NCBI RefSeq assembly: GCF_020171365.1
Contig: NZ_JAIUZO010000002.1
Location: 496,001-560,000 of the forward strand
DNA from: Qipengyuania gaetbuli
GTDB taxonomy: Bacteria; Pseudomonadota; Alphaproteobacteria; Sphingomonadales; Sphingomonadaceae
Direction of reading: 5' to 3'
DNA length: 64,000 nucleotides
The position numbers and the translations under genes are program-made. Each line of letters opens with the position of its first letter. The first letter of the stretch is position 1. This document shows, piece after piece, positions 1-64,000 of the stretch. The notes under the pieces were generated by a model. The model was not told the origin of the DNA. It did not search any database and saw only the letters and a program-made list of their open reading frames with translations.

Positions 1-1502
1 TTCCCGAAGACGATCCGCGCAACCCCGCCGTGATCGCCGACAACGTGGGCGACAACGTGGGCGACTGCGCCGGCATGGCTGCCGACCTGTTCGAAACCTA
101 TGTCGTGACCGTCGGCGCTACCATGGTGCTGACCGCGCTGCTGCTGGCCGGCCTCGGCGACCTGCTGATGCCGATGATGGCCCTGCCCCTGCTGATCGGC
201 GGTGCATGCATCCTGACCAGCATCATCGGGACCTATTTCGTGCGCCTCGGCAACGGGACGAACGTGATGGGCGCGATGTACAAGGGCTTCGGCGTCACCG
301 CCGTCCTGTCGATCCCGCTGATTTACTTCGTCATGCAGTTCGCCCTTGGCGGCGACATGACGAGCGTGATCAACGGCGGCACCGACATGGTTCCGTTCAA
401 CGGCATGGACCTGTTCTGGTGCTCGGTCATCGGCCTTGCCATCACGGGTCTCATCATCTGGATCACCGAGTATTACACCGGCACGAACTTCCGTCCGGTC
501 CGCTCGATCGCCAAGGCTTCGGAAACGGGCCACGGCACCAACGTGATCCAGGGCCTGGCCATCAGCCTTGAATCGACCGCGCTGCCGACGATCCTGATCG
601 TTGCCGGCATTATCGTCACCTACCAGTTCGCAGGGCTCATGGGCATCGCCTATGCCGCCACCGCCATGCTGGCGCTGGCGGGCATGGTCGTGGCGCTCGA
701 CGCCTATGGCCCGGTCACCGACAATGCCGGCGGCATCGCCGAAATGGCCGGTCTCGACGACAGCGTTCGCGAGAAGACCGACCTGCTCGACGCCGTGGGT
801 AACACCACCAAGGCCGTGACCAAGGGTTACGCCATCGGTTCGGCCGGCCTTGCCGCGCTGGTGCTGTTCGCTGCCTACACCACCGACCTTCGGGAATTCT
901 TCCCGGATGCCGAGGTGAACTTCAGCCTCGAGAACCCCTACGTCATCGTGGGCCTGCTGCTCGGCGCGCTGCTCCCGTACCTGTTCGGTGCGATGGGCAT
1001 GACCGCCGTGGGCCGTGCCGCGGGCGACGTGGTGGTCGACGTGCGCGACCAGTTCGCCAACAACCCGGGCATCATGACCTACGAATCCAAGCCGGACTAT
1101 GCCCGGACCGTGGACCTCGTGACCAAGGCCGCGATCAAGGAAATGATCATTCCTTCGATGCTGCCGGTGCTCGCACCGATCGTGGTCTACTACGTGATCA
1201 CCCTGATCGCGGGCCAGGACAACGGCTTTGCGGCGCTGGGCGCACTGCTGCTCGGCGTGATCGTCGGCGGCCTGTTCGTGGCGCTTTCCATGACCGCCGG
1301 TGGCGGCGCATGGGACAATGCCAAGAAGTACATCGAAGACGGCAATCACGGCGGCAAGGGCTCGGAAGCCCACAAGGCTGCCGTGACCGGCGATACCGTG
1401 GGCGATCCCTACAAGGATACCGCGGGCCCGGCAGTGAACCCGATGATCAAGATCACCAACATCGTTGCCCTGCTGCTGCTCGCAGCGCTTGCAGCCGGCT
1501 GA
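1..1502 (+). CDS. hppA: Membrane-bound proton-translocating pyrophosphatase, 3' part (5' end outside window)
   Basis: The protein hydrolyses pyrophosphate in the inner membrane and pumps protons outward. The reading frame is open from base 3 without a start, so about the first 200 residues lie upstream; 499 residues are visible. The acidic pyrophosphate-binding stretch with two DNVGD units followed by [10 protein letters not shown] is at the left edge. The conserved [13 protein letters not shown] lies near the C-terminus, and about ten hydrophobic helices lie between. At 798-815 the motif reads GNTTKA; in this family a Lys there marks the K+-independent type, whereas K+-dependent enzymes have Ala. 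The gene stops just before a strong intrinsic terminator. Identification is secure. Confidence 0.97.
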
Positions 1503-1524
1503 TCTTAACCTCTGAAAACAAAGG

Positions 1525-1559
1525 GGGCGGCGGCATCCACGGGTGCCGCCGCCCTTTTT
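1525..1559 (+). terminator. Rho-independent terminator of hppA
   Basis: A perfect 11-bp GC-rich stem (1525-1535 with 1544-1554) encloses an 8-nt loop. It is followed directly by five T residues at 1555-1559. It begins 22 bp after the hppA stop codon. Confidence 0.93.
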
Positions 1560-1651
1560 CATGGGCCGGTGTTAACCGCTTTTCCGTGTTCCCGTGGTAC
1601 ACATATCCCTGAAGGAAGGGCGCATCCTGCGACCCTCAACGGGATTGGACG

Positions 1652-2815
1652 ATGAGCCGGCATCCGCTGCCCGTTCAGGATGACCAGCGGCACTCCGGTG
1701 GCGTGTGCCCGCTGGCGGACGGCTTCCATCTGCGGTCCTGGCGCGATCCGGAAGTGGGATTGCTGGCGGACAGCTGGGATGACCTGGCTGCACATGCCAG
1801 CACGCCGAACCCCTTCTACGAACGCTGGTATCTCATGCCCTCGCTGGCCGCTTTCGACCCCGATGGGCACACAGGTCTCGGCCTGTTCTTAGCCGACGGA
1901 AAGCTGCGCGGCCTGGTCCCGATCGCGCGCAGCACGTCCTACCACGGGCGGCGATTGCCGCATCTTGCCGGGTGGCTCCATCCCAACATCTTCAGCGGCA
2001 ACCCGCTCGTCGCAGCGGGCGAGGAGCAGCGCTTCTGGTCCGCCTGTCTCGACTGGCTCGACGCGGCAGCCGGCGATGCCCTGTTCTTCCACCTGCGTAG
2101 TGCCTCGGTAGGCGAGCCGCTGGTCGAGGCTCTTGCACAGGAGTGCCGCAAGCGCGGCCGGTCGATGCGCAAGGTTTACGCAGGCGAACGTGCAGAGCTG
2201 CGCAGCCCGCTCGACGCTGAAACCTACCTCGCCCGCGCCATGACCGCCAAGGCCCGCAAGGAACTGCGCCGCCAGCGCAAGCGCCTTGCCGAACTGGGCC
2301 GGATCGAATGGCGGCAGGATCGCGGCGAGACGGGTCTCGACGACTGGACCGCAGACTTTCTCGCGCTCGAACAGCGGGGCTGGAAAGGCTCGGCCGGCTC
2401 CGCGCTGGCCGACGATCCGCGCACGGCAGAGCTTTTCCGGCAGGCGCTTGCCGGCGCCGCTGCCACGGGCCGCCTCGAACGGCTGGCGCTGACATGCGAT
2501 GATCGCCCGATCGCCATGCTCGCGACCTTCCTGTCCCCGCCCGGCGCCTTCGCCTTCAAGACCGCCTTCGACGAGGATTTCGCCCGGTTTTCGCCGGGCC
2601 TGCAATTGCAGGTCGAGAACCTGGCCCTGCTCGGGGACGGGGCAATCGACTGGTGCGACAGCTGTGCCGAGCCCGGCCATTCGATGATCGAGCGCATCTG
2701 GATGGAGCGCCGACCGTTCGCCTATTACACCATCCCCATCGGCAGCGGCATCCGGCGCAAGGTCGGCGGCGCGCTCGCCTGGCTGGAAGAGCGCAGGCAG
2801 GAGAAACGGGCATGA
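1652..2815 (+). CDS. GNAT-superfamily acyltransferase of the BcsL/CelD (FemAB-like) type
   Basis: This 387-residue cytoplasmic protein resembles the Acetyltransf_6 family, often annotated as acetyltransferase involved in cellulose biosynthesis. The diagnostic region is a basic helix around residues 190-210 (ARKELRRQRKRLAELG), followed by a GNAT-like domain to about residue 350. The substrate is unknown; the annotated link to cellulose is not supported here because no cellulose synthase genes are nearby. The stop overlaps the start of the next gene by 4 bp (ATGA), so the two are probably translationally coupled. The 5' side is insulated by the hppA terminator, so a promoter is expected in 1560-1651. 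Confidence 0.8.
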   Translation: MSRHPLPVQDDQRHSGGVCPLADGFHLRSWRDPEVGLLADSWDDLAAHASTPNPFYERWYLMPSLAAFDPDGHTGLGLFLADGKLRGLVPIARSTSYHGRRLPHLAGWLHPNIFSGNPLVAAGEEQRFWSACLDWLDAAAGDALFFHLRSASVGEPLVEALAQECRKRGRSMRKVYAGERAELRSPLDAETYLARAMTAKARKELRRQRKRLAELGRIEWRQDRGETGLDDWTADFLALEQRGWKGSAGSALADDPRTAELFRQALAGAAATGRLERLALTCDDRPIAMLATFLSPPGAFAFKTAFDEDFARFSPGLQLQVENLALLGDGAIDWCDSCAEPGHSMIERIWMERRPFAYYTIPIGSGIRRKVGGALAWLEERRQEKRA

Positions 2816-3651
2816 GCGTGTTCCCGCCCGAGACGCTGGCCCGCTTTGCGTCGGCCTATCCCGAGCGTCCCCATACGCTGGCCCATGCGCTGGGCGAGGA
2901 CGAGCGCCTGACGCTGGAAGCGCTGGCCAACCTCGCCTCCCGGCTTCCCGCCGCCAGTCTCGAATACAACCGCGGCAACCTGCCCATCGGCGTCGACGGC
3001 AAGCCCGCCCCGAACGGGCTCTCGATCGAGGACACGATCCGCCATATCGCCAGCAGCGACAGCTGGGCCGTGCTCAAGAACATCGAACAGGTCCCTGCCT
3101 ATCGCGAGCTGCTGCTCGACCTGCTGGAGGAGCTGCGCCCCACGATCGAGGCGAAGACGGGCGAGATGCTGACCCCGCAGGGTTTTATCTTCATCTCCAG
3201 CCCCGACGCCATGACGCCGTACCACTTCGACCCGGAGCACAATATCCTGCTGCAGCTGGTCGGTTCGAAGACGATGACGCAGTTTCCCGCAGGCGATGCG
3301 CGCTTCGCCCCCGACACGGTGCACGAGAGTTACCACCTTGGCGGACCGCGCGAACTGCCGTGGTCGGATGCGCTGCTGGAGGGCGGCACACCCTTCGCCA
3401 TCGGGCCCGGTGAAGCCGTCTACGTGCCGGTCATGGCGCCGCATTTCGTGCGCAACGGGCCGGCCAGTTCGATCTCGCTCTCGATCACCTGGCGCAGCGA
3501 GTGGAGCTATGCCGAAAGCGCGGCGCGCTGCTTCAACGGGACGCTGCGTCGCCTGGGGCTGAATCCGCGCGCACCCGGACGCTGGCCGCAGGGCAACACC
3601 GGCAAGTCGCTCGCCTGGCGAGCCTTGCGACGCCTGCGCAAGGCGGGCTGA
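2812..3651 (+). CDS. Cupin-like (JmjC/cupin_8-type) protein
   Basis: The 279-residue protein starts at the ATG overlapping the upstream stop; the open frame continues upstream only as a shadow. The double-stranded beta-helix core shows a metal-binding style motif, YHFDPEHN (H-x-D), at about residues 135-142. A distal His lies in PHFVRN at about residue 208. Known relatives are called cupin-like or transcription factor jumonji proteins in Sphingomonadales, and their substrate is unknown. The conserved H-x-D...H suggests a non-heme Fe(II) oxygenase fold. The coupling with the GNAT-type acyltransferase suggests that they modify one shared substrate, which is inference only. Confidence 0.72.
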   Translation: MSVFPPETLARFASAYPERPHTLAHALGEDERLTLEALANLASRLPAASLEYNRGNLPIGVDGKPAPNGLSIEDTIRHIASSDSWAVLKNIEQVPAYRELLLDLLEELRPTIEAKTGEMLTPQGFIFISSPDAMTPYHFDPEHNILLQLVGSKTMTQFPAGDARFAPDTVHESYHLGGPRELPWSDALLEGGTPFAIGPGEAVYVPVMAPHFVRNGPASSISLSITWRSEWSYAESAARCFNGTLRRLGLNPRAPGRWPQGNTGKSLAWRALRRLRKAG

Positions 3652-3696
3652 ACGCGCCTGCTTGACGGCCACCGCGCAGCATCCCAAAGCGCCTGC

Positions 3697-4611
3697 GTGA
3701 CCGACACCAAGACTCCCGAACAGCTCGTCGCCGGCCTCGTCCGGCTGCTTACCGTGGCCCCTGCGGGCGAGGACCGCTTTACCGGCTGCCAGCAGCCCGG
3801 CGGCATCGGCCGCGTGTTCGGTGGGCAAGTGGTCGCGCAGGCCCTGCAAGCCGCACAGGCGACCGCGCCGGAAGGGATGGAGGCGCATTCGCTCCACGCC
3901 TATTTCCTGCGCGGCGGGCGCGAAGGGGTGGACATCGACTACACCGTCGCATCCGACTTCGACGGCCGCAGCTTCGCCAACCGGCGGGTCGTCGCACGCC
4001 AGCAGGTCGGCGAAGGCGAGGCGTCCGCGATCCTCAACCTCACGGCCAGCTTCCAGAAGCCGGAACAGGGGCTGGAGCACGCCGACAGCCCCATGCCCGA
4101 TGTCGCGCCGCCCGAGGACCTCGTCCCCGACACAGAGCTGCGCCGCCGTTTCCTCGAACAGATGGGCGAGGTCTCCGAGGTGCAACGCACCCTGATGCTG
4201 CGCCCCCGCCCGATCGAGATGCGCACCTCCGACAAGCTGCACTGGATGAACGCAGAGCCCAAACCGCCGGCCGCCCACAGCTGGTTCAAGGCCGTGGCCC
4301 CGCTGCCGCCGATCGAGGACGACCCGGCGATCCACCGCGCAGTCATCGCCTATGCCAGCGACTTCACCCTGCTCGGCACCAGCGCCCTGCCCCACGGCCT
4401 GTCATGGGCTCGCGGCGAGTTGAAGGGCGCCAGCCTCGACCACGCGATCTGGTTCCACCGCCCGGCCCGCGCCGACGAATGGCTGCTTTATGCCACTGAG
4501 AGCCCGTGGAGCGGCGGCGGACGCGGCTTCAACCGCGGGCGCATCTTCAACCGCGAAGGCCAGCTCGTCGCCAGCGTGGCGCAGGAAGGCGTCATCCGCC
4601 GCGCGAAATAG
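3697..4611 (+). CDS. tesB: Acyl-CoA thioesterase II
   Basis: TesB hydrolyses medium- and long-chain acyl-CoA to free fatty acid and CoA in the cytoplasm. The 304-residue length and the double hot-dog layout fit the family. The motifs GGRVFGGQV-like (GIGRVFGGQVVAQ, near residue 38) and LHAYFLRGG are visible. The catalytic Asp lies in YASD and the C-terminal Gln in AQEG. The start is a GTG 45 bp after the cupin gene, so it may share that transcript. No unusual feature is seen. Confidence 0.93.
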   Translation: MTDTKTPEQLVAGLVRLLTVAPAGEDRFTGCQQPGGIGRVFGGQVVAQALQAAQATAPEGMEAHSLHAYFLRGGREGVDIDYTVASDFDGRSFANRRVVARQQVGEGEASAILNLTASFQKPEQGLEHADSPMPDVAPPEDLVPDTELRRRFLEQMGEVSEVQRTLMLRPRPIEMRTSDKLHWMNAEPKPPAAHSWFKAVAPLPPIEDDPAIHRAVIAYASDFTLLGTSALPHGLSWARGELKGASLDHAIWFHRPARADEWLLYATESPWSGGGRGFNRGRIFNREGQLVASVAQEGVIRRAK

Positions 4612-4660
4612 GCCGGCAGCGGCACCTCGCCGAACCCCTCATTTCGCACCTGCAAAAAAC

Positions 4661-4690
4661 TTGCAGCCAAACGCTGCGCTTTGCGCTATA
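4661..4690 (+). promoter_or_regulatory. Possible sigma-70 type promoter of the DEAD-box helicase gene
   Basis: A TTGCAG hexamer (4661-4666) is followed after 18 bp by GCTATA (4685-4690), 70 bp before the helicase ATG. The match is moderate and was made by eye. Confidence 0.35.
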
Positions 4691-4759
4691 GGCCTCGCTT
4701 TGCAGCGCCCGTGACAGGCACAACGCCGCCCCGCGCTCCCCCCGTTGAAACGAGTATCC

Positions 4760-6589
4760 ATGTCTTTCGAACACCTTCCCGCGCCCATCGGCGATGCTCT
4801 CGCCGCGCGCGGATATGCCGCGCTTACCCCCGTCCAGGCCGCCGTCGTCGAGCCGGAAGCGCAGGGCCGCGACCTCATCGTGTCCGCCCAGACCGGCAGC
4901 GGCAAGACCGTCGCTTTCGGCCTTGCGCTGGCTGACGCCCTGCTGGCTGAAACCGCCACCCTTCCGTTGGTCGAGCGCCCGCTCGCCCTCGTCGTCGCAC
5001 CGACGCGCGAACTGGCGCTGCAGGTCAGCCGCGAACTCGGCTGGCTCTATGCCGAAGCCGGCCTGCGCATCGCCACCTGCGTCGGCGGGATGGATGCGAG
5101 CAAGGAACGCCGCAACCTGCGCGCGGGCCCGGCCATCGTGGTCGGCACGCCCGGCCGCCTGCGCGACCATCTCGAACGCGGTTCGCTCGACCTTACCGGC
5201 CTGCTCGGCGTGGTGCTCGACGAAGCGGACGAGATGCTCGACATGGGCTTCCGCGAAGACCTCGAAGAACTGCTCGACGCAGCGCCCGAAACGCGCCGTA
5301 CGCTGCTGTTCTCCGCCACCATGCCCAAGCCGATCGAGCGGTTGGCCGAACGCTACCAGACCGACGCCCTGCGCCTGACGCTGCGCGGCGAGGATCGCGG
5401 CCACGGCGACATCGCCTACCAGTGCATCACCGTCGGCCCGGCCGAGATCGAGAACGCGGTGGTCAACCTGCTGCGCTTCCACGAGGCGGAGACCGCCATC
5501 CTGTTCTGCGCCACGCGCGACAATGTGCGCCGCATGCACGCGACCCTGCAGGAGCGCGGCTTCGGCGTCGTGGCGCTGTCGGGCGAGCATTCGCAGAGCG
5601 AGCGCAACCAGGCGCTCCAAGCCCTGCGCGACCGCCGCGCACGCGTCTGCGTGGCGACCGACGTCGCTGCACGCGGCATCGACCTGCCCACGCTCAGCCT
5701 CGTCATCCATGTCGAAATCCCGCGCGATGCGGAAACGTTGCAGCACCGTTCGGGCCGAACGGGGCGCGCCGGCAAGAAGGGCACCGCCGCCATCGTGGTC
5801 CCCTACAACCGCCGCCGCCGCGTCGAAGGCATGCTGCGCGGCGCGAATATCGCTGCCGAATGGATGGACGCGCCCACGCCCGAGGCGATCCGCGCCAAGG
5901 ACAAGACGCGCCTGATGGAACGCCTGACCGAGCCGCGCGACGTGTCGGACGATGACCGCGAACTGGCCGCCGACCTCCTCGGCCGTATGCCGCCGGAAGA
6001 CATTGCCGCCGCGCTTGTCCACTCGCTGCGTGCCAGCCTGCCGGAACCCGAAGAGCTTGCCTCGAACACGCCGGAAGGCCGCGAAAAGGCCAAGCAGGAC
6101 CGCCACCGCCCCGGCTTCGAGGACGTCGTCTGGTTCAAGATCGGCGTCGGCCGCCGCCAGAATGCAGAGCCGCGCTGGATCCTGCCGCTGCTCTGCCGCC
6201 GCGGCCACATCACCCGCAACGAGATCGGCGCGATCCGCATCGGCCAGCACGAAAGCTGGTTCCAGGTGCCCAGCACCATCGCGCCCAAGTTCGCCAAGGC
6301 CGTGGAGCGTACCGCCTCTGCCGAGGACGAGCAGGACGCGATCCCGATCGAGGAAGCACCCGAAGGGCCCCGCGTCGAAGCGCGCCAGAACCGCAAGTTC
6401 GGCAATCGCGACAATGCCGACGGCCCGCGCGTGCGGCCGAAGCCCTTTGGCAAGGGCCCCGGAAAGGGCCCCGGCAAGGGTCCGGGTCACAAGCCCGGCG
6501 CACCGTTCCGCAAGGGCCCCGGCAAGGGTCCGGCCAAGGGCAAGAAGTTCGCCGGCAAGTTCAAGGGCGGCAAGCCCGCCCGCGACTGA
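4760..6589 (+). CDS. DEAD-box ATP-dependent RNA helicase with DbpA-type RNA-binding domain
   Basis: This is a 609-residue helicase that unwinds RNA, probably in ribosome assembly or RNA turnover. The motifs appear in order: AQTGSGKT (I), PTRELALQ (Ia), TPGR (Ib), DEADEMLDMGF (II), SATMPKP (III), RVCVATDVAARGID (V) and HRSGRTGRAGKKG (VI). Around residues 450-510 a DbpA-like RRM (DVVWFKIGVGRR...) is recognisable, which in DbpA directs binding to 23S rRNA. The last 50 or so residues are a low-complexity Gly-Lys-Pro tail with repeated GKGP units, likely disordered and RNA-binding. I chose the ATG at 4760 over an in-frame TTG five codons upstream. Confidence 0.94.
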   Translation: MSFEHLPAPIGDALAARGYAALTPVQAAVVEPEAQGRDLIVSAQTGSGKTVAFGLALADALLAETATLPLVERPLALVVAPTRELALQVSRELGWLYAEAGLRIATCVGGMDASKERRNLRAGPAIVVGTPGRLRDHLERGSLDLTGLLGVVLDEADEMLDMGFREDLEELLDAAPETRRTLLFSATMPKPIERLAERYQTDALRLTLRGEDRGHGDIAYQCITVGPAEIENAVVNLLRFHEAETAILFCATRDNVRRMHATLQERGFGVVALSGEHSQSERNQALQALRDRRARVCVATDVAARGIDLPTLSLVIHVEIPRDAETLQHRSGRTGRAGKKGTAAIVVPYNRRRRVEGMLRGANIAAEWMDAPTPEAIRAKDKTRLMERLTEPRDVSDDDRELAADLLGRMPPEDIAAALVHSLRASLPEPEELASNTPEGREKAKQDRHRPGFEDVVWFKIGVGRRQNAEPRWILPLLCRRGHITRNEIGAIRIGQHESWFQVPSTIAPKFAKAVERTASAEDEQDAIPIEEAPEGPRVEARQNRKFGNRDNADGPRVRPKPFGKGPGKGPGKGPGHKPGAPFRKGPGKGPAKGKKFAGKFKGGKPARD

Positions 6590-6610
6590 CGCTTACCAGG
6601 TATGCCGCTT

Positions 6611-6637
6611 CCTGCTGCTCAGTGCTTGAGCAGCAGG
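6611..6637. terminator. Strong hairpin at convergent helicase/usp junction
   Basis: A perfect 11-bp stem (6611-6621 with 6627-6637) with a 5-nt loop spans the stop codon of the minus-strand stress protein gene, between two convergent genes. There is no T-tract on either strand, so it may be a transcript-stabilising or rho-assisted 3' end rather than a classic terminator. Confidence 0.4.
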
Positions 6638-7437
6638 GGGATCTTCACGTCCGTGAGCATTTCTCGCGTCACGCCGCCGAACAGGCGTTCGGCGAGGCGC
6701 ATGCGGCCATAGGCGCCCATCACGATCAGCCCCGCGCCGCGCGTGTCGGCAGCGCTCTGGATGGCATGGGCGACGCCCTTGTCGTCGGGTGCCAGCTGGA
6801 CCAGTTCGCAGGCGATGCCGTGGCGCGAGAGGTAGTCGGCCCCGCGCAGCGGCGGCAGGTCGAACTCCTTCTTCTCCTTCTTCCCCTCGCCGACCATGAC
6901 GAGGTAGACGTTGGACATCTTCGCCAGCAGCGGCACAGCCGAACGCAGCGCGTGCGAGGCTTCGGGCGAACCGTCCCAGGCGACGATCGCGGGCTTGTCG
7001 AAATCGATCCGCTCGCATTCGTCGGGCAGGACCAGCACCGGGCAATCGGTGCCCAGCGCGACCTCGCCCGCAGTGAAGGACGGCGCCTTGCCGCCGCCGC
7101 GCGGCTCGCGCTCGCCGATGACGACGAGGTCCGCCAGCGCCGAGAACCGCAGGAGCGAGAGCGAGACCGGACCCGCCGTCTCGACGAATTCCCACGGCAC
7201 GCCTTCATTGGCGAGATCGGCCTCGGTCTTCTCGCGCAGCTTCTTCGCCTCGTCGCGCCAGATCGGGACCATGGCCGCAAAGGCAGCGCCATAGGGATCG
7301 ATCGTGCCTGCGGCCTCGTAAGGCACGGCATTGAGCAGCGTCAGGTGCCCGTCGAACACCCGCGCAAGGTCGAGCGCAAGATCGAGCCGGCGGGCGTGGC
7401 CCTTGTCGGCATAGGCATTGAACAGGATCGATTTCAT
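6619..7437 (-). CDS. Universal stress protein, tandem UspA domains
   Basis: This 272-residue protein is about twice the length of a single Usp domain. The N-terminal half begins MKSILFNAYAD. The second half carries the nucleotide-binding pattern GAYGRMRLAERLFGGVT near the C-terminus. Tandem Usp proteins act in the cytoplasm in stress, hypoxia or envelope stress survival. The start at 7437 has a GGGAGA Shine-Dalgarno 7 nt upstream; an in-frame extension upstream is not needed. The promoter region carries an FNR/FixK-type palindrome and a TACAAT -10, which suggests oxygen- or redox-dependent expression, as is known for usp genes under Anr/FixK control in other proteobacteria. Confidence 0.9.
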   Translation of the reverse strand: MKSILFNAYADKGHARRLDLALDLARVFDGHLTLLNAVPYEAAGTIDPYGAAFAAMVPIWRDEAKKLREKTEADLANEGVPWEFVETAGPVSLSLLRFSALADLVVIGEREPRGGGKAPSFTAGEVALGTDCPVLVLPDECERIDFDKPAIVAWDGSPEASHALRSAVPLLAKMSNVYLVMVGEGKKEKKEFDLPPLRGADYLSRHGIACELVQLAPDDKGVAHAIQSAADTRGAGLIVMGAYGRMRLAERLFGGVTREMLTDVKIPLLLKH

Positions 7438-7499
7438 GGCGCGTCTCCCAATGCGGTGCATCGTCCCGGAAAGGGGGGATTTCCGGGCCTGATGACGCT

Positions 7500-7540
7500 A
7501 TTGTAGCAGGGAGCGCTCCAGCCTCATTGACCTGCATCAA
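7500..7540 (-). promoter_or_regulatory. FNR/FixK-type class II promoter of the usp gene
   Basis: On the minus strand the palindrome TTGAT-GCAG-GTCAA (7540-7527) is followed by a TACAAT -10 hexamer (7505-7500). The centre of the palindrome lies about 41 bp before the expected start point, which is the standard class II spacing for FNR/CRP-family activators. It overlaps the last codons of the upstream VTT-domain gene. The usp ATG is at 7437. Confidence 0.7.
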
Positions 7541-8207
7541 TCTGGCGCCGCACCAGTCGTATCACGCCATAGGCAGTGAGCGACAACAGCGGGATGCCGA
7601 GCGTCGCCACGGTAAGCAGCCGCTCGGGGGCCGCATCGGCCAGAAGGACGGGAAGGCCCGCGTAGAGCGGTGCCAGCAGCGCGTTGGCAAGACCGACGGA
7701 CAGCAGGAACCGGCGGAACGGGAAGCGGGCGATACCCGCCGCGACCAGCACCACCTCGCCGACCACCGGCACGGGCCGCGTACCGAACAGGATCAGGCCG
7801 GACAGACTGCCGGCGCGCGCCTCTGCTGCGGCAAGGTCGGCCTCGCCCACTACCCGGCGGGCCAGCGGACGACCGGCAAAGCGGCCGATGGCGTAGTTGA
7901 TACAGCTAGCCAGCATGATGCCGCACCACGTGGCGAAGGCCGCGAGCGGCCACGACAGCGCCGTGCCTGCCAGTGCGCCGATAAGCCCGTGCGGGATCAT
8001 CGCCACGGCATCGAGGCCCAGTAAACCTACGACCAGAGAAAAGGCGGCCGCAGGGCTGACCGAACCGAGTTCGGCAGCCTGTTCGACGAGGAAGCTCGCC
8101 AGCGGCCAGACCAGCAGCATGGGCAGGACGAACAGCACGAAGGCGAGCCCGACCAGCCGCAGCCAGCGGCGCAGCGTGCCCGTGCCCCCGTCCCTATCCG
8201 CCCGCAT
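7524..8207 (-). CDS. VTT-domain (TVP38/DedA-like) inner-membrane protein
   Basis: A 227-residue polytopic membrane protein with about five hydrophobic segments. The central signature GTRPVPVVGEVVLVAAGI matches the SNARE-associated/VTT family (TVP38/TMEM64, DedA). Members are implicated in lipid scrambling, undecaprenyl-phosphate recycling or proton-dependent envelope homeostasis; the particular substrate here is unknown. Its start overlaps the 3' end of uvrC by 14 bp, so it is probably translated from the uvrC message. Confidence 0.8.
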   Translation of the reverse strand: MRADRDGGTGTLRRWLRLVGLAFVLFVLPMLLVWPLASFLVEQAAELGSVSPAAAFSLVVGLLGLDAVAMIPHGLIGALAGTALSWPLAAFATWCGIMLASCINYAIGRFAGRPLARRVVGEADLAAAEARAGSLSGLILFGTRPVPVVGEVVLVAAGIARFPFRRFLLSVGLANALLAPLYAGLPVLLADAAPERLLTVATLGIPLLSLTAYGVIRLVRRQIDAGQ

Positions 8208-10152
8208 GGTAGAAATCGTAAATCTGCCGCGCGACGCTGTCCGAAATGCCGGGCGCGCGCTTCAGATCGTCGAGCGCGGCGGCGCGGACCTTACCCGCCG
8301 TGCCGAAGTGCAGCAGCAGCGCCCGCTTGCGCGAAGGGCCGATGCCCGGGATCTCGTCCAGCGGGGACGCGGTAATCGCGCGGCTGCGCTTGGCGCGGTG
8401 GGCCCCGATGGCATAGCGGTGGACCTCGTCGCGCAGGGTCTGGAGGTAGAACAGCAGCTGCGAATTGACCGGCAGCGTCTTTTCGCGCCCGTCGGGGAAA
8501 TGGAACACCTCGCGCCCTTCGCGGCCGTGATGCGGGCCCTTGGCGATGGCGATCAGCGGCACGTTCTCGATCCCCATCTCTTCCAGAGTGTCGCGCACCG
8601 AGGAAATCTGCCCCTTGCCCCCGTCGATCAGGACGAGATCGGGCCAGACCGTCTCGTGGCTGTTCTTCTTGCCCGCATCGCCGTCGGGGTTCTCTGCAAG
8701 GTTCCGGAAACGGCGTGCCATGACTTCGCGCATCATGCCGAAATCGTCATTGGTCTGCGCGGTCTTGATATTGAACTTGCGGTACTGGCCCTTCTCGAAG
8801 CCTTCGGGGCTGGCAACGACCATCGCGCCCAGCGCCTTGTCGCCCTGGATATGGCTGTTGTCGTAGACTTCGATGCGCTGCGGCACCTCGTCCAGCTCGA
8901 GGAATTCGGCGAGTTCGCGCAGGATCTTCGCCTTTGTACCGCTTTCCGCGAGCCGCCGGTCGAGCGCCTCAACCGCATTGCGCTGCGCCTGCTGCATGAG
9001 CTTGCGGCGATCGCCGCGCTGCGGGATCGATATCGCGACGACGTGGCCCGCCTTTTCCGCCAGCGCCTCGGCGATCAGTTCCTGCTCGGCCAGTTCGCGG
9101 TCGACAAGGATCGTGCGCGGCGGCGGCACTTCCTCGTAGAATTGCAGCAATACGTCGGCCAGCACCTCCTCGTGGTCGAGGTCGCCGGTGTTGCGCGGGA
9201 AGAAGGCGCGATGTCCCCAGTTCTGTCCGCCGCGGATGAAGAAGGCCTGCACGCCGATCTGCCCGCCCTTGGCCGCCAGTGCGAAGACATCGGCATCGCC
9301 CACGCCGCTCGCGTTGATCGCCTGTGACCCTTGGATGAAGGTTGCCGCGCGCAGCCGGTCGCGCAGGATGGCGGCAGTCTCGAAATCGAGGTCCTCGGCC
9401 GCCTTCGCCATCTGCTTCTCGATATTGGCCTGCACCGCGCCCGACTTGCCCGACAGGAAGTCCTTCGCCTCCTGCACGAGGGCATCATAGCCCTTCTCGT
9501 CGATGCGCCCGACGCAAGGGGCCGAGCAGCGCTTGATCTGGTAGAGCAGGCAGGGCCGGTCGCGATTGTTGAAGAAGCTGTCGGTGCAGCTCCTCAGCAG
9601 GAAGAGCTTCTGCAGCGCGTTCAGCGTCTTGTTGACCGATCCCGCGCTGGCGAAGGGGCCGTAGTAATTGCCCTTGGCGCGCCGCGCGCCGCGATGCTTC
9701 TGGATGCGCGGGAAGGCATGGTCGGCCCGCAGCAGGATGAAGGGAAAGCTCTTGTCGTCGCGCAGCAGCACGTTGAACGGCGGGCGATAACGCTTGATCA
9801 ACTGCGCTTCGAGGAGCAGCGCCTCGGCCTCCGAATTGGTGACCACGATTTCCATCGCGCGGCACTGGCTGACCATGCGCTGGAGCCGGTTCGAAAGGCC
9901 CTTCACTTGCGTGTAATTGGCCACGCGCGCCTTCAGGCTGCGGGCCTTGCCGACGTAAAGTACGTCGCCGCGCGTATCGAGCATCCGGTAGACGCCCGGC
10001 CGCGGTTTGAGGGTTTTCACCGTTTCGCGGATCGCCGTGATGCCCGCTTCGAGGTCCGGCTGGGCGCTGGCCACGACGTTGGTCGCGCGTTCCTCGTGGA
10101 ACCGCTCCTTGCCTCTCGGGTCGTTGGGGGATCCGGCCTTGCTGCGCGACAT
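8194..10152 (-). CDS. uvrC: Excinuclease ABC subunit C
   Basis: UvrC makes both incisions in nucleotide excision repair with UvrAB. The 652-residue length is typical. The N-terminal GIY-YIG nuclease is at about residues 50-130 (PGVYRMLDTRGDVLYVGKA). The Cys-rich region SCTDSFFNNRDRPCLLYQ follows, then the UVR motif at about 235-270. A C-terminal RNase H-like endonuclease domain contains VLIDGGKGQ, and a helix-hairpin-helix tail (EIPGIGPSRKRALL) ends the protein. There is a roughly 40-residue N-terminal extension before the GIY-YIG domain. The gene is divergent from the permease at 10233. Confidence 0.97.
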   Translation of the reverse strand: MSRSKAGSPNDPRGKERFHEERATNVVASAQPDLEAGITAIRETVKTLKPRPGVYRMLDTRGDVLYVGKARSLKARVANYTQVKGLSNRLQRMVSQCRAMEIVVTNSEAEALLLEAQLIKRYRPPFNVLLRDDKSFPFILLRADHAFPRIQKHRGARRAKGNYYGPFASAGSVNKTLNALQKLFLLRSCTDSFFNNRDRPCLLYQIKRCSAPCVGRIDEKGYDALVQEAKDFLSGKSGAVQANIEKQMAKAAEDLDFETAAILRDRLRAATFIQGSQAINASGVGDADVFALAAKGGQIGVQAFFIRGGQNWGHRAFFPRNTGDLDHEEVLADVLLQFYEEVPPPRTILVDRELAEQELIAEALAEKAGHVVAISIPQRGDRRKLMQQAQRNAVEALDRRLAESGTKAKILRELAEFLELDEVPQRIEVYDNSHIQGDKALGAMVVASPEGFEKGQYRKFNIKTAQTNDDFGMMREVMARRFRNLAENPDGDAGKKNSHETVWPDLVLIDGGKGQISSVRDTLEEMGIENVPLIAIAKGPHHGREGREVFHFPDGREKTLPVNSQLLFYLQTLRDEVHRYAIGAHRAKRSRAITASPLDEIPGIGPSRKRALLLHFGTAGKVRAAALDDLKRAPGISDSVARQIYDFYHAGG

Positions 10153-10232
10153 GGGGCCTTCAGATAGTGCGCCATTGCCGCTTAGGCAAAGGCCTGCTTG
10201 TGCAAAGCCGCGTTTCGCGCCATCCCCCCGGC

Positions 10233-11516
10233 ATGAACGGACAGAAAATCGCGCCGCCGCGCACGGTGGGCTTCTGGGGCACTTCGCTGTTTCCCCTCAA
10301 TGGCATGATCGGAGCGGGCATCTTCGCCCTGCCCGCGGTGCTGGTCGCCGCGGTCGGCAATTTCGCGCCGTGGATGATGCTGATCGGCGGGATCCTCTTC
10401 CTGCCGCTGGCCCTGTGCTACGCCTGGATGGCGAGCCGGTTCGAGCATAGCGGCGGTTCGGTGCTTTATGGCGAGGCGGCGTTCGGGCGCTTCGTCGGCT
10501 TCCAGGCCGGCTGGGCGCGCTACGCCAGCGCGATCGTGACCGCCGCGGCCAACATGCACGTCATGGTGGCCTATCTCGCGGCGCTCTTCCCCGGTCTCGA
10601 CGATCCGGTGATAGCGCCGCTGGCGGTGGCGGTGGGCCTTGCGATCATCACCATCATCAACCTTTACGGCATGCGCGCATCGGTCGGCACGCTGGGCGTG
10701 ATGACCGCCATCAAGCTGCTGCCGCTGGGCGCGCTGGTCCTCTCCGCATTCTTCGCCGGGGGCGAGCTGGGCGCTGTGACCCTGCCGGAATTCAGCGCGG
10801 TGGAAAGCGTCATCCTGCTCACCTTCTACGCCTTCATCGGCTTCGAAGGCGTGGTCGAGGCGGCGGGCGAGTTCAAGGACCCCAAGCGCGACGTGCCGCG
10901 CTCGATCATCTTCATGGTGTCGGGCGTGACGCTGATCTACATGGCGGTCATCTGGGCCTTCATCCTGATCGGCCCGGAATTCGCGGGCGAGAACAATGCG
11001 CTGGCTGGTTCCGCCGGCGCATCGATGGGGCAGGCCGGATCGCTTGCCATCGTGATCGCCGCCAGCTTCAGTATCGGTGCCAACAACTTCGCCAGCGGGG
11101 TCGCGCAACCGCGCCTGATGTACGGCATGGCCGAGCGGGGCATGCTGCCGCGCTGGTTCGAATATGTGCACCCGCGCTTCCTCACCCCCTCCAACGCGAT
11201 CCTGTTTTACGGCGTGCTCGCCGTGCTGTTCGGCCTGTGGGAAGGGTTCGAGGTGCTGGCCGTGGCCGGCACGCTGGTGCGGCTGATCACCTATATCGTG
11301 ACCAGCCTCGCCCTTCCGGTGCTCGAACATCGCGAGGGGCGGATCGTGCCCTTCCACCTGTTCTGCGTGATCGTGGCTGTCGCCAGTTCGCTGTTCATCG
11401 CTTCGCAGGCGCAGGCGCAGTCGTGGATGGTGCTGGGAGGCTTCTTCGCTGCCGGCACTCTGCTCTATTTCATCGCCGCGCGCCAGAAGCCGGAATATCC
11501 GCTCGACGAGGCCTGA
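10233..11516 (+). CDS. APC-superfamily amino acid permease
   Basis: A 427-residue inner-membrane transporter with 12 predicted helices. The first helix carries the APC motif with GMIGAGIFALPA (unwound TM1 substrate site). The later segment FIGFEGVVEAAGEFKDPKRDVPR is the conserved TM6/loop signature. The substrate is probably an amino acid, not resolvable by eye. I start it at the MNGQK methionine because the 22 residues upstream are a non-hydrophobic shadow extension with no ribosome site. The stop directly abuts the GTG of the next gene, suggesting an operon. Confidence 0.87.
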   Translation: MNGQKIAPPRTVGFWGTSLFPLNGMIGAGIFALPAVLVAAVGNFAPWMMLIGGILFLPLALCYAWMASRFEHSGGSVLYGEAAFGRFVGFQAGWARYASAIVTAAANMHVMVAYLAALFPGLDDPVIAPLAVAVGLAIITIINLYGMRASVGTLGVMTAIKLLPLGALVLSAFFAGGELGAVTLPEFSAVESVILLTFYAFIGFEGVVEAAGEFKDPKRDVPRSIIFMVSGVTLIYMAVIWAFILIGPEFAGENNALAGSAGASMGQAGSLAIVIAASFSIGANNFASGVAQPRLMYGMAERGMLPRWFEYVHPRFLTPSNAILFYGVLAVLFGLWEGFEVLAVAGTLVRLITYIVTSLALPVLEHREGRIVPFHLFCVIVAVASSLFIASQAQAQSWMVLGGFFAAGTLLYFIAARQKPEYPLDEA

Positions 11517-12692
11517 GTGTCCGACACCTACGATGCGATAATCCTCGGCGCGGGTGCGGCCGGGCTGATGTGCGCCGCGCGTGCAGCCCAGCGCGGGCGC
11601 CGCGTGCTCGTGCTCGAGAAGGCGGAGAAGCCGGGCAAGAAGATCCTGATTTCGGGCGGTGGCAGGTGCAATTTTACCAATATCGGCGCGGGGCCGGCGA
11701 ACTACCTGTCCTCCAACCCGCACTTCGCCAAGTCGGCGCTCGCCCGCTACACGCCGCGTGACTTCCTCGAACTGGTCGAAAGCTATGGCATCGCCTGGCA
11801 CGAGAAGACGCTCGGCCAACTGTTCTGCGACGGCTCGTCGAAGCAGATCGTCGATATGCTGCTGGAGGAATGCGCCAAGGGCGGCGTCGACATACGCTGC
11901 AATGCCGAGATCACCGCGGTCGAGCATGACGGGCAGCGCTTCGCCGTCATGGCCAGCGGGCAAGTGGCTATCGCGCCCAGCCTCGTCATCGCCACGGGCG
12001 GCCCTTCCATTCCGAAAATGGGCGCGACCGGCTTCGCCTATGACCTTGCCCGCCAGTTCGGCCTCAAGGTGGTGGAACCGCGCCCTGCCCTTGTCCCGCT
12101 GACGCTGGGCGGCGAGGAAGTGCTGTTCCGCGAGATTTCGGGCGTATCCGCGCCGGTCGTCGCCAGTGCGGGCAAGGCGAGCTTTCCCGAAGCGGCGCTG
12201 TTCACGCATCGCGGCCTGTCAGGTCCGGCGATCCTGCAGGCCTCGTCCTACTGGAAGCCCGGCGAACCTGTGGTCATCGATTTCCTGCCCGACCGGCGAG
12301 GCGACTGGCTGCTCGATGCCAAACGCGATGCACCGCGGGCGACACTGCGTTCGCTGTTGCGGGATGCATTGCCGGACCGCCTGGCCGACATCCTTGCAGA
12401 AAAGCTGGGGATCGAAACCGAACTCGGCAATGCGAGCGACAAGGCGCTGAGGGCAGCGCAGGAGCGGCTAAAGCGTTGGACGTTCCACCCCAACGGCACC
12501 GAAGGCTTCGCCAAGGCAGAGGTGACCGTGGGCGGCATCTCGACTGCGGACCTGTCCTCCAAGACCATGGAAACAAAGCGTATTCCCGGCCTTTTCGCTA
12601 TCGGCGAGGCGGTCGATGTGACGGGCTGGCTGGGCGGCTACAACTTCCAGTGGGCCTGGGCCAGCGGCGTGGCCGCGGCCGAAGCACTGTGA
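11517..12692 (+). CDS. BaiN/RdsA-like NAD(P)/FAD-dependent oxidoreductase (HI0933 family)
   Basis: A 391-residue flavoprotein. The N-terminal dinucleotide-binding motif is AIILGAGAAGLMCAARAA. It is followed by the family signature GKKILISGGGRCNFTN, and the C-terminal GEAVDVTGWLGGYNFQWAWASG closes the FAD site. Members are annotated as aminoacetone oxidase-like or BaiN-like; the physiological substrate is unknown. The GTG start lies immediately after the permease stop codon. Confidence 0.88.
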   Translation: MSDTYDAIILGAGAAGLMCAARAAQRGRRVLVLEKAEKPGKKILISGGGRCNFTNIGAGPANYLSSNPHFAKSALARYTPRDFLELVESYGIAWHEKTLGQLFCDGSSKQIVDMLLEECAKGGVDIRCNAEITAVEHDGQRFAVMASGQVAIAPSLVIATGGPSIPKMGATGFAYDLARQFGLKVVEPRPALVPLTLGGEEVLFREISGVSAPVVASAGKASFPEAALFTHRGLSGPAILQASSYWKPGEPVVIDFLPDRRGDWLLDAKRDAPRATLRSLLRDALPDRLADILAEKLGIETELGNASDKALRAAQERLKRWTFHPNGTEGFAKAEVTVGGISTADLSSKTMETKRIPGLFAIGEAVDVTGWLGGYNFQWAWASGVAAAEAL

Positions 12693-12849
12693 CACTCCTG
12701 CCCTAGCGGAAGGGATTGACCGGGGCGGCAAGTTGACCGGCCCCTGCATTGTGATAGCTTCCTCTCTTCGCACCCGCAAAAAGCGGGGCGATCGTGGGAG
12801 ATGCTGTCCTTCGCCCAATTCAGCGGAGCGGTAGCGCGGAAAGGACCCT

Positions 12850-14439
12850 ATGCAGCAATTGCAGGGCATGGATGCCAGTTTCGTTGCGCTGGAAACGCGC
12901 AATTCGCCGATGCACATCGGCTCGATCCTGATTTACGATCCCAGCACCGCGCCCGGCGGTTTCGTGCGCTTTAAGGATATCCTCGGCTTCATCGAAAGCC
13001 GCCTGCAATTGTCCAAGACGATGCGCCAGCGCCTCGTGCGTGTGCCTTTCGACCTCGATTATCCCTACTGGATCGAGGATCCGGACTTCGATCTCGAATA
13101 TCACGTGCGCCACATCGCCCTGCCCAAGCCGGGCGACTGGCGGCAGCTGTGCATCCAGGCGGCGCGCGTCTTCTCCCGCCCGCTCGACCTCAGCCGTCCG
13201 CCGTGGGAATTCACCGTTGTCGAGGGGCTCGACGGGATCGAGGGGCTGGCCAAGGGCAGCTATGCCTACATCACCAAGGTCCACCATGCCGCCATCGACG
13301 GGATGAGCGGGATCGACCTGATGGAAGCAACGCACACGCTGCGTCCCGACGAGCCTCCGCCGTCCACGCCCGACACATGGAAGCCCGAAAAGCTGCCCAA
13401 CCCGGTCGAACTGCTCGGCCGCAGCTACATGAATGCGATCACCAACCCGCTGAAGCAGATCGAGGTCGCCGCCAAGGCCGCGCCCGGCCTCGCCAAGGCG
13501 CTGAAAGGACTGGCAGCCAAGGAATTCGACGTCTCGTCCGAGATGATCGCGCCCAAGACCCGCTTCAATCGCAAGATCTCGCCCCACCGCGTGGTCGAGG
13601 GCATCAGCGTCCCGCTGGCCGAAGTGAAGGAGATCCGCACGCTGGTCGATGGCGCGAAGGTCAACGACGTGTTCCTCGCCATCATCGGCGGCGCGATGCG
13701 GCGCTACCTCGAAGACAAGAAGGAACTGCCCAAGAAGACGCTTACGGCCATGGCGCCGATCTCCGTCCGATCCAAGGGCGAGAAGGACACCATGGGCAAC
13801 CAGGTGGCCGCGATGATCGCGCCGCTTGGCACGCATATCGCCGACCCGGTCGAACGGCTGCAGTTCTGCCATGACCGCACGGTCAATTCCAAGGCCATGA
13901 CCGACGCCATGGGCGCGCGCAACATGACCGAGATGAGCAAGGCAAGCCCCGCGCTGTTCATGGCACTCGGCGCGCAGCTCTACAGCCGCCTCAGCCTTGC
14001 CAATCGCGGTGTCGGGCCGATCTTCTCGACCGTGGTGACCAATGTCCCCGGACCGCCGATCCCGATCTATTCGGCCGGCGCGAAGATGCAGAGCATGATG
14101 GGGCTTCTGTGCCTGACCGACGGCCTTGGCCTCGGCCATGTCGTCCAGTCCTATACCGACGAGGCGACGATCGCCTTTACCGCGGACCGGGAAATGATGC
14201 CCGATCCCGAATTCTACGTCGAATGCATCCGCGCATCCTACGAGGAACTGCGCGATGCAGCGAAGAACCCCGCCCCGAAAAAGGCGGAAGCGAAGAAGCC
14301 TGCCGCCAAGAAGCGGGCTCCGGCCAAGAAGGCCACTGCAAGGAAGAAAGCGCCCGCTTCGAAAGCGAAGACGGGCACAAAGGGGGTCGCCAGCCGTAAG
14401 AAGGCTGCCCCTAAGGGGAAAGGAACAACCAAATCGTGA
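12850..14439 (+). CDS. Wax ester synthase/diacylglycerol acyltransferase with Lys/Ala-rich tail
   Basis: WS/DGAT enzymes esterify diacylglycerol or fatty alcohol with acyl-CoA, giving storage triacylglycerol or wax. The active-site HHAAIDG is at residues 145-151, and the family motifs PLDLSRPPWEFTVVEG and NVPGPPIPIYSAGAK are visible. The main domain ends near residue 465. The last roughly 58 residues (14260-14436) are a Lys/Ala/Pro-rich, histone H1-like stretch, absent from classic enzymes such as AtfA, and probably disordered and nucleic acid- or granule-binding. The end overlaps the next gene by 4 bp (GTGA), pairing synthesis with a hydrolase. About 157 bp of leader (12693-12849) precedes it. 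Confidence 0.9.
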   Translation: MQQLQGMDASFVALETRNSPMHIGSILIYDPSTAPGGFVRFKDILGFIESRLQLSKTMRQRLVRVPFDLDYPYWIEDPDFDLEYHVRHIALPKPGDWRQLCIQAARVFSRPLDLSRPPWEFTVVEGLDGIEGLAKGSYAYITKVHHAAIDGMSGIDLMEATHTLRPDEPPPSTPDTWKPEKLPNPVELLGRSYMNAITNPLKQIEVAAKAAPGLAKALKGLAAKEFDVSSEMIAPKTRFNRKISPHRVVEGISVPLAEVKEIRTLVDGAKVNDVFLAIIGGAMRRYLEDKKELPKKTLTAMAPISVRSKGEKDTMGNQVAAMIAPLGTHIADPVERLQFCHDRTVNSKAMTDAMGARNMTEMSKASPALFMALGAQLYSRLSLANRGVGPIFSTVVTNVPGPPIPIYSAGAKMQSMMGLLCLTDGLGLGHVVQSYTDEATIAFTADREMMPDPEFYVECIRASYEELRDAAKNPAPKKAEAKKPAAKKRAPAKKATARKKAPASKAKTGTKGVASRKKAAPKGKGTTKS

Positions 14440-15224
14440 CCACTGCAACCGCCGCGCAGATCGATGCGCGTCCGCCCAGCCGCCTGCTGACGCTGGCCGA
14501 ACCCGGCCGCGCGATGAGCGAGCTGGCCAGCTTCTATGCCCTGCGGCCGCTGATGAACGCGCTGCCCCGCGGCGACGGTCACGGCGTGCTGGTTCTGCCC
14601 GGCTTCATGGCGTCCGACTATTCGACCGGGCCGCTGCGCCGGCTGTTGTGCGATCTCGGTTACGACTGCGCGGGCTGGAACCTGGGCCGCAACGTCCGCG
14701 TGGACCAGGCCCGCATCGAGGCGATGATGGCCTGCGTCGACGAGGTGCATGACCGCACCGGCCGCCCGATCAGCATCGTCGGCTGGAGCCTCGGCGGCGT
14801 CTTCGCACGTGAGCTCGCCAAGCTGTCGCCCGACAAGGTGCGGCTCGTCATCAGCCTCGGCAGCCCGATTTCCGATGACCGCAACCACACCAATGCGCGC
14901 CGCCTGTTCGAATATCTGAACGGCCGGGATCCCGAAGTCATGAAGGGCGGCAATTTCCAGAAACTGGCAGAAGCCCCGCCCGTCCCCACGACCTCGATCC
15001 TGACGCGGAGCGACGGCGTGGTGCACTGGCGCGGTTCGGTCCAGCGCTGCGGGCGCGAGGATTGCGAGAACATCGAAGTGCTCGCCAGCCATTGCGGCCT
15101 CGGGGTGAACCCCGCCGCGGTCTATGCGATTGCCGACCGGCTGGCGCAGGAGGAGGGAGAATGGAAGCCCTTCTCCGCCCCGCTCTGGGCCCGCTTGCTG
15201 TTCCCGCAGCGCGCCCTGCACTGA
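14436..15224 (+). CDS. Alpha/beta hydrolase, lipase/esterase-like
   Basis: The 262-residue protein has a nucleophile elbow GWSLGGVFA (G-x-S-x-G) at about residues 113-121 and an oxyanion region HGVLVLPGFMASD near residue 50. A HCGLGVNPA segment near residue 210 could supply the catalytic His. The GTG start overlaps the stop of the WS/DGAT gene, so the two are translationally coupled. A role in mobilising or editing neutral lipid made by its partner is inferred from position only. No signal peptide is seen. Convergent with the TonB receptor gene. Confidence 0.78.
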   Translation: MTTATAAQIDARPPSRLLTLAEPGRAMSELASFYALRPLMNALPRGDGHGVLVLPGFMASDYSTGPLRRLLCDLGYDCAGWNLGRNVRVDQARIEAMMACVDEVHDRTGRPISIVGWSLGGVFARELAKLSPDKVRLVISLGSPISDDRNHTNARRLFEYLNGRDPEVMKGGNFQKLAEAPPVPTTSILTRSDGVVHWRGSVQRCGREDCENIEVLASHCGLGVNPAAVYAIADRLAQEEGEWKPFSAPLWARLLFPQRALH

Positions 15225-15243
15225 GGCAGAACGCGCCCGCGGG

Positions 15244-18003
15244 TCAGAAGGCCTTGCGGATATCCACGCCGAGATAGCGGCCGACAGGGTCGATCCTCAG
15301 CGGGTCGTAGGCGCGCGGCGTATCGCCGTTCTCGTCGGTCACGGTGCGGCGCGCGTCGAACAGGTTGTCGGCAAGCACCGACAGGCGCAGCCCCTTCATC
15401 CAGCCGTCCTCTTTCTTGAAAACTTCGCCTAGGTCGGCGAACAGGCGGATGTCGAAGGTGACGAGGTCCGAGAAGAACAGGTCGCTCGACCCGGGCAGAT
15501 CACCGCCCAGCAGTTCCGCCTCGCCGATGTAGCGGCCCGAGAGACGCAGGCCGTAACCCTGCCAGAACAGGCCGCCCTCGAGACGCGAGGAGTGCTGCGA
15601 AATCGCGCTGCCGCCGAGGACATCGCCCGCCAGCTGGTCGAACAACGGGCCGTTCTCTGCCAGCAGGACCTCGTTCTCGAGCACGATATTGTGGTTGAGG
15701 CTGAGGAAATAGCGCGGGCGCGTATCCGACGGATCGCCGCCGAAGCGGCCGAAGCCGCCACCGCCGCCGCGGCGCGGGCCGCCCTGCTGCGATTGGCCTT
15801 CGCCCTGCGCTGCCTGTGCGGAACACATCCTCTCGCGCATCGCCTTGACCTTTTCCGGGTCGATCTCGCCATTCTCGTCCTTCAGGCGGGCGAGGACCTG
15901 TTCAGGCAAGCCATCGAGCTTGGGCGGTTCGGCGCAGATCGCCTCGCGCATGGCGGTAAACTGCTGGCTGCGCTGGTCGGCCTCCGCTCCGCAGAAGCGC
16001 GCGCGGGCCGCCGCGATCTTTTCCGGGTCCGGATTGCCGTTGGCGTCGAGCAGGCGCGAACGGAACATTTCCGGGATGGCCGACAGGTCGGGCGTTTCGC
16101 CTTCGGGCGCCTTGCAGAAGGTCTCGCGCATCGCTTCCATGCGAGCGGGATCGAAGCCCATGCCCGGCCCGCCACCCGGACCACCCGGACGACCTTGCGG
16201 CGGACCGCCATTGCCCTGGGCACCGCGGTCGGGACGTTCGGGCGCCTTGCCGATCTCGCCGCGCGTATTGAGCCCGAAGGACAGCACCCGGCTGCGGGTC
16301 TCGTAAAGCGTCAGCGGGCGGCGGTCGATGGCAAGCAGTTCGCCTGCGGTGCCGCGCGTCACGCGGTCGGGGAAGGCTTCCTCGAAGGCCGCGCTGAAGC
16401 CCGGTGACGCCGTCACGTCGCGCGAGCGGTTGATGCCGTAATCGGCCTGCAGGCGGGCGTTCTCCCAGAAGGGAAGCTCCCAGTTGGCGCTGAACTTCCA
16501 GTCGGCCTGCGTTTCGGCGCGAAGGTCCGGGTTGCCGCCCGTCACCAATGTCGCCAGCACCGTGTCGCCAGTGGCGTAATCGAAGACCGGCACGTTGAAC
16601 TCGTCAATCCGGGGGCTGCCGAGCGAGGTCAGGCTGGGCGCCACTTCGCGCCAGATGCGCGTGGCACTGAAACCCAGCGTATCGGTCGGCTGCCAGTTGA
16701 TGCCCGCGCTCCAGTTTGCCAGCGTGCCGAAATCCGAGAGGTCTTCGATGCCGGAGCTAAGGCTCAGGCTGACGCCGCCGATGGCACCCCAGGCGCCGCC
16801 ACGCTCCGCGATCGGGACGGACAGCGTGGTGTTCGCATCGAACCGGCGACGGGTCAGTTCGATATCGGTCGCCGACCGCGTGTCTTCGCTGGCGATCTGG
16901 CGCCAGTCCACGCCGGTCTTGAAGGTGACGCTGATATCGCCTGCCGGCAGCGCGATCGGATAACCGGTCAGCGTAAGGTCGTTGGCGATGGTCCAGGTAC
17001 GACTTTCCGCGACATCGAAGCCGCTGCCGTCGAAACGGTCGATCTCCGTCGTGGAGAGCGAGCGCACCGTGTCGTTGGTGAAAACCGCGTTCCAGTCGCC
17101 GATGGGGCGCGACAGCGTGCCGCCGACCGAGATGGTGTCGACGTCGCCGCGACGCTCCAGCGGGATGGTCCCGTCATTCGACAGGCCCGACAGGCTGAGG
17201 CTTTCGGAATGGTTGTAGGTGCCGTTGAGGCTCAGCGACAGGCCGCTCTCGAGGAAGGCCCGGGCATAGTTGACCGTACCCTGGGCGCTCATCGTGTCGG
17301 GGCGCAGGCTGCGGAACTGTTCCTCGCCCGGGACGCCGCCCTCGACAGTCAGGCCGCGCTCGGCCTCGGTCAGGAGGCTCGAATCCTCGAAATCGAGGTT
17401 GAAGTTGAGGCGACCTTTCTCGCCGATGCGCAGATAGGTCAGCTCCTGCTCGTTGCGGGTGAAGCCGCCGCGGTCGGGACCTTCGTATTCGACTTCCGCG
17501 CTCACGCTCTGGAAGTTGGGCTTGAGGATGATGTTCACCACCCGCTGGTCGGCAGAATAGCCGAAGCGTTGCGCCGTTTCCTCGGGGAAGACCTCGACCT
17601 TCTGCACCGCTTCGGGCGGATAGCTGCGGAATTCGCGGAAGCTGGAAACGCGGATGCCGTTGATGAGGAACACCGGCTGGCCCCCGCCGCGACTGCTGCG
17701 GGCACCGCTGCTGGTGGCCGGCTCAATCGCAGCGATCACGTCAGCGATGGAGCTGGCGCCGAAGGCGGCGATGTCCTGCTCGCTGAATTCCGCGATCGGT
17801 TTTTCCTCGACGAACAGCTGGCCGCGGATTCGCGTGCCTTCCACGACGATGGTGTCCGAAGCGGAAGGCGGCACGGCCATCTCTTCCATGTCGGGCTGCG
17901 GCTGGGCCCGCGGGTCCTGTTCTTCCGCCATGGCGGGAACGCCGCTCAGCGAAAGGGCAAGCGCAAGAGCCGGCAGCGAAGTACGTGCGCGAAGTGTTTT
18001 CAA
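15244..18003 (-). CDS. TonB-dependent receptor with internal Cys-containing EF-hand-like repeats
   Basis: The start is a TTG at 18003 giving a signal peptide that ends GVPAMA; upstream in-frame sequence runs into infA and is non-coding. The mature protein has a plug domain (SDTIVVEGTRIRG, PVFLINGIR, PEAVQKVEVFPEETAQRFGY) and a beta-barrel ending in VDIRKAF with a terminal Phe. Length is 919 residues. At residues of about 590-740 a Gly/Pro/Arg/Gln-rich linker flanks two similar units of about 45 residues, each with two Cys and a D-x-N-G-x-x-D-P-E-K core. This insert is not part of normal barrels and probably sits in an extracellular or periplasmic loop. The substrate is unknown. Confidence 0.88.
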   Translation of the reverse strand: MKTLRARTSLPALALALSLSGVPAMAEEQDPRAQPQPDMEEMAVPPSASDTIVVEGTRIRGQLFVEEKPIAEFSEQDIAAFGASSIADVIAAIEPATSSGARSSRGGGQPVFLINGIRVSSFREFRSYPPEAVQKVEVFPEETAQRFGYSADQRVVNIILKPNFQSVSAEVEYEGPDRGGFTRNEQELTYLRIGEKGRLNFNLDFEDSSLLTEAERGLTVEGGVPGEEQFRSLRPDTMSAQGTVNYARAFLESGLSLSLNGTYNHSESLSLSGLSNDGTIPLERRGDVDTISVGGTLSRPIGDWNAVFTNDTVRSLSTTEIDRFDGSGFDVAESRTWTIANDLTLTGYPIALPAGDISVTFKTGVDWRQIASEDTRSATDIELTRRRFDANTTLSVPIAERGGAWGAIGGVSLSLSSGIEDLSDFGTLANWSAGINWQPTDTLGFSATRIWREVAPSLTSLGSPRIDEFNVPVFDYATGDTVLATLVTGGNPDLRAETQADWKFSANWELPFWENARLQADYGINRSRDVTASPGFSAAFEEAFPDRVTRGTAGELLAIDRRPLTLYETRSRVLSFGLNTRGEIGKAPERPDRGAQGNGGPPQGRPGGPGGGPGMGFDPARMEAMRETFCKAPEGETPDLSAIPEMFRSRLLDANGNPDPEKIAAARARFCGAEADQRSQQFTAMREAICAEPPKLDGLPEQVLARLKDENGEIDPEKVKAMRERMCSAQAAQGEGQSQQGGPRRGGGGGFGRFGGDPSDTRPRYFLSLNHNIVLENEVLLAENGPLFDQLAGDVLGGSAISQHSSRLEGGLFWQGYGLRLSGRYIGEAELLGGDLPGSSDLFFSDLVTFDIRLFADLGEVFKKEDGWMKGLRLSVLADNLFDARRTVTDENGDTPRAYDPLRIDPVGRYLGVDIRKAF
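15790..16200 (-). repeat. Two tandem Cys/EF-hand-like protein repeats plus GP-rich linker inside the TonB receptor
   Basis: Repeat 1 runs from about 16140 to 15980 and repeat 2 from about 15951 to 15811. They align as MRE-x-x-C, then a helix, then DANGNPDPEK or DENGEIDPEK, then a helix ending in F/M-C. The linkers between them and after them are Gln- and Gly-rich. Confidence 0.75.
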
Positions 18004-18200
18004 GGGTTTATCCAGTATGCAGTCCAAGCCAACCCCCCTACGGCACCTACCGGAAGAGGGCGGACGCGCAAGCGGCCACCCTGTATCGGTTTGTCGCAGG
18101 AGTGCGATGGTTGGCTCAATGCCTAAAGCTTCCCTTTTATCCCGCCTGACGCTATGGGCGCGCGACACAACTCGACGAACTGCATCAGCTAAGGATAGTA

Positions 18201-18446
18201 ATGGCCAAGGAAGAACTTCTCGAAATGCGCGGCAAGGTGGTCGAACTGCTGCCCAACGCCATGTTCCGCGTCGAACTCGAGAACGGCCACGAAGTGCTCG
18301 GCCACACCGCCGGCAAGATGCGCAAGAACCGTATCCGCGTGCTCGTCGGTGACGAGGTTCTGTGCGAACTGACGCCCTACGACCTGACCAAGGCACGCAT
18401 CACCTACCGCTTCATGCCCGGTCGCGGCGGCCCCGGCCCCCAGTAA
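18201..18446 (+). CDS. infA: Translation initiation factor IF-1
   Basis: IF-1 binds the 30S A site during initiation. The 81-residue protein is a single S1/OB fold with [16 protein letters not shown] and the conserved [18 protein letters not shown]. It has a C-terminal extension rich in Gly/Pro (RGGPGPQ) that makes it about nine residues longer than E. coli IF-1; similar tails occur in sphingomonads. It leads the cluster with maf, an RNase E/G-like gene and yacG, with a 6-bp gap to maf. The region 18004-18200 should hold the divergent promoters of infA and the TonB receptor. Confidence 0.97.
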
Positions 18447-18452
18447 GACCGC

Positions 18453-19028
18453 GTGGGCCAGCCCACTCTCATATTAGCCTCCGCCAGCCCGCGCCGCCGC
18501 GAACTGATCGCGCGGCTGGGCGTGACGCCGGATGCTATCGCCCCTGCCGATATCGACGAGACGCCTGCCAGGGGCGAACTGCCGCGCGACTATGCGAAGC
18601 GCATGGCCCGCGAAAAGGCGGACGCTGCCGCTTCGCCGGACGGCTTCGTGCTTGCCGGAGACACGGTGGTCGCGGCCGGCCGGCGGATCCTGCCCAAGGC
18701 CGAGGACGAGGCGACAGCGCGCAAGTGCCTCAAACTGCTGTCCGGTCGCCGTCACCGCGTCCTGTCCGCCATTGCCCTGCGCGCTCCCGACGGGACCGTT
18801 CGCGAGCGGCTGAGCGAGACCATCGTCCAGTTCAAGCGCCTCTCCGCCGACGAGATCGACGCCTACATCGCTAGCGGCGAATGGGACGGCAAGGCGGGCG
18901 GCTATGCCATCCAGGGCATTGCGGAAGGCCTCATCAGCCGCATCCAGGGCAGCCATTCGGGTGTCGTGGGATTGCCGCTCTACGAAACGCGTGCGCTGCT
19001 GAAGGCCGCGGGGTTCCCCATTGCCTGA
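18453..19028 (+). CDS. maf: Maf-family nucleoside triphosphate pyrophosphatase
   Basis: Maf proteins hydrolyse non-canonical or dTTP/UTP-type nucleotides to the monophosphate and are linked to septum formation. The 191-residue protein has the signature SASPRRRELIARLG near the start, LAGDTVV in the middle, and GGYAIQG toward the end. The start is GTG 6 bp after infA. The stop overlaps the TTG start of the next gene by 8 bp, indicating coupled translation. Confidence 0.95.
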   Translation: MGQPTLILASASPRRRELIARLGVTPDAIAPADIDETPARGELPRDYAKRMAREKADAAASPDGFVLAGDTVVAAGRRILPKAEDEATARKCLKLLSGRRHRVLSAIALRAPDGTVRERLSETIVQFKRLSADEIDAYIASGEWDGKAGGYAIQGIAEGLISRIQGSHSGVVGLPLYETRALLKAAGFPIA

Positions 19029-19971
19029 ATGGCTGGTCGAGGACGGGATCGGCGAGACCCGCGCGATCCTCGTCGAAGGCGACCGGGTTCTGGCTGCAAA
19101 GCTACGCTGGCCGGGCGAGCTCCATGCGGGCCAGCAGGTCACGGCCAAGCTCACCACGAAACGCGGCACACGCGGGACCGGGACGCAGGCCGATGGCCGC
19201 GAGATCCTGCTCGACCGGCTGCCCCAGAGCGCCAGCGAGGGCGCGAGCCTTTCTGTCGTCATCACGCGCGCTGCGATTGCCGAGCGCGGCCGGCTGAAAC
19301 TGCCAGCCGCGCGGCCGCCAGAAGCGGTCACGGCTACGGCCGATAATGCGTTCTCCACCGGCAGGAAGGTACATCGTTTCCCCGCAGGCCTGTGGGAAGA
19401 GGTCTGGGAGGAGGCTTCGCGCGGCGAAATCGATTTCGACGGCGGTTCGCTGCTTTTTTCCGTCACGCCCGCAATGACTTTGGTCGACGTCGACGGCGAC
19501 CTGCCACTTCGGGAACTCGCCTTGCGCGCCGCACGGGCGCTTGGCGAGGCCTTGCCGCGCTTCGACCTCGGCGGTTCCATCGGCATCGACTTCCCCACGC
19601 TCGAAGCGAAGGCAGACCGCAAGGCGGTGGACACCCTGCTCGACGAACGGCTGGCGGACTGGCCGCACGAGCGCACGGCGATGAACGGTTTCGGCTTCGT
19701 CCAGCTCGTGGCGCGGCTGGAAGGTCCCTCACTACTGCACCGCTTCGCTACCGCGCGCACCGGCATGGCGGCGCGCATGGTGCTACGCCGGGCGGAGCGG
19801 GTCGAGGGGGCAGGCGTGACGCTGCTGACGGTCCATCCGGCGCTGAAGGCGAAGATAAAGGACGACTGGCTCACTGAACTCGAGCGCCGGACGGGCCGCC
19901 CGCTGCGGATAGAGACCGATCCCGGCCTTGCCATCGAAGCAGGCGCTGCCCAGATCGTGGGTCATGACTAG
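19021..19971 (+). CDS. Minimal RNase E/G-family endoribonuclease-like protein
   Basis: A 316-residue protein with an N-terminal region like the start of RNase G and then the catalytic core. The two metal-binding Asp contexts are seen as TLVDVDGD and GGSIGIDFPTLE, matching D303 and D346 of E. coli RNase E. It lacks the length for a full S1 domain, and I see no Zn-link cysteine pair. It is short compared with about 490 residues in RNase G. Short forms at this infA-maf-yacG position are usual in sphingomonads. Start TTG overlaps maf. Likely RNA target unknown. Confidence 0.8.
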   Translation: MPEWLVEDGIGETRAILVEGDRVLAAKLRWPGELHAGQQVTAKLTTKRGTRGTGTQADGREILLDRLPQSASEGASLSVVITRAAIAERGRLKLPAARPPEAVTATADNAFSTGRKVHRFPAGLWEEVWEEASRGEIDFDGGSLLFSVTPAMTLVDVDGDLPLRELALRAARALGEALPRFDLGGSIGIDFPTLEAKADRKAVDTLLDERLADWPHERTAMNGFGFVQLVARLEGPSLLHRFATARTGMAARMVLRRAERVEGAGVTLLTVHPALKAKIKDDWLTELERRTGRPLRIETDPGLAIEAGAAQIVGHD

Positions 19972-20152
19972 AGCCGCCAAACCCTGCCCGATCTGCCGCA
20001 AGCCGCGGGTCGAGGAACACGCACCCTTCTGTTCCAGCCGCTGCCGCGACCGCGACCTCGCACAGTGGTTCGGCGATGGCTACGCGGTGCCCGGACGGCC
20101 CGCACTGCCCGAGGAAATCGCTGCCGAAGTCACAGGCGGCGAAAAGGACTGA
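19964..20152 (+). CDS. yacG: DNA gyrase inhibitor / zinc-binding protein YacG
   Basis: YacG binds GyrB and inhibits gyrase in E. coli. The 62-residue protein has the four zinc ligands in CPICRKP and FCSSRCRDRDLAQW. I selected the ATG at 19964, which overlaps the end of the RNase gene by 8 bp, because the upstream in-frame extension lies wholly inside that gene. Confidence 0.93.
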   Translation: MTRAAKPCPICRKPRVEEHAPFCSSRCRDRDLAQWFGDGYAVPGRPALPEEIAAEVTGGEKD

Positions 20153-20161
20153 ATTAGGCCC

Positions 20162-20190
20162 TTGCCAAGCGCGCCTGCCTTCGCCATAGG
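20162..20190 (+). promoter_or_regulatory. Sigma-70 type promoter of tRNA-Phe
   Basis: TTGCCA (20162-20167) and CATAGG (20185-20190) are separated by 17 bp and lie 50 bp before the tRNA. The same arrangement and flanking GCGCGC occur before purS at 27562-27590. Confidence 0.5.
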
Positions 20191-20240
20191 CGCGCACTCC
20201 AACCGCCGGAGCGGCCCATGCGTGGCCCCGGCGAAAGGGA

Positions 20241-20316
20241 GCCCGGGTAGCTCAGTTGGTAGAGCATGCGACTGAAAATCGCAGTGTCGGCGGTTCGAAT
20301 CCGTCCCCGGGCACCA
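20241..20316 (+). tRNA. tRNA-Phe (GAA)
   Basis: A 76-nt cloverleaf: acceptor arms at 20241-20247 and 20306-20312 pair perfectly. The anticodon stem TGCGA/TCGCA encloses the loop CTGAAAA with anticodon GAA. The T-loop is GGTTCGAATCC, and CCA is encoded at 20314-20316. Confidence 0.98.
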
Positions 20317-20325
20317 CACCTTCTC

Positions 20326-21207
20326 CTATTCCAGCCAGAGCGCCTCGACCGCTTCGCAAACCGCGTCCAGCGCGGCGTAGTCCTTCGGCCTGCGTAGGCG
20401 CCAGACCGGTACCTGCGCCACTATCTGCGCCGCCAGCGCCCCCTGCTCGGCCCAGCGACCCATCGCCTCGAGCATTTCGGGCCGGTAGAGCGTCCCGCGA
20501 AGCACCTCGCGCAGCGCCGCGCTGCCGACGAGGCGGTCCAGTGCAAAGCTGTCCGCCCGTTCGAGGACGACGATCCCGCCAAGAGGAACGGCCTGTGCCC
20601 CCGCGAGGTGATTGGGTGCGGAACAATGGAACTTGTCGTCGCGCAGGTAATCGCGCTGGATCACACGTTCCTGCCAGCCGAACCGCTCGATCGCTTCGCC
20701 CCACAGCTTGATGCGCGCACTCGACGGATGGATCGAGCTCGGTTCCACCCGGCTGAGATCGTCGGCCACCAGTGCCGCGCCGCGTGCCAGCAGCGCGCCG
20801 GCCATGGTGCTCTTGCCAGCCCCGGCCTCGCCGCAGAACAGGAACGCCCGCCCGCCGCGCGCGACCGCGCTGCCGTGCCACATGGCGAGGCCGCGCTGGT
20901 AGCCAAGGGCACCCCACGCGCTCCCCAGCGTAAACAGTCGCAACTCGCGGGGGTCGGCTGTCTTTCCGGGGTGGAGGCGCAAGGTGTGTCCGCCCTCGAC
21001 CTGCCAGCCCCCGATGCCATCGATGGCGAAACGCATCGTATCCCCGTCAATCGCAGTGCTGCCGTCGGAAGGACATTCCGGACATGGTCCGTCGTCGATA
21101 ACGATCTGCACGTCCGGCTCGCCGAACTCCGCCTGGAAGGCCGCCCATTCCGGCAGCTCCAGCTGCGAGGCCACGGCGAGGCCGGAATGGCGATAGCGAT
21201 AGGTCAT
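20326..21207 (-). CDS. HPr kinase-like P-loop protein (HprK-related), solitary
   Basis: The 293-residue protein carries a Walker A motif GEAGAGKSTMAGALL at about residue 130, preceded by AMWHGSAVARGGRAFLF. A VADDLSRV segment follows, the usual pattern of HprK/P C-terminal kinase domains. Relatives include bacterial HPr kinases and the kinases found in lasso-peptide and PqqD-like loci. No HPr, PTS gene or RiPP precursor is adjacent, so the substrate is unknown. I start it at the ATG at 21207; an upstream GTG (V-K-L) is possible. Convergent with tRNA-Phe and divergent from the antiporter. Confidence 0.72.
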   Translation of the reverse strand: MTYRYRHSGLAVASQLELPEWAAFQAEFGEPDVQIVIDDGPCPECPSDGSTAIDGDTMRFAIDGIGGWQVEGGHTLRLHPGKTADPRELRLFTLGSAWGALGYQRGLAMWHGSAVARGGRAFLFCGEAGAGKSTMAGALLARGAALVADDLSRVEPSSIHPSSARIKLWGEAIERFGWQERVIQRDYLRDDKFHCSAPNHLAGAQAVPLGGIVVLERADSFALDRLVGSAALREVLRGTLYRPEMLEAMGRWAEQGALAAQIVAQVPVWRLRRPKDYAALDAVCEAVEALWLE

Positions 21208-21283
21208 GCGGCTGCGAAGCTGCCCAAGTGCGTGAAATCGCGCAAGCTTCACCTTCGCTTTGCGCCGCGCTATCCCCCCGGTC

Positions 21284-22591
21284 ATGCATGAAACAGCCAG
21301 CGCCGCGCTCAACCCGTTCGAAATCGCCGCCCTCCTCGTAGTGGCAAGCGCCCTGCTGGGCTGGTTCAACCACCACTTCGTCCGCCTGCCGCACGTCATC
21401 GGCCTGACCGTGATGGGGGCGCTTGCTGCCATTGCGCTGATGGTCGCCAACGCCTTCATCCCGGGCATCACGCTCGACGACTGGGTGGCCGATACGCTGC
21501 GCCAGCTCAACTTCACCGATACGCTGCTGCAGGGGATGTTGAGCTTCCTGCTGTTCGCCGGTGCGCTTCACGTCGATCTCGACCGGCTGAAGGTGGCGTG
21601 GCTGCCGGTACTGCTCCTGTCCACAGTGGGGGTCATTATCTCGACCGTGCTGGTCGGGCTTGCCATGTGGGGCGTTGGGACACTGCTCGCCCTGCCCATC
21701 GCGCCGATCTGGTATTTCGTCTTCGGCGCGCTGATTGCCCCCACCGATCCCGTCTCCGTCCTCGGCGTGCTCAAGGAAGAGAACGTCCCACAATCGCTGC
21801 AAAGCGCGGTGGCAGGCGAAAGCCTGTTCAACGACGGCGTGGGGATCGTGGTCTTCATCATCCTGCTCGGCGCGGCGGTCACGGGCGCGGATTTCAGCAT
21901 CGCGGAAGGCGCGCGGCTCTTCGCTATCGAGGCGGGCGGCGGCGTGCTGGTCGGGCTGGTTGCGGGCTATCTCGGATACCGGGCGCTCGCCGGGATGGAC
22001 GAATACACGCTGGAGGTGCTGATCACGCTCGCCGTCGTCATGGGCAGCTATGCGCTGTGCAGCTATCTCCACATTTCCGGACCGCTGGCGATGGCTGTCG
22101 CCGGCCTGCTGATCGGCAACCAGGGCGTTACCTTCGCCATGAGCGACGTGACGCGCGACTATGTGCTCAAGTTCTGGGAACTGGTCGACGAGCTGCTCAA
22201 CTCCATCCTCTTCCTGCTGATCGGACTGGAGATGATCGTATTGGTCGCGGGCGCCGATGCGGTGGTCTTCGGTCTTGCAGCCATTCCGCTGACGCTGGCG
22301 TCGCGCGCGGTCGGCATTTTTGTGTCGACCAAGGCAATCCCGGCAGCCCGCCTGCAGGACAAGGGCGCGGGACGCGTGCTGTGGTGGGGCGGCCTGCGCG
22401 GCGGTATTTCGATCGCGCTCGCCCTGTCGTTACCTGCTGGGGAGACGCGCGACCTGATCCTTGCCGCAACCTTTGCCGCCGTTCTTTTCAGCGTGCTGGT
22501 CCAGCGCGCAACGCTCGGCCGCCTGATCGAGAAGCTGAAGGCCGACCACGCCCCCGCGGTAGAGGACGCGCCCGCCCCGACCCGCCACTAG
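21284..22591 (+). CDS. CPA1-family sodium/proton antiporter
   Basis: A 435-residue inner-membrane exchanger with 12 or more hydrophobic helices. The CPA1/NhaP signature GALIAPTDPVSVLGVLKE and the conserved NDGVGIVVF are both present, with the ion-binding Asp of this motif intact. GGLRGGISIALALSLP near residue 375 is the typical NhaP C-terminal helix. It exchanges Na+ or K+ for H+ for pH and salt homeostasis. The start at 21284 was chosen because the eight upstream residues are not hydrophobic and lack a ribosome site. The stop overlaps the convergent GNAT gene by 4 bp. Confidence 0.9.
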   Translation: MHETASAALNPFEIAALLVVASALLGWFNHHFVRLPHVIGLTVMGALAAIALMVANAFIPGITLDDWVADTLRQLNFTDTLLQGMLSFLLFAGALHVDLDRLKVAWLPVLLLSTVGVIISTVLVGLAMWGVGTLLALPIAPIWYFVFGALIAPTDPVSVLGVLKEENVPQSLQSAVAGESLFNDGVGIVVFIILLGAAVTGADFSIAEGARLFAIEAGGGVLVGLVAGYLGYRALAGMDEYTLEVLITLAVVMGSYALCSYLHISGPLAMAVAGLLIGNQGVTFAMSDVTRDYVLKFWELVDELLNSILFLLIGLEMIVLVAGADAVVFGLAAIPLTLASRAVGIFVSTKAIPAARLQDKGAGRVLWWGGLRGGISIALALSLPAGETRDLILAATFAAVLFSVLVQRATLGRLIEKLKADHAPAVEDAPAPTRH

Positions 22592-23175
22592 AGCCTGGCC
22601 ATCCAGAACTGCATCGTGTGGACGATCTCGCCCGCGCTGCCAGGCTCCTTCCAGTCGAAGCTGGTGGTGAGGCCTTCCACCTTCTCGTAACCGCGAGCCC
22701 GCCAGAACGGGTCGAGTGGCCTGTGGCCGGAAGGTCGGCGGGTATCGTCCTCGCTCCGCACCACTGCGCAAAAGGTCGCGTGGGTTGCGCCATAGGCGCG
22801 CGCTGCGGCCTCTCGGCGGTCGAAGAAGGCGTGCCCGATGCCCTTGCCGCGATAGGCAGGCAGCAGCACGCTTTCGCCGAAATAGAACAGGCGGGAGGTA
22901 TCGTGTCCCAACGCTTCGAACGGGCGGCGGAACTCGGGCTTCTGGCCGCTCATCGGGGAAGCGGTGGCCGCCCCGACGATGCGGTCCCCGTCCATTGCCG
23001 CGACGAGGACCGAGCCTTCTTCGGCCGCAAACTCCGCGAGGTATTCGCGTTCATAGGCGGCATCGCCATCGTAATGGTACGGCCACTCTGCGAACACCTC
23101 GATCCTCAGATCTGCCAATGCGTCCAGCGCTTCTGCCAGTTCCGCGCGGCCAAGGGTTCGTATCCCGATCGTCAT
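22588..23175 (-). CDS. GNAT-family N-acetyltransferase
   Basis: This 195-residue protein has a GNAT acetyl-CoA site at about residue 100 (LLPAYRGKGIGHAFF, the R/Q-x-x-G-x-G/A motif). A beta-strand FYFGESV precedes it. The substrate is unknown. The start is the ATG at 23175; upstream frame is a shadow of the purC leader. It is convergent with the antiporter gene and divergent from purC, so the 147-bp gap to purC holds both promoters. Confidence 0.87.
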   Translation of the reverse strand: MTIGIRTLGRAELAEALDALADLRIEVFAEWPYHYDGDAAYEREYLAEFAAEEGSVLVAAMDGDRIVGAATASPMSGQKPEFRRPFEALGHDTSRLFYFGESVLLPAYRGKGIGHAFFDRREAAARAYGATHATFCAVVRSEDDTRRPSGHRPLDPFWRARGYEKVEGLTTSFDWKEPGSAGEIVHTMQFWMARL

Positions 23176-23322
23176 GTCTCGGGGGCTATCGGGGCTGGGG
23201 CGTCCCCGCAATTGCTTTCGCGCGCGCGCTTCTGTATGCGCCAAGCGAACGCCCCGGACCAAGCGGACGCACCCGATTCCGCTGCCGGGGCGACGGTTTT
23301 TTGAGCGCGAAGGAAATCGCCC

Positions 23323-24129
23323 ATGTCACGTCGCCGCCAGATCTACGAAGGCAAGGCCAAGATCCTCTACGAAGGTCCGGAACCGGGCACGATCATCCAG
23401 TATTTCAAGGATGACGCCACCGCCTTCAACGCCCAGAAGAAGGGCACGATCAACGGCAAGGGCGTGATCAACAACCGCATCAGCGAGTATGTCTTCACGC
23501 GCCTGTCGCACATCGGCATCCCGACCCACTTCATCCGTCGCCTCAACATGCGCGAACAGCTGGTCCGCCAGGTGGAAATCATTCCGCTCGAAGTGGTGGT
23601 GCGCAATGTCGCCGCCGGCTCGCTCAGCCAGCGCCTCGGCATCGAGGAAGGCGAACTGCTGCCGCACACGCTGATCGAATATTGCTACAAGGACGATGGC
23701 CTCGGCGACCCCAAGGTTTCCGAAGAGGAAATCGCCTGCTTCAACTGGTGCAGCCATGAAGAGATGCAGGACATGTCGTCGATGGCAATCCGCATCAACG
23801 ACTTCCTGTGCGGCATGTTCAGCGCGATCGACATCCGCCTGATCGACTTCAAGCTGGAATTCGGCCGCATCTGGGACGGCGATTACAGCCGCGTGATCCT
23901 CGCCGACGAAATCAGCCCCGATGGCTGCCGCCTGTGGGACATCAACACCGGCGAGAAGCTCGACAAGGACCGCTTCCGCCGCGACCTTGGCGGCGAGAGC
24001 GAAGCCTATCAGGAAGTCGCGCGCCGTCTCGGTCTGCTGCAGAACGACGATGCCGGTCCGGGCGAAGTGCTCGACATGAACGCGCATCGCGGCCGCCTGC
24101 GCACGCCGCCGAAACCGGCCAAGAAGTAA
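23323..24129 (+). CDS. purC: Phosphoribosylaminoimidazole-succinocarboxamide synthase
   Basis: PurC makes SAICAR from CAIR, Asp and ATP in purine synthesis. The 268 residues match the family, with the start [16 protein letters not shown], the signature [11 protein letters not shown], and the ATP-site stretch [10 protein letters not shown] and [16 protein letters not shown] Shine-Dalgarno (AAGGA) lies 10 nt upstream. In many alphaproteobacteria purC directly precedes purS-purQ; here purS lies 3.5 kb downstream behind two genes on the opposite strand. Confidence 0.97.
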
Positions 24130-24133
24130 CCCG

Positions 24134-25015
24134 CTACACTACGTAGCGCAGCGTCATCCCGCTGGGCCCGATAGCGAAGGCGCAATCGGGCATGTGGTCT
24201 CCGTCGACCTGTACGGGGGTCACGCAGCGGTCGAAGGCGATGCGGCGGCAGGACCGGATTTCCGCAATACCAAGCCGCGCGACCGGCAGGCGCAACATGA
24301 CCGCCAGACTGAGGGCAATCGTCCCGAGCCGCGTCGAGCGGGTAAGCGTGATCAGTTCCACCGAATCCGCGGCCAGAGCCGCTTCCGGACTGACCCTGAA
24401 CGGGCCGGCATAGAGCGCCGCATGACTGACGATGGCAGCCTCCGCCTCGTATTCGAAGCTTTCCCCACTCACCAATTCGCCGCTGATGGTCATGGTATCG
24501 CGCGGCCAGTCGCGCATCTGCTGGGCCAGCGCGACGACATAGGCATAGCGCCCGATGCGTTTCTTCAGCTTGCCGTCTATCCGCGCGACCGCATGGCTGT
24601 CGGGCCCGATGGAAAGGCAGGACACGATCGGCATCTCGCCAAGCGTGTAAAGCGGCGAATGGACCCAGCCCTCGCTCCCGCGATCCCATGCCGCGCGCAG
24701 TTCGGCGGCAAAGTTCGCGGGCTGGCGCGCATAGCCGAGCTCACGCGCGACGAGGTTGATCGTGCCCGATGGCGCGACGCACAGCGGCACGTCTCCGGCC
24801 TTGTCGCCGAGCGCTTGCACCGTGTCGCGCAAGGTCCCGTCGCCGCCATGGACGCAGATCACCTCCGCGCCACCCGATAGCTGGGCTCCCTTTGCAGTCG
24901 TCGGCATCGGCGTGACGCTAAAGCCCTCGGCCTCCAGCCCTGCCACGAGTGCATCGAGATGCGCCTGGCTGAAACTGCCCGATACGGGGTTGTAGACGAG
25001 GTCGAGAGCGGTCAT
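24134..25015 (-). CDS. Diacylglycerol kinase catalytic-domain lipid kinase
   Basis: A 293-residue soluble or peripheral lipid kinase of the DagK/YegS/LCB5 type. The nucleotide-binding GGDGTLRDTV is at about residues 57-66, followed by APSGTINLVARELG. A C-terminal beta-sandwich ends with PVQVDGDHMPD. Likely substrates are diacylglycerol or a sphingoid base; sphingomonads make sphingolipids, but the sequence does not decide. It ends 4 bp from the purC stop (convergent). Confidence 0.87.
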   Translation of the reverse strand: MTALDLVYNPVSGSFSQAHLDALVAGLEAEGFSVTPMPTTAKGAQLSGGAEVICVHGGDGTLRDTVQALGDKAGDVPLCVAPSGTINLVARELGYARQPANFAAELRAAWDRGSEGWVHSPLYTLGEMPIVSCLSIGPDSHAVARIDGKLKKRIGRYAYVVALAQQMRDWPRDTMTISGELVSGESFEYEAEAAIVSHAALYAGPFRVSPEAALAADSVELITLTRSTRLGTIALSLAVMLRLPVARLGIAEIRSCRRIAFDRCVTPVQVDGDHMPDCAFAIGPSGMTLRYVV

Positions 25016-25055
25016 CTGCGCCCACGTCTAGGGCCGAAGTCGTTGCCGTGCCACG

Positions 25056-25088
25056 AAAAAGGGCCGGGAAGGTCTCCCCTCCCGGCCC
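25056..25088 (-). terminator. Rho-independent terminator of TonB receptor gene
   Basis: A 9-bp perfect GC stem (25088-25080 with 25069-25061 on the minus strand) is followed by five T residues (25060-25056). It lies 25 bp after the receptor stop codon. Confidence 0.92.
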
Positions 25089-25112
25089 CGTTCTTTTCGT
25101 GTGGCGCCGAAC

Positions 25113-27347
25113 CTAGTGTTCGAAGCGCACCGACAGGCCGATCACGCGCGGATCGTTCACGAAGCCGGTGTTGTTGTTGAAGTCGATACCACCCTTCACA
25201 TTGTCCGCATCGGTGATGTTGCGGGCGAAGAGTGCAACTTCCAGCGTTCCGTCACGCTTGGCGTAACCGATGCGCAGACCGCCTTCGATCTGGTTGTCGG
25301 CAACGTATTCGGCGCTGTCGTAGAGGAAGAAGCTGGTTTCGCCCTGGTAGGTCCAGTCGGTGTAGGCGAAGATTTCGCCGACGCTGCCGACCGGCACGGC
25401 GTAACGTGCGGTGATGTCGGCAATCCATTCCGGTGCGTTGGGGAACGGGTTGCCGTCCACCAGCGCGCGGTCGGTGCCGCCGATGTTCACGATCGGGTCG
25501 AGCACGGTGCACTGGGCGCAGATGCCGACGGCCAGGTTCTCGTCACGGATTTCGGTGTTGTTGTAGCTGGCACCGGCCGTGACGAGGAAGTTCGGCGTGA
25601 TCTGGAACGCGCTGTCGAGCTCGAAGCCCCAGCCGCGACCGTCCGCCGCATTGACGAGCTGCACGAGGTTGCCGGCACCGCCGACGGCGGAGAACTGCGG
25701 GTCCTCGATGTTGTAGAAGTAGGCGGCACCGTTCAGGCGGACGCGGCGGTCGGCCAGTTCGGACTTGAAGCCGACTTCATAGCTCATGATCTTCTCGCTC
25801 GTCGCGATCGACGGCGGCGCGAAGAAGGCCACGTCGCGACCCTGGATGGTCGGAGCGCGGAAACCGCTGGCGACGCGGGCGAAGACGCTGGCATCGGTGC
25901 TCACGTCGACGAATGCGGCGAGATCCCAGCTGATGCGGTCATCCTGGACCGAACGCGGCTGCGGTGCGGCACCGTCGAGGACGACGAAGTCCTTCTGGTC
26001 GTCGGTGTAGCGAAGACCACCGGTCAGCTTGATCGTGTCGGTCACCTGCGAGGAAACCTGGCCGAACACGGCCCAGCTCTCGTTGGTGTGGTTGACGGTC
26101 ACGGACGGCGGGAAATCGAAGCCGACCGTGGTCACGTCGAAGTCGCTGTCGAAGTAGAAACCGCCGACCTGCCATTCCAGCGCGCCGCCGCCGTTGCTGG
26201 CAAGGCGGACTTCCTGGGTGAACTGGTCGAGTTCGATCGAATCGCGCGTATCCGACGGGAACGGGATGAAGCCCGGGCCCATGACCGGCAGGAAGCTGGC
26301 ACCGAAGCCGCCGTCGATGTCGCCGCGGCTCGAACCTTCGCTCGACGCGAAGCTGGTGATCGAGGTGAAGGTGGCGAAATCGGCTTCGTAGTCGACCTTG
26401 CCGGTGATGATCTCGGCCTTGTATTCGGCCTGGTTGCCGCCGCCGGCGTCGAAGAACACGGTGTCGCGGTCGTAATTATCGTTCAGCTCGTTGTTGCCCG
26501 GGCCGAGGATGTTGGCGCGGAACAGCGTCGACGTGCCGTCGAGATCGCGGATCGAGTAGCTGCCGAGGATCGACAGGCGGTCGGTCGGGGTGATCAGCAG
26601 CTGGGCGCGCGCGGCGATGTCGGCATAGGCGCCGTAGGCGTCCTCTTCACCGGTGAAGCCGTTGTCCACCCAGTCGTCGCGCTGCTGCCACATGCCCGAC
26701 AGGCGCAGCGAGGCGAGGCCCGGTGCAATCGGAATGGTCAGGCCGCCGTCGATCGAAACCGAACCGAAGCTGCCGACGCTGGCCGAACCGTTGACGGTGA
26801 ATTCATCGCCCGGCTTGACGGTGTCGATCTTGACGATGCCGGCCGGGGTGTTGCGACCGAATAGCGTGCCCTGCGGGCCGCGCAGGACTTCCACGCGCTC
26901 GACGTCGAAGATCGGGAAGCTCTTGAGCGTGACGTTTTCGAGGACGACGTCGTCCATGACGACCGAAACCGGCTGCGAGGCAGCAAGGTCGAAGTCGGTG
27001 TTGCCGAGGCCGCGGATGTAGAAGCGCGGGGCTGCACGGCCGTTCGAGCTTTCGACGAACAGGCCCGGGACGCGGCCGGCCAGCGCGGTCACGTCGGCGC
27101 CGGCATCGAAGATGGTGCGGGTCGCGTCGGCCGACAGGATGGCAGCCGAAACGGCGACGTCCTGCAGGTTTTCCTCGCGGCGGTTGGCGGTCACGACGAT
27201 CATGTCGAGCTGGCCGTTGTCGGCTTCTTCGGCACCGGTCACTTCGGTGTCGGAGCTGTCGACGTCCTGGGCCATCGCGGGCTGCGCAAGTGCGAGAGCC
27301 AGCGTGCTGGCAGAAAGGAGGCGGAGAGTAAGGGAGCGGTCAATCAT
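25113..27347 (-). CDS. TonB-dependent outer-membrane receptor
   Basis: The 744-residue protein has a signal peptide ending QPAMA and a TonB-box-like IVVTANRREENLQDV. The plug domain contains FYIRGLGNTDFD and VERVEVLRGPQGTLFGRNTPAG. A 22-strand-type barrel ends VIGLSVRFEH, with the Phe near the C-terminus. The start ATG at 27347 has an AAGGA ribosome site 8 nt upstream; the open frame beyond is a shadow. The plug signature is the FecA/FpvA-like CirA class common in sphingomonads for siderophores, vitamin B12 or plant and algal compounds. No adjacent regulator or importer hints at the substrate. Confidence 0.93.
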   Translation of the reverse strand: MIDRSLTLRLLSASTLALALAQPAMAQDVDSSDTEVTGAEEADNGQLDMIVVTANRREENLQDVAVSAAILSADATRTIFDAGADVTALAGRVPGLFVESSNGRAAPRFYIRGLGNTDFDLAASQPVSVVMDDVVLENVTLKSFPIFDVERVEVLRGPQGTLFGRNTPAGIVKIDTVKPGDEFTVNGSASVGSFGSVSIDGGLTIPIAPGLASLRLSGMWQQRDDWVDNGFTGEEDAYGAYADIAARAQLLITPTDRLSILGSYSIRDLDGTSTLFRANILGPGNNELNDNYDRDTVFFDAGGGNQAEYKAEIITGKVDYEADFATFTSITSFASSEGSSRGDIDGGFGASFLPVMGPGFIPFPSDTRDSIELDQFTQEVRLASNGGGALEWQVGGFYFDSDFDVTTVGFDFPPSVTVNHTNESWAVFGQVSSQVTDTIKLTGGLRYTDDQKDFVVLDGAAPQPRSVQDDRISWDLAAFVDVSTDASVFARVASGFRAPTIQGRDVAFFAPPSIATSEKIMSYEVGFKSELADRRVRLNGAAYFYNIEDPQFSAVGGAGNLVQLVNAADGRGWGFELDSAFQITPNFLVTAGASYNNTEIRDENLAVGICAQCTVLDPIVNIGGTDRALVDGNPFPNAPEWIADITARYAVPVGSVGEIFAYTDWTYQGETSFFLYDSAEYVADNQIEGGLRIGYAKRDGTLEVALFARNITDADNVKGGIDFNNNTGFVNDPRVIGLSVRFEH

Positions 27348-27561
27348 GGGGATGATCCTTTTGGCCCGAAGCGTTCCTGCGCGCGGGTTGGTGGGATGGA
27401 GTTGGGGAATTGACCCGCGCCCTGTAGCCGAAATGTCGCGCTTTTCGAATCGGAAAGGCACGGAATTGCGCGGTTCCGGAATGATGTTGCAATGCGGTGA
27501 CAGTCCGTTTTCAGGCTGCCGGAAGGTAACCCGCTGTCCCCGTTCGCCTTTCGCCTGCCGC

Positions 27562-27590
27562 TTGCCCTTCGCGCGCACTCGCGGCATAGG
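27562..27590 (+). promoter_or_regulatory. Sigma-70 type promoter of purS-purQ
   Basis: TTGCCC (27562-27567) and CATAGG (27585-27590), 17 bp apart, followed by CGCGCGC. It is 42 bp before the purS ATG. The layout is nearly identical to that before tRNA-Phe. The rest of the gap 27348-27589 shows no gene; it should also contain the divergent receptor promoter. Confidence 0.5.
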
Positions 27591-27631
27591 CGCGCGCAAG
27601 CTTCAACCCCAAGCTATCAAAGGCGCCGCCC

Positions 27632-27865
27632 ATGAAAGTCCGTGTCCTCGTCAGCCTCAAGCCCGGCGTGCTCGACCCGCAGGGTCGCGCCGTACACCAT
27701 GCCCTTGAAGGGCTTGGCTTTTCCGGCGTCGAAGATGCGCGCGTGGGCCGCACGATCGATCTCGACCTGGCCGACGGCACCAGCGACGAAGCGCTGACCG
27801 AGATGTGCGAGAAGCTGCTCGCCAACACGGTGATCGAGAATTACCGCATCGAGAAGCTCGGCTGA
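27632..27865 (+). CDS. purS: Phosphoribosylformylglycinamidine synthase subunit PurS
   Basis: PurS (77 residues) is the small bridging subunit of the three-part FGAM synthase (PurL-PurQ-PurS). The sequence [18 protein letters not shown] and the C-terminal [14 protein letters not shown] are typical. Its stop overlaps the purQ start by one base (TGATG). purL is not in the window. Confidence 0.96.
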
Positions 27866-28542
27866 TGGCCTTCCGCGCAGCCGTCATCACCTTTCCCGGT
27901 TCCAACTGCGACCGCGACATGGCGGTTGCGATCGAACAGGTTTCGGGCACAGCCCCGCACCGCGTGTGGCACGGTGATGCCCAACTGCCCGACGGGCTGG
28001 ACTTCATCGCCCTGCCCGGCGGCTTTTCCTATGGCGATTACCTGCGTTCGGGCGCCATGGCGGCGAACAGCCCGATCATGCGCGAAGTTGTCCGCGCGGC
28101 CGAGCGCGGCGTGCCGGTCCTGGGCGTATGCAACGGTTTCCAGGTCCTGACCGAGGCCCGGTTGCTGCCGGGCGCACTGATGCGCAACGCCGGCCAGAAC
28201 TTCATCTGTCGCACTGTCGCACTCAAGGTAGAAAACGCGCAGTCGCTGTTCACCAGCGGCTACGAGGCCGGACAGGAAATCCGCATTCCGGTCGCCCACC
28301 ACGACGGCAATTACTTTGCCGATGCCGAAACGCTCGACCGGCTCGAAGGCGAAGGCCGCGTGGCGTTCCGCTATGCCGAGGCGTGCAACGGTTCGCAGCG
28401 CGATATCGCGGGCGTGCTCAATGCTGCCGGGAACGTGCTGGGCATGATGCCGCACCCCGAACGCGCGATCGATCCGGCCCATGGCGGGACCGACGGGCGC
28501 GCCCTGTTCGAAGCGGCAATCCGCTCGCTCGCGACCGCCTGA
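27865..28542 (+). CDS. purQ: Phosphoribosylformylglycinamidine synthase subunit PurQ (glutaminase)
   Basis: PurQ supplies ammonia from glutamine to PurL. The 225-residue class I glutaminase shows the nucleophile Cys in [11 protein letters not shown] at about residue 87. The His and Glu of the triad lie in MMPHPERA near residue 200. The N-terminal [11 protein letters not shown] is the family signature. Translationally coupled to purS. It ends directly against the GGDEF-EAL gene on the other strand. Confidence 0.97.
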
Positions 28543-30897
28543 TCAGGCGCTCTTGAGCGCGCCGCGAGCGAATATCTTGCGGGCGTCGGCTGCCGGCATC
28601 GGACGGCCGAAGTGGTATCCTTGGATCTTGGTGCAGCCGAGGCGGCGGATGAGGTCCGCCTCTTCCTGGTTCTCCACGCCTTCTGCGGTCGTGGTCATGC
28701 CGAGGCTGTCGGCCATCGCCACCACGGCGCGGATGATCGCCAGACTTTCCGGGCTGTCCTGCGCCGCGCCCTGAACGAACATGCGGTCGACCTTGATGGT
28801 CGTGAATTCGAGCTTCCTGAGGTAGCCGAGCGAGGAATAACCCGTCCCGAAATCATCGAGTGCGACCGAGCAACCAAGCGCAAGGCACTGTTCCAGCGCC
28901 TTCCGCACCACGCCGGCATCGCGCATGAAAATGCTCTCGGTCACCTCGATTTCCAGGCGGTTCGCCGAAAGGCCGCTGTGCGAAAGCGCGCGCACCACCG
29001 TGCCTGCGAAATCGGGCTCTAGAAGCTGTTCCGGCGAGACGTTGACGTTCACCTTCACGTGCTCGGGCCAGTTCGTTGCCGCTTCGCGGCAGGCTTCGTT
29101 CATCACCCAGGTACCGATGGGCACGATCAGGCGCGTGTCTTCGGCGATCGGAATGAACTTTGCCGGGCTCACGAAGCCGTGGACCTTGCTGTTCCACCTC
29201 ACGAGCGCTTCGAAGCTGACAACCTCTTCGGTATTGGCATCCACCACGGGCTGGAAATGCAGCATCATCTCGTCGTTCTCGAGCGCGCTGCGCAGCGAGA
29301 ATTCCAGCTGGCGTTTCTCTTCTGCGGTGGCGTGAAGCGACGGTTCGTATTCGCAGTGGACGCCGCCGCCCTCGTCCTTGGCGCGGTAGAGGGCCAGGTC
29401 GGCGTTGCGGATGATTTCCTCCACCTTCGTCCCGTCGCGCGGACCGATTGCCGAACCCACGCTGGCCCCGACGTAAAGGACCTGGTTCTCGATATGGTAA
29501 GGTGCCGACAGGGCCGCGATCACGGTCTTTGCGAGCGTGTCGATCCGTTTGCGGTCTGCCGCATCGCGCACCACGATGGCGAATTCATCGCCGCCCAGGC
29601 GTCCGCAAACCTCGCCTTCGTCGACCAACGGCTTGAGGCGGCGAGCGACTTCACCGAGCATCTGGTCGCCGACGAGATGCCCCAAGGAATCGTTGACCGC
29701 CTTGAACCGGTCGAGATCGATCATCAGGAAGGCACAGCGGCTGCGCCACTTCTGCGCGTATTCCAGAGCCTCTCCCAGCGCCTCGGTGAGCATGAGACGG
29801 TTGGGCAGCTGGGTCAGTGTGTCGTAACGCGCAAGGTAAGCGATCTTCTCGCTGCTCTCGTGCTTTTCGGTCACGTCCGAGCCGACGCCGCGGAAGCCGA
29901 TGAAGGACCCGCTGTCGTTGAGCATGGGGGTGCCTGACAGCTCCCAGTACCGACGCTCACCATTGATGACGGCCTTGACCGTGAGGTTGGAGAAGCTCTC
30001 CCGGCGCTTCAACTTCTCGGCCAGTTCGTGAAGGCTGGGCGGAAACTGCCCAGTCTTCCAGCTATCGCCGGAAATGAGTTGCAGGAACGGCTGCCCTTCG
30101 ATCTCGGAAATCTGCTTGCCGATGGCAAAGGCCAGGCGCGGGCTGACCGAGCGCATCTTTCGGTTCGGGTCGACCTGCCACAGCCAGTCGGCCTCGCCTT
30201 CCTCGAATTCGCGCAGGAGCATGGAAACGACTTCGCTCTTTTCCTGCATCGCCAATTCGGACAGGCGTCCGCCGACGCGCATACGCGCCATCTCGAACGT
30301 GCCGAGCGAACCCAGGAGCATGGTAAGCGCGATCACCCCGGCCAACAGGAAGGAACTGTGCATCAGGGCGACGATCAGCGGGCCGACCGATGCCGCAGCA
30401 AGGAAGGCGATGGTGCTGAGCGGCACGCTGTACCGGCTCGAAGTGCTGCACACCACAAGGAAGCACAGGATAATCCAGATGCTGGAGAGCTGTTCCTGTG
30501 CGCCCAGCGCGGCCAGCGCGACAACACCGAGCGACCAGACTGCGCCCTTGTTGGCCGAAGTCATCGCATGAGCGCGCACGTCGTCCTGGTTGAACCGCCG
30601 CATTTCTGCGTTGCGCAGGCGCTTGTCGAGGCTGAAGGCATGGACGACCGACAGGCCCAGCGCGCAGCCCCATGCCACGACGAGCAATGGATTGACCGTG
30701 GGAATGGCGACGCCCGCAACCAGAGCAAAGGCAAGCGCATGGAGCATCGCACGCACCACGGCGCGCTTGCTGACGAGCGCATACTGGTGGCCGTGAAGGC
30801 GCGTCCAGTCGACGCCATCGACGCTCGCCAGGCCAAGCACCTGGCGGGCGGTCAAGGTCTCCGCATCGACAACCGTATTTGAACTCGTCTGGCTCAC
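28543..30897 (-). CDS. Membrane GGDEF-EAL cyclic di-GMP protein with PAS domain
   Basis: A 784-residue bifunctional-type c-di-GMP enzyme. About five to six hydrophobic helices lie in residues 45-205, followed by a PAS-like domain at about 230-350. The GGDEF domain (GRLGGDEFAIV at about residue 436) and the EAL domain (SFEALVRW at about 565) follow. The EAL metal and catalytic residues look intact: EVTES, DDFGTGYSSL, KVDRMFVQ, AEGVE and QGYHFGRP. Both activities are therefore possible, with the PAS and membrane part as sensor. It is transcribed alone; the 184-bp gap to glmS should contain its promoter, though I could not place it. Confidence 0.94.
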   Translation of the reverse strand: MSQTSSNTVVDAETLTARQVLGLASVDGVDWTRLHGHQYALVSKRAVVRAMLHALAFALVAGVAIPTVNPLLVVAWGCALGLSVVHAFSLDKRLRNAEMRRFNQDDVRAHAMTSANKGAVWSLGVVALAALGAQEQLSSIWIILCFLVVCSTSSRYSVPLSTIAFLAAASVGPLIVALMHSSFLLAGVIALTMLLGSLGTFEMARMRVGGRLSELAMQEKSEVVSMLLREFEEGEADWLWQVDPNRKMRSVSPRLAFAIGKQISEIEGQPFLQLISGDSWKTGQFPPSLHELAEKLKRRESFSNLTVKAVINGERRYWELSGTPMLNDSGSFIGFRGVGSDVTEKHESSEKIAYLARYDTLTQLPNRLMLTEALGEALEYAQKWRSRCAFLMIDLDRFKAVNDSLGHLVGDQMLGEVARRLKPLVDEGEVCGRLGGDEFAIVVRDAADRKRIDTLAKTVIAALSAPYHIENQVLYVGASVGSAIGPRDGTKVEEIIRNADLALYRAKDEGGGVHCEYEPSLHATAEEKRQLEFSLRSALENDEMMLHFQPVVDANTEEVVSFEALVRWNSKVHGFVSPAKFIPIAEDTRLIVPIGTWVMNEACREAATNWPEHVKVNVNVSPEQLLEPDFAGTVVRALSHSGLSANRLEIEVTESIFMRDAGVVRKALEQCLALGCSVALDDFGTGYSSLGYLRKLEFTTIKVDRMFVQGAAQDSPESLAIIRAVVAMADSLGMTTTAEGVENQEEADLIRRLGCTKIQGYHFGRPMPAADARKIFARGALKSA

Positions 30898-31054
30898 CCC
30901 CGCACGCTTACAAGCGAAAGGTTATGCGCACGTAAACGCTTCTGGCCTTTACGCTTTTTCCTGCTTGCCCGATCGAAGGGCCTGTAACGGCGCCTAGCCA
31001 TTGAAATTGCGGGCAAACGCGCCGACCCAATCTCAGTGAACCATCGTCCTTACC

Positions 31055-31074
31055 GGGCCGGAAACCACCGGCCC
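31055..31074 (-). terminator. Hairpin after glmS without T-tract
   Basis: A 7-bp GC stem (31055-31061 with 31068-31074) lies 8 bp downstream of the glmS stop on the minus strand. No T-run follows, so it is only a possible rho-independent terminator. Confidence 0.3.
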
Positions 31075-31081
31075 TGCAGGG

Positions 31082-32905
31082 TCACTCGACCGTTACCGAC
31101 TTGGCCAGGTTACGCGGCTGGTCGACATCGGTGCCTTTCACGCAGGCCACGTGATAAGCGAGAAGCTGCACCGGCACGGCATAGACCAGCGGCGCGATCA
31201 GCGGGTGGACTTTCGGCATCTCGATGGTCGCCATGCAACCTTCGCTGGCCTGTTCGAGCCCTTCGGCATCCGAAATCAGCACGATCTGCCCGCCGCGCGC
31301 GCGCACTTCCTCCATGTTGGAGACGGTCTTTTCGAACAGCGGCCCGGAAGGTGCGAGCACGATCACCGGCACTTCGTTGTCGATCAGCGCGATGGGACCG
31401 TGCTTCATCTCGCCGCTGGCATAGCCTTCGGCGTGGATATAGCTGATTTCTTTCAGCTTCAGCGCGCCTTCCAGCGCCAAAGGGAAGTCGGGGCCGCGGC
31501 CCAGGTACAGCACGTCGCGCGCAGGCGCGATGAGATGCGCCATGCTGGCAATGTCGTCGTCATGGTCGAGCGCGGCGTTGAGGCAAGCCGGGGCTTCGAG
31601 CAGGTGGGCGACCACTTCCTGCTCTTCCTCGCGGCTCATCAGCCCTTTCTTGACCGCCATGTGGGCCGCAAGAGCCGCCAGCACGGCAAGCTGGCAGGTG
31701 AACGCCTTGGTCGAGGCAACGCCGATCTCGGGCCCGGCATGGGTGGGGAGGAGCAGGTCCGCCTCGCGCGCCATGGAACTGGTGGGTACATTGACGATGA
31801 CCCCGATGGTCTGGCCGTTCTGCTTACAATGGCGCAGCGCCGCCAGCGTATCGGCCGTCTCACCGCTCTGGGATATGAACAGCGCCAGGCCGCCTTCCTC
31901 GAGGACCGGTTCGCGGTAACGGAACTCGCTCGCTACATCGATGTCGACCGGAACGCGGGCGAACTGTTCGAACCAGTATTTCGCCACCATGCCCGCATAG
32001 AAGGACGTGCCGCAGGCAACGATGGTGATGCGGCGCACGCTCGAGAGGTCGAAATCGAACTGCGGCAGCGCAACCGAGTTGTCCGAACGCCGCAGGTAGG
32101 AGGCGAGCGTTTGCGCGACCACGGTCGGCTGCTCGAAAATCTCCTTCTGCATGAAGTGGCGGTAATTGCCCTTTTCGACCGCCGCGGCCGATGCGCCCGA
32201 AGCGCGCACCTCGCGTTCGACCTCGGTGTTCTCGGCGTCGTAGATCGTCGCGCCTTCGCGCGTGACAACCACCCAGTCGCCTTCCTCGAGGTAGCTGATC
32301 TGCTGCGTCAGCGGTGCAAGCGCCAGCGCGTCGGAGCCGAGATAGGTTTCACCCTCGCCGTAACCGACGACCAAGGGCGAACCGAGCCGCGCGCCGATCA
32401 GCATGTCGGGATGGTCGCGAAAGGCAATCGCCAGCGAGAATGCACCTCGCAGGCGCGGGAGGACTTCAGCGACGGCTTCCTGCGGCGAGTGGCCTTCCTC
32501 CACCAGTTTCGAGATGTGGTGCAGGACGACTTCGGTGTCAGTATCGCTTTCCAGCGTACGCCCGGCCTCCCGCAGTTCGGCGCGCAGTTCCTTGTAATTC
32601 TCGATAATCCCGTTGTGGACCAGCGCGACACGATCCGTCGCATGCGGGTGGGCATTCTTGGCCGTGGGCGCGCCATGCGTCGCCCAGCGCGTGTGTGCGA
32701 TGCCCACATCGCCTGCAGCCGGGTTCGAAGCGAGTTCGGCCACGAGGTTCGCCAGCTTGCCCTCTGCCCGGCGGCGAACAAGAGCGCCGTCATGGACGGT
32801 GCAGATCCCGGCGCTGTCGTAACCGCGATATTCCATGCGCTTCAGGCCATCGACCAGCCGCTCCACGACCGGCTGGTTTCCGACGATCCCGATAATTCCG
32901 CACAT
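31082..32905 (-). CDS. glmS: Glutamine-fructose-6-phosphate aminotransferase (isomerizing)
   Basis: GlmS makes glucosamine-6-phosphate, the first step to UDP-GlcNAc, peptidoglycan and lipid A. The 607 residues start MCGIIGIVG with the catalytic N-terminal Cys2. The glutaminase domain contains HTRWATHG. Two SIS sugar-isomerase domains follow (VACGTSFYAG, SQSGETADTLAAL), and the C-terminus VDQPRNLAKSVTVE is diagnostic. No glmU is adjacent. The upstream gap 32906-33157 contains an inverted repeat. Confidence 0.98.
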   Translation of the reverse strand: MCGIIGIVGNQPVVERLVDGLKRMEYRGYDSAGICTVHDGALVRRRAEGKLANLVAELASNPAAGDVGIAHTRWATHGAPTAKNAHPHATDRVALVHNGIIENYKELRAELREAGRTLESDTDTEVVLHHISKLVEEGHSPQEAVAEVLPRLRGAFSLAIAFRDHPDMLIGARLGSPLVVGYGEGETYLGSDALALAPLTQQISYLEEGDWVVVTREGATIYDAENTEVEREVRASGASAAAVEKGNYRHFMQKEIFEQPTVVAQTLASYLRRSDNSVALPQFDFDLSSVRRITIVACGTSFYAGMVAKYWFEQFARVPVDIDVASEFRYREPVLEEGGLALFISQSGETADTLAALRHCKQNGQTIGVIVNVPTSSMAREADLLLPTHAGPEIGVASTKAFTCQLAVLAALAAHMAVKKGLMSREEEQEVVAHLLEAPACLNAALDHDDDIASMAHLIAPARDVLYLGRGPDFPLALEGALKLKEISYIHAEGYASGEMKHGPIALIDNEVPVIVLAPSGPLFEKTVSNMEEVRARGGQIVLISDAEGLEQASEGCMATIEMPKVHPLIAPLVYAVPVQLLAYHVACVKGTDVDQPRNLAKSVTVE

Positions 32906-32939
32906 AGATTGCTGCTCCGAAAATAGCGTTTGGGGTCAC

Positions 32940-32991
32940 TTAGCGGTTATTGGCGCGCAATCAATCGCGCGCGATTTTCAGCCAACGCTAA
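32940..32991. repeat. Nested inverted repeat upstream of glmS
   Basis: Outer arms: TTAGCG...TTGGC (32940-32954, with a 4-base bulge) and GCCAACGCTAA (32981-32991). Inside them is a perfect 14-bp palindrome at 32963-32976 (AATCGCGCGCGATT). It sits 35 bp upstream of the glmS start codon and about 165 bp from GT2; it could be an operator or transcript hairpin. Confidence 0.5.
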
Positions 32992-33157
32992 TGACAGATT
33001 GCTGCTGACTGCAAATCGCAGCTGCGCGCCCGTGTTGCAAAGATGACGAACCGCGCGAGCCGGCACTCGCTTCGGGCCATCCCCGGCGTGACGCCAAGTT
33101 TACCGCCTGTTTACCAAACTTCTTCAAGGCTGCTATCGAAGGATGACAGGGGGTATC

Positions 33158-34384
33158 ATGTCGCAGTCCATTGCAGCTACCAGCTTTGCGGTTCCCACAG
33201 GCCAGGACCAGCCCGACGTCACCATCGTCATGCCTTGCCTCAACGAAGTGGATTCGCTGCGCCATTGCATCGGCAACGCGCTCAAAGCACTGGCCCGCAT
33301 GCGGATCGAACTGGACCTTTCCGGCGAGATCGTGATCGCCGACAACGGGTCGACCGACGGCAGCCAGGCGCTTGCGACGGAGCTTGGCGCGCGCGTCGTG
33401 CCGGTCGCGGAGAAAGGTTACGGCGCTGCCCTGATCGGCGGGTGCCGGGGCGCCTGGGGTCGCTACATCGTGATGGGCGATTGCGACGGCAGCTACAATT
33501 TCACCGAAGGCGTCGCCATGGTGGCCGAGCTCGAGAAGGGTGCGGACGTGTGCATGGGCAACCGCTTTCGCGGCGGAATCGCACCTGGCGCCATGCCGTG
33601 GAAGAACCGCCACATCGGTAACCCTGCGCTTACCGGCATCCTCAACCTGTTCTTCCGCACCGGCATGGGCGATGCGCATTGCGGGCTGCGAGCGCTAACG
33701 AAAGATGCGTTCGATCGCCTCAAGCTGACCGGCAGCGGCATGGAATTCGCCAGCGAGATGGTCATCAAAGCATCACTGCTGGACCTTCGCATGGTCGAGG
33801 TCGCGGCGACGCTCAGCCCCGACCTTCGCGACCGCGAACCGCACCTTCGCCCGTGGCGCGACGGATGGCGTCACTTGCGCTATCTCTTCATGCTCAGCCC
33901 GACATGGGTCTTCGGAGTCCCTGGCCTTGCCGCTCTCGGCATGGGGATGACGATCCTCTTCACCGCCGCCCTCCACGCCCTAGGGCTCCTGTCGTGGGTG
34001 CCGTTTGGCGAAAGTTTCATCGCCGTGGGCGCGATGCTGACCCTGGTCGGCCATATCGCGACGATCATGGCGGTTGCCGCACATCTCCACGGGGTGCGCC
34101 AAGGGTATCGCAGGCCGCGACGCTGGCTTGAAGGCAATCGCTTCGCCACACTGGAAACATGTGCCATCGGCGGTATCTCAATGATCCTCGCCTCGCTCGT
34201 CGCGCTGGTGGCGGTGGGCTTCTATTGGGAAGCGTCGAGCTTTTCCGCCCTGCCCTCGATCCTGCCGGTGACGCTTGCCGGCCTGCTCGGTGCTCTGGGC
34301 CTGCAGACCCTTTTCGCAGGGTTCTTGCTGGCGGTGCTCGGCGGCAATGAGGCGCAGTTCTATCCGGCCCAACCGGAGGAGTAG
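33158..34384 (+). CDS. Membrane-associated GT2 glycosyltransferase (polyprenyl-phosphate sugar synthase-like)
   Basis: The 408-residue protein has a GT-A domain with TIVMPCLNEVDS at the N-terminus, IADNGSTDGSQ, and a metal-binding MGDCDGSYNF region. C-terminal to about residue 225 are four hydrophobic helices, a DPMS/ArnC-like layout that loads sugar onto polyprenyl phosphate at the inner membrane. The start at 33158 has AGGGGGT 5 nt upstream; an ATG five codons earlier has a poor site. It heads a cluster with a sulfotransferase and a flippase-like gene, so it probably starts a lipid-linked glycan. Confidence 0.82.
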   Translation: MSQSIAATSFAVPTGQDQPDVTIVMPCLNEVDSLRHCIGNALKALARMRIELDLSGEIVIADNGSTDGSQALATELGARVVPVAEKGYGAALIGGCRGAWGRYIVMGDCDGSYNFTEGVAMVAELEKGADVCMGNRFRGGIAPGAMPWKNRHIGNPALTGILNLFFRTGMGDAHCGLRALTKDAFDRLKLTGSGMEFASEMVIKASLLDLRMVEVAATLSPDLRDREPHLRPWRDGWRHLRYLFMLSPTWVFGVPGLAALGMGMTILFTAALHALGLLSWVPFGESFIAVGAMLTLVGHIATIMAVAAHLHGVRQGYRRPRRWLEGNRFATLETCAIGGISMILASLVALVAVGFYWEASSFSALPSILPVTLAGLLGALGLQTLFAGFLLAVLGGNEAQFYPAQPEE

Positions 34385-34396
34385 GGCGCACCCGCC

Positions 34397-35239
34397 ATGA
34401 CCGCCAGACTCGACTTCATCTATATCGGTACGCCAAAAGCGGGCTCGACCTGGATGTTCGAGGCGCTGCGGCATCATCCCGACGTGCAGCTTTTCCCGTC
34501 GAAGGCGTCGAAATTCTTCGAGACGGACGAGCCCGGCCCGATCGCGGATTACGAGGCCCAGCTCGCAAGCTTCGAGGGGACGGGCAAGATCGGCGAAATT
34601 TCGCACGATGCCTATCTCTATCCCCACAATGCCGAGCTACTGCGCCAGCATTTCCCCGATGTAAAAATCATCATCTGCCTGCGCGAACCGGGCGATTTCG
34701 CCCGCTCGCTCGTGCTGTGGCTGCGCGCCCACACGCGCGATTACGGCGACACGGCACAGCAGATGATGGACCACCCCAAGCTACGCAGCTGGATGAACTA
34801 CGCAGAAGGCCTTGCCCCGTTCTTCGAGGCCTTCCCGCGCGAGCAGATCAAGGTCCTCTTCTTCGAGGACTTCAAGGCCGATCCTGCGCAATTCTACCGC
34901 CATATCTGCACCCATATCGGCGTCAGCCACGAATGGGTACCGCAGTCGCTGACCGAAGTGGTCAACCCGGCCCGCGCGCCCCGTTTCGCGCTGTTCACCG
35001 AGACCGTCTACAAGGTCGGCGTCGTGACACGGGCACTTGGCCTTGGCGGACTGGTCGAGGCAGCCAAGCGCTGGAAGCTGCTCGAAGCGCTGCTCTACGC
35101 ACCCAGCAAGTCGGTCGACATCGGCCAGCACGAAGTCGCCCGCAGCGAGCGCGAGCGGGCGGCCGGCTGGCTCAACAAGCTTGAACAGCTCATCGACACC
35201 CGCGTGCCGGTCCGCTGGCGGGACAAGGTGACGCCGTGA
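34397..35239 (+). CDS. Sulfotransferase family protein
   Basis: A 280-residue cytosolic-type sulfotransferase using PAPS. The 5'-phosphosulfate loop TPKAGSTWMFEAL is at about residues 12-24 and the 3'-phosphate binding stretch CLREPGDFARS is at about 94-104. This pair defines the PAPS site. Substrate unknown; because it sits between a polyprenyl-type GT2 and a flippase-like gene, a sugar or lipid-linked glycan is likely (inference). It overlaps the next gene by 4 bp (GTGA). Confidence 0.87.
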   Translation: MTARLDFIYIGTPKAGSTWMFEALRHHPDVQLFPSKASKFFETDEPGPIADYEAQLASFEGTGKIGEISHDAYLYPHNAELLRQHFPDVKIIICLREPGDFARSLVLWLRAHTRDYGDTAQQMMDHPKLRSWMNYAEGLAPFFEAFPREQIKVLFFEDFKADPAQFYRHICTHIGVSHEWVPQSLTEVVNPARAPRFALFTETVYKVGVVTRALGLGGLVEAAKRWKLLEALLYAPSKSVDIGQHEVARSERERAAGWLNKLEQLIDTRVPVRWRDKVTP

Positions 35240-36210
35240 ACAACAGCCGCCGCAACCTGCTGGCAGCACTCTCGCTGGCTTTTGCCGCGGCGCTCCTTGT
35301 CGCGCTGTTCCGTTTCTCTGGACTTGCGCCTGCAGACCTTGTCGCGGCCCTGGGCGCCACCCCGGCAAGCGTGATTGCGGCGGTACTGGCCCTTACGCTG
35401 GCCAACCAGCTGGTGAGCGTTGCACGATGGCGCGTGCTCGACCGGTTCCTCGGGAGGAGCCCGACCATCGTGCCTTGGGGCCTCGCCACACGGGCGACGC
35501 TGCGCGGCGCGCTGGCGGGCCAGGTCCTTCCGCTCCAATTCTCGATGCCGCTTGCCCGCTGGGCCAGCGTGAGAAACGGACAAGCGGTCAACGCCACGCT
35601 CTACGAGCAATTGCTCGACCTCATCCTTCTGGTTTGCGCCGGCGCGGCGGCAATACTGCTGTTCGCGTGGGGGACCGGCATGGCTGCGTCGCTGGCCCTG
35701 TTCTGCGCCGCCGTATTCGGTTCCGTCGCCATCATGCCGTGGACGCTGCGCATTCTTGGCGCTGTCGTTGAAACGCTCCCCAGCTCCGCTTTGATAGAAC
35801 GCGCAGGACGGGCGCTTGCACGCGCGGCGAGTTTGCCCGCCCGCACGCTGTTCCTGCTCGGTTGGCTCTCTGCCCTACGGCTGGCCGTGCTGAGCCTGCG
35901 GACCGTCCTGGTAGTTGCAGCCTTCGCAGGCGGTATCGATGCAGCGCTGGTTGCAATCGGATATCCTGCAGTGGGCCTCGCGATGGGGTTGCCGTTCCTT
36001 CCCGCCGGCATGGGTGTGGCTGACTGGTCGTTGGCCGCGCTGGTGGTATTTGCAGGCGGGACTGCAGCAGCCGCAGCGACGGCCGCCCTCGCCTTGCGTG
36101 CCCTGACTTTTGCGTCGCTGGCGATACTCGTCGCGCTGTTCGAATTGGCAGCGTTGATCGAAAGCGATCGTCCGGCTGATAGCGCCGCGCCCCAGTTCGG
36201 CCGCCCCTAG
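35236..36210 (+). CDS. Flippase-like membrane protein (lysylphosphatidylglycerol synthase TM/UPF0104 type)
   Basis: A 324-residue protein with about eight to nine hydrophobic helices. It resembles the LPG_synthase_TM/UPF0104 family (AglD-like), whose members are thought to move lipid-linked intermediates. The conserved region LTLANQLVSVARWRVLDRFLG and the C-terminal GLPFLPAGMGVADWSLAALV are recognisable. GTG start overlaps the sulfotransferase stop. The stop overlaps the convergent methyltransferase gene by 4 bp. Confidence 0.77.
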   Translation: MNNSRRNLLAALSLAFAAALLVALFRFSGLAPADLVAALGATPASVIAAVLALTLANQLVSVARWRVLDRFLGRSPTIVPWGLATRATLRGALAGQVLPLQFSMPLARWASVRNGQAVNATLYEQLLDLILLVCAGAAAILLFAWGTGMAASLALFCAAVFGSVAIMPWTLRILGAVVETLPSSALIERAGRALARAASLPARTLFLLGWLSALRLAVLSLRTVLVVAAFAGGIDAALVAIGYPAVGLAMGLPFLPAGMGVADWSLAALVVFAGGTAAAAATAALALRALTFASLAILVALFELAALIESDRPADSAAPQFGRP

Positions 36211-36902
36211 GCTTTCGCTTTCGCCACCAGCAGCAAATTGCTGGGCCATCCGGCGAGACTGACGCTCTTCACATTCCAGACAAACCTTGCAGCAATGCCC
36301 GCCTCGGCCGCGGCCTTGCCCATGTCTCCCGCCGACATGAGATTGAGGTTCGCCTCCTGTGCGAAGAACTCCCGGCCCGTCCGCTCCATGAGCGAGCGGA
36401 ACAGCGGCCTTGGCAGCCAGTGGACCAGCGGCAGGACCGTGTGGAATTCGACCGGGAACCAGCGGTTCGGCGTGGTCAGGAAAAAGCCCTTGCGCGCAAC
36501 GCGGGCGCACTCTGCAATCATCCTCGCTTGCGATCCGGCAGCGCCGACATGCTCGATCACGGCCGAACTGTGGACGTAGTCGAAGGAAGCGTCACCGAAC
36601 GGCAGGTCTAGCGCATTGGCCTCCACGAATTTCATGCCGGGAAATTCGTCCTCCAGGAACGATGCGTCGTCCAGCCCTGCCGCAGTCACCCTCGCCTTGT
36701 GGGGATACCATTTCTCGAAATAGTTCGAACTCGGATAGCTTCGCTCGGCAGTGACGCCGATGTCGAGGATAGTATCGGCTTCGTCCGGCTGCATCTCTTC
36801 CACGAAGCGAGCGAACATGTTGCGCCGCTGGTACCCGGCGAGCCGCACGGGGAAGCTACCCGCGGCAGCGACGTTGTATTGTTCGTTTGGGTTCTTCGAC
36901 AT
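36207..36902 (-). CDS. Class I SAM-dependent methyltransferase
   Basis: The 231-residue protein has a Rossmann fold with motif I TILDIGVT at about residues 43-50, a VEANALDLPFGDASFDYV loop and the SAVIEHVG segment typical of Methyltransf_11. A long C-terminal half with FFLTTPNRWFPVEFHTVLP suggests a lipid- or glycan-type substrate. Its start overlaps the stop of the upstream GT-C-like gene by one base (TGATG). Substrate unknown. Confidence 0.82.
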   Translation of the reverse strand: MSKNPNEQYNVAAAGSFPVRLAGYQRRNMFARFVEEMQPDEADTILDIGVTAERSYPSSNYFEKWYPHKARVTAAGLDDASFLEDEFPGMKFVEANALDLPFGDASFDYVHSSAVIEHVGAAGSQARMIAECARVARKGFFLTTPNRWFPVEFHTVLPLVHWLPRPLFRSLMERTGREFFAQEANLNLMSAGDMGKAAAEAGIAARFVWNVKSVSLAGWPSNLLLVAKAKA

Positions 36903-38602
36903 CAGTCTTCCGCCTGGTCCGTGCCCTCGGGGGCGCAGGCATTCTGCGCATTATCGCCATCGCCCCGATAGCCGATCGAAGGCAGGCCTGCAGCCTCCGC
37001 ATCCGCGCTTCCGAATGTTGCCACGCGGAAGCGCGAACAGAGGTCTGCCACTTGTGCGTCGGTCAAGGCAGCGTGCGCCATCCTGACCGGACCGGGCCGG
37101 TCTTCAGGCAGATTGCGCACCAGGTCGTCCGCAAACAGGTGGTCAGGGGCATCGACGATAACCACCTCTGCATCCACTTTGGCAATCGCGCGATCCGCCT
37201 GCTGCCAAGGCTGTGCGAAATCGTGCGCCTGCACGTAACGATAGGGTATCAGGGCAAGCGCAATCAGCGCGGCCGCTGCAAAGCTCGCCCGGGTAGCGCG
37301 CGATTCCGACATACGCAGCCGCGACCAGCCGAGCGCCGCCAGCAATATGACGTTGCCGAGTACATGATGCAGGTAGCGATAGCCCCAGCCATGCCCCTGA
37401 TAGGGAATGACCACGGCCATGAAGGCAAGCGTCGCCAGCGCGCTCAGCAGACAGCCGCGCCAAAAACCCTTTAGCTTCCAAGCCACCGGCACGGCCAGCG
37501 CGAACAGGGGCAGGAGCAGCGGGTTCTGCCACAGTTGGAACCGGAGCAGGTTCAAGCCCATGGTCCCGATCGCGGTCAAATCATTGCGGGTAAGGAGTAC
37601 TATGACCTTCTCCGTCAATGACGGGTTGGAAGCACTGCCAGCGACGGGAGGCACTGAACCGACAAGCTTGTAGGCAATGCTGTTCCAAGAAACCCAAAAG
37701 GCGACCGCCACGAGCACGATCACCCCTTGGCCCACGGCAACACCGCGCCGTCCGGACAGGAAAAGCTCAAGAATGAAAAAGGCCGCGAAGACGGGGAAGA
37801 AGGCGAACTGGTGTAAGCCCACGGCGAGAAAGGCGACCAGGCCGGCGGCGATTTGTACCGCAGGGCCCTTGCGGAAGACCAGTGCCAACCAGGCAAGGTT
37901 GACGAAGAGATGTGCCGACATGGCGAAGCTCGTCATGCCGGTAATGACCCATTGGGCCGAGGTTGCCGCCAGCACCGGGCAGATAATGGGCGCGGTCTTG
38001 GCCTCGGGCAGGTGCTGGCGCACGACCTGCACCAGCAGGGCGGCCGCACCCGCTGCGAATAGTGGGCTCGCCAGTGGACCGAGCAGTCCCTGGAACAGCG
38101 CATTCACGGGAAGATAGGTCGAGGCCCAATACAGCCCGTCTCCGCTGATCCGCGCGAAGATCGGGTGCATGGCCCCCGCATAGTCGCGCAAGTCCGCCGG
38201 GATCTCGGCCATCGCCCTGCCCGATGCCAGTGCATAGCCATCGGCCCGCGCCCAGTATTCGTCCATGGAGAGCGGATAGGATCCGAGAATTCCGAGCGCC
38301 CCGAGAAGTGCGAGCGTGAAGATGAACAGGACCGGTGCCCAGACAGGCAAGAGCTTCATCCTGCCGAATAGTGTATCCATGCCGGCCACCAAGCCGTTGG
38401 GCACCCGCGCCACCCTTACGATGAGGAACAGCGCCGTGACCATCGCAAGCACAGGGAAATCCTGCGAACGGAAGAACGTGACAGGCAGGTACTGGAATTC
38501 GCCCAGCGCGACATTGGTGAAGGCGAGCCCTGCAAAAAGCAGCAGCAAGGCGGCGTAGATCGTGCCAGCGCGCGAAATATCCGCCGTGCGGCCCATCGCC
38601 AT
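36902..38602 (-). CDS. Polytopic membrane protein, probably GT-C-fold glycosyltransferase-like
   Basis: A 566-residue protein with about ten to twelve hydrophobic helices. The first periplasmic loop has SYPLSMDEYWARADGY, an acidic pair in a position like the D/E motif of GT-C enzymes. A soluble C-terminal portion of about 100 residues ends the protein. I do not recognise a specific family. I chose the start at 38602, with AAGGGG five bases upstream; a second ATG follows two codons on. Coupled to the methyltransferase. Function in glycan transfer is inferred from fold pattern and neighbours. Confidence 0.62.
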   Translation of the reverse strand: MAMGRTADISRAGTIYAALLLLFAGLAFTNVALGEFQYLPVTFFRSQDFPVLAMVTALFLIVRVARVPNGLVAGMDTLFGRMKLLPVWAPVLFIFTLALLGALGILGSYPLSMDEYWARADGYALASGRAMAEIPADLRDYAGAMHPIFARISGDGLYWASTYLPVNALFQGLLGPLASPLFAAGAAALLVQVVRQHLPEAKTAPIICPVLAATSAQWVITGMTSFAMSAHLFVNLAWLALVFRKGPAVQIAAGLVAFLAVGLHQFAFFPVFAAFFILELFLSGRRGVAVGQGVIVLVAVAFWVSWNSIAYKLVGSVPPVAGSASNPSLTEKVIVLLTRNDLTAIGTMGLNLLRFQLWQNPLLLPLFALAVPVAWKLKGFWRGCLLSALATLAFMAVVIPYQGHGWGYRYLHHVLGNVILLAALGWSRLRMSESRATRASFAAAALIALALIPYRYVQAHDFAQPWQQADRAIAKVDAEVVIVDAPDHLFADDLVRNLPEDRPGPVRMAHAALTDAQVADLCSRFRVATFGSADAEAAGLPSIGYRGDGDNAQNACAPEGTDQAED

Positions 38603-38804
38603 TTTTCCCCTTACGCCCCGAAACTGCACGGATTCCTAGGGATTCCGGCAATGCCCCGCAAGCCGATTATCGGGCATCGCAAGGGCCCGAAATTAGGAAA
38701 AAATCAAGGTTTCCAAATTATTCACCAAGCATGCAAAGGCGTGATTTGCCACTTTTCCGGCAGGTTGCGCACGTCACTTCGACTATGAGCCGCGGGGGTT
38801 TGGC

Positions 38805-40328
38805 ATGAGTGCATTCGGACGCAAGAACGGGCCGGCAGCTATGGGTTCCGGCGCACGTCCGCAGTTCGGCGTCGCGCGTCCCATGCGCGGCGGCGCGCCT
38901 GCTCCGTCGGGGGACGACAAGATCGAAGGCGGCGAACAGTTTCCGCCGCTGCCGGAAGACGCCCCTGCCCCCGGCGCGGGCGGCAAGGGTTCGAACAGCG
39001 ACGCGATGGCCCGCCTTTCGGAACGCATGAATGCGGACCATTCAGGTAATAGCGAAGTCGGCGGTTTCGAAGCGAGCGTCCACAAGATCAAGGAACAGGT
39101 GCTTCCGCGCCTGCTCGAGCGCGTCGACCCGGAAGCAGCCGCGACCCTGTCCAAGGACGAGCTGTCGGAGGAATTCCGCCCGATCATCATGGAAGTGCTG
39201 GCCGAACTGAAGGTCACGCTCAATCGCCGCGAACAGTTCGCGCTCGAGAAGGTGCTGGTCGACGAATTGCTCGGCTTCGGTCCGCTCGAAGAACTGCTGA
39301 ACGATCCGGACGTGTCCGATATCATGGTCAACGGCCCCGACCAAACCTACATCGAAAAGAAGGGCAAGCTCGTGCTCGCCCCGATCCGTTTCCGCGACGA
39401 GGGTCACCTGTTCCAGATCGCCCAGCGCATCGTGAACCAGGTTGGCCGCCGCGTCGACCAGACCACGCCGCTCGCCGACGCCCGTCTCAAGGACGGCAGC
39501 CGTGTGAACGTCATCGTCCCGCCGCTTTCGCTGCGCGGCACCGCCATCTCGATCCGTAAGTTCTCCGAGAAACCGATTACCATCGACATGCTCAAGGACT
39601 TCGGTTCGATGAGCGAGAAGATGGCAACCGCACTCAAGATTGCCGGCGCCTGCCGCATGAACATCGTCATTTCGGGCGGTACGGGTTCGGGTAAGACGAC
39701 CATGCTCAACGCCCTGTCGAAAATGATTGATCCGGGCGAGCGCGTTCTCACCATCGAGGACGCGGCCGAACTTCGCCTGCAGCAGCCGCACTGGCTGCCG
39801 CTGGAAACGCGTCCGCCGAACCTTGAAGGCCAGGGCGCCATTACCATCGGCGACCTCGTGAAGAACGCCCTGCGTATGCGTCCTGACCGCATCATCCTGG
39901 GCGAAATCCGCGGCGCGGAATGTTTCGACCTCCTCGCCGCCATGAACACCGGCCACGACGGTTCGATGTGTACGCTTCACGCCAACAGCCCGCGCGAATG
40001 CCTCGGCCGTATGGAAAACATGATCCTGATGGGCGACATCAAGATCCCGAAGGAAGCCATTTCGCGCCAGATCGCGGAATCCGTCGACCTGATCGTGCAG
40101 GTGAAGCGCCTTCGCGACGGTTCGCGCCGCACCACCAACATCACCGAGGTGATCGGGATGGAAGGCGACGTGATCGTGACGCAGGAGCTGTTCAAGTTCG
40201 AGTACCTGGACGAAAGCGAGGACGGCAAGATCCTCGGCGAGTTCCGCAGCTCGGGCCTGCGCCCTTACACGCTTGAAAAGGCGCGCCAGTTCGGCTTCGA
40301 CCAGGCCTATCTGGAAGCCTGCCTCTAA
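38805..40328 (+). CDS. cpaF: CpaF/TadA-type secretion ATPase, solitary
   Basis: The 507-residue hexameric ATPase drives tad/Flp pilus assembly in Caulobacter and relatives. A roughly 85-residue low-complexity N-terminus precedes the CpaF core. Motifs: GGTGSGKTTMLNAL (Walker A, about residue 290), the Asp box TIEDAAELRLQQPH, GEIRGAECFDLLAAMNTGHDGS (Walker B and His box) and CTLHANSPRE. The tad genes that normally surround it (cpaC, cpaE, tadB, tadC, flp) are absent in this window. Its start is 202 bp from the divergent membrane gene. Confidence 0.95.
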   Translation: MSAFGRKNGPAAMGSGARPQFGVARPMRGGAPAPSGDDKIEGGEQFPPLPEDAPAPGAGGKGSNSDAMARLSERMNADHSGNSEVGGFEASVHKIKEQVLPRLLERVDPEAAATLSKDELSEEFRPIIMEVLAELKVTLNRREQFALEKVLVDELLGFGPLEELLNDPDVSDIMVNGPDQTYIEKKGKLVLAPIRFRDEGHLFQIAQRIVNQVGRRVDQTTPLADARLKDGSRVNVIVPPLSLRGTAISIRKFSEKPITIDMLKDFGSMSEKMATALKIAGACRMNIVISGGTGSGKTTMLNALSKMIDPGERVLTIEDAAELRLQQPHWLPLETRPPNLEGQGAITIGDLVKNALRMRPDRIILGEIRGAECFDLLAAMNTGHDGSMCTLHANSPRECLGRMENMILMGDIKIPKEAISRQIAESVDLIVQVKRLRDGSRRTTNITEVIGMEGDVIVTQELFKFEYLDESEDGKILGEFRSSGLRPYTLEKARQFGFDQAYLEACL

Positions 40329-40338
40329 ACCAGCGGGC

Positions 40339-40563
40339 CTATCCCCGGATCACTCCGGGGATGGATACCACCAGCAGCGCCCCGCCCAGCACGGCGAAGG
40401 TCAGGAACAGCCCGGTCCACGGCATCCAGCCGACCCGGTCGATGCTGGTGCGTTTCATGCGCCTGCGCTCCATCGCCAGCGCGGCCAGCGCAACGACCAG
40501 CGAGGCAGCGCCCCAAAGCGCGACGATTTCGGCTTCGCTTGCGAAGGTCAGGAAAGCTTTCAT
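40339..40563 (-). CDS. Small two-helix membrane protein
   Basis: 74 residues with two hydrophobic helices separated by a basic loop (ERRRMKRTSIDRVGWMPW). Resembles small conserved proteins of Sphingomonadales with the same V-G-x-M/V-P-W motif that I recall from memory. The start at 40563 follows the ATG in front of KAFLTF. Function unknown. Its 3' end carries a 9-bp hairpin (40341-40362). Confidence 0.6.
   Translation of the reverse strand: MKAFLTFASEAEIVALWGAASLVVALAALAMERRRMKRTSIDRVGWMPWTGLFLTFAVLGGALLVVSIPGVIRG
40341..40362. terminator. Hairpin at convergent cpaF/small-membrane-protein junction
   Basis: A perfect 9-bp stem (40341-40349 with 40354-40362) with a TCAC loop lies 13 bp beyond the cpaF stop. 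No T-tract follows, so termination is uncertain. Confidence 0.4.
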
Positions 40564-40679
40564 GGCGCGCATATGGGCGCGGTTCACCGCCTAGCCAAGG
40601 CGCTTGGTGGGAACCCGTTTGCCCAGTAGGGGTTTTGTTACCATTGCGCGGCCAACATGCCCTCGGGAAGGATGACACT

Positions 40680-40808
40680 ATGATCAAGAAACTGCTTCTG
40701 GCTTTCGGCATCACCGCGATGTCGCTCACGGCATCGGCCTGCAACACTGTGCGCGGCGTCGGTGCGGACCTCGAATCGGCTGCAAACGCCGTCGATGACG
40801 AAACCTGA
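40680..40808 (+). CDS. Entericidin EcnA/B-family small lipoprotein
   Basis: The 42-residue product has a hydrophobic signal sequence and a lipobox-type end TASAC at residues 17-21. It is followed by NTVRGVGADLESAAN, the usual entericidin pattern. Entericidins are small cell-envelope lipoproteins with antidote or lysis roles in E. coli; the function here is unknown. An AAGGA ribosome site precedes the ATG. A strong terminator follows 25 bp after the stop. Confidence 0.85.
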   Translation: MIKKLLLAFGITAMSLTASACNTVRGVGADLESAANAVDDET

Positions 40809-40833
40809 TTTCTCGCTCTGAAAGAGCAAATGG

Positions 40834-40859
40834 AGGCCCGCCAGATGGCGGGCCTTTTT
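40834..40859 (+). terminator. Rho-independent terminator of entericidin gene
   Basis: A 9-bp stem (40834-40842 with 40847-40855), AGAT loop, then T residues through 40859. The downstream T-tract overlaps the stop codon of the convergent DUF938 gene. Confidence 0.93.
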
Positions 40860-41478
40860 ATTGCCTGCGGTAGACAAGCGTCAGGTTGTTGGCCGGCATT
40901 TCGTGACGTGCGGTCCGTTGCAGACCGTTCGACCGGGCCAATGCATCAAGCGCCTCGACTTCTCTCAGGCCCCAGGCGGGATTGCGCGCCTTGAGATCGG
41001 CATCGAAGGCGAGGTTCGACGGGGCGGTTTCGACACCTTCCTCGACGAATGGGCCGTAGAGGATGAGCGGCTGTTCCTTCGAAAGCAGCCGCCCTGCCCC
41101 CGCAAACAGACCTTCGGTTGCCGCGTAGGGGCTGATGTGGACCATGTTGACGCACAGGATGCAGTCGGCAACCGCAAGGGGCCAATGGGAAACCGTGGCA
41201 TCAATTGCGATCGCCGGGCGAATGTTTCCCGCCCTCGCTTCACGCGACCATGCGTCGATCGAGGCGAGCGCATCGGTGTCGACATCGCTGGGCTGCCATT
41301 CGAGCGCAGGAAAGCGCCGCGCCATGAACACGGCATGCTCGCCCGAGCCGCTGGCGATTTCCAGCACCACGCCGGCTTGCGGCAGTTCGCGCGCGAGCAC
41401 ATCGGCGAGCGGTGCCGAATTGCGCGCGGCGGCAGGCGCGTGGCGTTTCAGTTGACCTGCCGCTCGCGCCCTTCCCAA
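40858..41478 (-). CDS. DUF938 SAM-dependent methyltransferase
   Basis: Up to 206 residues with the DUF938 signature: KRHAPAAARNSAPL near the N-terminus, VLEIASGSGEHAVF (SAM motif I), WQPSDVD, and VNMVHISPYAAT. Reported as a TTG start at 41478, but family members start at the KRHAPA segment. A CTG at 41451, overlapping the stop of the ligase gene as CTGA, is an alternative start giving 197 residues. Function unknown; coupling to the acyl-CoA ligase is evident from the overlap. Confidence 0.8.
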   Translation of the reverse strand: MGRARAAGQLKRHAPAAARNSAPLADVLARELPQAGVVLEIASGSGEHAVFMARRFPALEWQPSDVDTDALASIDAWSREARAGNIRPAIAIDATVSHWPLAVADCILCVNMVHISPYAATEGLFAGAGRLLSKEQPLILYGPFVEEGVETAPSNLAFDADLKARNPAWGLREVEALDALARSNGLQRTARHEMPANNLTLVYRRQ

Positions 41479-43007
41479 TAGGGCGCGCGCAAATCCTTGC
41501 GCAGGATCTTGCCGCTGGCATTGCGCGGCATCACCTCGATCACATCGACGCTCTTGGGGACCTTGAACCCGGCCAGCCGCTCGCGCGTCCAGGCGATGAT
41601 ATCCTGCGGGTCGACCTCGGTACCGGGCTTGGGAACCACGCAGGCTTTCACCGCCTCGCCCCAGGTATCGTCAGGCACGCCGATCACTGCGACCTCGCCC
41701 ACGCTGGGATGGCCATAGATCGCGCTTTCGACCTGAGCGGGATAGACGTTCTCGCCGCCGGAAATGATCATGTCCTTGATGCGGTCCTGGATGAAGACAT
41801 AGCCGTCCTCGTCCATGTAGGCGGCATCGCCGGTATGCATCCAGCCGTCCTTGAGCGAACCAGCGGTTGCATCGGGCAGGTTCCAGTAACCGGCCATGTT
41901 CGACGGGCTCTTGCACACCAGTTCGCCCACTTCGCCGCGCGGCAGTTCCTGCCCGTCCTCGCCGATGACCCTGAGTTCGACCCCGGCCACGGCCTTGCCC
42001 GCCGATTTCATCCGCTGGTTGCCTTCGAGGACGTGGTCCTCGGGCGGCAGCGCGGCGATGGTGCCGGTCGTCTCGGTCATGCCGTAGCATTGCAGGAAAC
42101 CCGCTTCGGGAATCGTCCTCACCGCTTCGCGCAGCAAGTCGAGCGGGATCGGTGCAGCCCCGTAGAGGACGTATTTGATCGCCGACATGTCGGTGTCTTT
42201 TGCGCGCGGGTGCTGCACCACCATCTGCAGTGCGGCGGGCACGATGAACAGGCGCGTGATGCCCTGCTCGAATGCATCGAGCACGCCGTCGGGCGTGAAC
42301 TCGGCCTGCACGATCGAGCGGATGCCCGCCCCCATCGCCATGATGCCGAGGCCCGTCCCGCCGATATGCGCGCAAGGCATGCACACGAGGATCGCCTCGT
42401 CCTCGTCGAAATGCGACCAGGGCTGGCCTTCCTCCTGGCTCGGCACCCGCAGGGAGAAGAGGTTTCGGTTTGTCAGCACCGCGCCCTTCGGATTTCCGGT
42501 CGTGCCGGACGTGTAAAGCTGGAGGACTGCGTCGTCCGGACCGGCCGGTGCGAAATCGGCTGCAGGCGCGCCTGCGATTTCGGCAAGGGCCGCTTCCTGT
42601 CCAATGACTTCGGGCGGATTGTCGAGCGAGGCGCAGGCCTTTTGCGCAAGCTCTTCGAAGCCCGTTCCGAGGAACAGTATCTTCGCGCCCGTATCGCTGA
42701 TGATATAGGCGATCTCGGGTCCGGCGAGGCGCCAGCCGATCGGGACCATGACCACGCCGACGCGCGCTGCGGCATAGAACAATTCGAAATAGTGCTTGTC
42801 GTTCTTGCCGAGCCAGGCAACGCGGTCTCCCCGCCCGACACCGTGCTGCGCCAGCATCGCGACGATCTGGCGGGTACGCGTTTCAAGGTCGCGGAAACTT
42901 ATCGTCTGCTCGCCCTGCTCCAGGACGATGTTGTCAGGACGCTCCTGCGCCCAGTGACGGATGAACTGGTCGAAGGTCAGCTTCGGTTGCTCTGCCGATT
43001 CCTGCAT
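41448..43007 (-). CDS. AMP-dependent acyl-CoA synthetase/ligase
   Basis: The 519-residue enzyme activates a carboxylic acid via an acyl-AMP to an acyl-CoA. The P-loop LYTSGTTGNPKGAVLTN is at about residues 175-191. CYGMTETTG, the WMHTGDAAYMDEDGY core and the C-terminal PRNASGKILRKDLR with the catalytic Lys are present. It matches medium/long-chain fatty acyl-CoA ligases or the cholate/benzoate-type group; the substrate is not resolved. It heads a short transcript with the DUF938 gene. Confidence 0.92.
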   Translation of the reverse strand: MQESAEQPKLTFDQFIRHWAQERPDNIVLEQGEQTISFRDLETRTRQIVAMLAQHGVGRGDRVAWLGKNDKHYFELFYAAARVGVVMVPIGWRLAGPEIAYIISDTGAKILFLGTGFEELAQKACASLDNPPEVIGQEAALAEIAGAPAADFAPAGPDDAVLQLYTSGTTGNPKGAVLTNRNLFSLRVPSQEEGQPWSHFDEDEAILVCMPCAHIGGTGLGIMAMGAGIRSIVQAEFTPDGVLDAFEQGITRLFIVPAALQMVVQHPRAKDTDMSAIKYVLYGAAPIPLDLLREAVRTIPEAGFLQCYGMTETTGTIAALPPEDHVLEGNQRMKSAGKAVAGVELRVIGEDGQELPRGEVGELVCKSPSNMAGYWNLPDATAGSLKDGWMHTGDAAYMDEDGYVFIQDRIKDMIISGGENVYPAQVESAIYGHPSVGEVAVIGVPDDTWGEAVKACVVPKPGTEVDPQDIIAWTRERLAGFKVPKSVDVIEVMPRNASGKILRKDLRAPYWEGRERQVN

Positions 43008-43063
43008 GGGCCTCTCTCTCCTCTGCGCGCATCATGCCACGAGAGGAGACGAGAGCAAGCGCG

Positions 43064-43507
43064 CTATTGCCAGCGGCCGAGCGCGCGGGCGCGTTTTTCG
43101 CGCAGCAGCAGCCACACGACAAGGCCAAGGGGGCCGGCAAGGAAAGTCGCCAGCAGCACCGGTGCCTGCACGATGCGCGAAAATCCCTTCGCGTCAGCAT
43201 CGCGGGCGATCCACAGGCCGACGAAGAGATCGAAGGCGAGATAGTGGATCCAGCCGATCGTCACGCCCGCATCGCTGGCGAAGATTGTGCGCACGCCTTC
43301 GATGCTTCCGAAATCCATCCCGCCCTCGCCAGCAGGTACAAGACCGGAAAGCACCCCGACAAGCAGCAGGGCATAGGCAGCGCAGAGCAGGCCGACGCCC
43401 AGGTACATTATCGCCGCCAGCAAGGCAGGCCAGCGCGGCAGCAGTATCAGTGCGAGCCACATCACCAGCGCAAGGCCGTTGGCGATACCGAAAACCGTGT
43501 CCCACAT
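43064..43507 (-). CDS. ABA4-like (DUF4281) membrane protein
   Basis: 147 residues with four hydrophobic helices and the signature GWIHYLAFDLFVGLWIARDA at about residues 85-105. In plants ABA4 is needed for neoxanthin synthesis; bacterial members are uncharacterised. Because Erythrobacteraceae are carotenoid-rich, a xanthophyll role is plausible, though no crt gene is in the window. It starts 2 bp downstream of the Rossmann-gene stop. Confidence 0.85.
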   Translation of the reverse strand: MWDTVFGIANGLALVMWLALILLPRWPALLAAIMYLGVGLLCAAYALLLVGVLSGLVPAGEGGMDFGSIEGVRTIFASDAGVTIGWIHYLAFDLFVGLWIARDADAKGFSRIVQAPVLLATFLAGPLGLVVWLLLREKRARALGRWQ

Positions 43508-43509
43508 GC

Positions 43510-44208
43510 CTATTCGTCCACGAGTTGCGGCAGGCGTTTCGCTGCCCGGATAATGCCGTCATTGTCGTGCACGAAGCGCCCGCGTGCGGCGCTCTTGGCC
43601 AGGGCCAGCGCAGCCTGCGCGACAGTTTCGGCGTGGATCGCGCGATACTGGCGGTACTTGCCGTGCATCAGCATGTTGGCGAGCGGCGCTGCCGCAATGC
43701 CCAGCCGTTCCCCGACACGCCGGTCGTTCTCGCGCTTGCCGCGCAGCAGGCCCGGCCGCAGGATATCGAGACGAGGGAAGCGGATCTTGGTCAGCTCGCG
43801 CTCTGTCTCGCCTTTCACGCGCAGGTAGAAAGTCTTGGACAGCGGATCCGCCCCTGCCGAGCTGACAGCAACGAAACGCTCGACCCCGTGCTCCTTCGCA
43901 GCGCGGGCGGTCGCGAGGACGAGATCATGGTCGACCGCACGGAATGCGGCCTCGTCCTGCCCGGCCTTCTTCCAAGTGGTCCCCAATGCGCAAATGACGG
44001 CCTTGGGTCGCATGGCTTCGAGCACTTCGCCCCATTTTTCCGGCTCCGCGACGAACAGCTCCATGCGGATGCCCCGGGGCAATTGCGCTTCCCGACGGGC
44101 GATGGCGGACAGGCGCACGTCCTCGCGGCCGATGCATTCCTCCATCACCTTGCCGCCGATCAGCCCGGTCGCGCCGATGAGGCAGATACGCGTCGCGCCG
44201 TCAGACAT
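43510..44208 (-). CDS. Atypical short-chain/NAD(P)H-binding oxidoreductase
   Basis: 232 residues with the N-terminal nucleotide-binding GATGLIGGKVMEECI (G-x-x-G-x-x-G) and a VAVSSAGADPLSKTFYLRVKGETER core that resembles the HTATIP2/oxidoreductase group. The YxxxK-like pair is Y..RVKGETE. Start at 44208 inside the 3' end of dgt by 8 bp. Cofactor is likely NAD(P)H; substrate unknown. Adjacent to the ABA4-like gene (2 bp apart), suggesting co-transcription. Confidence 0.8.
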   Translation of the reverse strand: MSDGATRICLIGATGLIGGKVMEECIGREDVRLSAIARREAQLPRGIRMELFVAEPEKWGEVLEAMRPKAVICALGTTWKKAGQDEAAFRAVDHDLVLATARAAKEHGVERFVAVSSAGADPLSKTFYLRVKGETERELTKIRFPRLDILRPGLLRGKRENDRRVGERLGIAAAPLANMLMHGKYRQYRAIHAETVAQAALALAKSAARGRFVHDNDGIIRAAKRLPQLVDE

Positions 44209-45361
44209 TGGACAGCCCCTGCGGCGCGCGGCCGTAGATGCGGGTGCACTGGTCGATGGCAAAGCGGTCGGTCATGCCGGCGATGAAATCGGCGATGTGA
44301 CGGCTCTTGCCGGGTTCGCCTTCCGGCAAGCGATCGAGCCAATCGTCGGGCATGGTCGTCGGATCCTGCTGGTAGGCGACGAACAGCCGCGCGATGACAT
44401 CGCGGGCACGCTCTGCCGTCTGGATCTGCTCGGGATGGTAGTAGAGCCGCTGGTACATGAATTTCTTCAGCGCGCGTTCCTCGTTCGCCATGCCGGGCGA
44501 GAAACCGGCCAGCTGCTTTCCGGCTTCGCGCACCTGCCCGGCGCTGTCGAGGCCCTTAACGGCCTTGCGCGTCTGTTCGAGCACGTCGTTGACCATCAGC
44601 CCGATCTGGCTGCGAACCAGTTCGCGCAGCTGGTGCTCGCGCGAGGCGCCGGGATGCTGCCGCTCGACCCGCCGGAACTGGTCGGCGAGGAAATCGACCT
44701 CCATCAGGTCGTCGAGCGAAAGGAAGCCCGCCCTCAGACCGTCGTCGATATCGTGATTGTCATAGGCGATATCGTCGGCAACCGCTGCCACCTGCGCCTC
44801 GAGCGAGGGCCACTGGCCGAGTTCCAGCGGGAAGGCCTTGTCGATATCCGCAAGCGCCCAATTGGCCGCGCCGACCGGGCCATTGTGCTTCGCCATGCCC
44901 TCCAGCGTTTCCCAGGTCAGGTTGAGGCCGGGATGGTCGGGGTAATTGCATTCCAGCCGCGCCAGCGTGCGGATGCCGTGTGCATTGTGGTCATAGCCGC
45001 CTGCATGGGTCATCGCCTCTTCCAGCGCCTTTTCGCCGGCGTGCCCGAAGGGCGGATGACCTATGTCGTGGGCAAGGCACAGCGCCTCGGTCAGGTCTTC
45101 GTCCAGCCCCAGCTCGCGGGCGATGACCCGGCCGATCTGGGCGACTTCGATGCTGTGCGTCATGCGTGTGCGGTAGTGATCGCCGTCCGGAGCGACGAAG
45201 ACCTGCGTCTTCGAGCGCAGGCGGCGGAAGGCGATCGAATGGACGATCCGGTCGCGGTCGCGCTGGAATTCGCTGCGCGGACCGCGCGCACCGTCTCGGT
45301 TCTCGGGAAATTCGCGCCCGCGCGAGGCGGCGGGATCGGCGGCGTAAGGGGCTCTCTGCAT
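44201..45361 (-). CDS. dgt: Deoxyguanosinetriphosphate triphosphohydrolase-like protein
   Basis: HD-superfamily dNTPase converting dNTP to nucleoside and triphosphate. The 386 residues have SIAFRRLRSKTQVF, the HD metal site with RMTHSIEVAQI, LAHDIGHPPFGH and DDIAYDNHDIDDGL. Regulates dNTP pools. It belongs to the group 2 type (about 390 residues), shorter than E. coli Dgt. The 110-bp gap upstream should contain its promoter. Confidence 0.95.
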   Translation of the reverse strand: MQRAPYAADPAASRGREFPENRDGARGPRSEFQRDRDRIVHSIAFRRLRSKTQVFVAPDGDHYRTRMTHSIEVAQIGRVIARELGLDEDLTEALCLAHDIGHPPFGHAGEKALEEAMTHAGGYDHNAHGIRTLARLECNYPDHPGLNLTWETLEGMAKHNGPVGAANWALADIDKAFPLELGQWPSLEAQVAAVADDIAYDNHDIDDGLRAGFLSLDDLMEVDFLADQFRRVERQHPGASREHQLRELVRSQIGLMVNDVLEQTRKAVKGLDSAGQVREAGKQLAGFSPGMANEERALKKFMYQRLYYHPEQIQTAERARDVIARLFVAYQQDPTTMPDDWLDRLPEGEPGKSRHIADFIAGMTDRFAIDQCTRIYGRAPQGLSNV

Positions 45362-45471
45362 CGAGCCGCTGGCTTAGGTCAGGCGATTCGCCGCGACAAC
45401 GTGAACGAAATGGGAACCCTGCCGCTTATCGGCGAAAACCACCGCTTCGGGCTGCCAGGGCCCGGCCTTCC

Positions 45472-46167
45472 CTACTCTCCGACGAGAATCCAGTCGGCGG
45501 CGGTGCGGCAGTGAATGTCGGTGGAATCGAAGACCGGCAGCACGTTCGCGTCGGTATCGACCACCAGCTCAAGCTCGGTACAGGCGAGAACGATGGCCTT
45601 CGCGCCTTCCTTGTCCTTGTTGGTGATGACGGTCTTGAGTGCACGTTCGGCAGAGCGCGTGACGCGGCCGAGCATCAGCTCCTTGTAGATGATGCCGTCC
45701 ACCAGCTCGACATCGCCGGGATCGGGCGGAAGCAGGTCGACACCGTAGGATACCAGCCGCTGGCGGTAGAAGCCCTCGGTCATGATGAAGCGCGTGCCGA
45801 GCAGCGCCGCATTGTCGCAGCCTGCCGCGCGCATCGCCTCGCCCACGCTGTCGGCGATGTGCAGGATGGGGATCGAGATGCCTTCCGCCACCCGGTCATA
45901 GACCTTGTGCATGGTGTTGGCGGCGATCACGAGGCCTTCGGCACCGGCGCTTTCCAGCCGGCGTGCGCTATCGACCAGCAGCGCTGCGATCCGGTCCCAG
46001 TCGTCCGCCTGCTTCGCCTCGGCAATGAGCGAATAGTCGAGGCTTTCGATCAGCATCGGCGCACTGGACATGGGATGCCCCTTGCGCTGGATTTCGCGGT
46101 TGATGCGTTCGTAATAGGCGCGGGTAGAGATCCAGCTCATCCCCCCGATTAGACCCAGCTTGCGCAA
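45472..46167 (-). CDS. Aspartate/glutamate racemase-family protein
   Basis: 231 residues starting at a TTG (46167) with GGGAG five bases upstream. Begins RKLGLIGGMSWISTR, the usual Asp/Glu racemase opening. The first cysteine site reads AANTMHK, where two-cysteine racemases have C-N-T; the second site ACTELELVV has its Cys. Racemase activity is thus uncertain; one-cysteine relatives are known. It is the last gene of the operon 51401-45472. Confidence 0.83.
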   Translation of the reverse strand: MRKLGLIGGMSWISTRAYYERINREIQRKGHPMSSAPMLIESLDYSLIAEAKQADDWDRIAALLVDSARRLESAGAEGLVIAANTMHKVYDRVAEGISIPILHIADSVGEAMRAAGCDNAALLGTRFIMTEGFYRQRLVSYGVDLLPPDPGDVELVDGIIYKELMLGRVTRSAERALKTVITNKDKEGAKAIVLACTELELVVDTDANVLPVFDSTDIHCRTAADWILVGE

Positions 46168-46216
46168 GTGCGCTCCCTTCCTGTTACCCTGTCGCGCCCT
46201 TGCGGGCAGTCCCTCT

Positions 46217-47218
46217 TCAGGAATTGGGAACGGACTGCGCCCTCGGCGGTTCCGACGCGGTTTCGCTTGCCGCAAGGGCGATGTCCGAAAGCCACACCAC
46301 GAGGTCCGCCGCGCTGCGCTCCGCCGCCTCTTCCATCGGGATGTGCCCAATGCCGTCATAGGCTACCAAGGTGGAGTTCGGCAGGGCATCGTCATACCAG
46401 CCCGCCGCCGCGAAGGGGATGAGTGCATCTTCCTTGCCCCACATCACCAGTGTCGGCACTTCGACCTTGGCCACGTCAGCCTTGTCGAAAACCGTCCATC
46501 CAAGGCCGAAGCGTTTCATCGTCGCATCGCGATTGCCCGGATAGCGCGCCAGTTCCCAGTAGCGGTCGACGGCCTCGGGGCTGACGACTTGCTGGTTGGA
46601 CACGCTTTGCGACAGGCTGCGCTCGACGATCGAGCGGGGCATGAGCTGGAAAGCGAGGCTGTTGACCAGGGGAATGCGCGCCAGCTTGAAAGCCAGATTG
46701 CCGCTGCCCTCGCGCTGGATGTCCGCGCCGCCCGCATCGACCAGCACCAGTCCGTCGAGCCGTTCGGGATGGGTTATGGCGTATCCCATGGCGATGCCGC
46801 CGCCCATGGAATTTCCGGCCAGCACGAAGCGGTCGAGACCCAGCGCATCGGCGACATTCCCGACGTCGGTGACGAAGGCGTCATGCGAATAATCGTCATC
46901 GGGCGCAGGTCCCGTCAGGCCGTGGCCGCGCTGGTCGAAGCGGATAACGCGGTAATCCTCGCGCAGCATCTCAGCCCAGGGCTGCCAGGTGTAGAGGTCG
47001 GCGTTCGACCCGTGCAGCAGCATGATCACCGGCGCATCGCGCGGCCCCTCGTCCCGCAGGTGGACCGTGCGTCCGTCGGCGAGTTCGACAGCCTGAGAAG
47101 GCGAGGCACCGTACTTGGCCCACATCTCCTCCGCATCAGTATCCGGCACCCTGAAGGCGAGGAAAGCGAGACCGCCTGCCAGAAGTAGCAGGCCGATCGC
47201 GCGCACGATCCATTTCAT
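46217..47218 (-). CDS. Membrane-anchored alpha/beta hydrolase
   Basis: 333 residues with an N-terminal hydrophobic anchor (about residues 4-22), so probably periplasmic-facing. The domain has MLLHGSNADLYTW (oxyanion), GNSMGGGIAMG (nucleophile Ser), a D in the GKEDALIPF loop and GIGHIPMEEA for the catalytic His. An epoxide-hydrolase or haloalkane-type fold; substrate unknown. Its start overlaps the diheme cytochrome stop (ATGA), so the two are coupled. Confidence 0.85.
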   Translation of the reverse strand: MKWIVRAIGLLLLAGGLAFLAFRVPDTDAEEMWAKYGASPSQAVELADGRTVHLRDEGPRDAPVIMLLHGSNADLYTWQPWAEMLREDYRVIRFDQRGHGLTGPAPDDDYSHDAFVTDVGNVADALGLDRFVLAGNSMGGGIAMGYAITHPERLDGLVLVDAGGADIQREGSGNLAFKLARIPLVNSLAFQLMPRSIVERSLSQSVSNQQVVSPEAVDRYWELARYPGNRDATMKRFGLGWTVFDKADVAKVEVPTLVMWGKEDALIPFAAAGWYDDALPNSTLVAYDGIGHIPMEEAAERSAADLVVWLSDIALAASETASEPPRAQSVPNS

Positions 47219-48228
47219 TTCGGCATCTCCTCGATCCAGCGGCGCACCGCTTCGGTTCCTTCGCGATCGATACTCGACTTGCCGACCTCGGGCATGGCGA
47301 CGCCGGGATCATTGCTCAGCATCCGGTGAAGCAGGATCGACTGATCGGGATCGCCCGGCACGACATCGAACAGCAAGCCACCAGCCCCGCGTCCGGCTGC
47401 GACCGGGCGCTTCATCACGCCGAGCGCGTGCGGATCGTCCTGTTCCCACCGCAAGTCGAGCCCGCTGTTCGAGGCTGTGGCCCCGGGCCGGTGGCAATGG
47501 GCGCAGTTCACGTCGAGATAGGCGCGGGCCACTGCCGCGACACCGGAAGCGCTTCGCTTTTCCCAGACCACCAGCCGGTCGGCACCAGCCGGAACTTCGT
47601 CCAGATTGGCCGCCAGCCATTCGCCGGACAGATTGCGCGCCTTGGGCCCGATCGGGATCACCGCATCGTCCAGCCCGTGGCATTCCTTGCACTGGTTCTT
47701 GTTCGGGACGCGGTAGCTGATCGCCTCGCCTGCCGGTGTGACGACCGACATGCGCGCTCCCGCAATCGCCAGCGCAGCATCGGTCTGCTCCGCGTTCCAG
47801 ACATAGGGCAGAGCCACCCAGCCGCTTTCACGGTGGAGCAAGACGCGTGTTTCGATTAGCCGCCGCTCGCTCCCCTCGCCGAAAGCGAAGGTCTTGATCA
47901 GCGCAGTGCCGACCGGAAAATCGATCAGGCCATCGCCATTGGCTTCCATCCGCTTGCCTTCGGGCACGTAGACGAAGCGCAGCTTTTCCGCGCCGTCGGA
48001 ATAGAGCGGGGTATTCAGGCGATAGGGCGTGACGCGTGCCGCCGGGGCCTGTCCTGCCCCGTCCGTGAAGAAGCCGAACTGCGACAACAGGCGCGGCATA
48101 CCCTGCACCACCGCATCGTCATTGACTGCTTCGACCGCCGCGACCGGCTGCAAGAAATCGGCGCGTGCCGCAACCGATCCGGCCAGCGCGAGGCTCGCTG
48201 CGGCAAGCAGGGCGGTGGCAGGCCTCAT
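47215..48228 (-). CDS. SO2930/HNE_0200-family diheme c-type cytochrome
   Basis: 337 residues with a signal peptide ending VAARA. Two heme-c motifs, CKECH at about residue 178 and CAHCH at about residue 242, confirm a diheme protein exported through Sec and matured by Ccm. The family (TIGR03806-like) occurs as a regular two-gene pair with a beta-helix protein. The C-terminal SILLHRMLSNDPGVAMPEVG resembles the end of other c-type cytochromes with a DUF1587-like part. Its start overlaps the beta-helix gene by 4 bp. Electron donor and acceptor unknown. Confidence 0.88.
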   Translation of the reverse strand: MRPATALLAAASLALAGSVAARADFLQPVAAVEAVNDDAVVQGMPRLLSQFGFFTDGAGQAPAARVTPYRLNTPLYSDGAEKLRFVYVPEGKRMEANGDGLIDFPVGTALIKTFAFGEGSERRLIETRVLLHRESGWVALPYVWNAEQTDAALAIAGARMSVVTPAGEAISYRVPNKNQCKECHGLDDAVIPIGPKARNLSGEWLAANLDEVPAGADRLVVWEKRSASGVAAVARAYLDVNCAHCHRPGATASNSGLDLRWEQDDPHALGVMKRPVAAGRGAGGLLFDVVPGDPDQSILLHRMLSNDPGVAMPEVGKSSIDREGTEAVRRWIEEMPK

Positions 48229-49415
48229 CCTCCGAGCCGTGCCTCCAGCGCTGCAGGTGCACCGATACCGCTGCGATCGAACGCGGACGCAGGCGCCGTC
48301 ACGACGAGAGGTCCGGGCTGCGCTGCGCCGAGGCCCTTTCCGGCCTCGGCCAGGTTGAGGCTCCACCCCGCGGTCCCTTCGACCGCGGCAAGCGAACCAA
48401 GCCCGTCCCACAGGACCGGCGGCAGTTCGCCGCCAAAGGCCGCCAGCAGCATCTCCGCGCCGTCGAGCTGCGGGTCATAGCCGCCGCCGTCGTAGCTGTT
48501 CGTGCCCACCACCACCTCGCGCGGAAGCGGGTTGTAACGTGCATCTTCATAGGGCTGGACATAGGCGATAACCATGACCGGCGCCGTCGGGTTGCCGGAC
48601 AGGATGTTGTTCTCGATCAGCACCTTTTCGTTGGCCATGACCATGATGCCGGTACCGCGCCGTACGCCGGCCACGATATTGCCGGGAGGCGCGAAATTGG
48701 GCGTGTCGTTGGCGACCACCAAATTGTTTTCGATTATGACGTTGCCACCGCCCATGACCGGCAGGCTGGGCAGATCGAACACGAGGATACCGCCCGTATT
48801 GCGCGTGGCGACATTGTGCGCGACCAGCGCATTGCGGCTGTTCTCGATCTCGATCCCGGCGACATTCGCCTCCGCGATCGAATTGCGCACGGTGATCCGG
48901 TCGGACTGGCCGACATAGATGCCCGCATCGCTCGCCCCGGTCACCTTGACCCCGTCGACGAGGATGCCGGTGCTTTCGACCGGATAGATGCCGTAGGCGC
49001 CATTTTCCGGATGCGGACCCCGCGTCCAGGTCACGCGAATGCGGTGGTAGACGATATTGTCGGCGCCCTTGGACTTCACCCCGTCGCCCTTGGGGTTTTC
49101 GAGCGCGAAATCGCGCAATGTGACGTTGTCGCTGGTGACGAGCAGCCCTTCGCCCGCGCCCTGCTGGCCGGTGAAGTCGAGCACGGTCCCGTCCATGCCT
49201 GCGCCGCGCACGGTCACATCTTCGACATCGAGGCTGAGACCGTCGCTCATCGCATAGCGGCCCGCTTCGAGCACGATCTCGTCCCCCGGCTGCGCCATGA
49301 TGAGCGCCTCCTGCAAGCGCTCCTGCGCGCCGTCACCGGGGGTCACGACATGGGTTTCGGCCAGCGCAGGCGCGGCAGTCGCAAGCAGGGCCGCAGCAAT
49401 CGTCATTCTGAACAT
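48225..49415 (-). CDS. Exported parallel beta-helix protein (TIGR03805-like)
   Basis: 396 residues with signal peptide ending PALAE. Repeated short V/I-x-N-x-x-x-A/G rungs (for example NVTLRDFALENPKGDGV, DRITVRNSIAEANVAGIEI, NVIIENNLVVAND) form a right-handed beta-helix. In the published TIGRFAM description such proteins occur in two-gene pairs with the diheme family and the role of the pair is unknown; this is family knowledge from memory. A GGGAGA ribosome site precedes the ATG at 49415. Confidence 0.87.
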   Translation of the reverse strand: MFRMTIAAALLATAAPALAETHVVTPGDGAQERLQEALIMAQPGDEIVLEAGRYAMSDGLSLDVEDVTVRGAGMDGTVLDFTGQQGAGEGLLVTSDNVTLRDFALENPKGDGVKSKGADNIVYHRIRVTWTRGPHPENGAYGIYPVESTGILVDGVKVTGASDAGIYVGQSDRITVRNSIAEANVAGIEIENSRNALVAHNVATRNTGGILVFDLPSLPVMGGGNVIIENNLVVANDTPNFAPPGNIVAGVRRGTGIMVMANEKVLIENNILSGNPTAPVMVIAYVQPYEDARYNPLPREVVVGTNSYDGGGYDPQLDGAEMLLAAFGGELPPVLWDGLGSLAAVEGTAGWSLNLAEAGKGLGAAQPGPLVVTAPASAFDRSGIGAPAALEARLGG

Positions 49416-49473
49416 GAGTCTCTCCCTTGCAACCCATTGTGCCGCAAGGTCAGACGATTGCAAGCGATGGACT

Positions 49474-51000
49474 TCAGCGGGAGGCGGCTTGTGCCCGGGC
49501 CAGCCCTTCCATCGACAGCCTGCGCCCCGGCGCGAAGGCCAGCGCTTCGCGATAGGCTTCTGCCGCTTCCTTGTGCTGGCCTGCTGCAGCCAGACGCTCG
49601 GCAAGGATTTCCCAGCCCGGCTTGCCTACCGGCGGCGGGCCATAGACTACAGGGGTCGCGCTTTCCTGCTCGGCTGCGGCACGCAGCAGGGCAAGACCTT
49701 CATCGGTACGACCCTCGGCCAGCACCAATAGCGCTTCGCCCTGCGCGACCTGGCGCATCATCCACGGCCTGACCCACGTGTCGTAGGGCGATTCTTCCTT
49801 GAGCGCGGCATCGATTTCGGCCGCCAGAGCTTTCATTCGGCCGAGCGCGGCTGCCACTTCCTGACGGTCGCCCCCGGCCCGCATCAGGCGCGCGTAGGCC
49901 TGGTCGAAGCGCGTCAGGAGGAAACCTTCGTCCACGCCTTCGAGCGGAGGTGCCCATGTGCCGGTCGCAATGCCGTTCCACATGGCCATGCCGGAATAGC
50001 TGGAGGCCGGACCGAAACCGAGGCGGCCCTTGGGTCCACCCGCGATCTGCGCTTCTGCCTGAACCCGGCATTCGGCGATCAGCTGCCCCGCATCCTTGCC
50101 CTGCTGGAGCAGCGCATAGGCCAGCCATTCGTTGTAGTGGCCGCAGGAACTGGGCTCGCGGCCCTGCGAGGCCCGCTGGCGGTCAACCACCGCATCTGCG
50201 TTCACGTTGGCACGCTCCACCGCCTGCCAGTCGGCCAGCGCATGGAAGATATGGCTCACCATGTGCTGCGCATGGCCCGCATCGGGCGCGACGACCGCGT
50301 AACGCTCCGCCATCCGCTTGCCGAGCGGGGCGTGGACCGGATCGTCATAGGAATGGATCAGGTAGTGGAGGATGCCGGGGTGCATCTCGTGCGTCATGAA
50401 GCCCTGCTCCAGCACACCTGCCGCCTCCATGTAGATAGGCAGCTGCCTGCCGCCATGCGAGCTGGCGAGCACCGCCAGTCCCGTGAAGGCGCGCATGTCG
50501 ATATCGTCGGGGCGCGCGGCGAGCATGGTGCGCATCTTTGCCAGGTAGGCGAGGTCGCGCTCTTCCTTGGTGCCTTCGCCGTAAAGGGTCTCGACCGCGT
50601 CGAGCCATTGGCGCTCGGTCGCATTCCGAGCCTTGGCAGCGCGCTCCGCCTGGGTGGCGCCCAGCTTTGCCAGTGCGGCAAGCGCAGCGTCCCGGTCCTG
50701 ATCGTCCCAAAGGGAATGGTTGTGGGTCATCGCTTCGCCCCAGTAGGCCATGACGAAGCCCGGATCGGCGGCCTGCGCGCGCTGGAATTCCTCCGCCGCG
50801 TAGCCGTATTCGAAGTTATGGAGGAGAGCGAGGCCGCGCAGGAACGGCTCCTTCGCCGCCTCGTTCGCGCTCGTCTCCATGACCATGAATTCGGTCCCGA
50901 CCTGCGCCAGCGTCGCGTTCTCTTCGGCGCCGTGACCGGTATGCGCATTGGCCGTCGCCGCCATCAGCAGCGCGGCTGTCGTGAGTGCCAGTTTCTTCAT
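49474..51000 (-). CDS. Exported His-rich TPR protein
   Basis: 508 residues with a signal peptide (MKKLALTTAALLMAATANA). TPR units flank a core with clustered His: THNHSLW, HPGILHYLIHSYDDPVHAP and DAGHAQHMVSHIFHALADW. These His-rich helices recur in a widespread uncharacterised family and look like metal or heme-contact sites (inference). C-terminal TPRs end at EAYREALAFAPGRR. The gene is 58 bp upstream of the beta-helix gene and in the same orientation as the cytochrome, suggesting joint export. Confidence 0.82.
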   Translation of the reverse strand: MKKLALTTAALLMAATANAHTGHGAEENATLAQVGTEFMVMETSANEAAKEPFLRGLALLHNFEYGYAAEEFQRAQAADPGFVMAYWGEAMTHNHSLWDDQDRDAALAALAKLGATQAERAAKARNATERQWLDAVETLYGEGTKEERDLAYLAKMRTMLAARPDDIDMRAFTGLAVLASSHGGRQLPIYMEAAGVLEQGFMTHEMHPGILHYLIHSYDDPVHAPLGKRMAERYAVVAPDAGHAQHMVSHIFHALADWQAVERANVNADAVVDRQRASQGREPSSCGHYNEWLAYALLQQGKDAGQLIAECRVQAEAQIAGGPKGRLGFGPASSYSGMAMWNGIATGTWAPPLEGVDEGFLLTRFDQAYARLMRAGGDRQEVAAALGRMKALAAEIDAALKEESPYDTWVRPWMMRQVAQGEALLVLAEGRTDEGLALLRAAAEQESATPVVYGPPPVGKPGWEILAERLAAAGQHKEAAEAYREALAFAPGRRLSMEGLARAQAASR

Positions 51001-51059
51001 GAGTCCCTCCCCCTCGGCACCGATCATGCCGCGAGCGAGCGGGTTTGGGAAGCCGTGCG

Positions 51060-51401
51060 CTATCCGGCCGTGAAGGAGCAGATCGCTGCCGAGGTGCCGA
51101 CCACCTCGATCGCCTCGCGGTCGTCCACGCGGCGCAGGCGTTCGAGAAATTCGGCCATGGTCAGCGGCACTTCGCTTTCCCCCTCGCGCGCCTGCAGGTT
51201 TTCGAGCTTGCGCAGCTGCATGAGCGACAGGCGCTCAGCCATGCGCCCGCCCATGCAGGCAGCGACAGGCTGCGGGATGCCCTTGTCGACCAGCACGGCC
51301 TCGATCCGGCCTGCGGTCACGCGCTCGACGCCGCCGAACCAGCCCCACAGGCCGAGACCGACGAGCGACAGCACAGCGATTGCGATAACGGTCTTGCGCA
51401 T
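51060..51401 (-). CDS. Hypothetical protein with N-terminal membrane segment
   Basis: 113 residues with one N-terminal helix (VIAIAVLSLVGLGLWGWF), then a short soluble part containing two Cys in ACMGGRM and AICSFTAG. The soluble part could be exported. No family recognised. It is 59 bp before the TPR gene and 4 bp after pntB in the same direction, so it may be transcribed from the pnt promoter. Confidence 0.6.
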   Translation of the reverse strand: MRKTVIAIAVLSLVGLGLWGWFGGVERVTAGRIEAVLVDKGIPQPVAACMGGRMAERLSLMQLRKLENLQAREGESEVPLTMAEFLERLRRVDDREAIEVVGTSAAICSFTAG

Positions 51402-51405
51402 GGAG

Positions 51406-52881
51406 TCAGTCGAGCGCCTTCACGATTTCCTCGACCATCTTCTTCGCATCGGCCAGCAGCATCATGGTCTGGTCCATGTAGAAAACGTCATTGTCGACGC
51501 CGGCATAGCCCACGCCGCCCATCGAACGCTTGATGAAGAAAACCTGCTTGGCCTTGTCCACGTCGAACACGGGCATGCCGTAGATCGGCGACGACTTGTC
51601 GGTCTTGGCAGCCGGGTTCACCACGTCGTTCGCGCCGATGATGAAGGCGACGTCGGCTTGGGCGAATTCGGAGTTGATGTCCTCCAGCTCGAAGACCTTG
51701 TCGTAGGACACGTTGGCTTCTGCCAGCAGCACGTTCATATGGCCCGGCATGCGTCCGGCTACGGGGTGGATGGCAAACTTCACCTCCACGCCCTTTTCCT
51801 CGAGGATGTCGGTCATCTCGCGCAGCGCGTGCTGCGCCTGCGCCACCGCCATGCCGTAGCCCGGGATGATGATGACCTTTTCCGCCTGTTCGAGCATGAA
51901 GGCCGCGTCTTCCGCGCTGCCCTGCTTGTAGGGGCGCTGCTCTTTGGCCTCGCCCCCGCCCGAGCTGCTGTCGGCGCCGAAGCCGCCGGCGATCACCGAG
52001 AGGAAGCTGCGGTTCATCGCGCGGCACATGATGTAGCTGAGGATCGCGCCCGAGGAGCCAACCAGCGCGCCGGTGATGATCATCGCCGTATTGCCGAGCG
52101 TGAAGCCCATCGCCGCCGCCGCCCAGCCCGAATAGCTGTTCAGCATGGATACCACGACTGGCATGTCCGCCCCGCCGATGGGAATGATCAGCAGGAATCC
52201 GATCGCGAAAGCGGCGATGGTGAGCGCAACGATCAACGGCATCGTGCCTGCGCCGACCGTGTGCGCGAACATGGCGACAAGCACGAGGATTGCGGCCAGC
52301 GTGCCGAGGTTGATGATGTGCCGCCCGGGCAGCAGGATCGGCGAGCCGCTCATCCGGCCGGAAAGCTTGGCAAAGGCGATGACCGAACCGGAGAAGGTGA
52401 TCGCACCGATCGCTATACCGAGGCCCATCTCGACCTTGCTGACAGGGTCGATCCCCCCATTGGGCAGGAGCAAGCCGAAGGCACCCGGATTGAGGTAGGC
52501 TGCCCAGCCAACCAGCACAGCGGCAAGGCCGACCAGTGAGTGGAAGGCCGCGACCAGTTCTGGCATCGCGGTCATAGCGATACGGCGAGCGATCGTGACG
52601 CCGATGATGCCGCCAAGGAAGATGGCCAAGCCGATTTCCACGATGTTGACGACCGAATGCGTGACCAGCGTGGTCACCACGGCAATCAGCATCCCGATCA
52701 TGCCGAAGCGGTTGCCCGTCCGGCTCGTCGCGGGCGAGGACAGGCCGCGCAGCGCGAGGATGAAGAACACGCCCGACACGAGATAGGCGAGCGCGACCCA
52801 CGGGTTCACCGGCTCTCCGCTCGACGCAGCGGCAGGCGAGGCCGTCAGCAGGAACGGTACAGCGAGGAGAAGGCGACGCAT
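51406..52881 (-). CDS. pntB: NAD(P) transhydrogenase subunit beta
   Basis: Proton-translocating transhydrogenase beta subunit that binds NADP(H) and makes NADPH. 491 residues with about eight to nine membrane helices and a C-terminal NADP-binding domain (VIIIPGYGMAVAQAQHALRE, then the HPVAGRMPGHMNVLLAEA loop). N-terminal 20 residues resemble a signal sequence before the first conserved helix. The start overlaps the end of pntAB by one base (TGATG). Confidence 0.94.
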   Translation of the reverse strand: MRRLLLAVPFLLTASPAAASSGEPVNPWVALAYLVSGVFFILALRGLSSPATSRTGNRFGMIGMLIAVVTTLVTHSVVNIVEIGLAIFLGGIIGVTIARRIAMTAMPELVAAFHSLVGLAAVLVGWAAYLNPGAFGLLLPNGGIDPVSKVEMGLGIAIGAITFSGSVIAFAKLSGRMSGSPILLPGRHIINLGTLAAILVLVAMFAHTVGAGTMPLIVALTIAAFAIGFLLIIPIGGADMPVVVSMLNSYSGWAAAAMGFTLGNTAMIITGALVGSSGAILSYIMCRAMNRSFLSVIAGGFGADSSSGGGEAKEQRPYKQGSAEDAAFMLEQAEKVIIIPGYGMAVAQAQHALREMTDILEEKGVEVKFAIHPVAGRMPGHMNVLLAEANVSYDKVFELEDINSEFAQADVAFIIGANDVVNPAAKTDKSSPIYGMPVFDVDKAKQVFFIKRSMGGVGYAGVDNDVFYMDQTMMLLADAKKMVEEIVKALD

Positions 52882-53165
52882 CACTTCTTCTCCTTCTTCT
52901 TGTACATGGCCAGCATTCGCTCGGTGACAGCGAAGCCGCCGAAGATGTTCACGCTGGCGAGCACGACGCCCGCAAGGCCCAACCATTTCGCCAGGGGGCT
53001 ACCCGCCTCCGCCGCCGCGATCAGCGCGCCAACGATGATCACCGAGGAAATCGCATTGGTCACCGCCATCAGCGGCGTATGCAGCGCAGGCGTGACCGAC
53101 CAGACCACATAATAGCCGACGAAACACGCCAGCACGAAGATCGACAGGATCGAAATGAAGTCCAT
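52881..53165 (-). CDS. pntAB: NAD(P) transhydrogenase subunit alpha part 2 (membrane)
   Basis: 94 residues with three to four membrane helices (SILSIFVLACFVGYYVVWSV, then VTPALHTPLMAVTNAISSVIIVG). This matches the membrane part of PntA in organisms where PntA is split. It lies between pntAA and pntB. Confidence 0.94.
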   Translation of the reverse strand: MDFISILSIFVLACFVGYYVVWSVTPALHTPLMAVTNAISSVIIVGALIAAAEAGSPLAKWLGLAGVVLASVNIFGGFAVTERMLAMYKKKEKK

Positions 53166-53189
53166 GTGCGGCCCCTCCCCGGGCCCGGA

Positions 53190-54317
53190 TTAGGTCGTCG
53201 CCAGCCTCTCGTTCACGACCTTGCCATCCTGCGTCAGCCGTACGGCATCGCCAATTTCCTCGTCGAGCACGGGTTTGCCCTGCTCCTTGTCCCAGAAGGC
53301 TGAGAGGAAGTTGTAGAGGTTGCGCGCGAACAGTGCCGATGCGTCTGCGGCTAGATGGCCCGCAGTGTTCGAATAGCCGACGATCTTTACGCCGTGCTTC
53401 TCGACCACCTGGTCGGGCTTCGATCCCTCGACGTTGCCGCCTTGCGACACCGCGAGGTCGAAAATCACGCTACCCGGCTTCATCGAGGCGATCTGCTCGT
53501 CGCTGACCAGCAGCGGAGCGGGACGACCCGGGATGAGCGCGGTGGTGATGACGATGTCCTGCTTGGCGATGTGTTCGGACACGAGCTTGGCCTGCGCGGC
53601 CTTGTATTCGTCGCTCATCTCGGTGGCATAGCCGCCCGAGCCTTCGCCCTCGATCCCTGCAACGCTCTCCACGAAAATCGGCTTGGCACCCAGCGACTGG
53701 ATCTGCTCCTTTGTCGCGCTGCGCACGTCGGTTGCGGACACCTGCGCGCCGAGCCGCTTGGCAGTGGCGATAGCCTGCAGGCCGGCAACGCCGACCCCCA
53801 TGACGAAGACCTTGGCTGCCTGCACCGTGCCGGCGGCGGTCATCATCATCGGGAATGCGCGGCCATATTCGTTGGCGGAGGCGAGCACCGCCTTGTAGCC
53901 GGCAAGGTTCGACTGGCTGGAGAGCACGTCCATGCTCTGCGCGCGCGTGATACGCGGCATAAATTCCATCGACAGCGCTTCCAGCCCGGTCTTGGCATAC
54001 GCCTCGACCCGGGCGGTTTCGCGATAGGGATCGAAGGTCGCAGCGACCCACGCGCCAGGCTTCGCGCCGGACAGCAGCGCCACATCGGGCGCCTGCACGC
54101 CGAGCACGATGTCCGCGCCCGCGACCGCCTGGGCCGCGGGTACGACCTGCGCCCCTGCTTCGCGATAGGCCTCGTCGGTGATGGAGGCGCTTACCCCTGC
54201 GCCTTCCTCCACTGCGACTTCTGCCCCGAGTGCGATGAATTTCTTCGCCGTTTCCGGCGTGATGGCGACCCGGCTTTCGCCGTTCGCCCGCTCTGCCAGG
54301 ACAGCGATGCGGATCAA
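53190..54317 (-). CDS. pntAA: NAD(P) transhydrogenase subunit alpha part 1 (NAD-binding)
   Basis: 375 residues of the soluble NAD-binding domain, homologous to AlaDH/PNT. Starts IRIAVLAERANGESRVAITP; the TTG at 54317 places the start at the usual family position. NAD-binding VFVMGVGVAGLQAIATAKRLGA is at about residues 165-186. Ribosome site is weak; it may be translated by coupling with the 41-codon oxidase gene that ends 9 bp upstream. Confidence 0.92.
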   Translation of the reverse strand: MIRIAVLAERANGESRVAITPETAKKFIALGAEVAVEEGAGVSASITDEAYREAGAQVVPAAQAVAGADIVLGVQAPDVALLSGAKPGAWVAATFDPYRETARVEAYAKTGLEALSMEFMPRITRAQSMDVLSSQSNLAGYKAVLASANEYGRAFPMMMTAAGTVQAAKVFVMGVGVAGLQAIATAKRLGAQVSATDVRSATKEQIQSLGAKPIFVESVAGIEGEGSGGYATEMSDEYKAAQAKLVSEHIAKQDIVITTALIPGRPAPLLVSDEQIASMKPGSVIFDLAVSQGGNVEGSKPDQVVEKHGVKIVGYSNTAGHLAADASALFARNLYNFLSAFWDKEQGKPVLDEEIGDAVRLTQDGKVVNERLATT

Positions 54318-54325
54318 CGCGGCGC

Positions 54326-54451
54326 TCAGCCCGAAATCAAGATGACGACGATGGCCGTGATGATGACGATCACGGGGACCGCCCACTTCAGCATGCCGAT
54401 GAAGGAGCCATAGGTCTTGCTATGGGCCTTCATGTCATTCCCGGATTCCAT
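54326..54451 (-). CDS. aa3-type cytochrome c oxidase subunit IV (small)
   Basis: A 41-residue protein, found by reading the minus strand. The sequence begins MESGNDMKAHSKTYGSF and continues with one hydrophobic helix ending ILISG. This matches the small subunit IV of alphaproteobacterial aa3-type oxidases (pattern N-D-M-K-A-H then a T-Y-x-x-F). It lies 9 bp before the pntAA start and likely shares its promoter. The main oxidase genes are elsewhere. Confidence 0.88.
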   Translation of the reverse strand: MESGNDMKAHSKTYGSFIGMLKWAVPVIVIITAIVVILISG

Positions 54452-54637
54452 ATTCAGTCCCTCGATTAGTTTTATGATTCAATCGTCCTCTAGAGTGCAA
54501 GAAAAGCAACGACAAGGGCTTGGACACCCCGTTCCACGCCGAAATTCACGCTTAATCGCCCATTTACTCCTCTTTGCTAAGACTGTGGGGAGCGATGTCG
54601 TATAGTACGGCGCGCCACGAGGGAGCGTTACGGGATT

Positions 54638-56056
54638 ATGGCGACACAGGACGGCCGCCTCCTGCTGCTGATCGACGACGAACCGGCACAGAGCCGGCTC
54701 GTAACGGCGCTTGCTGCCCGCGAGGGATGGCGCACCATCGTGGTCGAAACCTGCGAGGAAGCGCACGAGGCGCTGACTTCGAAGGAAGGCACGCAGATCG
54801 CCGCAGTCCTCCTCGACCAGTGGGTCCCGGGCGAGGATGCGTGCGATTTCATCCGCAACCTCAAGTCCGCCTGGCCCAACCTGCCGGTCATGATGCTGAC
54901 CGCCAGCACTTCGCCGCTGCTCGCTGTGGAAGCGATGCGCGCCGGTGCGACCGATTATCTGATCAAGCCGATCGCGCCCGAACGCCTGCTTTCGGCCTTG
55001 CGCAGCGCAACCCGCCGCGAAGCGCCGAAGGATGAGCTGCAGCCGATGACGGAAAAGCTGTCGCAGGTCCTCGATTTCGACGCGATGGTCGGCACTGCCG
55101 CTCCTTTCCGCACCGCGCTGGCCAAGGCCGCAACCGCTGCGCGCGGCCATGGCCATGTCCTCGTCGAGGGTGAAACCGGCACGGGCAAGGAAATGCTCCT
55201 GCGCGCGATGCACAATGGTTCGACCCGTGCGAAGGCGCCGATGCGGCTGGTCAATTGCGCCGGCCTGCCGGGCAATTCGCTCGAGTCGCTGTTGTTCGGC
55301 CACGAGAAGGGCGCCTTCCCTGGCGCATTCGACAAGCAGGTCGGCCTGCTGCAGCATTGCGACGGCGGCACGCTCATGCTCGACGAGATCGACCGCATGG
55401 ACCTCGCCATCCAGGAACGGCTGGCGGAAACGCTGGAGACCGGCATCGTGCGCCCCACCGGCGCCACCCACGGCTTCCGCATCGACGTGCGGGTCTTCGG
55501 GGCGAGCGACCTCGAACTGGACGAGCCGGTAGAGGCCGGCGAATTCTCCGCTGCGCTGCGGGACAAGCTGTCAGCCACCCGCATCTACTTGCCGCCGCTG
55601 CGCGATAGGCTGGGCGATATCCCTGCCCTCACCCGCTATTTCCTGTCGCGCATCGCGGAACAGCCGGGCCTCAAGCATCATTCCATCGCCGACAGCGGTC
55701 TTTCGCTGCTTGAAGCCTATGACTGGCCGGGCAATGTTCGCCAGCTGCAGGCGGTGCTCTTCCGTGCCGCTGTCTTCTGCGACGGCGAGGCGCTGACTGC
55801 GGAAAGCTTCCCGCAGCTGTCCGAACTGCTCGGCGACAATCCCTTGCGCGGCGAGAGCCGGGCGCGCGGGGTCGGCGTGCTGCTCTACACCAACGACGGC
55901 AATTTGCGCCCGCTGGAGGAAATCGAGGCCGACATCATCCGCCTCGCCATCGGGCACTATCGCGGCCGTATGACCGAAGTCGCCCGCCGCCTCGGCATCG
56001 GGCGCTCGACACTTTATCGCAAGCTGAGCGAACTCGGCATCGACAACGCGGCCTGA
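54638..56056 (+). CDS. NtrC-family sigma-54-dependent response regulator with altered GAFTGA loop
   Basis: 472 residues with a receiver domain (IDDEP at 12-16, phospho-acceptor Asp60, DYLIKPI), an AAA+ domain (Walker A GETGTGKE at about residue 179, Walker B TLMLDEID), and a C-terminal Fis-type HTH (GRMTEVARRLGIGRSTLYRKL). The sigma-54-contacting loop, normally GAFTGA, reads GAFPGA at 225-230 (55310-55327). Pro replaces the Thr that contacts sigma-54, so activation ability is uncertain. No histidine kinase is adjacent. Confidence 0.93.
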   Translation: MATQDGRLLLLIDDEPAQSRLVTALAAREGWRTIVVETCEEAHEALTSKEGTQIAAVLLDQWVPGEDACDFIRNLKSAWPNLPVMMLTASTSPLLAVEAMRAGATDYLIKPIAPERLLSALRSATRREAPKDELQPMTEKLSQVLDFDAMVGTAAPFRTALAKAATAARGHGHVLVEGETGTGKEMLLRAMHNGSTRAKAPMRLVNCAGLPGNSLESLLFGHEKGAFPGAFDKQVGLLQHCDGGTLMLDEIDRMDLAIQERLAETLETGIVRPTGATHGFRIDVRVFGASDLELDEPVEAGEFSAALRDKLSATRIYLPPLRDRLGDIPALTRYFLSRIAEQPGLKHHSIADSGLSLLEAYDWPGNVRQLQAVLFRAAVFCDGEALTAESFPQLSELLGDNPLRGESRARGVGVLLYTNDGNLRPLEEIEADIIRLAIGHYRGRMTEVARRLGIGRSTLYRKLSELGIDNAA

Positions 56057-56077
56057 CCTGCCTTACCCTTCGGGGTC

Positions 56078-56863
56078 ATGGGAAAACTCACCGGAATGAA
56101 ATGCGTCGTCACCGGCGGCGCGCGAGGTATCGGCAGGGCTGTCTGCGCAGCTTTCGTTGCCGAAGGCGCGACGGTCGTGCTGACCGATATAGACGAGGAA
56201 GCCGGTAGGAAAGCTGCCGAAGAACTCGGCTGCAAGTGGCAGCATCTCGACGTGTCCGACGAGACCGGCTGGCAGGCGCTGGCCGAACGCTTCCCGGCCA
56301 TCGATGTGATGGTCAACAACGCGGGCATCACCGGTTTCGAGGACGGCCCGCCCCGCCCTCACGATCCCGAGCACGCAACGCTTGAGGAATGGCGACGCGT
56401 CAACGCCGTCAACATGGAAGGCACCTTCCTCGGCTGCCGCTATGCCATCGGTGCGATGAAGGCGAAGGGCACCGGCTCGATCATCAACATGTCCTCGCGC
56501 TCCGGCGTGGTCGGCATTCCCGGAGCCGCTGCCTATGCGGCATCCAAGGCGGGGATCCGCAACCATTCCAAGTCGGTCGCGCTCTATTGCGCGCAGCAGG
56601 GCTGGCAGATCCGCTGCAACTCGGTCCAGCCGGCCGCCGTCATGACCCCCATGTGGGAGGCACTGCTCGGCGACGGCCCGGGCCTGGAAGAGCGCAAGGC
56701 CGCGATGGTCAAGGACACGCCGCTAAAGCGCTTCGGCACGGTCGAGGAGGTGGCCGCCCTGTGCGTCTACCTCGCCTCGCCCGAAAGCGCCTACATGACC
56801 GGCGCCGAACTCACGCTTGACGGAGGGTTGCTTGCCGGCAGCGCTGCCTCGCCGGGAGACTAG
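56078..56863 (+). CDS. Short-chain dehydrogenase/reductase
   Basis: 261-residue classical SDR with TGGARGIG cofactor motif at about residues 12-19, NNAG, and the catalytic S-Y-K set (SSRSG, YAASKAG). The C-terminal region [12 protein letters not shown] is typical. Probably NAD-dependent because Asp37 follows beta-2 (LTDIDEE). Substrate unknown. It starts 21 bp after the regulator, so it may be co-transcribed. Convergent with folP with a 4-bp overlap. Confidence 0.9.
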
Positions 56864-57975
56864 CCCGGCAGGTCAGAGAAGTCCGTCAGCGCCGCATCGC
56901 GCAGGCCGCGCCAGACGTTGCGGGCCTGCACCGTCTCGGCGACGTCGTGCACCCGCACCATCTGCACCCCGCTGCGCATGGCTTCCAGCGCCAGCGCGAT
57001 ACTGCCACCCAGCCGTTCGTCGGCAGGCGCTTCCTTGCTGAGCGCACCGATCATCCGCTTGCGGCTCGCCCCGAACAGCAGCGGGTGGCCGAGCGCGTGG
57101 AACAGCGGCAGCGCATTCACCAGCGCCAGGTTTTCGCCCAACGACTTGCCGAACCCGATACCGACATCGAGCAGGATGTTGCGCGCCTCGATCCCCGCAT
57201 CCAGCGCCGCATCGCGGCGGGTGCGCAAGGCATCGAACACGTCGAAGGCCACGCGGTCGTAATCACCGCCTTCGTGGAGGTCCTCTCCGGCAGCGCCCGG
57301 CGCATGCATCAGCACGACCGGGCAACCGGCACCCGCGACCACCTCTGCACTGCGCGGATCGTGCGCGAGGCCGGAGACGTCGTTGACGAGGTGCGCGCCC
57401 GCTTCCAGCGCGGCTTCCATGACTGCCGCCTTGCGCGTGTCCACGCTGACCGCCGCACCCATGGCGACGCAGTCCTCGATAGCGGGGAGCACGCGTTCGA
57501 TTTCGTCGCCTTCCCACAAGGCCTTGGCACCCGGCCGCGTGCTTTCGCCGCCCACGTCGATGATGGCCGCCCCCGCTTCGACCATGGCGGAGGCATGTTC
57601 GCGGCCTGCCGCGCGGTCGTCGAGATAGCGCCCACCGTCGCTGAAGCTGTCGGGGGTCACATTGAGGATTCCCATGACCTGCGGCTGGTCGAGCGCGACC
57701 GAGCGCGGCCCCAGTTGCAGCGGCGGGTGCGCCAGCGTCAGGTTCGCCCATTGCGCTTCAGCATCGGCCCCCACCTCGTCCGGCAGGGCGCCGAGCACCT
57801 GCGCCATCGTATCGGGCGCGGCGAGCCAGCGTTCGACGATATCCCCGTCCCGCCGCAGGATGACTGCGAAGCGGCTGGCATAGGCCATGGAACCGGCCAG
57901 CCGGATGGCATTGCCGTGTTCGCTCTGGGGACCGGGGACAAGGCCGATGGGCCGGATATAGACGTGTTGGGTCAT
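56860..57975 (-). CDS. folP: Dihydropteroate synthase with N-terminal extension
   Basis: FolP condenses DHPPP with p-aminobenzoate in folate synthesis and is the target of sulfonamides. 371 residues: the core has [35 protein letters not shown] and [10 protein letters not shown]. The core starts at about residue 98, so there is an N-terminal extension of roughly 95 residues, unlike the usual 270-280 residue enzymes. The extension has no recognised domain; similar lengths occur in sphingomonads as far as I recall. Confidence 0.95.
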
Positions 57976-58088
57976 GACAGGACTGCACTAGCAGGGAGTG
58001 ATAAGGATGGAACACCGCGAGTCGTGCCCGGCGGGAGAAATTCGCGGATTAATCCGATTGCGAGGAAGGCGGGATTTCAAAAGGAGCG

Positions 58089-58129
58089 TTGATTCACATC
58101 AATGAAGCCTTCCAGAAGGGACCTAGACA
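58089..58129 (+). promoter_or_regulatory. FNR-type palindrome and putative promoter of the Baeyer-Villiger-type monooxygenase
   Basis: TTGAT-TCAC-ATCAA at 58089-58102 is a perfect FNR/FnrL consensus. A TAGACA hexamer at 58124-58129 is a possible -10. The palindrome centre is about 40 bp before the predicted start point (class II spacing) and 66 bp before the ATG. Confidence 0.7.
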
Positions 58130-58161
58130 CGACTTGGTGGGAATATTTGCGGGAGAGTAGG

Positions 58162-59706
58162 ATGAACGCTGTTACAGCCATGACCAAACCGACGCATGTC
58201 GACGTGCTGATCGTCGGGGCGGGGATCTCCGGGATCGGTTCGGCCTACCACCTGCAGGACCAGTGCCCGGGCAAGAGCTATGCGGTCCTCGAGATGAAGG
58301 ACACGTTCGGCGGCACCTGGGAGACGCATAAATATCCCGGCGTGCGCTCGGACAGCGATCTCTACACCTTCGGATACCGCTTCAAGCCGTGGATCGGCGC
58401 GCCGATCGCCAGTGCGGAAGAAATCCTCAAGTACATGGGCGAGGTCATCGAGGAAAACGGCATCGGCGAACACATTCGCTACGGCCACCGGATCGACCGG
58501 TGTAGTTTCTCGCGCGAGACCGACCTGTGGACCGTCGAGGCGACCCGCCTCTCCGACGGCGAAAGCGTGGTCTTCACCTGCAGCTTCCTCTGGATGTGCC
58601 AGGGCTATTACGACCACAAGACGCCTTACATTCCGCCGGAATGGCAGGATAAGGGACTGTCCGACTTCAAGGGCGATTTCGTCCATGCCCAGCAGTGGGA
58701 CCCGGACTACGACTACACGGGCAAGCGCGTTCTGGTGATCGGATCGGGCGCAACAGCCGCAACGGTCGTCCCTGCGTTCGCCGAGAAGGCGGAGCACGTC
58801 ACCATGCTCCAGCGGTCCCCGACCTACTTCTTCTGTAGCGAGAACAAGAACGAGCTGGCCGACCGCCTGCGCGAGATCGGCGTCGACGAGCCAACAGTCC
58901 ACCGCGTCGTGCGCCAGCAGATCATGTTCGACCAGGACATGCTGACGAAGCGCTGTCTCGAGGAGCCGGATGCCGTCTTCGAGGAACTGAAGGAACTGGT
59001 CCGCGCCTTTACCGGCAAGCCCGATTTCGAGTTCGAGCCGCATTTCACGCCCAAATACCGCGTGTGGCAGCAGCGCCTCGCCTTCTGTCCCGAAGGCGAC
59101 GTTTTCCGATGCGCGGTCGAGGGCAAGCTGACCGTCGTCACCGATACGATCGACCGCTTCACCGAAAAGGGCGTCATGACGTCCTCGGGCGAGGAGATCG
59201 AAGTCGACCTGATCGTCGCTGCCACCGGATTCCAGTTGTCCGTGATGGGCAACATCCCCTTCTTCGTCGACGGGAAGCCGGTCGATTGGCACGACACGGT
59301 GACCTATCGCGGGATGATGTTCACCGGCGTGCCGAACATGGTGTGGGTCTTCGGATATTTCCGCGCCAGCTGGACCTTGCGCGTCGACATGCTCGGCGAT
59401 TTCGTTTGCTCGCTGCTCAAACACATGGACGGGAAAAGCGCACGCCGTGTGGAGGTGCAATTCCGGCCCGAAGACGAGGGCATGGAGCTCCTGCCGTGGA
59501 TCGAGGCCGACAATTTCAACCCCGGCTACCTCATGCGCGGGCTCGACCAGATGCCGCGGCGCGGGGACAAGCCCGAGTGGCGGCACAACCAGGATTACTG
59601 GCGCGAGCGCGAGGAAATTCCCGCGATCAGCCTCGATGGCCCCGAGTTCGCCTACTCCAGTGGTGCAGGGGTGGCGGGCGCTGTCGAGGCCGAAGCCATC
59701 GGCTAG
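58162..59706 (+). CDS. Baeyer-Villiger-type flavin monooxygenase
   Basis: 514-residue flavoprotein with FAD-binding GAGISGIGSAYHL at about residues 19-31 and a second Rossmann motif GSGATAATV for NADPH near residue 195. The Baeyer-Villiger fingerprint FxGxxxHxxxW[PD] is present as FKGDFVHAQQWD (about residues 172-183). Oxidises ketones or similar with O2 and NADPH. The ATG at 58162 has AGTAGG upstream; an earlier in-frame ATG at 58102 would overlap the FNR box. Substrate unknown. Confidence 0.93.
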   Translation: MNAVTAMTKPTHVDVLIVGAGISGIGSAYHLQDQCPGKSYAVLEMKDTFGGTWETHKYPGVRSDSDLYTFGYRFKPWIGAPIASAEEILKYMGEVIEENGIGEHIRYGHRIDRCSFSRETDLWTVEATRLSDGESVVFTCSFLWMCQGYYDHKTPYIPPEWQDKGLSDFKGDFVHAQQWDPDYDYTGKRVLVIGSGATAATVVPAFAEKAEHVTMLQRSPTYFFCSENKNELADRLREIGVDEPTVHRVVRQQIMFDQDMLTKRCLEEPDAVFEELKELVRAFTGKPDFEFEPHFTPKYRVWQQRLAFCPEGDVFRCAVEGKLTVVTDTIDRFTEKGVMTSSGEEIEVDLIVAATGFQLSVMGNIPFFVDGKPVDWHDTVTYRGMMFTGVPNMVWVFGYFRASWTLRVDMLGDFVCSLLKHMDGKSARRVEVQFRPEDEGMELLPWIEADNFNPGYLMRGLDQMPRRGDKPEWRHNQDYWREREEIPAISLDGPEFAYSSGAGVAGAVEAEAIG

Positions 59707-59819
59707 GCGGCAGCGCGCGGTTGCGTAGCTGCAGGACCGCAGTATCAAGTCTCCACGAGGGCACACATTCGTGCCGCGGAAACGGGGTCCGGTTTGCCAG
59801 GCTGGAGAGGAGAGGGAAA

Positions 59820-61043
59820 ATGCGTTCTGCCATGCGAGCGATCGGCTCGGCGCTTCTGCTGTGCGCTGCCGGAACTGGCGCGATGAATAGCGCCCACGCA
59901 CAGCAGGCGGGCGCTCCGCAGGTCCGCGCGAGGGACCTCGGCGTACCCTTCGAAGGCACTCCCGGACCGCTCAACGCCATCACCGATGTCGCCGGTATCG
60001 AGGTCGGGCACACCACGCTGATCTCCGGCGATGGCGATCTCGTCGTCGGAAAGGGACCGGTCCGCACCGGCGTCACGGCCATCCTGCCGCGCGGCAAGAC
60101 CTATGATCCCGTATTCGCAGGCTGGTACGCGCTCAACGGCAATGGCGAGCTGACCGGCACCACCTGGGTCGAGGAATCGGGCTGGCTGGAAGGTCCGGTG
60201 ATGATCACCAATACCCACAGCGTCGGCACCGTCCGCGATGCGACGATCGAATGGGCACACAAGCGCCGCTTCTTCGCCCCGCTCGCCGGCGAGCCCGACA
60301 CCTTCTGGATGCTGCCCGTGGTCGGCGAGACCTATGACGGCGACCTCAGCGACATCAACGGCTTCCACGTCAAGAAGGACCACGTCTTCGCAGCGCTCGA
60401 CAATGCGGCTGGCGGCCGCGTGGCCGAAGGCAATGTCGGCGGCGGCACCGGCATGATCACTCACGGCTTCAAGGGCGGCATCGGCACTTCCTCCCGCGTG
60501 GTCAAGGCAGCGGGAGAGGACTACACCGTCGGTGTGCTGGTGCAGTCGAATTACGGGATCAGGGACACCTTCATGGTGGCAGGCGTGCCGGTGGGCCGCG
60601 AGATTACCGACCTCACCACGACCTATGGCGATCACAACCAGGAAACCGGCTCGATCATCATCGTCGTCGCCACCGATGCGCCGCTGCTGCCGCACCAGTT
60701 GAAGCGCGTGGCCCAGCGCGCCACCATGGGCATCGCGCGCAACGGCTCCTTCGCTTCGAATGGTTCGGGCGACATCTTCATTGCCTTTTCCACCGGCAAT
60801 CCCGGCAAGTGGGGCCGAGAAGGCAGCGCGGAACTGACCAGCCTTTCGAACGACGCGCTGAGCCCGATTTTCCGCGCCACGGTCGAAGCGACCGAGGAAG
60901 CGGTGATCAACGCGCTGGTCGCCGCGCGCACCATGACCGGGATCAACGGCAACACCGCCCACGCCCTGCCGCACGACCGGCTGCGCGCAGTACTGCGCAA
61001 ATACGGGCGGCTGGTGGAGCCGGAAGCTCCAGACGCGAAGTAG
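59820..61043 (+). CDS. P1-family (DmpA-like) peptidase with signal peptide
   Basis: 407 residues, N-terminal nucleophile peptidase of the DmpA/L-aminopeptidase D-esterase type. Signal peptide ends NSAHAQ, so it is exported. The autocleavage site and nucleophile are in ASNGSGDIF; Ser316 is the nucleophile. The region GVTAILPRG and the NVGGGTGMITHGFKGGIGTSSR stretch are typical. A GAGAGGG ribosome site lies just before the ATG. Substrates are probably beta-amino or D-peptides. Confidence 0.92.
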   Translation: MRSAMRAIGSALLLCAAGTGAMNSAHAQQAGAPQVRARDLGVPFEGTPGPLNAITDVAGIEVGHTTLISGDGDLVVGKGPVRTGVTAILPRGKTYDPVFAGWYALNGNGELTGTTWVEESGWLEGPVMITNTHSVGTVRDATIEWAHKRRFFAPLAGEPDTFWMLPVVGETYDGDLSDINGFHVKKDHVFAALDNAAGGRVAEGNVGGGTGMITHGFKGGIGTSSRVVKAAGEDYTVGVLVQSNYGIRDTFMVAGVPVGREITDLTTTYGDHNQETGSIIIVVATDAPLLPHQLKRVAQRATMGIARNGSFASNGSGDIFIAFSTGNPGKWGREGSAELTSLSNDALSPIFRATVEATEEAVINALVAARTMTGINGNTAHALPHDRLRAVLRKYGRLVEPEAPDAK

Positions 61044-61046
61044 GCG

Positions 61047-63150
<2,104 letters not shown>

Positions 63151-63153
63151 GAC

Positions 63154-63777
63154 CTAAAGCAGCACCATCTGGCTGATCGGCGCAAAGCTGCGGCGGTGGA
63201 GCGGCGTCGGACCATGGACGCGCAACGCTTCCATGTGCTGGGCCGAACCGTAGCCCTTGTTGCGGTCCCAGCCATATTCGGGATGCGCCTCGGCCGCCTC
63301 GCACATCAGGCGGTCGCGGTATTCCTTTGCAAGGATGGAGGCGGCCGAAATGCAAGCCTCGGAGCCGTCGCCGCCGACGATGGCGCGGGCAGGCCAGCGC
63401 CAGTCCGCGCAGCGCCCGTGCGGCGTCTGGTTGCCGTCGATCAAAATTGCTTCGGGCTCGCTCCCGAGGGCCTTGACCAGCCGTGATACGGCAAGCGTCA
63501 TCGCCAGCATGGTCGCCTGGAAGATGTTGATCCGGTCGATCTCCTCGACATCGACCACGCCCAATCCCCATGCACAGTTATCGAGAATTTGCGGTTCCAG
63601 TGCGGAACGACGCGCTGCACTGAGCTTTTTGGAATCGTCGAGGCCTTGCGGACAGGGGTTGCAAAGCACCACCGCGGCAGCGACGACGGGACCAGCCAGT
63701 GGCCCGCGACCCGCCTCGTCGACCCCGACGACCAGCGGTGCGCGGCCAAGACCATGTTCGGGAGACGATGAAAACAT
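63154..63777 (-). CDS. rnhB: Ribonuclease HII
   Basis: 207 residues; RNase HII removes ribonucleotides from DNA. Motifs GVDEAGRGPLAGPVV (catalytic Asp-Glu), ILIDGNQTP and SAASILAKEYRD are present. I use the ATG at 63777; an in-frame GTG at 63804 is possible. The ATG overlaps the divergent start of the next gene (63776), giving two start codons sharing the bases CATG. The 3' end is 3 bp from the sulfotransferase gene. Confidence 0.95.
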   Translation of the reverse strand: MFSSSPEHGLGRAPLVVGVDEAGRGPLAGPVVAAAVVLCNPCPQGLDDSKKLSAARRSALEPQILDNCAWGLGVVDVEEIDRINIFQATMLAMTLAVSRLVKALGSEPEAILIDGNQTPHGRCADWRWPARAIVGGDGSEACISAASILAKEYRDRLMCEAAEAHPEYGWDRNKGYGSAQHMEALRVHGPTPLHRRSFAPISQMVLL

Positions 63778-64000
63778 GAAGCGCCTTACCTTGTTCGCCG
63801 CCACCCTACCCGGCGCCCTGCTGCTCGCAAGCTGCGGCAGCGGCTATTCCACCGATGGCGGAACCGAAGCCGCTTCGACGCCCGCACCGACCGATCTCGA
63901 ATTCGCGATCACCGAACACGGCAGCTTCAACGAACCGTGGGCTTCGGCCTTCCTGCCCGGCACCGACCGCCTGTTCATCACCGAGAAGTCGGGCACGATG
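63776..64000 (+). CDS. Lipoprotein PQQ-dependent sugar dehydrogenase-like protein, 5' part
   Basis: 75 codons are visible before the window ends. Signal peptide with lipobox ALLLASC (Cys19) and then a Ser/Thr-rich linker. The stretch FLPGTDRLFITEKSGTM resembles the start of the soluble aldose sugar dehydrogenase (YliI/GSDH) beta-propeller. Because only the N-terminus is seen, the enzyme assignment is tentative. A GGGAGA ribosome site precedes the ATG, inside rnhB. Confidence 0.68.
   Translation, partial: MKRLTLFAATLPGALLLASCGSGYSTDGGTEAASTPAPTDLEFAITEHGSFNEPWASAFLPGTDRLFITEKSGTM

Follow-up and report, generated by a model that had tools for sequence, protein, structure and literature searches.

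Organization of the locus

A tightly packed run of genes on the minus strand of a 64,000-nucleotide stretch of Qipengyuania gaetbuli DNA (the window) raises the question of which of its products work together. A first-pass annotation of positions 45472 to 51401 had read four of them, a His-rich TPR protein, a beta-helix protein, a diheme cytochrome and a hydrolase, as a single exported redox module. The upstream neighbor of the run is pntB (51406..52809, also on the minus strand, start approximate), encoding the NAD(P) transhydrogenase beta subunit (PF02233, 641 bits). It is followed after 4 bp by a gene for a 113-aa protein with a hydrophobic N-terminus (51060..51401), for which no Pfam model scored above its gathering score. 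Next come the genes for an exported TPR-type protein of 508 aa with conserved His residues (49474..51000), the 396-aa beta-helix protein (48225..49415), the 337-aa diheme c-type cytochrome (47215..48228) and an alpha/beta hydrolase with a predicted membrane anchor (46217..47218), and finally an Asp/Glu racemase family gene with a TTG start (45472..46167; TIGR00035, 166.7 bits against a cut-off of 93.1).

The sequence and its ORFs bear out the packing originally described, with ATGA overlaps of 4 bp at the beta-helix/cytochrome and cytochrome/hydrolase junctions and a 58-bp gap after the TPR gene. Judged by eye, the N-termini of the TPR, beta-helix and cytochrome proteins fit signal peptides and the hydrolase has the hydrophobic stretch expected of its proposed anchor. 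The annotated span does hold the four named genes, but also the genes for the 113-aa protein and the racemase, which had been left undescribed.

The beta-helix/diheme pair

The two central genes adjoin and both score above the curated cut-offs of an NCBIfam pair, TIGR03805 (parallel beta-helix domain protein; 418.6 bits, cut-off 141.5) and TIGR03806 (SO2930-family diheme c-type cytochrome; 356.6 bits, cut-off 313.3). This pair is already known, and we found no difference in the window pair itself. Neither the literature searched nor the NCBIfam names gave a function for it.

The earlier view that the two form a recurrent, exported, redox-type pair is supported by profile searches of 398 Pseudomonadota genomes. 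TIGR03805 scored above its cut-off in 45 genomes, and TIGR03806 reached at least 149 bits in 42 (37 above cut-off), not counting four genomes with weak matches only (about 19-21 bits). TIGR03805 and an SO2930-type domain lie at one locus in 39 genomes, as adjacent genes in 33 and fused in one frame in 6 (G368, G256, G330, G283, G233 and G118); for the fusions at loci L057 and L094, hmmscan confirmed both TIGR03805 and TIGR03806. Such natural fusions show that the beta-helix and the diheme cytochrome belong together.

Six further genomes carry TIGR03805 above cut-off and no TIGR03806. In all six the beta-helix protein has a C-terminal CxxCH, and its gene comes right after one for an MbnH/MauG-like diheme protein, identified in five by NCBIfam and in six by tblastn; the MbnH-like gene of L266 was missed by the simple purpose-written caller that supplied the locus genes and was recovered by tblastn. 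These MbnH-like proteins score 216-226 bits, below the NCBIfam cut-off of 362.85. Ruegeria pomeroyi has a set resembling this class. Among the literature found on MbnH and MbnP, none also treated the beta-helix.

TIGR03805 is thus heme-coupled in 45 of the 45 genomes above cut-off, a count that does not extend to the 24 genomes holding only sub-threshold matches. One sub-threshold match that was examined (G162, locus L272; 86 bits) lacks CxxCH itself and has one neighbor with a single CxxCH. For a beta-helix gene on a Hymenobacter plasmid, the annotation shows no cytochrome closer than 9 kb. Conversely, a strong diheme domain occurs without TIGR03805 above cut-off in three genomes (G286, G226 and G406), always in very long frames. 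Pfam places a glucose/sorbosone dehydrogenase (GSDH, PQQ-type) propeller in the three giant diheme proteins scanned, from G286 and G226; the G406 protein was read by eye only. These relatives fuse the same diheme domain to a propeller, whereas the window has a beta-helix instead.

Neighboring genes

Neighbors were counted in two sets: 39 pair loci outside the genus, which exclude four GSDH-type loci (L095-L098), and 80 named loci, where a gene was scored as present if it lay on the strand of the pair within the fetched locus. The cytochrome match is missing in three named loci (L210, L254 and L256), and in L210 and L256 matches stop at the contig end.

The hydrolase matches PlaF, the membrane phospholipase A of P. 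aeruginosa (PDB 6I8W), over nearly its full length, including the N-terminal anchor region (6i8w_A, E=2.1e-24, residues 8-312), and its GNSMG fits GxSxG; by similarity it is a PlaF-like, putative phospholipase. Its link to the pair is lineage-specific. Outside the genus it adjoins the pair at one of 39 loci (L088, from the same family), and in the named set it lies no more than 400 nt from the cytochrome gene at 24 of 80 loci, all from Erythrobacteraceae genera or Sphingomonadaceae MAGs. As a general partner it was rejected, being confined to the Erythrobacteraceae and near kin. Other genes of the run also recur in the 80 named loci: pntB in 46, the racemase gene, a common sphingomonad neighbor, in 45, and a protein similar to the 113-aa product in 30.

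The TPR protein had been proposed as a third exported partner with clustered His. The TPR label is weak, as the three Pfam TPR models that match cover no more than the C-terminal part and all fall below their gathering scores (TPR_2, 20.7 against 27). A family profile, from which the Ruegeria TPR_19, Acinetobacter and Rhodococcus rows were left out, likewise matched solved TPR proteins almost only through the C-terminal part, and a single-sequence structure model was poor (pLDDT 46). "His-rich" describes 17 of 508 residues. Seven His are indeed conserved in the wider family (H207, H212, H216, H243, H246, H250 and H288; invariant in 7 of 7 sequences in one alignment, in at least 90 percent of 10 in another), but they are common to family members away from the pair.

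The gene adjoins the pair at none of the 39 loci outside the genus, at 4 of 18 within it (window included) and at 2 of the 80 named loci; at L074, one of the loci outside the genus, a distantly related gene lies some 6 kb from the pair. None of the 32 loci retrieved for other TPR family members contains the pair. Of 25 genus genomes three have the ortholog, each time at this locus, and G290 likewise has it here. On these neighborhood counts the TPR protein was dropped as a third partner; it is probably a patchy, lineage-specific neighbor that does not belong to the system. In Ruegeria, a TPR_19 gene next to the beta-helix gene at first seemed to favor the link, but it was set aside because its product aligns badly with the window TPR protein (19 percent identity).

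A TonB receptor gene is directly adjacent at 9 of the 39 loci outside the genus. Of the 78 genes immediately flanking the pair, 9 encode such a receptor, compared with 4 of the 459 genes lying more distantly (p=8e-6; like all the adjacency counts, these are not independent within families). An AraC-type regulator is adjacent at 7 of the 39, with Pfam matches at L057, L069 and L072. No TonB receptor occurred among 155 adjacent genes of the 80 named, mostly sphingomonad, loci; the sphingomonad-side exceptions are one Novosphingobium plasmid and L080. That the receptor link does not show up in the group to which the window belongs counts against the reading favored below.

Conserved residues and structure models

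Conservation was read from alignments of the window with loci outside the genus, giving 42 cytochrome and 40 beta-helix rows; sequences of at least 1100 aa were left out, so the GSDH fusions are absent. In the cytochrome, two CxxCH motifs are present, CKECH at residues 180-184 (47677..47691, minus strand) and CAHCH at residues 242-246 (47491..47505, minus strand). C180, C183 and H184 of the first and C242, H244, C245 and H246 of the second are found in 42 of 42 sequences. M312 (47293..47295, minus strand), also in 42 of 42, is the sole invariant Met and hence a candidate distal heme ligand. The cytochrome had no PF03150 (CCP_MauG) match at E up to 0.01 and no PDB sequence relative at E up to 0.1.

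In the beta-helix protein, a stripe within residues 141-192 (codons 48840..48995, minus strand) consists of Y141, P145, D163, Y167, E189, E191 and N192, invariant in 21 of 21 aligned TIGR03805 sequences, the MbnH-linked class included. W130 is kept in 40 of 40 sequences of the first class, but is not among the residues invariant in the 21-sequence alignment. Mannuronan C5-epimerases and alginate lyases (AlgE, AlgG) have catalytic Tyr, Asp, His and Asp residues and a YGFDPH-type motif. Compared at this motif only, the YGIYPVE of the window protein keeps the Tyr and Pro but not the Asp and His positions.

A model of a natural beta-helix/cytochrome fusion was good within each domain, but with its linker disordered and a pTM of 0.55 it carries no claim of an interface. 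In a fold search with the fused model the matches were filled by the beta-helix and barely covered the cytochrome half, where a missing fold is uninformative.

Possible functions of the pair

We give about an even chance to the reading that the functional unit is a two-protein pair, a ligand-binding beta-helix head with a redox-partner diheme cytochrome, rather than a four-gene module. The beta-helix protein would be a periplasmic ligand-binding head that uses the invariant Tyr/Asp/Tyr/Glu/Glu/Asn stripe, apparently lipid-anchored in some relatives. The cytochrome would be devoted to it as a redox partner and would carry electrons between whatever ligand is bound and the pool of periplasmic cytochrome c. 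In some relatives, chiefly non-sphingomonad ones, a TonB receptor encoded by an adjacent gene would probably supply the ligand, in certain cases under the control of an AraC-type regulator. A point against this reading is that no redox cofactor is evident in the beta-helix protein by itself, so that the chemistry would have to lie with the heme protein or with the ligand. Oxidation seems somewhat likelier than reduction, given the fusions of this diheme domain to propellers of the sugar-dehydrogenase type.

Among the alternatives, the one that survives best, although unlikely, is a surface or periplasmic terminal reductase passing electrons to an external acceptor such as a metal oxide or chelate, or a quinone-like compound. 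The window cytochrome belongs by NCBIfam name to the same diheme family as Shewanella SO_2930/SO_2931. In the passages seen, both proteins are classed as outer-membrane or extracellular cytochromes (PMC4837345) and SO_2931 is named as an outer-membrane cytochrome (PMC5829830, PMC12175506, PMC5357785, PMC10986466). A passage of a transcriptome paper lists SO2931 under Fe/Mn oxide reduction (PMC5955497), and this filing of the Shewanella relatives runs against the favored reading. Loci L057-L059, which presumably correspond to SO_2930/SO_2931, encode beta-helix and diheme domains in one piece, behind N-termini that resemble a lipobox, and two of these loci also have a second diheme gene; the L057 fusion exceeds both the TIGR03805 and the TIGR03806 cut-off. 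The window, however, has separate genes whose products show, by eye, no lipobox Cys near the signal peptide end; the passages on SO_2930/SO_2931 attribute no phenotype to the two genes by themselves, and the other fusion partner of the diheme domain is a sugar dehydrogenase.

A still slighter chance attaches to metal handling, in which the beta-helix protein would carry copper or iron in the manner of NosD and the diheme protein would reduce the metal, working with a metallophore receptor. The window protein shares with NosD of the NosDFY copper system a beta-helix fold and a match to Pfam NosD (PF05048, 42.2 bits, gathering score 23.6). That model is a broad beta-helix model, and PF13229 matches more strongly (99.6 bits). 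The score against the NosD equivalog TIGR04247 is far below cut-off (47.5 bits against 300), the protein lacks invariant metal-type ligands, and no ABC transporter genes occur among the identified immediate neighbors of the window pair; the copper form of this reading is weakened.

A slim probability goes to the beta-helix protein being itself the substrate, with the diheme enzyme oxidizing invariant Tyr (or Trp) residues and so generating a cofactor or binding site derived from the protein itself. MauG and MbnH are diheme enzymes that oxidize residues of partner proteins to just such ends. This reading fits the MbnH/MauG-like gene upstream of the beta-helix in all six TIGR03805-only genomes and the invariance of Y141 and Y167. 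In the SO2930-type cytochrome, one invariant Met for two hemes could mean that one heme is open; the distal ligands may, however, be non-conserved, or be H244 or a Lys or Tyr, which are likewise conserved. The MbnH-like proteins fall below the NCBIfam cut-off, the window cytochrome has no match to the CCP_MauG family, and W130 is conserved in the first class only. In a fuller form, no less doubtful, TIGR03805 would be a new class of heme-serviced scaffold whose invariant cleft aromatics are oxidized by an SO2930- or MbnH/MauG-type enzyme into a redox cofactor or chelating site, the matured protein then working on a ligand that in many relatives arrives through a neighboring TonB receptor.

The four-protein exported module of the first-pass annotation is very improbable, for although the genes are tightly packed in the window and the TPR ortholog, when present in the genus, sits here, the neighborhood counts for TPR and hydrolase, both outside the genus and among the named loci, go against it; this was the refuting outcome that the annotation itself had set.

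The TPR protein and the hydrolase are therefore removed as misleading partners of a pair that is found in roughly one in ten of the sampled Pseudomonadota genomes. Heme coupling in every genome above cut-off, by way of interchangeable partners, together with the TonB neighbor that is frequent outside the group of the window, makes this pair testable as a ligand-binding redox system.

Gene organization around the pair

The window encodes a beta-helix protein (48225..49415, minus strand) and an SO2930-family diheme cytochrome c (47215..48228, minus strand), here termed "the pair", which pass the curated cut-offs of TIGR03805 and TIGR03806, respectively. The sequence and its ORFs bear out the minus-strand genes and coordinates of the first-pass annotation, as well as its two ATGA overlaps and 58-bp gap. 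The genes that it described do form one string, but the true start lies further up, at pntB. A 113-aa protein starts 4 bp after pntB at this upstream end, and an Asp/Glu racemase gene (45472-46167) is the last of the string. The string also includes genes for a TPR protein (49474..51000, minus strand) and a PlaF-like hydrolase (46217..47218, minus strand). The cytochrome family and the TPR protein each have a single match in the genome. Elsewhere in the window, positions 12910-14439 encode an acyltransferase of the wax ester/triacylglycerol synthase family (TIGR02946, 417 bits). Two TonB-dependent-receptor-like genes lie away from the pair: one (15244-17931) was assigned by eye and has no NCBIfam match, and the other (25113-27275) has a siderophore-receptor match below threshold.

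Neighbors of the pair

Two genome samples were searched for the diheme domain, and 60 loci surrounding its matches were taken: 17 from Qipengyuania, 39 other pair loci, and 4 loci with the diheme domain and a glucose/sorbosone dehydrogenase (GSDH) propeller that lack the beta-helix. We also counted genes on the same strand as the pair in 80 named loci. These are the top 80 matches among at least 582 relatives of the window beta-helix, a choice that favors close kin; the nearest are from Qipengyuania and Erythrobacter.

The TPR protein and the hydrolase had been proposed as further partners of the pair. The TPR gene lies next to the pair in 3 of 17 Qipengyuania loci (4 of 18 counting the window), adjoins it in none of the 39 pair loci outside the genus and is present in 2 of the 80 named loci; the pair is absent from all 32 loci fetched around other TPR-family members. 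These counts argue against the TPR protein as a partner. Orthologs scoring above 700 bits occur in 3 of 25 Qipengyuania genomes, all at the pair's locus, and in one genome of the phylum sample; outside the genus, locus L074 carries a distantly related gene about 6 kb from the pair. The hydrolase does not hold up as a general partner either: it is next to the pair in 15 of 17 Qipengyuania loci versus 1 of 39 outside (L088, of the same family), and is present in 24 of the 80 named loci, each time no more than 400 nt from the cytochrome gene. In the same 80 loci we found the cytochrome in 77, pntB in 46, the racemase in 45, a downstream gene that we take to be dgt-like in 34, and the 113-aa protein in 30. 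By these counts pntB and the racemase are commoner beside the pair than the TPR protein or hydrolase. The racemase lies on the other, upstream side of the pair in 13 of its 45 loci (L217, L223, L225, L227, L230, L232, L237, L238, L242, L245 and L255-L257). In many sphingomonads pntB and the racemase accompany the pair, the racemase on either side of it, which suggests repeated linkage.

The TPR protein, with its clustered histidines, had been proposed as a third exported partner that may bind metal or heme. The conserved histidines of the window protein are shared with the wider TPR family, and are uninformative on the pair's module. Aligned relatives share two HxxxH motifs (212/216 and 246/250) and further conserved histidines at 207, 243 and 288, a set reminiscent of a metal site. 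No theme was shared among those of the 32 neighborhoods that were listed; metal-resistance genes or a multicopper oxidase lie near some TPR-family relatives.

Heme coupling of the beta-helix family

TIGR03805 scores above cut-off in 45 of 398 Pseudomonadota genomes; 24 further genomes have sub-threshold matches only. The diheme domain reaches at least 149 bits in 42 of the 398, 37 of these above cut-off. Both families occur at one locus in 39 genomes, as neighbors in 33 and in one open frame in 6, which upholds the earlier statement that they recur as a pair. A sub-threshold TIGR03805 match at L272 (genome G162) has no CxxCH of its own, and no annotated cytochrome was found near a Hymenobacter plasmid beta-helix.

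The diheme domain occurs without TIGR03805 above cut-off in three genomes (G286, G226 and G406), in giant proteins. Pfam identified a GSDH propeller in all three giant proteins scanned (L095, L096 and L098, from G286 and G226), joined to the diheme domain; that of G406 (L097) was read by eye only. The L096 protein also has F5/8 type C and ThuA domains, and the L098 protein starch-binding modules and PSCyt/PSD domains (Pfam).

The beta-helix occurs without TIGR03806 in six genomes (G357, G034, G359, G166, G274 and G386; loci L266-L271), five of them from one family. All six proteins have a CxxCH close to the C-terminus; Pfam recognizes a C-terminal cytochrome domain in one of the four scanned. 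An MbnH/MauG-like diheme gene lies directly upstream in all six, as shown by a tblastn search that used one of these genes as query; NCBIfam finds it in five, with scores below its cut-off. A small protein with two CxxCH motifs occurs in five of the six loci and, in the 13 kb fetched, Pfam identifies a TonB receptor in five and an AraC-type regulator in four. The Ruegeria pomeroyi megaplasmid (L118) carries a similar set, with a TPR gene between the beta-helix and the MbnH/MauG-like gene; its C-terminal cytochrome match is just below the Pfam cut-off (25.9 versus 27). These seven loci represent a second beta-helix system.

TonB receptors and AraC-type regulators

In the 39 pair loci outside Qipengyuania, TonB receptors account for 9 of 78 directly adjacent genes versus 4 of 459 further out (Fisher p=8e-6). 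This count was seeded with the two receptor-like genes of the window and is unbiased by seeding, since these lie away from the pair; with receptors next to the pair used as seeds, the figures were 9 of 78 versus 2 of 452. The nine loci come from six families and are therefore not nine independent events. No TonB receptor was found among the 155 genes adjacent to the pair in the 80 named loci. Seven of these 39 loci outside the genus have an AraC-type gene next to the pair (L057-L059 and L069-L072; three of the seven checked by Pfam). On a Novosphingobium plasmid, receptor genes flank the pair on both sides, and the region includes alcohol and aldehyde dehydrogenase genes.

Proposed function of the pair

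Shewanella SO_2930 and SO_2931 have been tabulated as outer-membrane/extracellular cytochromes (PMC4837345). SO_2931 is given as an outer-membrane cytochrome or lipoprotein (PMC5357785, PMC12175506, PMC5829830, PMC10986466), and is classed as a cytochrome c lipoprotein and placed under Fe/Mn oxide reduction (PMC5955497). The passages of these papers that name the genes report no experiment on the two alone.

The pair is a known, unexplained family, of which the window holds an ordinary member. What is new is that the beta-helix is heme-coupled in every sampled genome above cut-off, through exchangeable partners, and that a TonB receptor recurs with the pair, mostly outside the window's group. 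Most likely, the beta-helix would bind a ligand and its heme partner would carry electrons.
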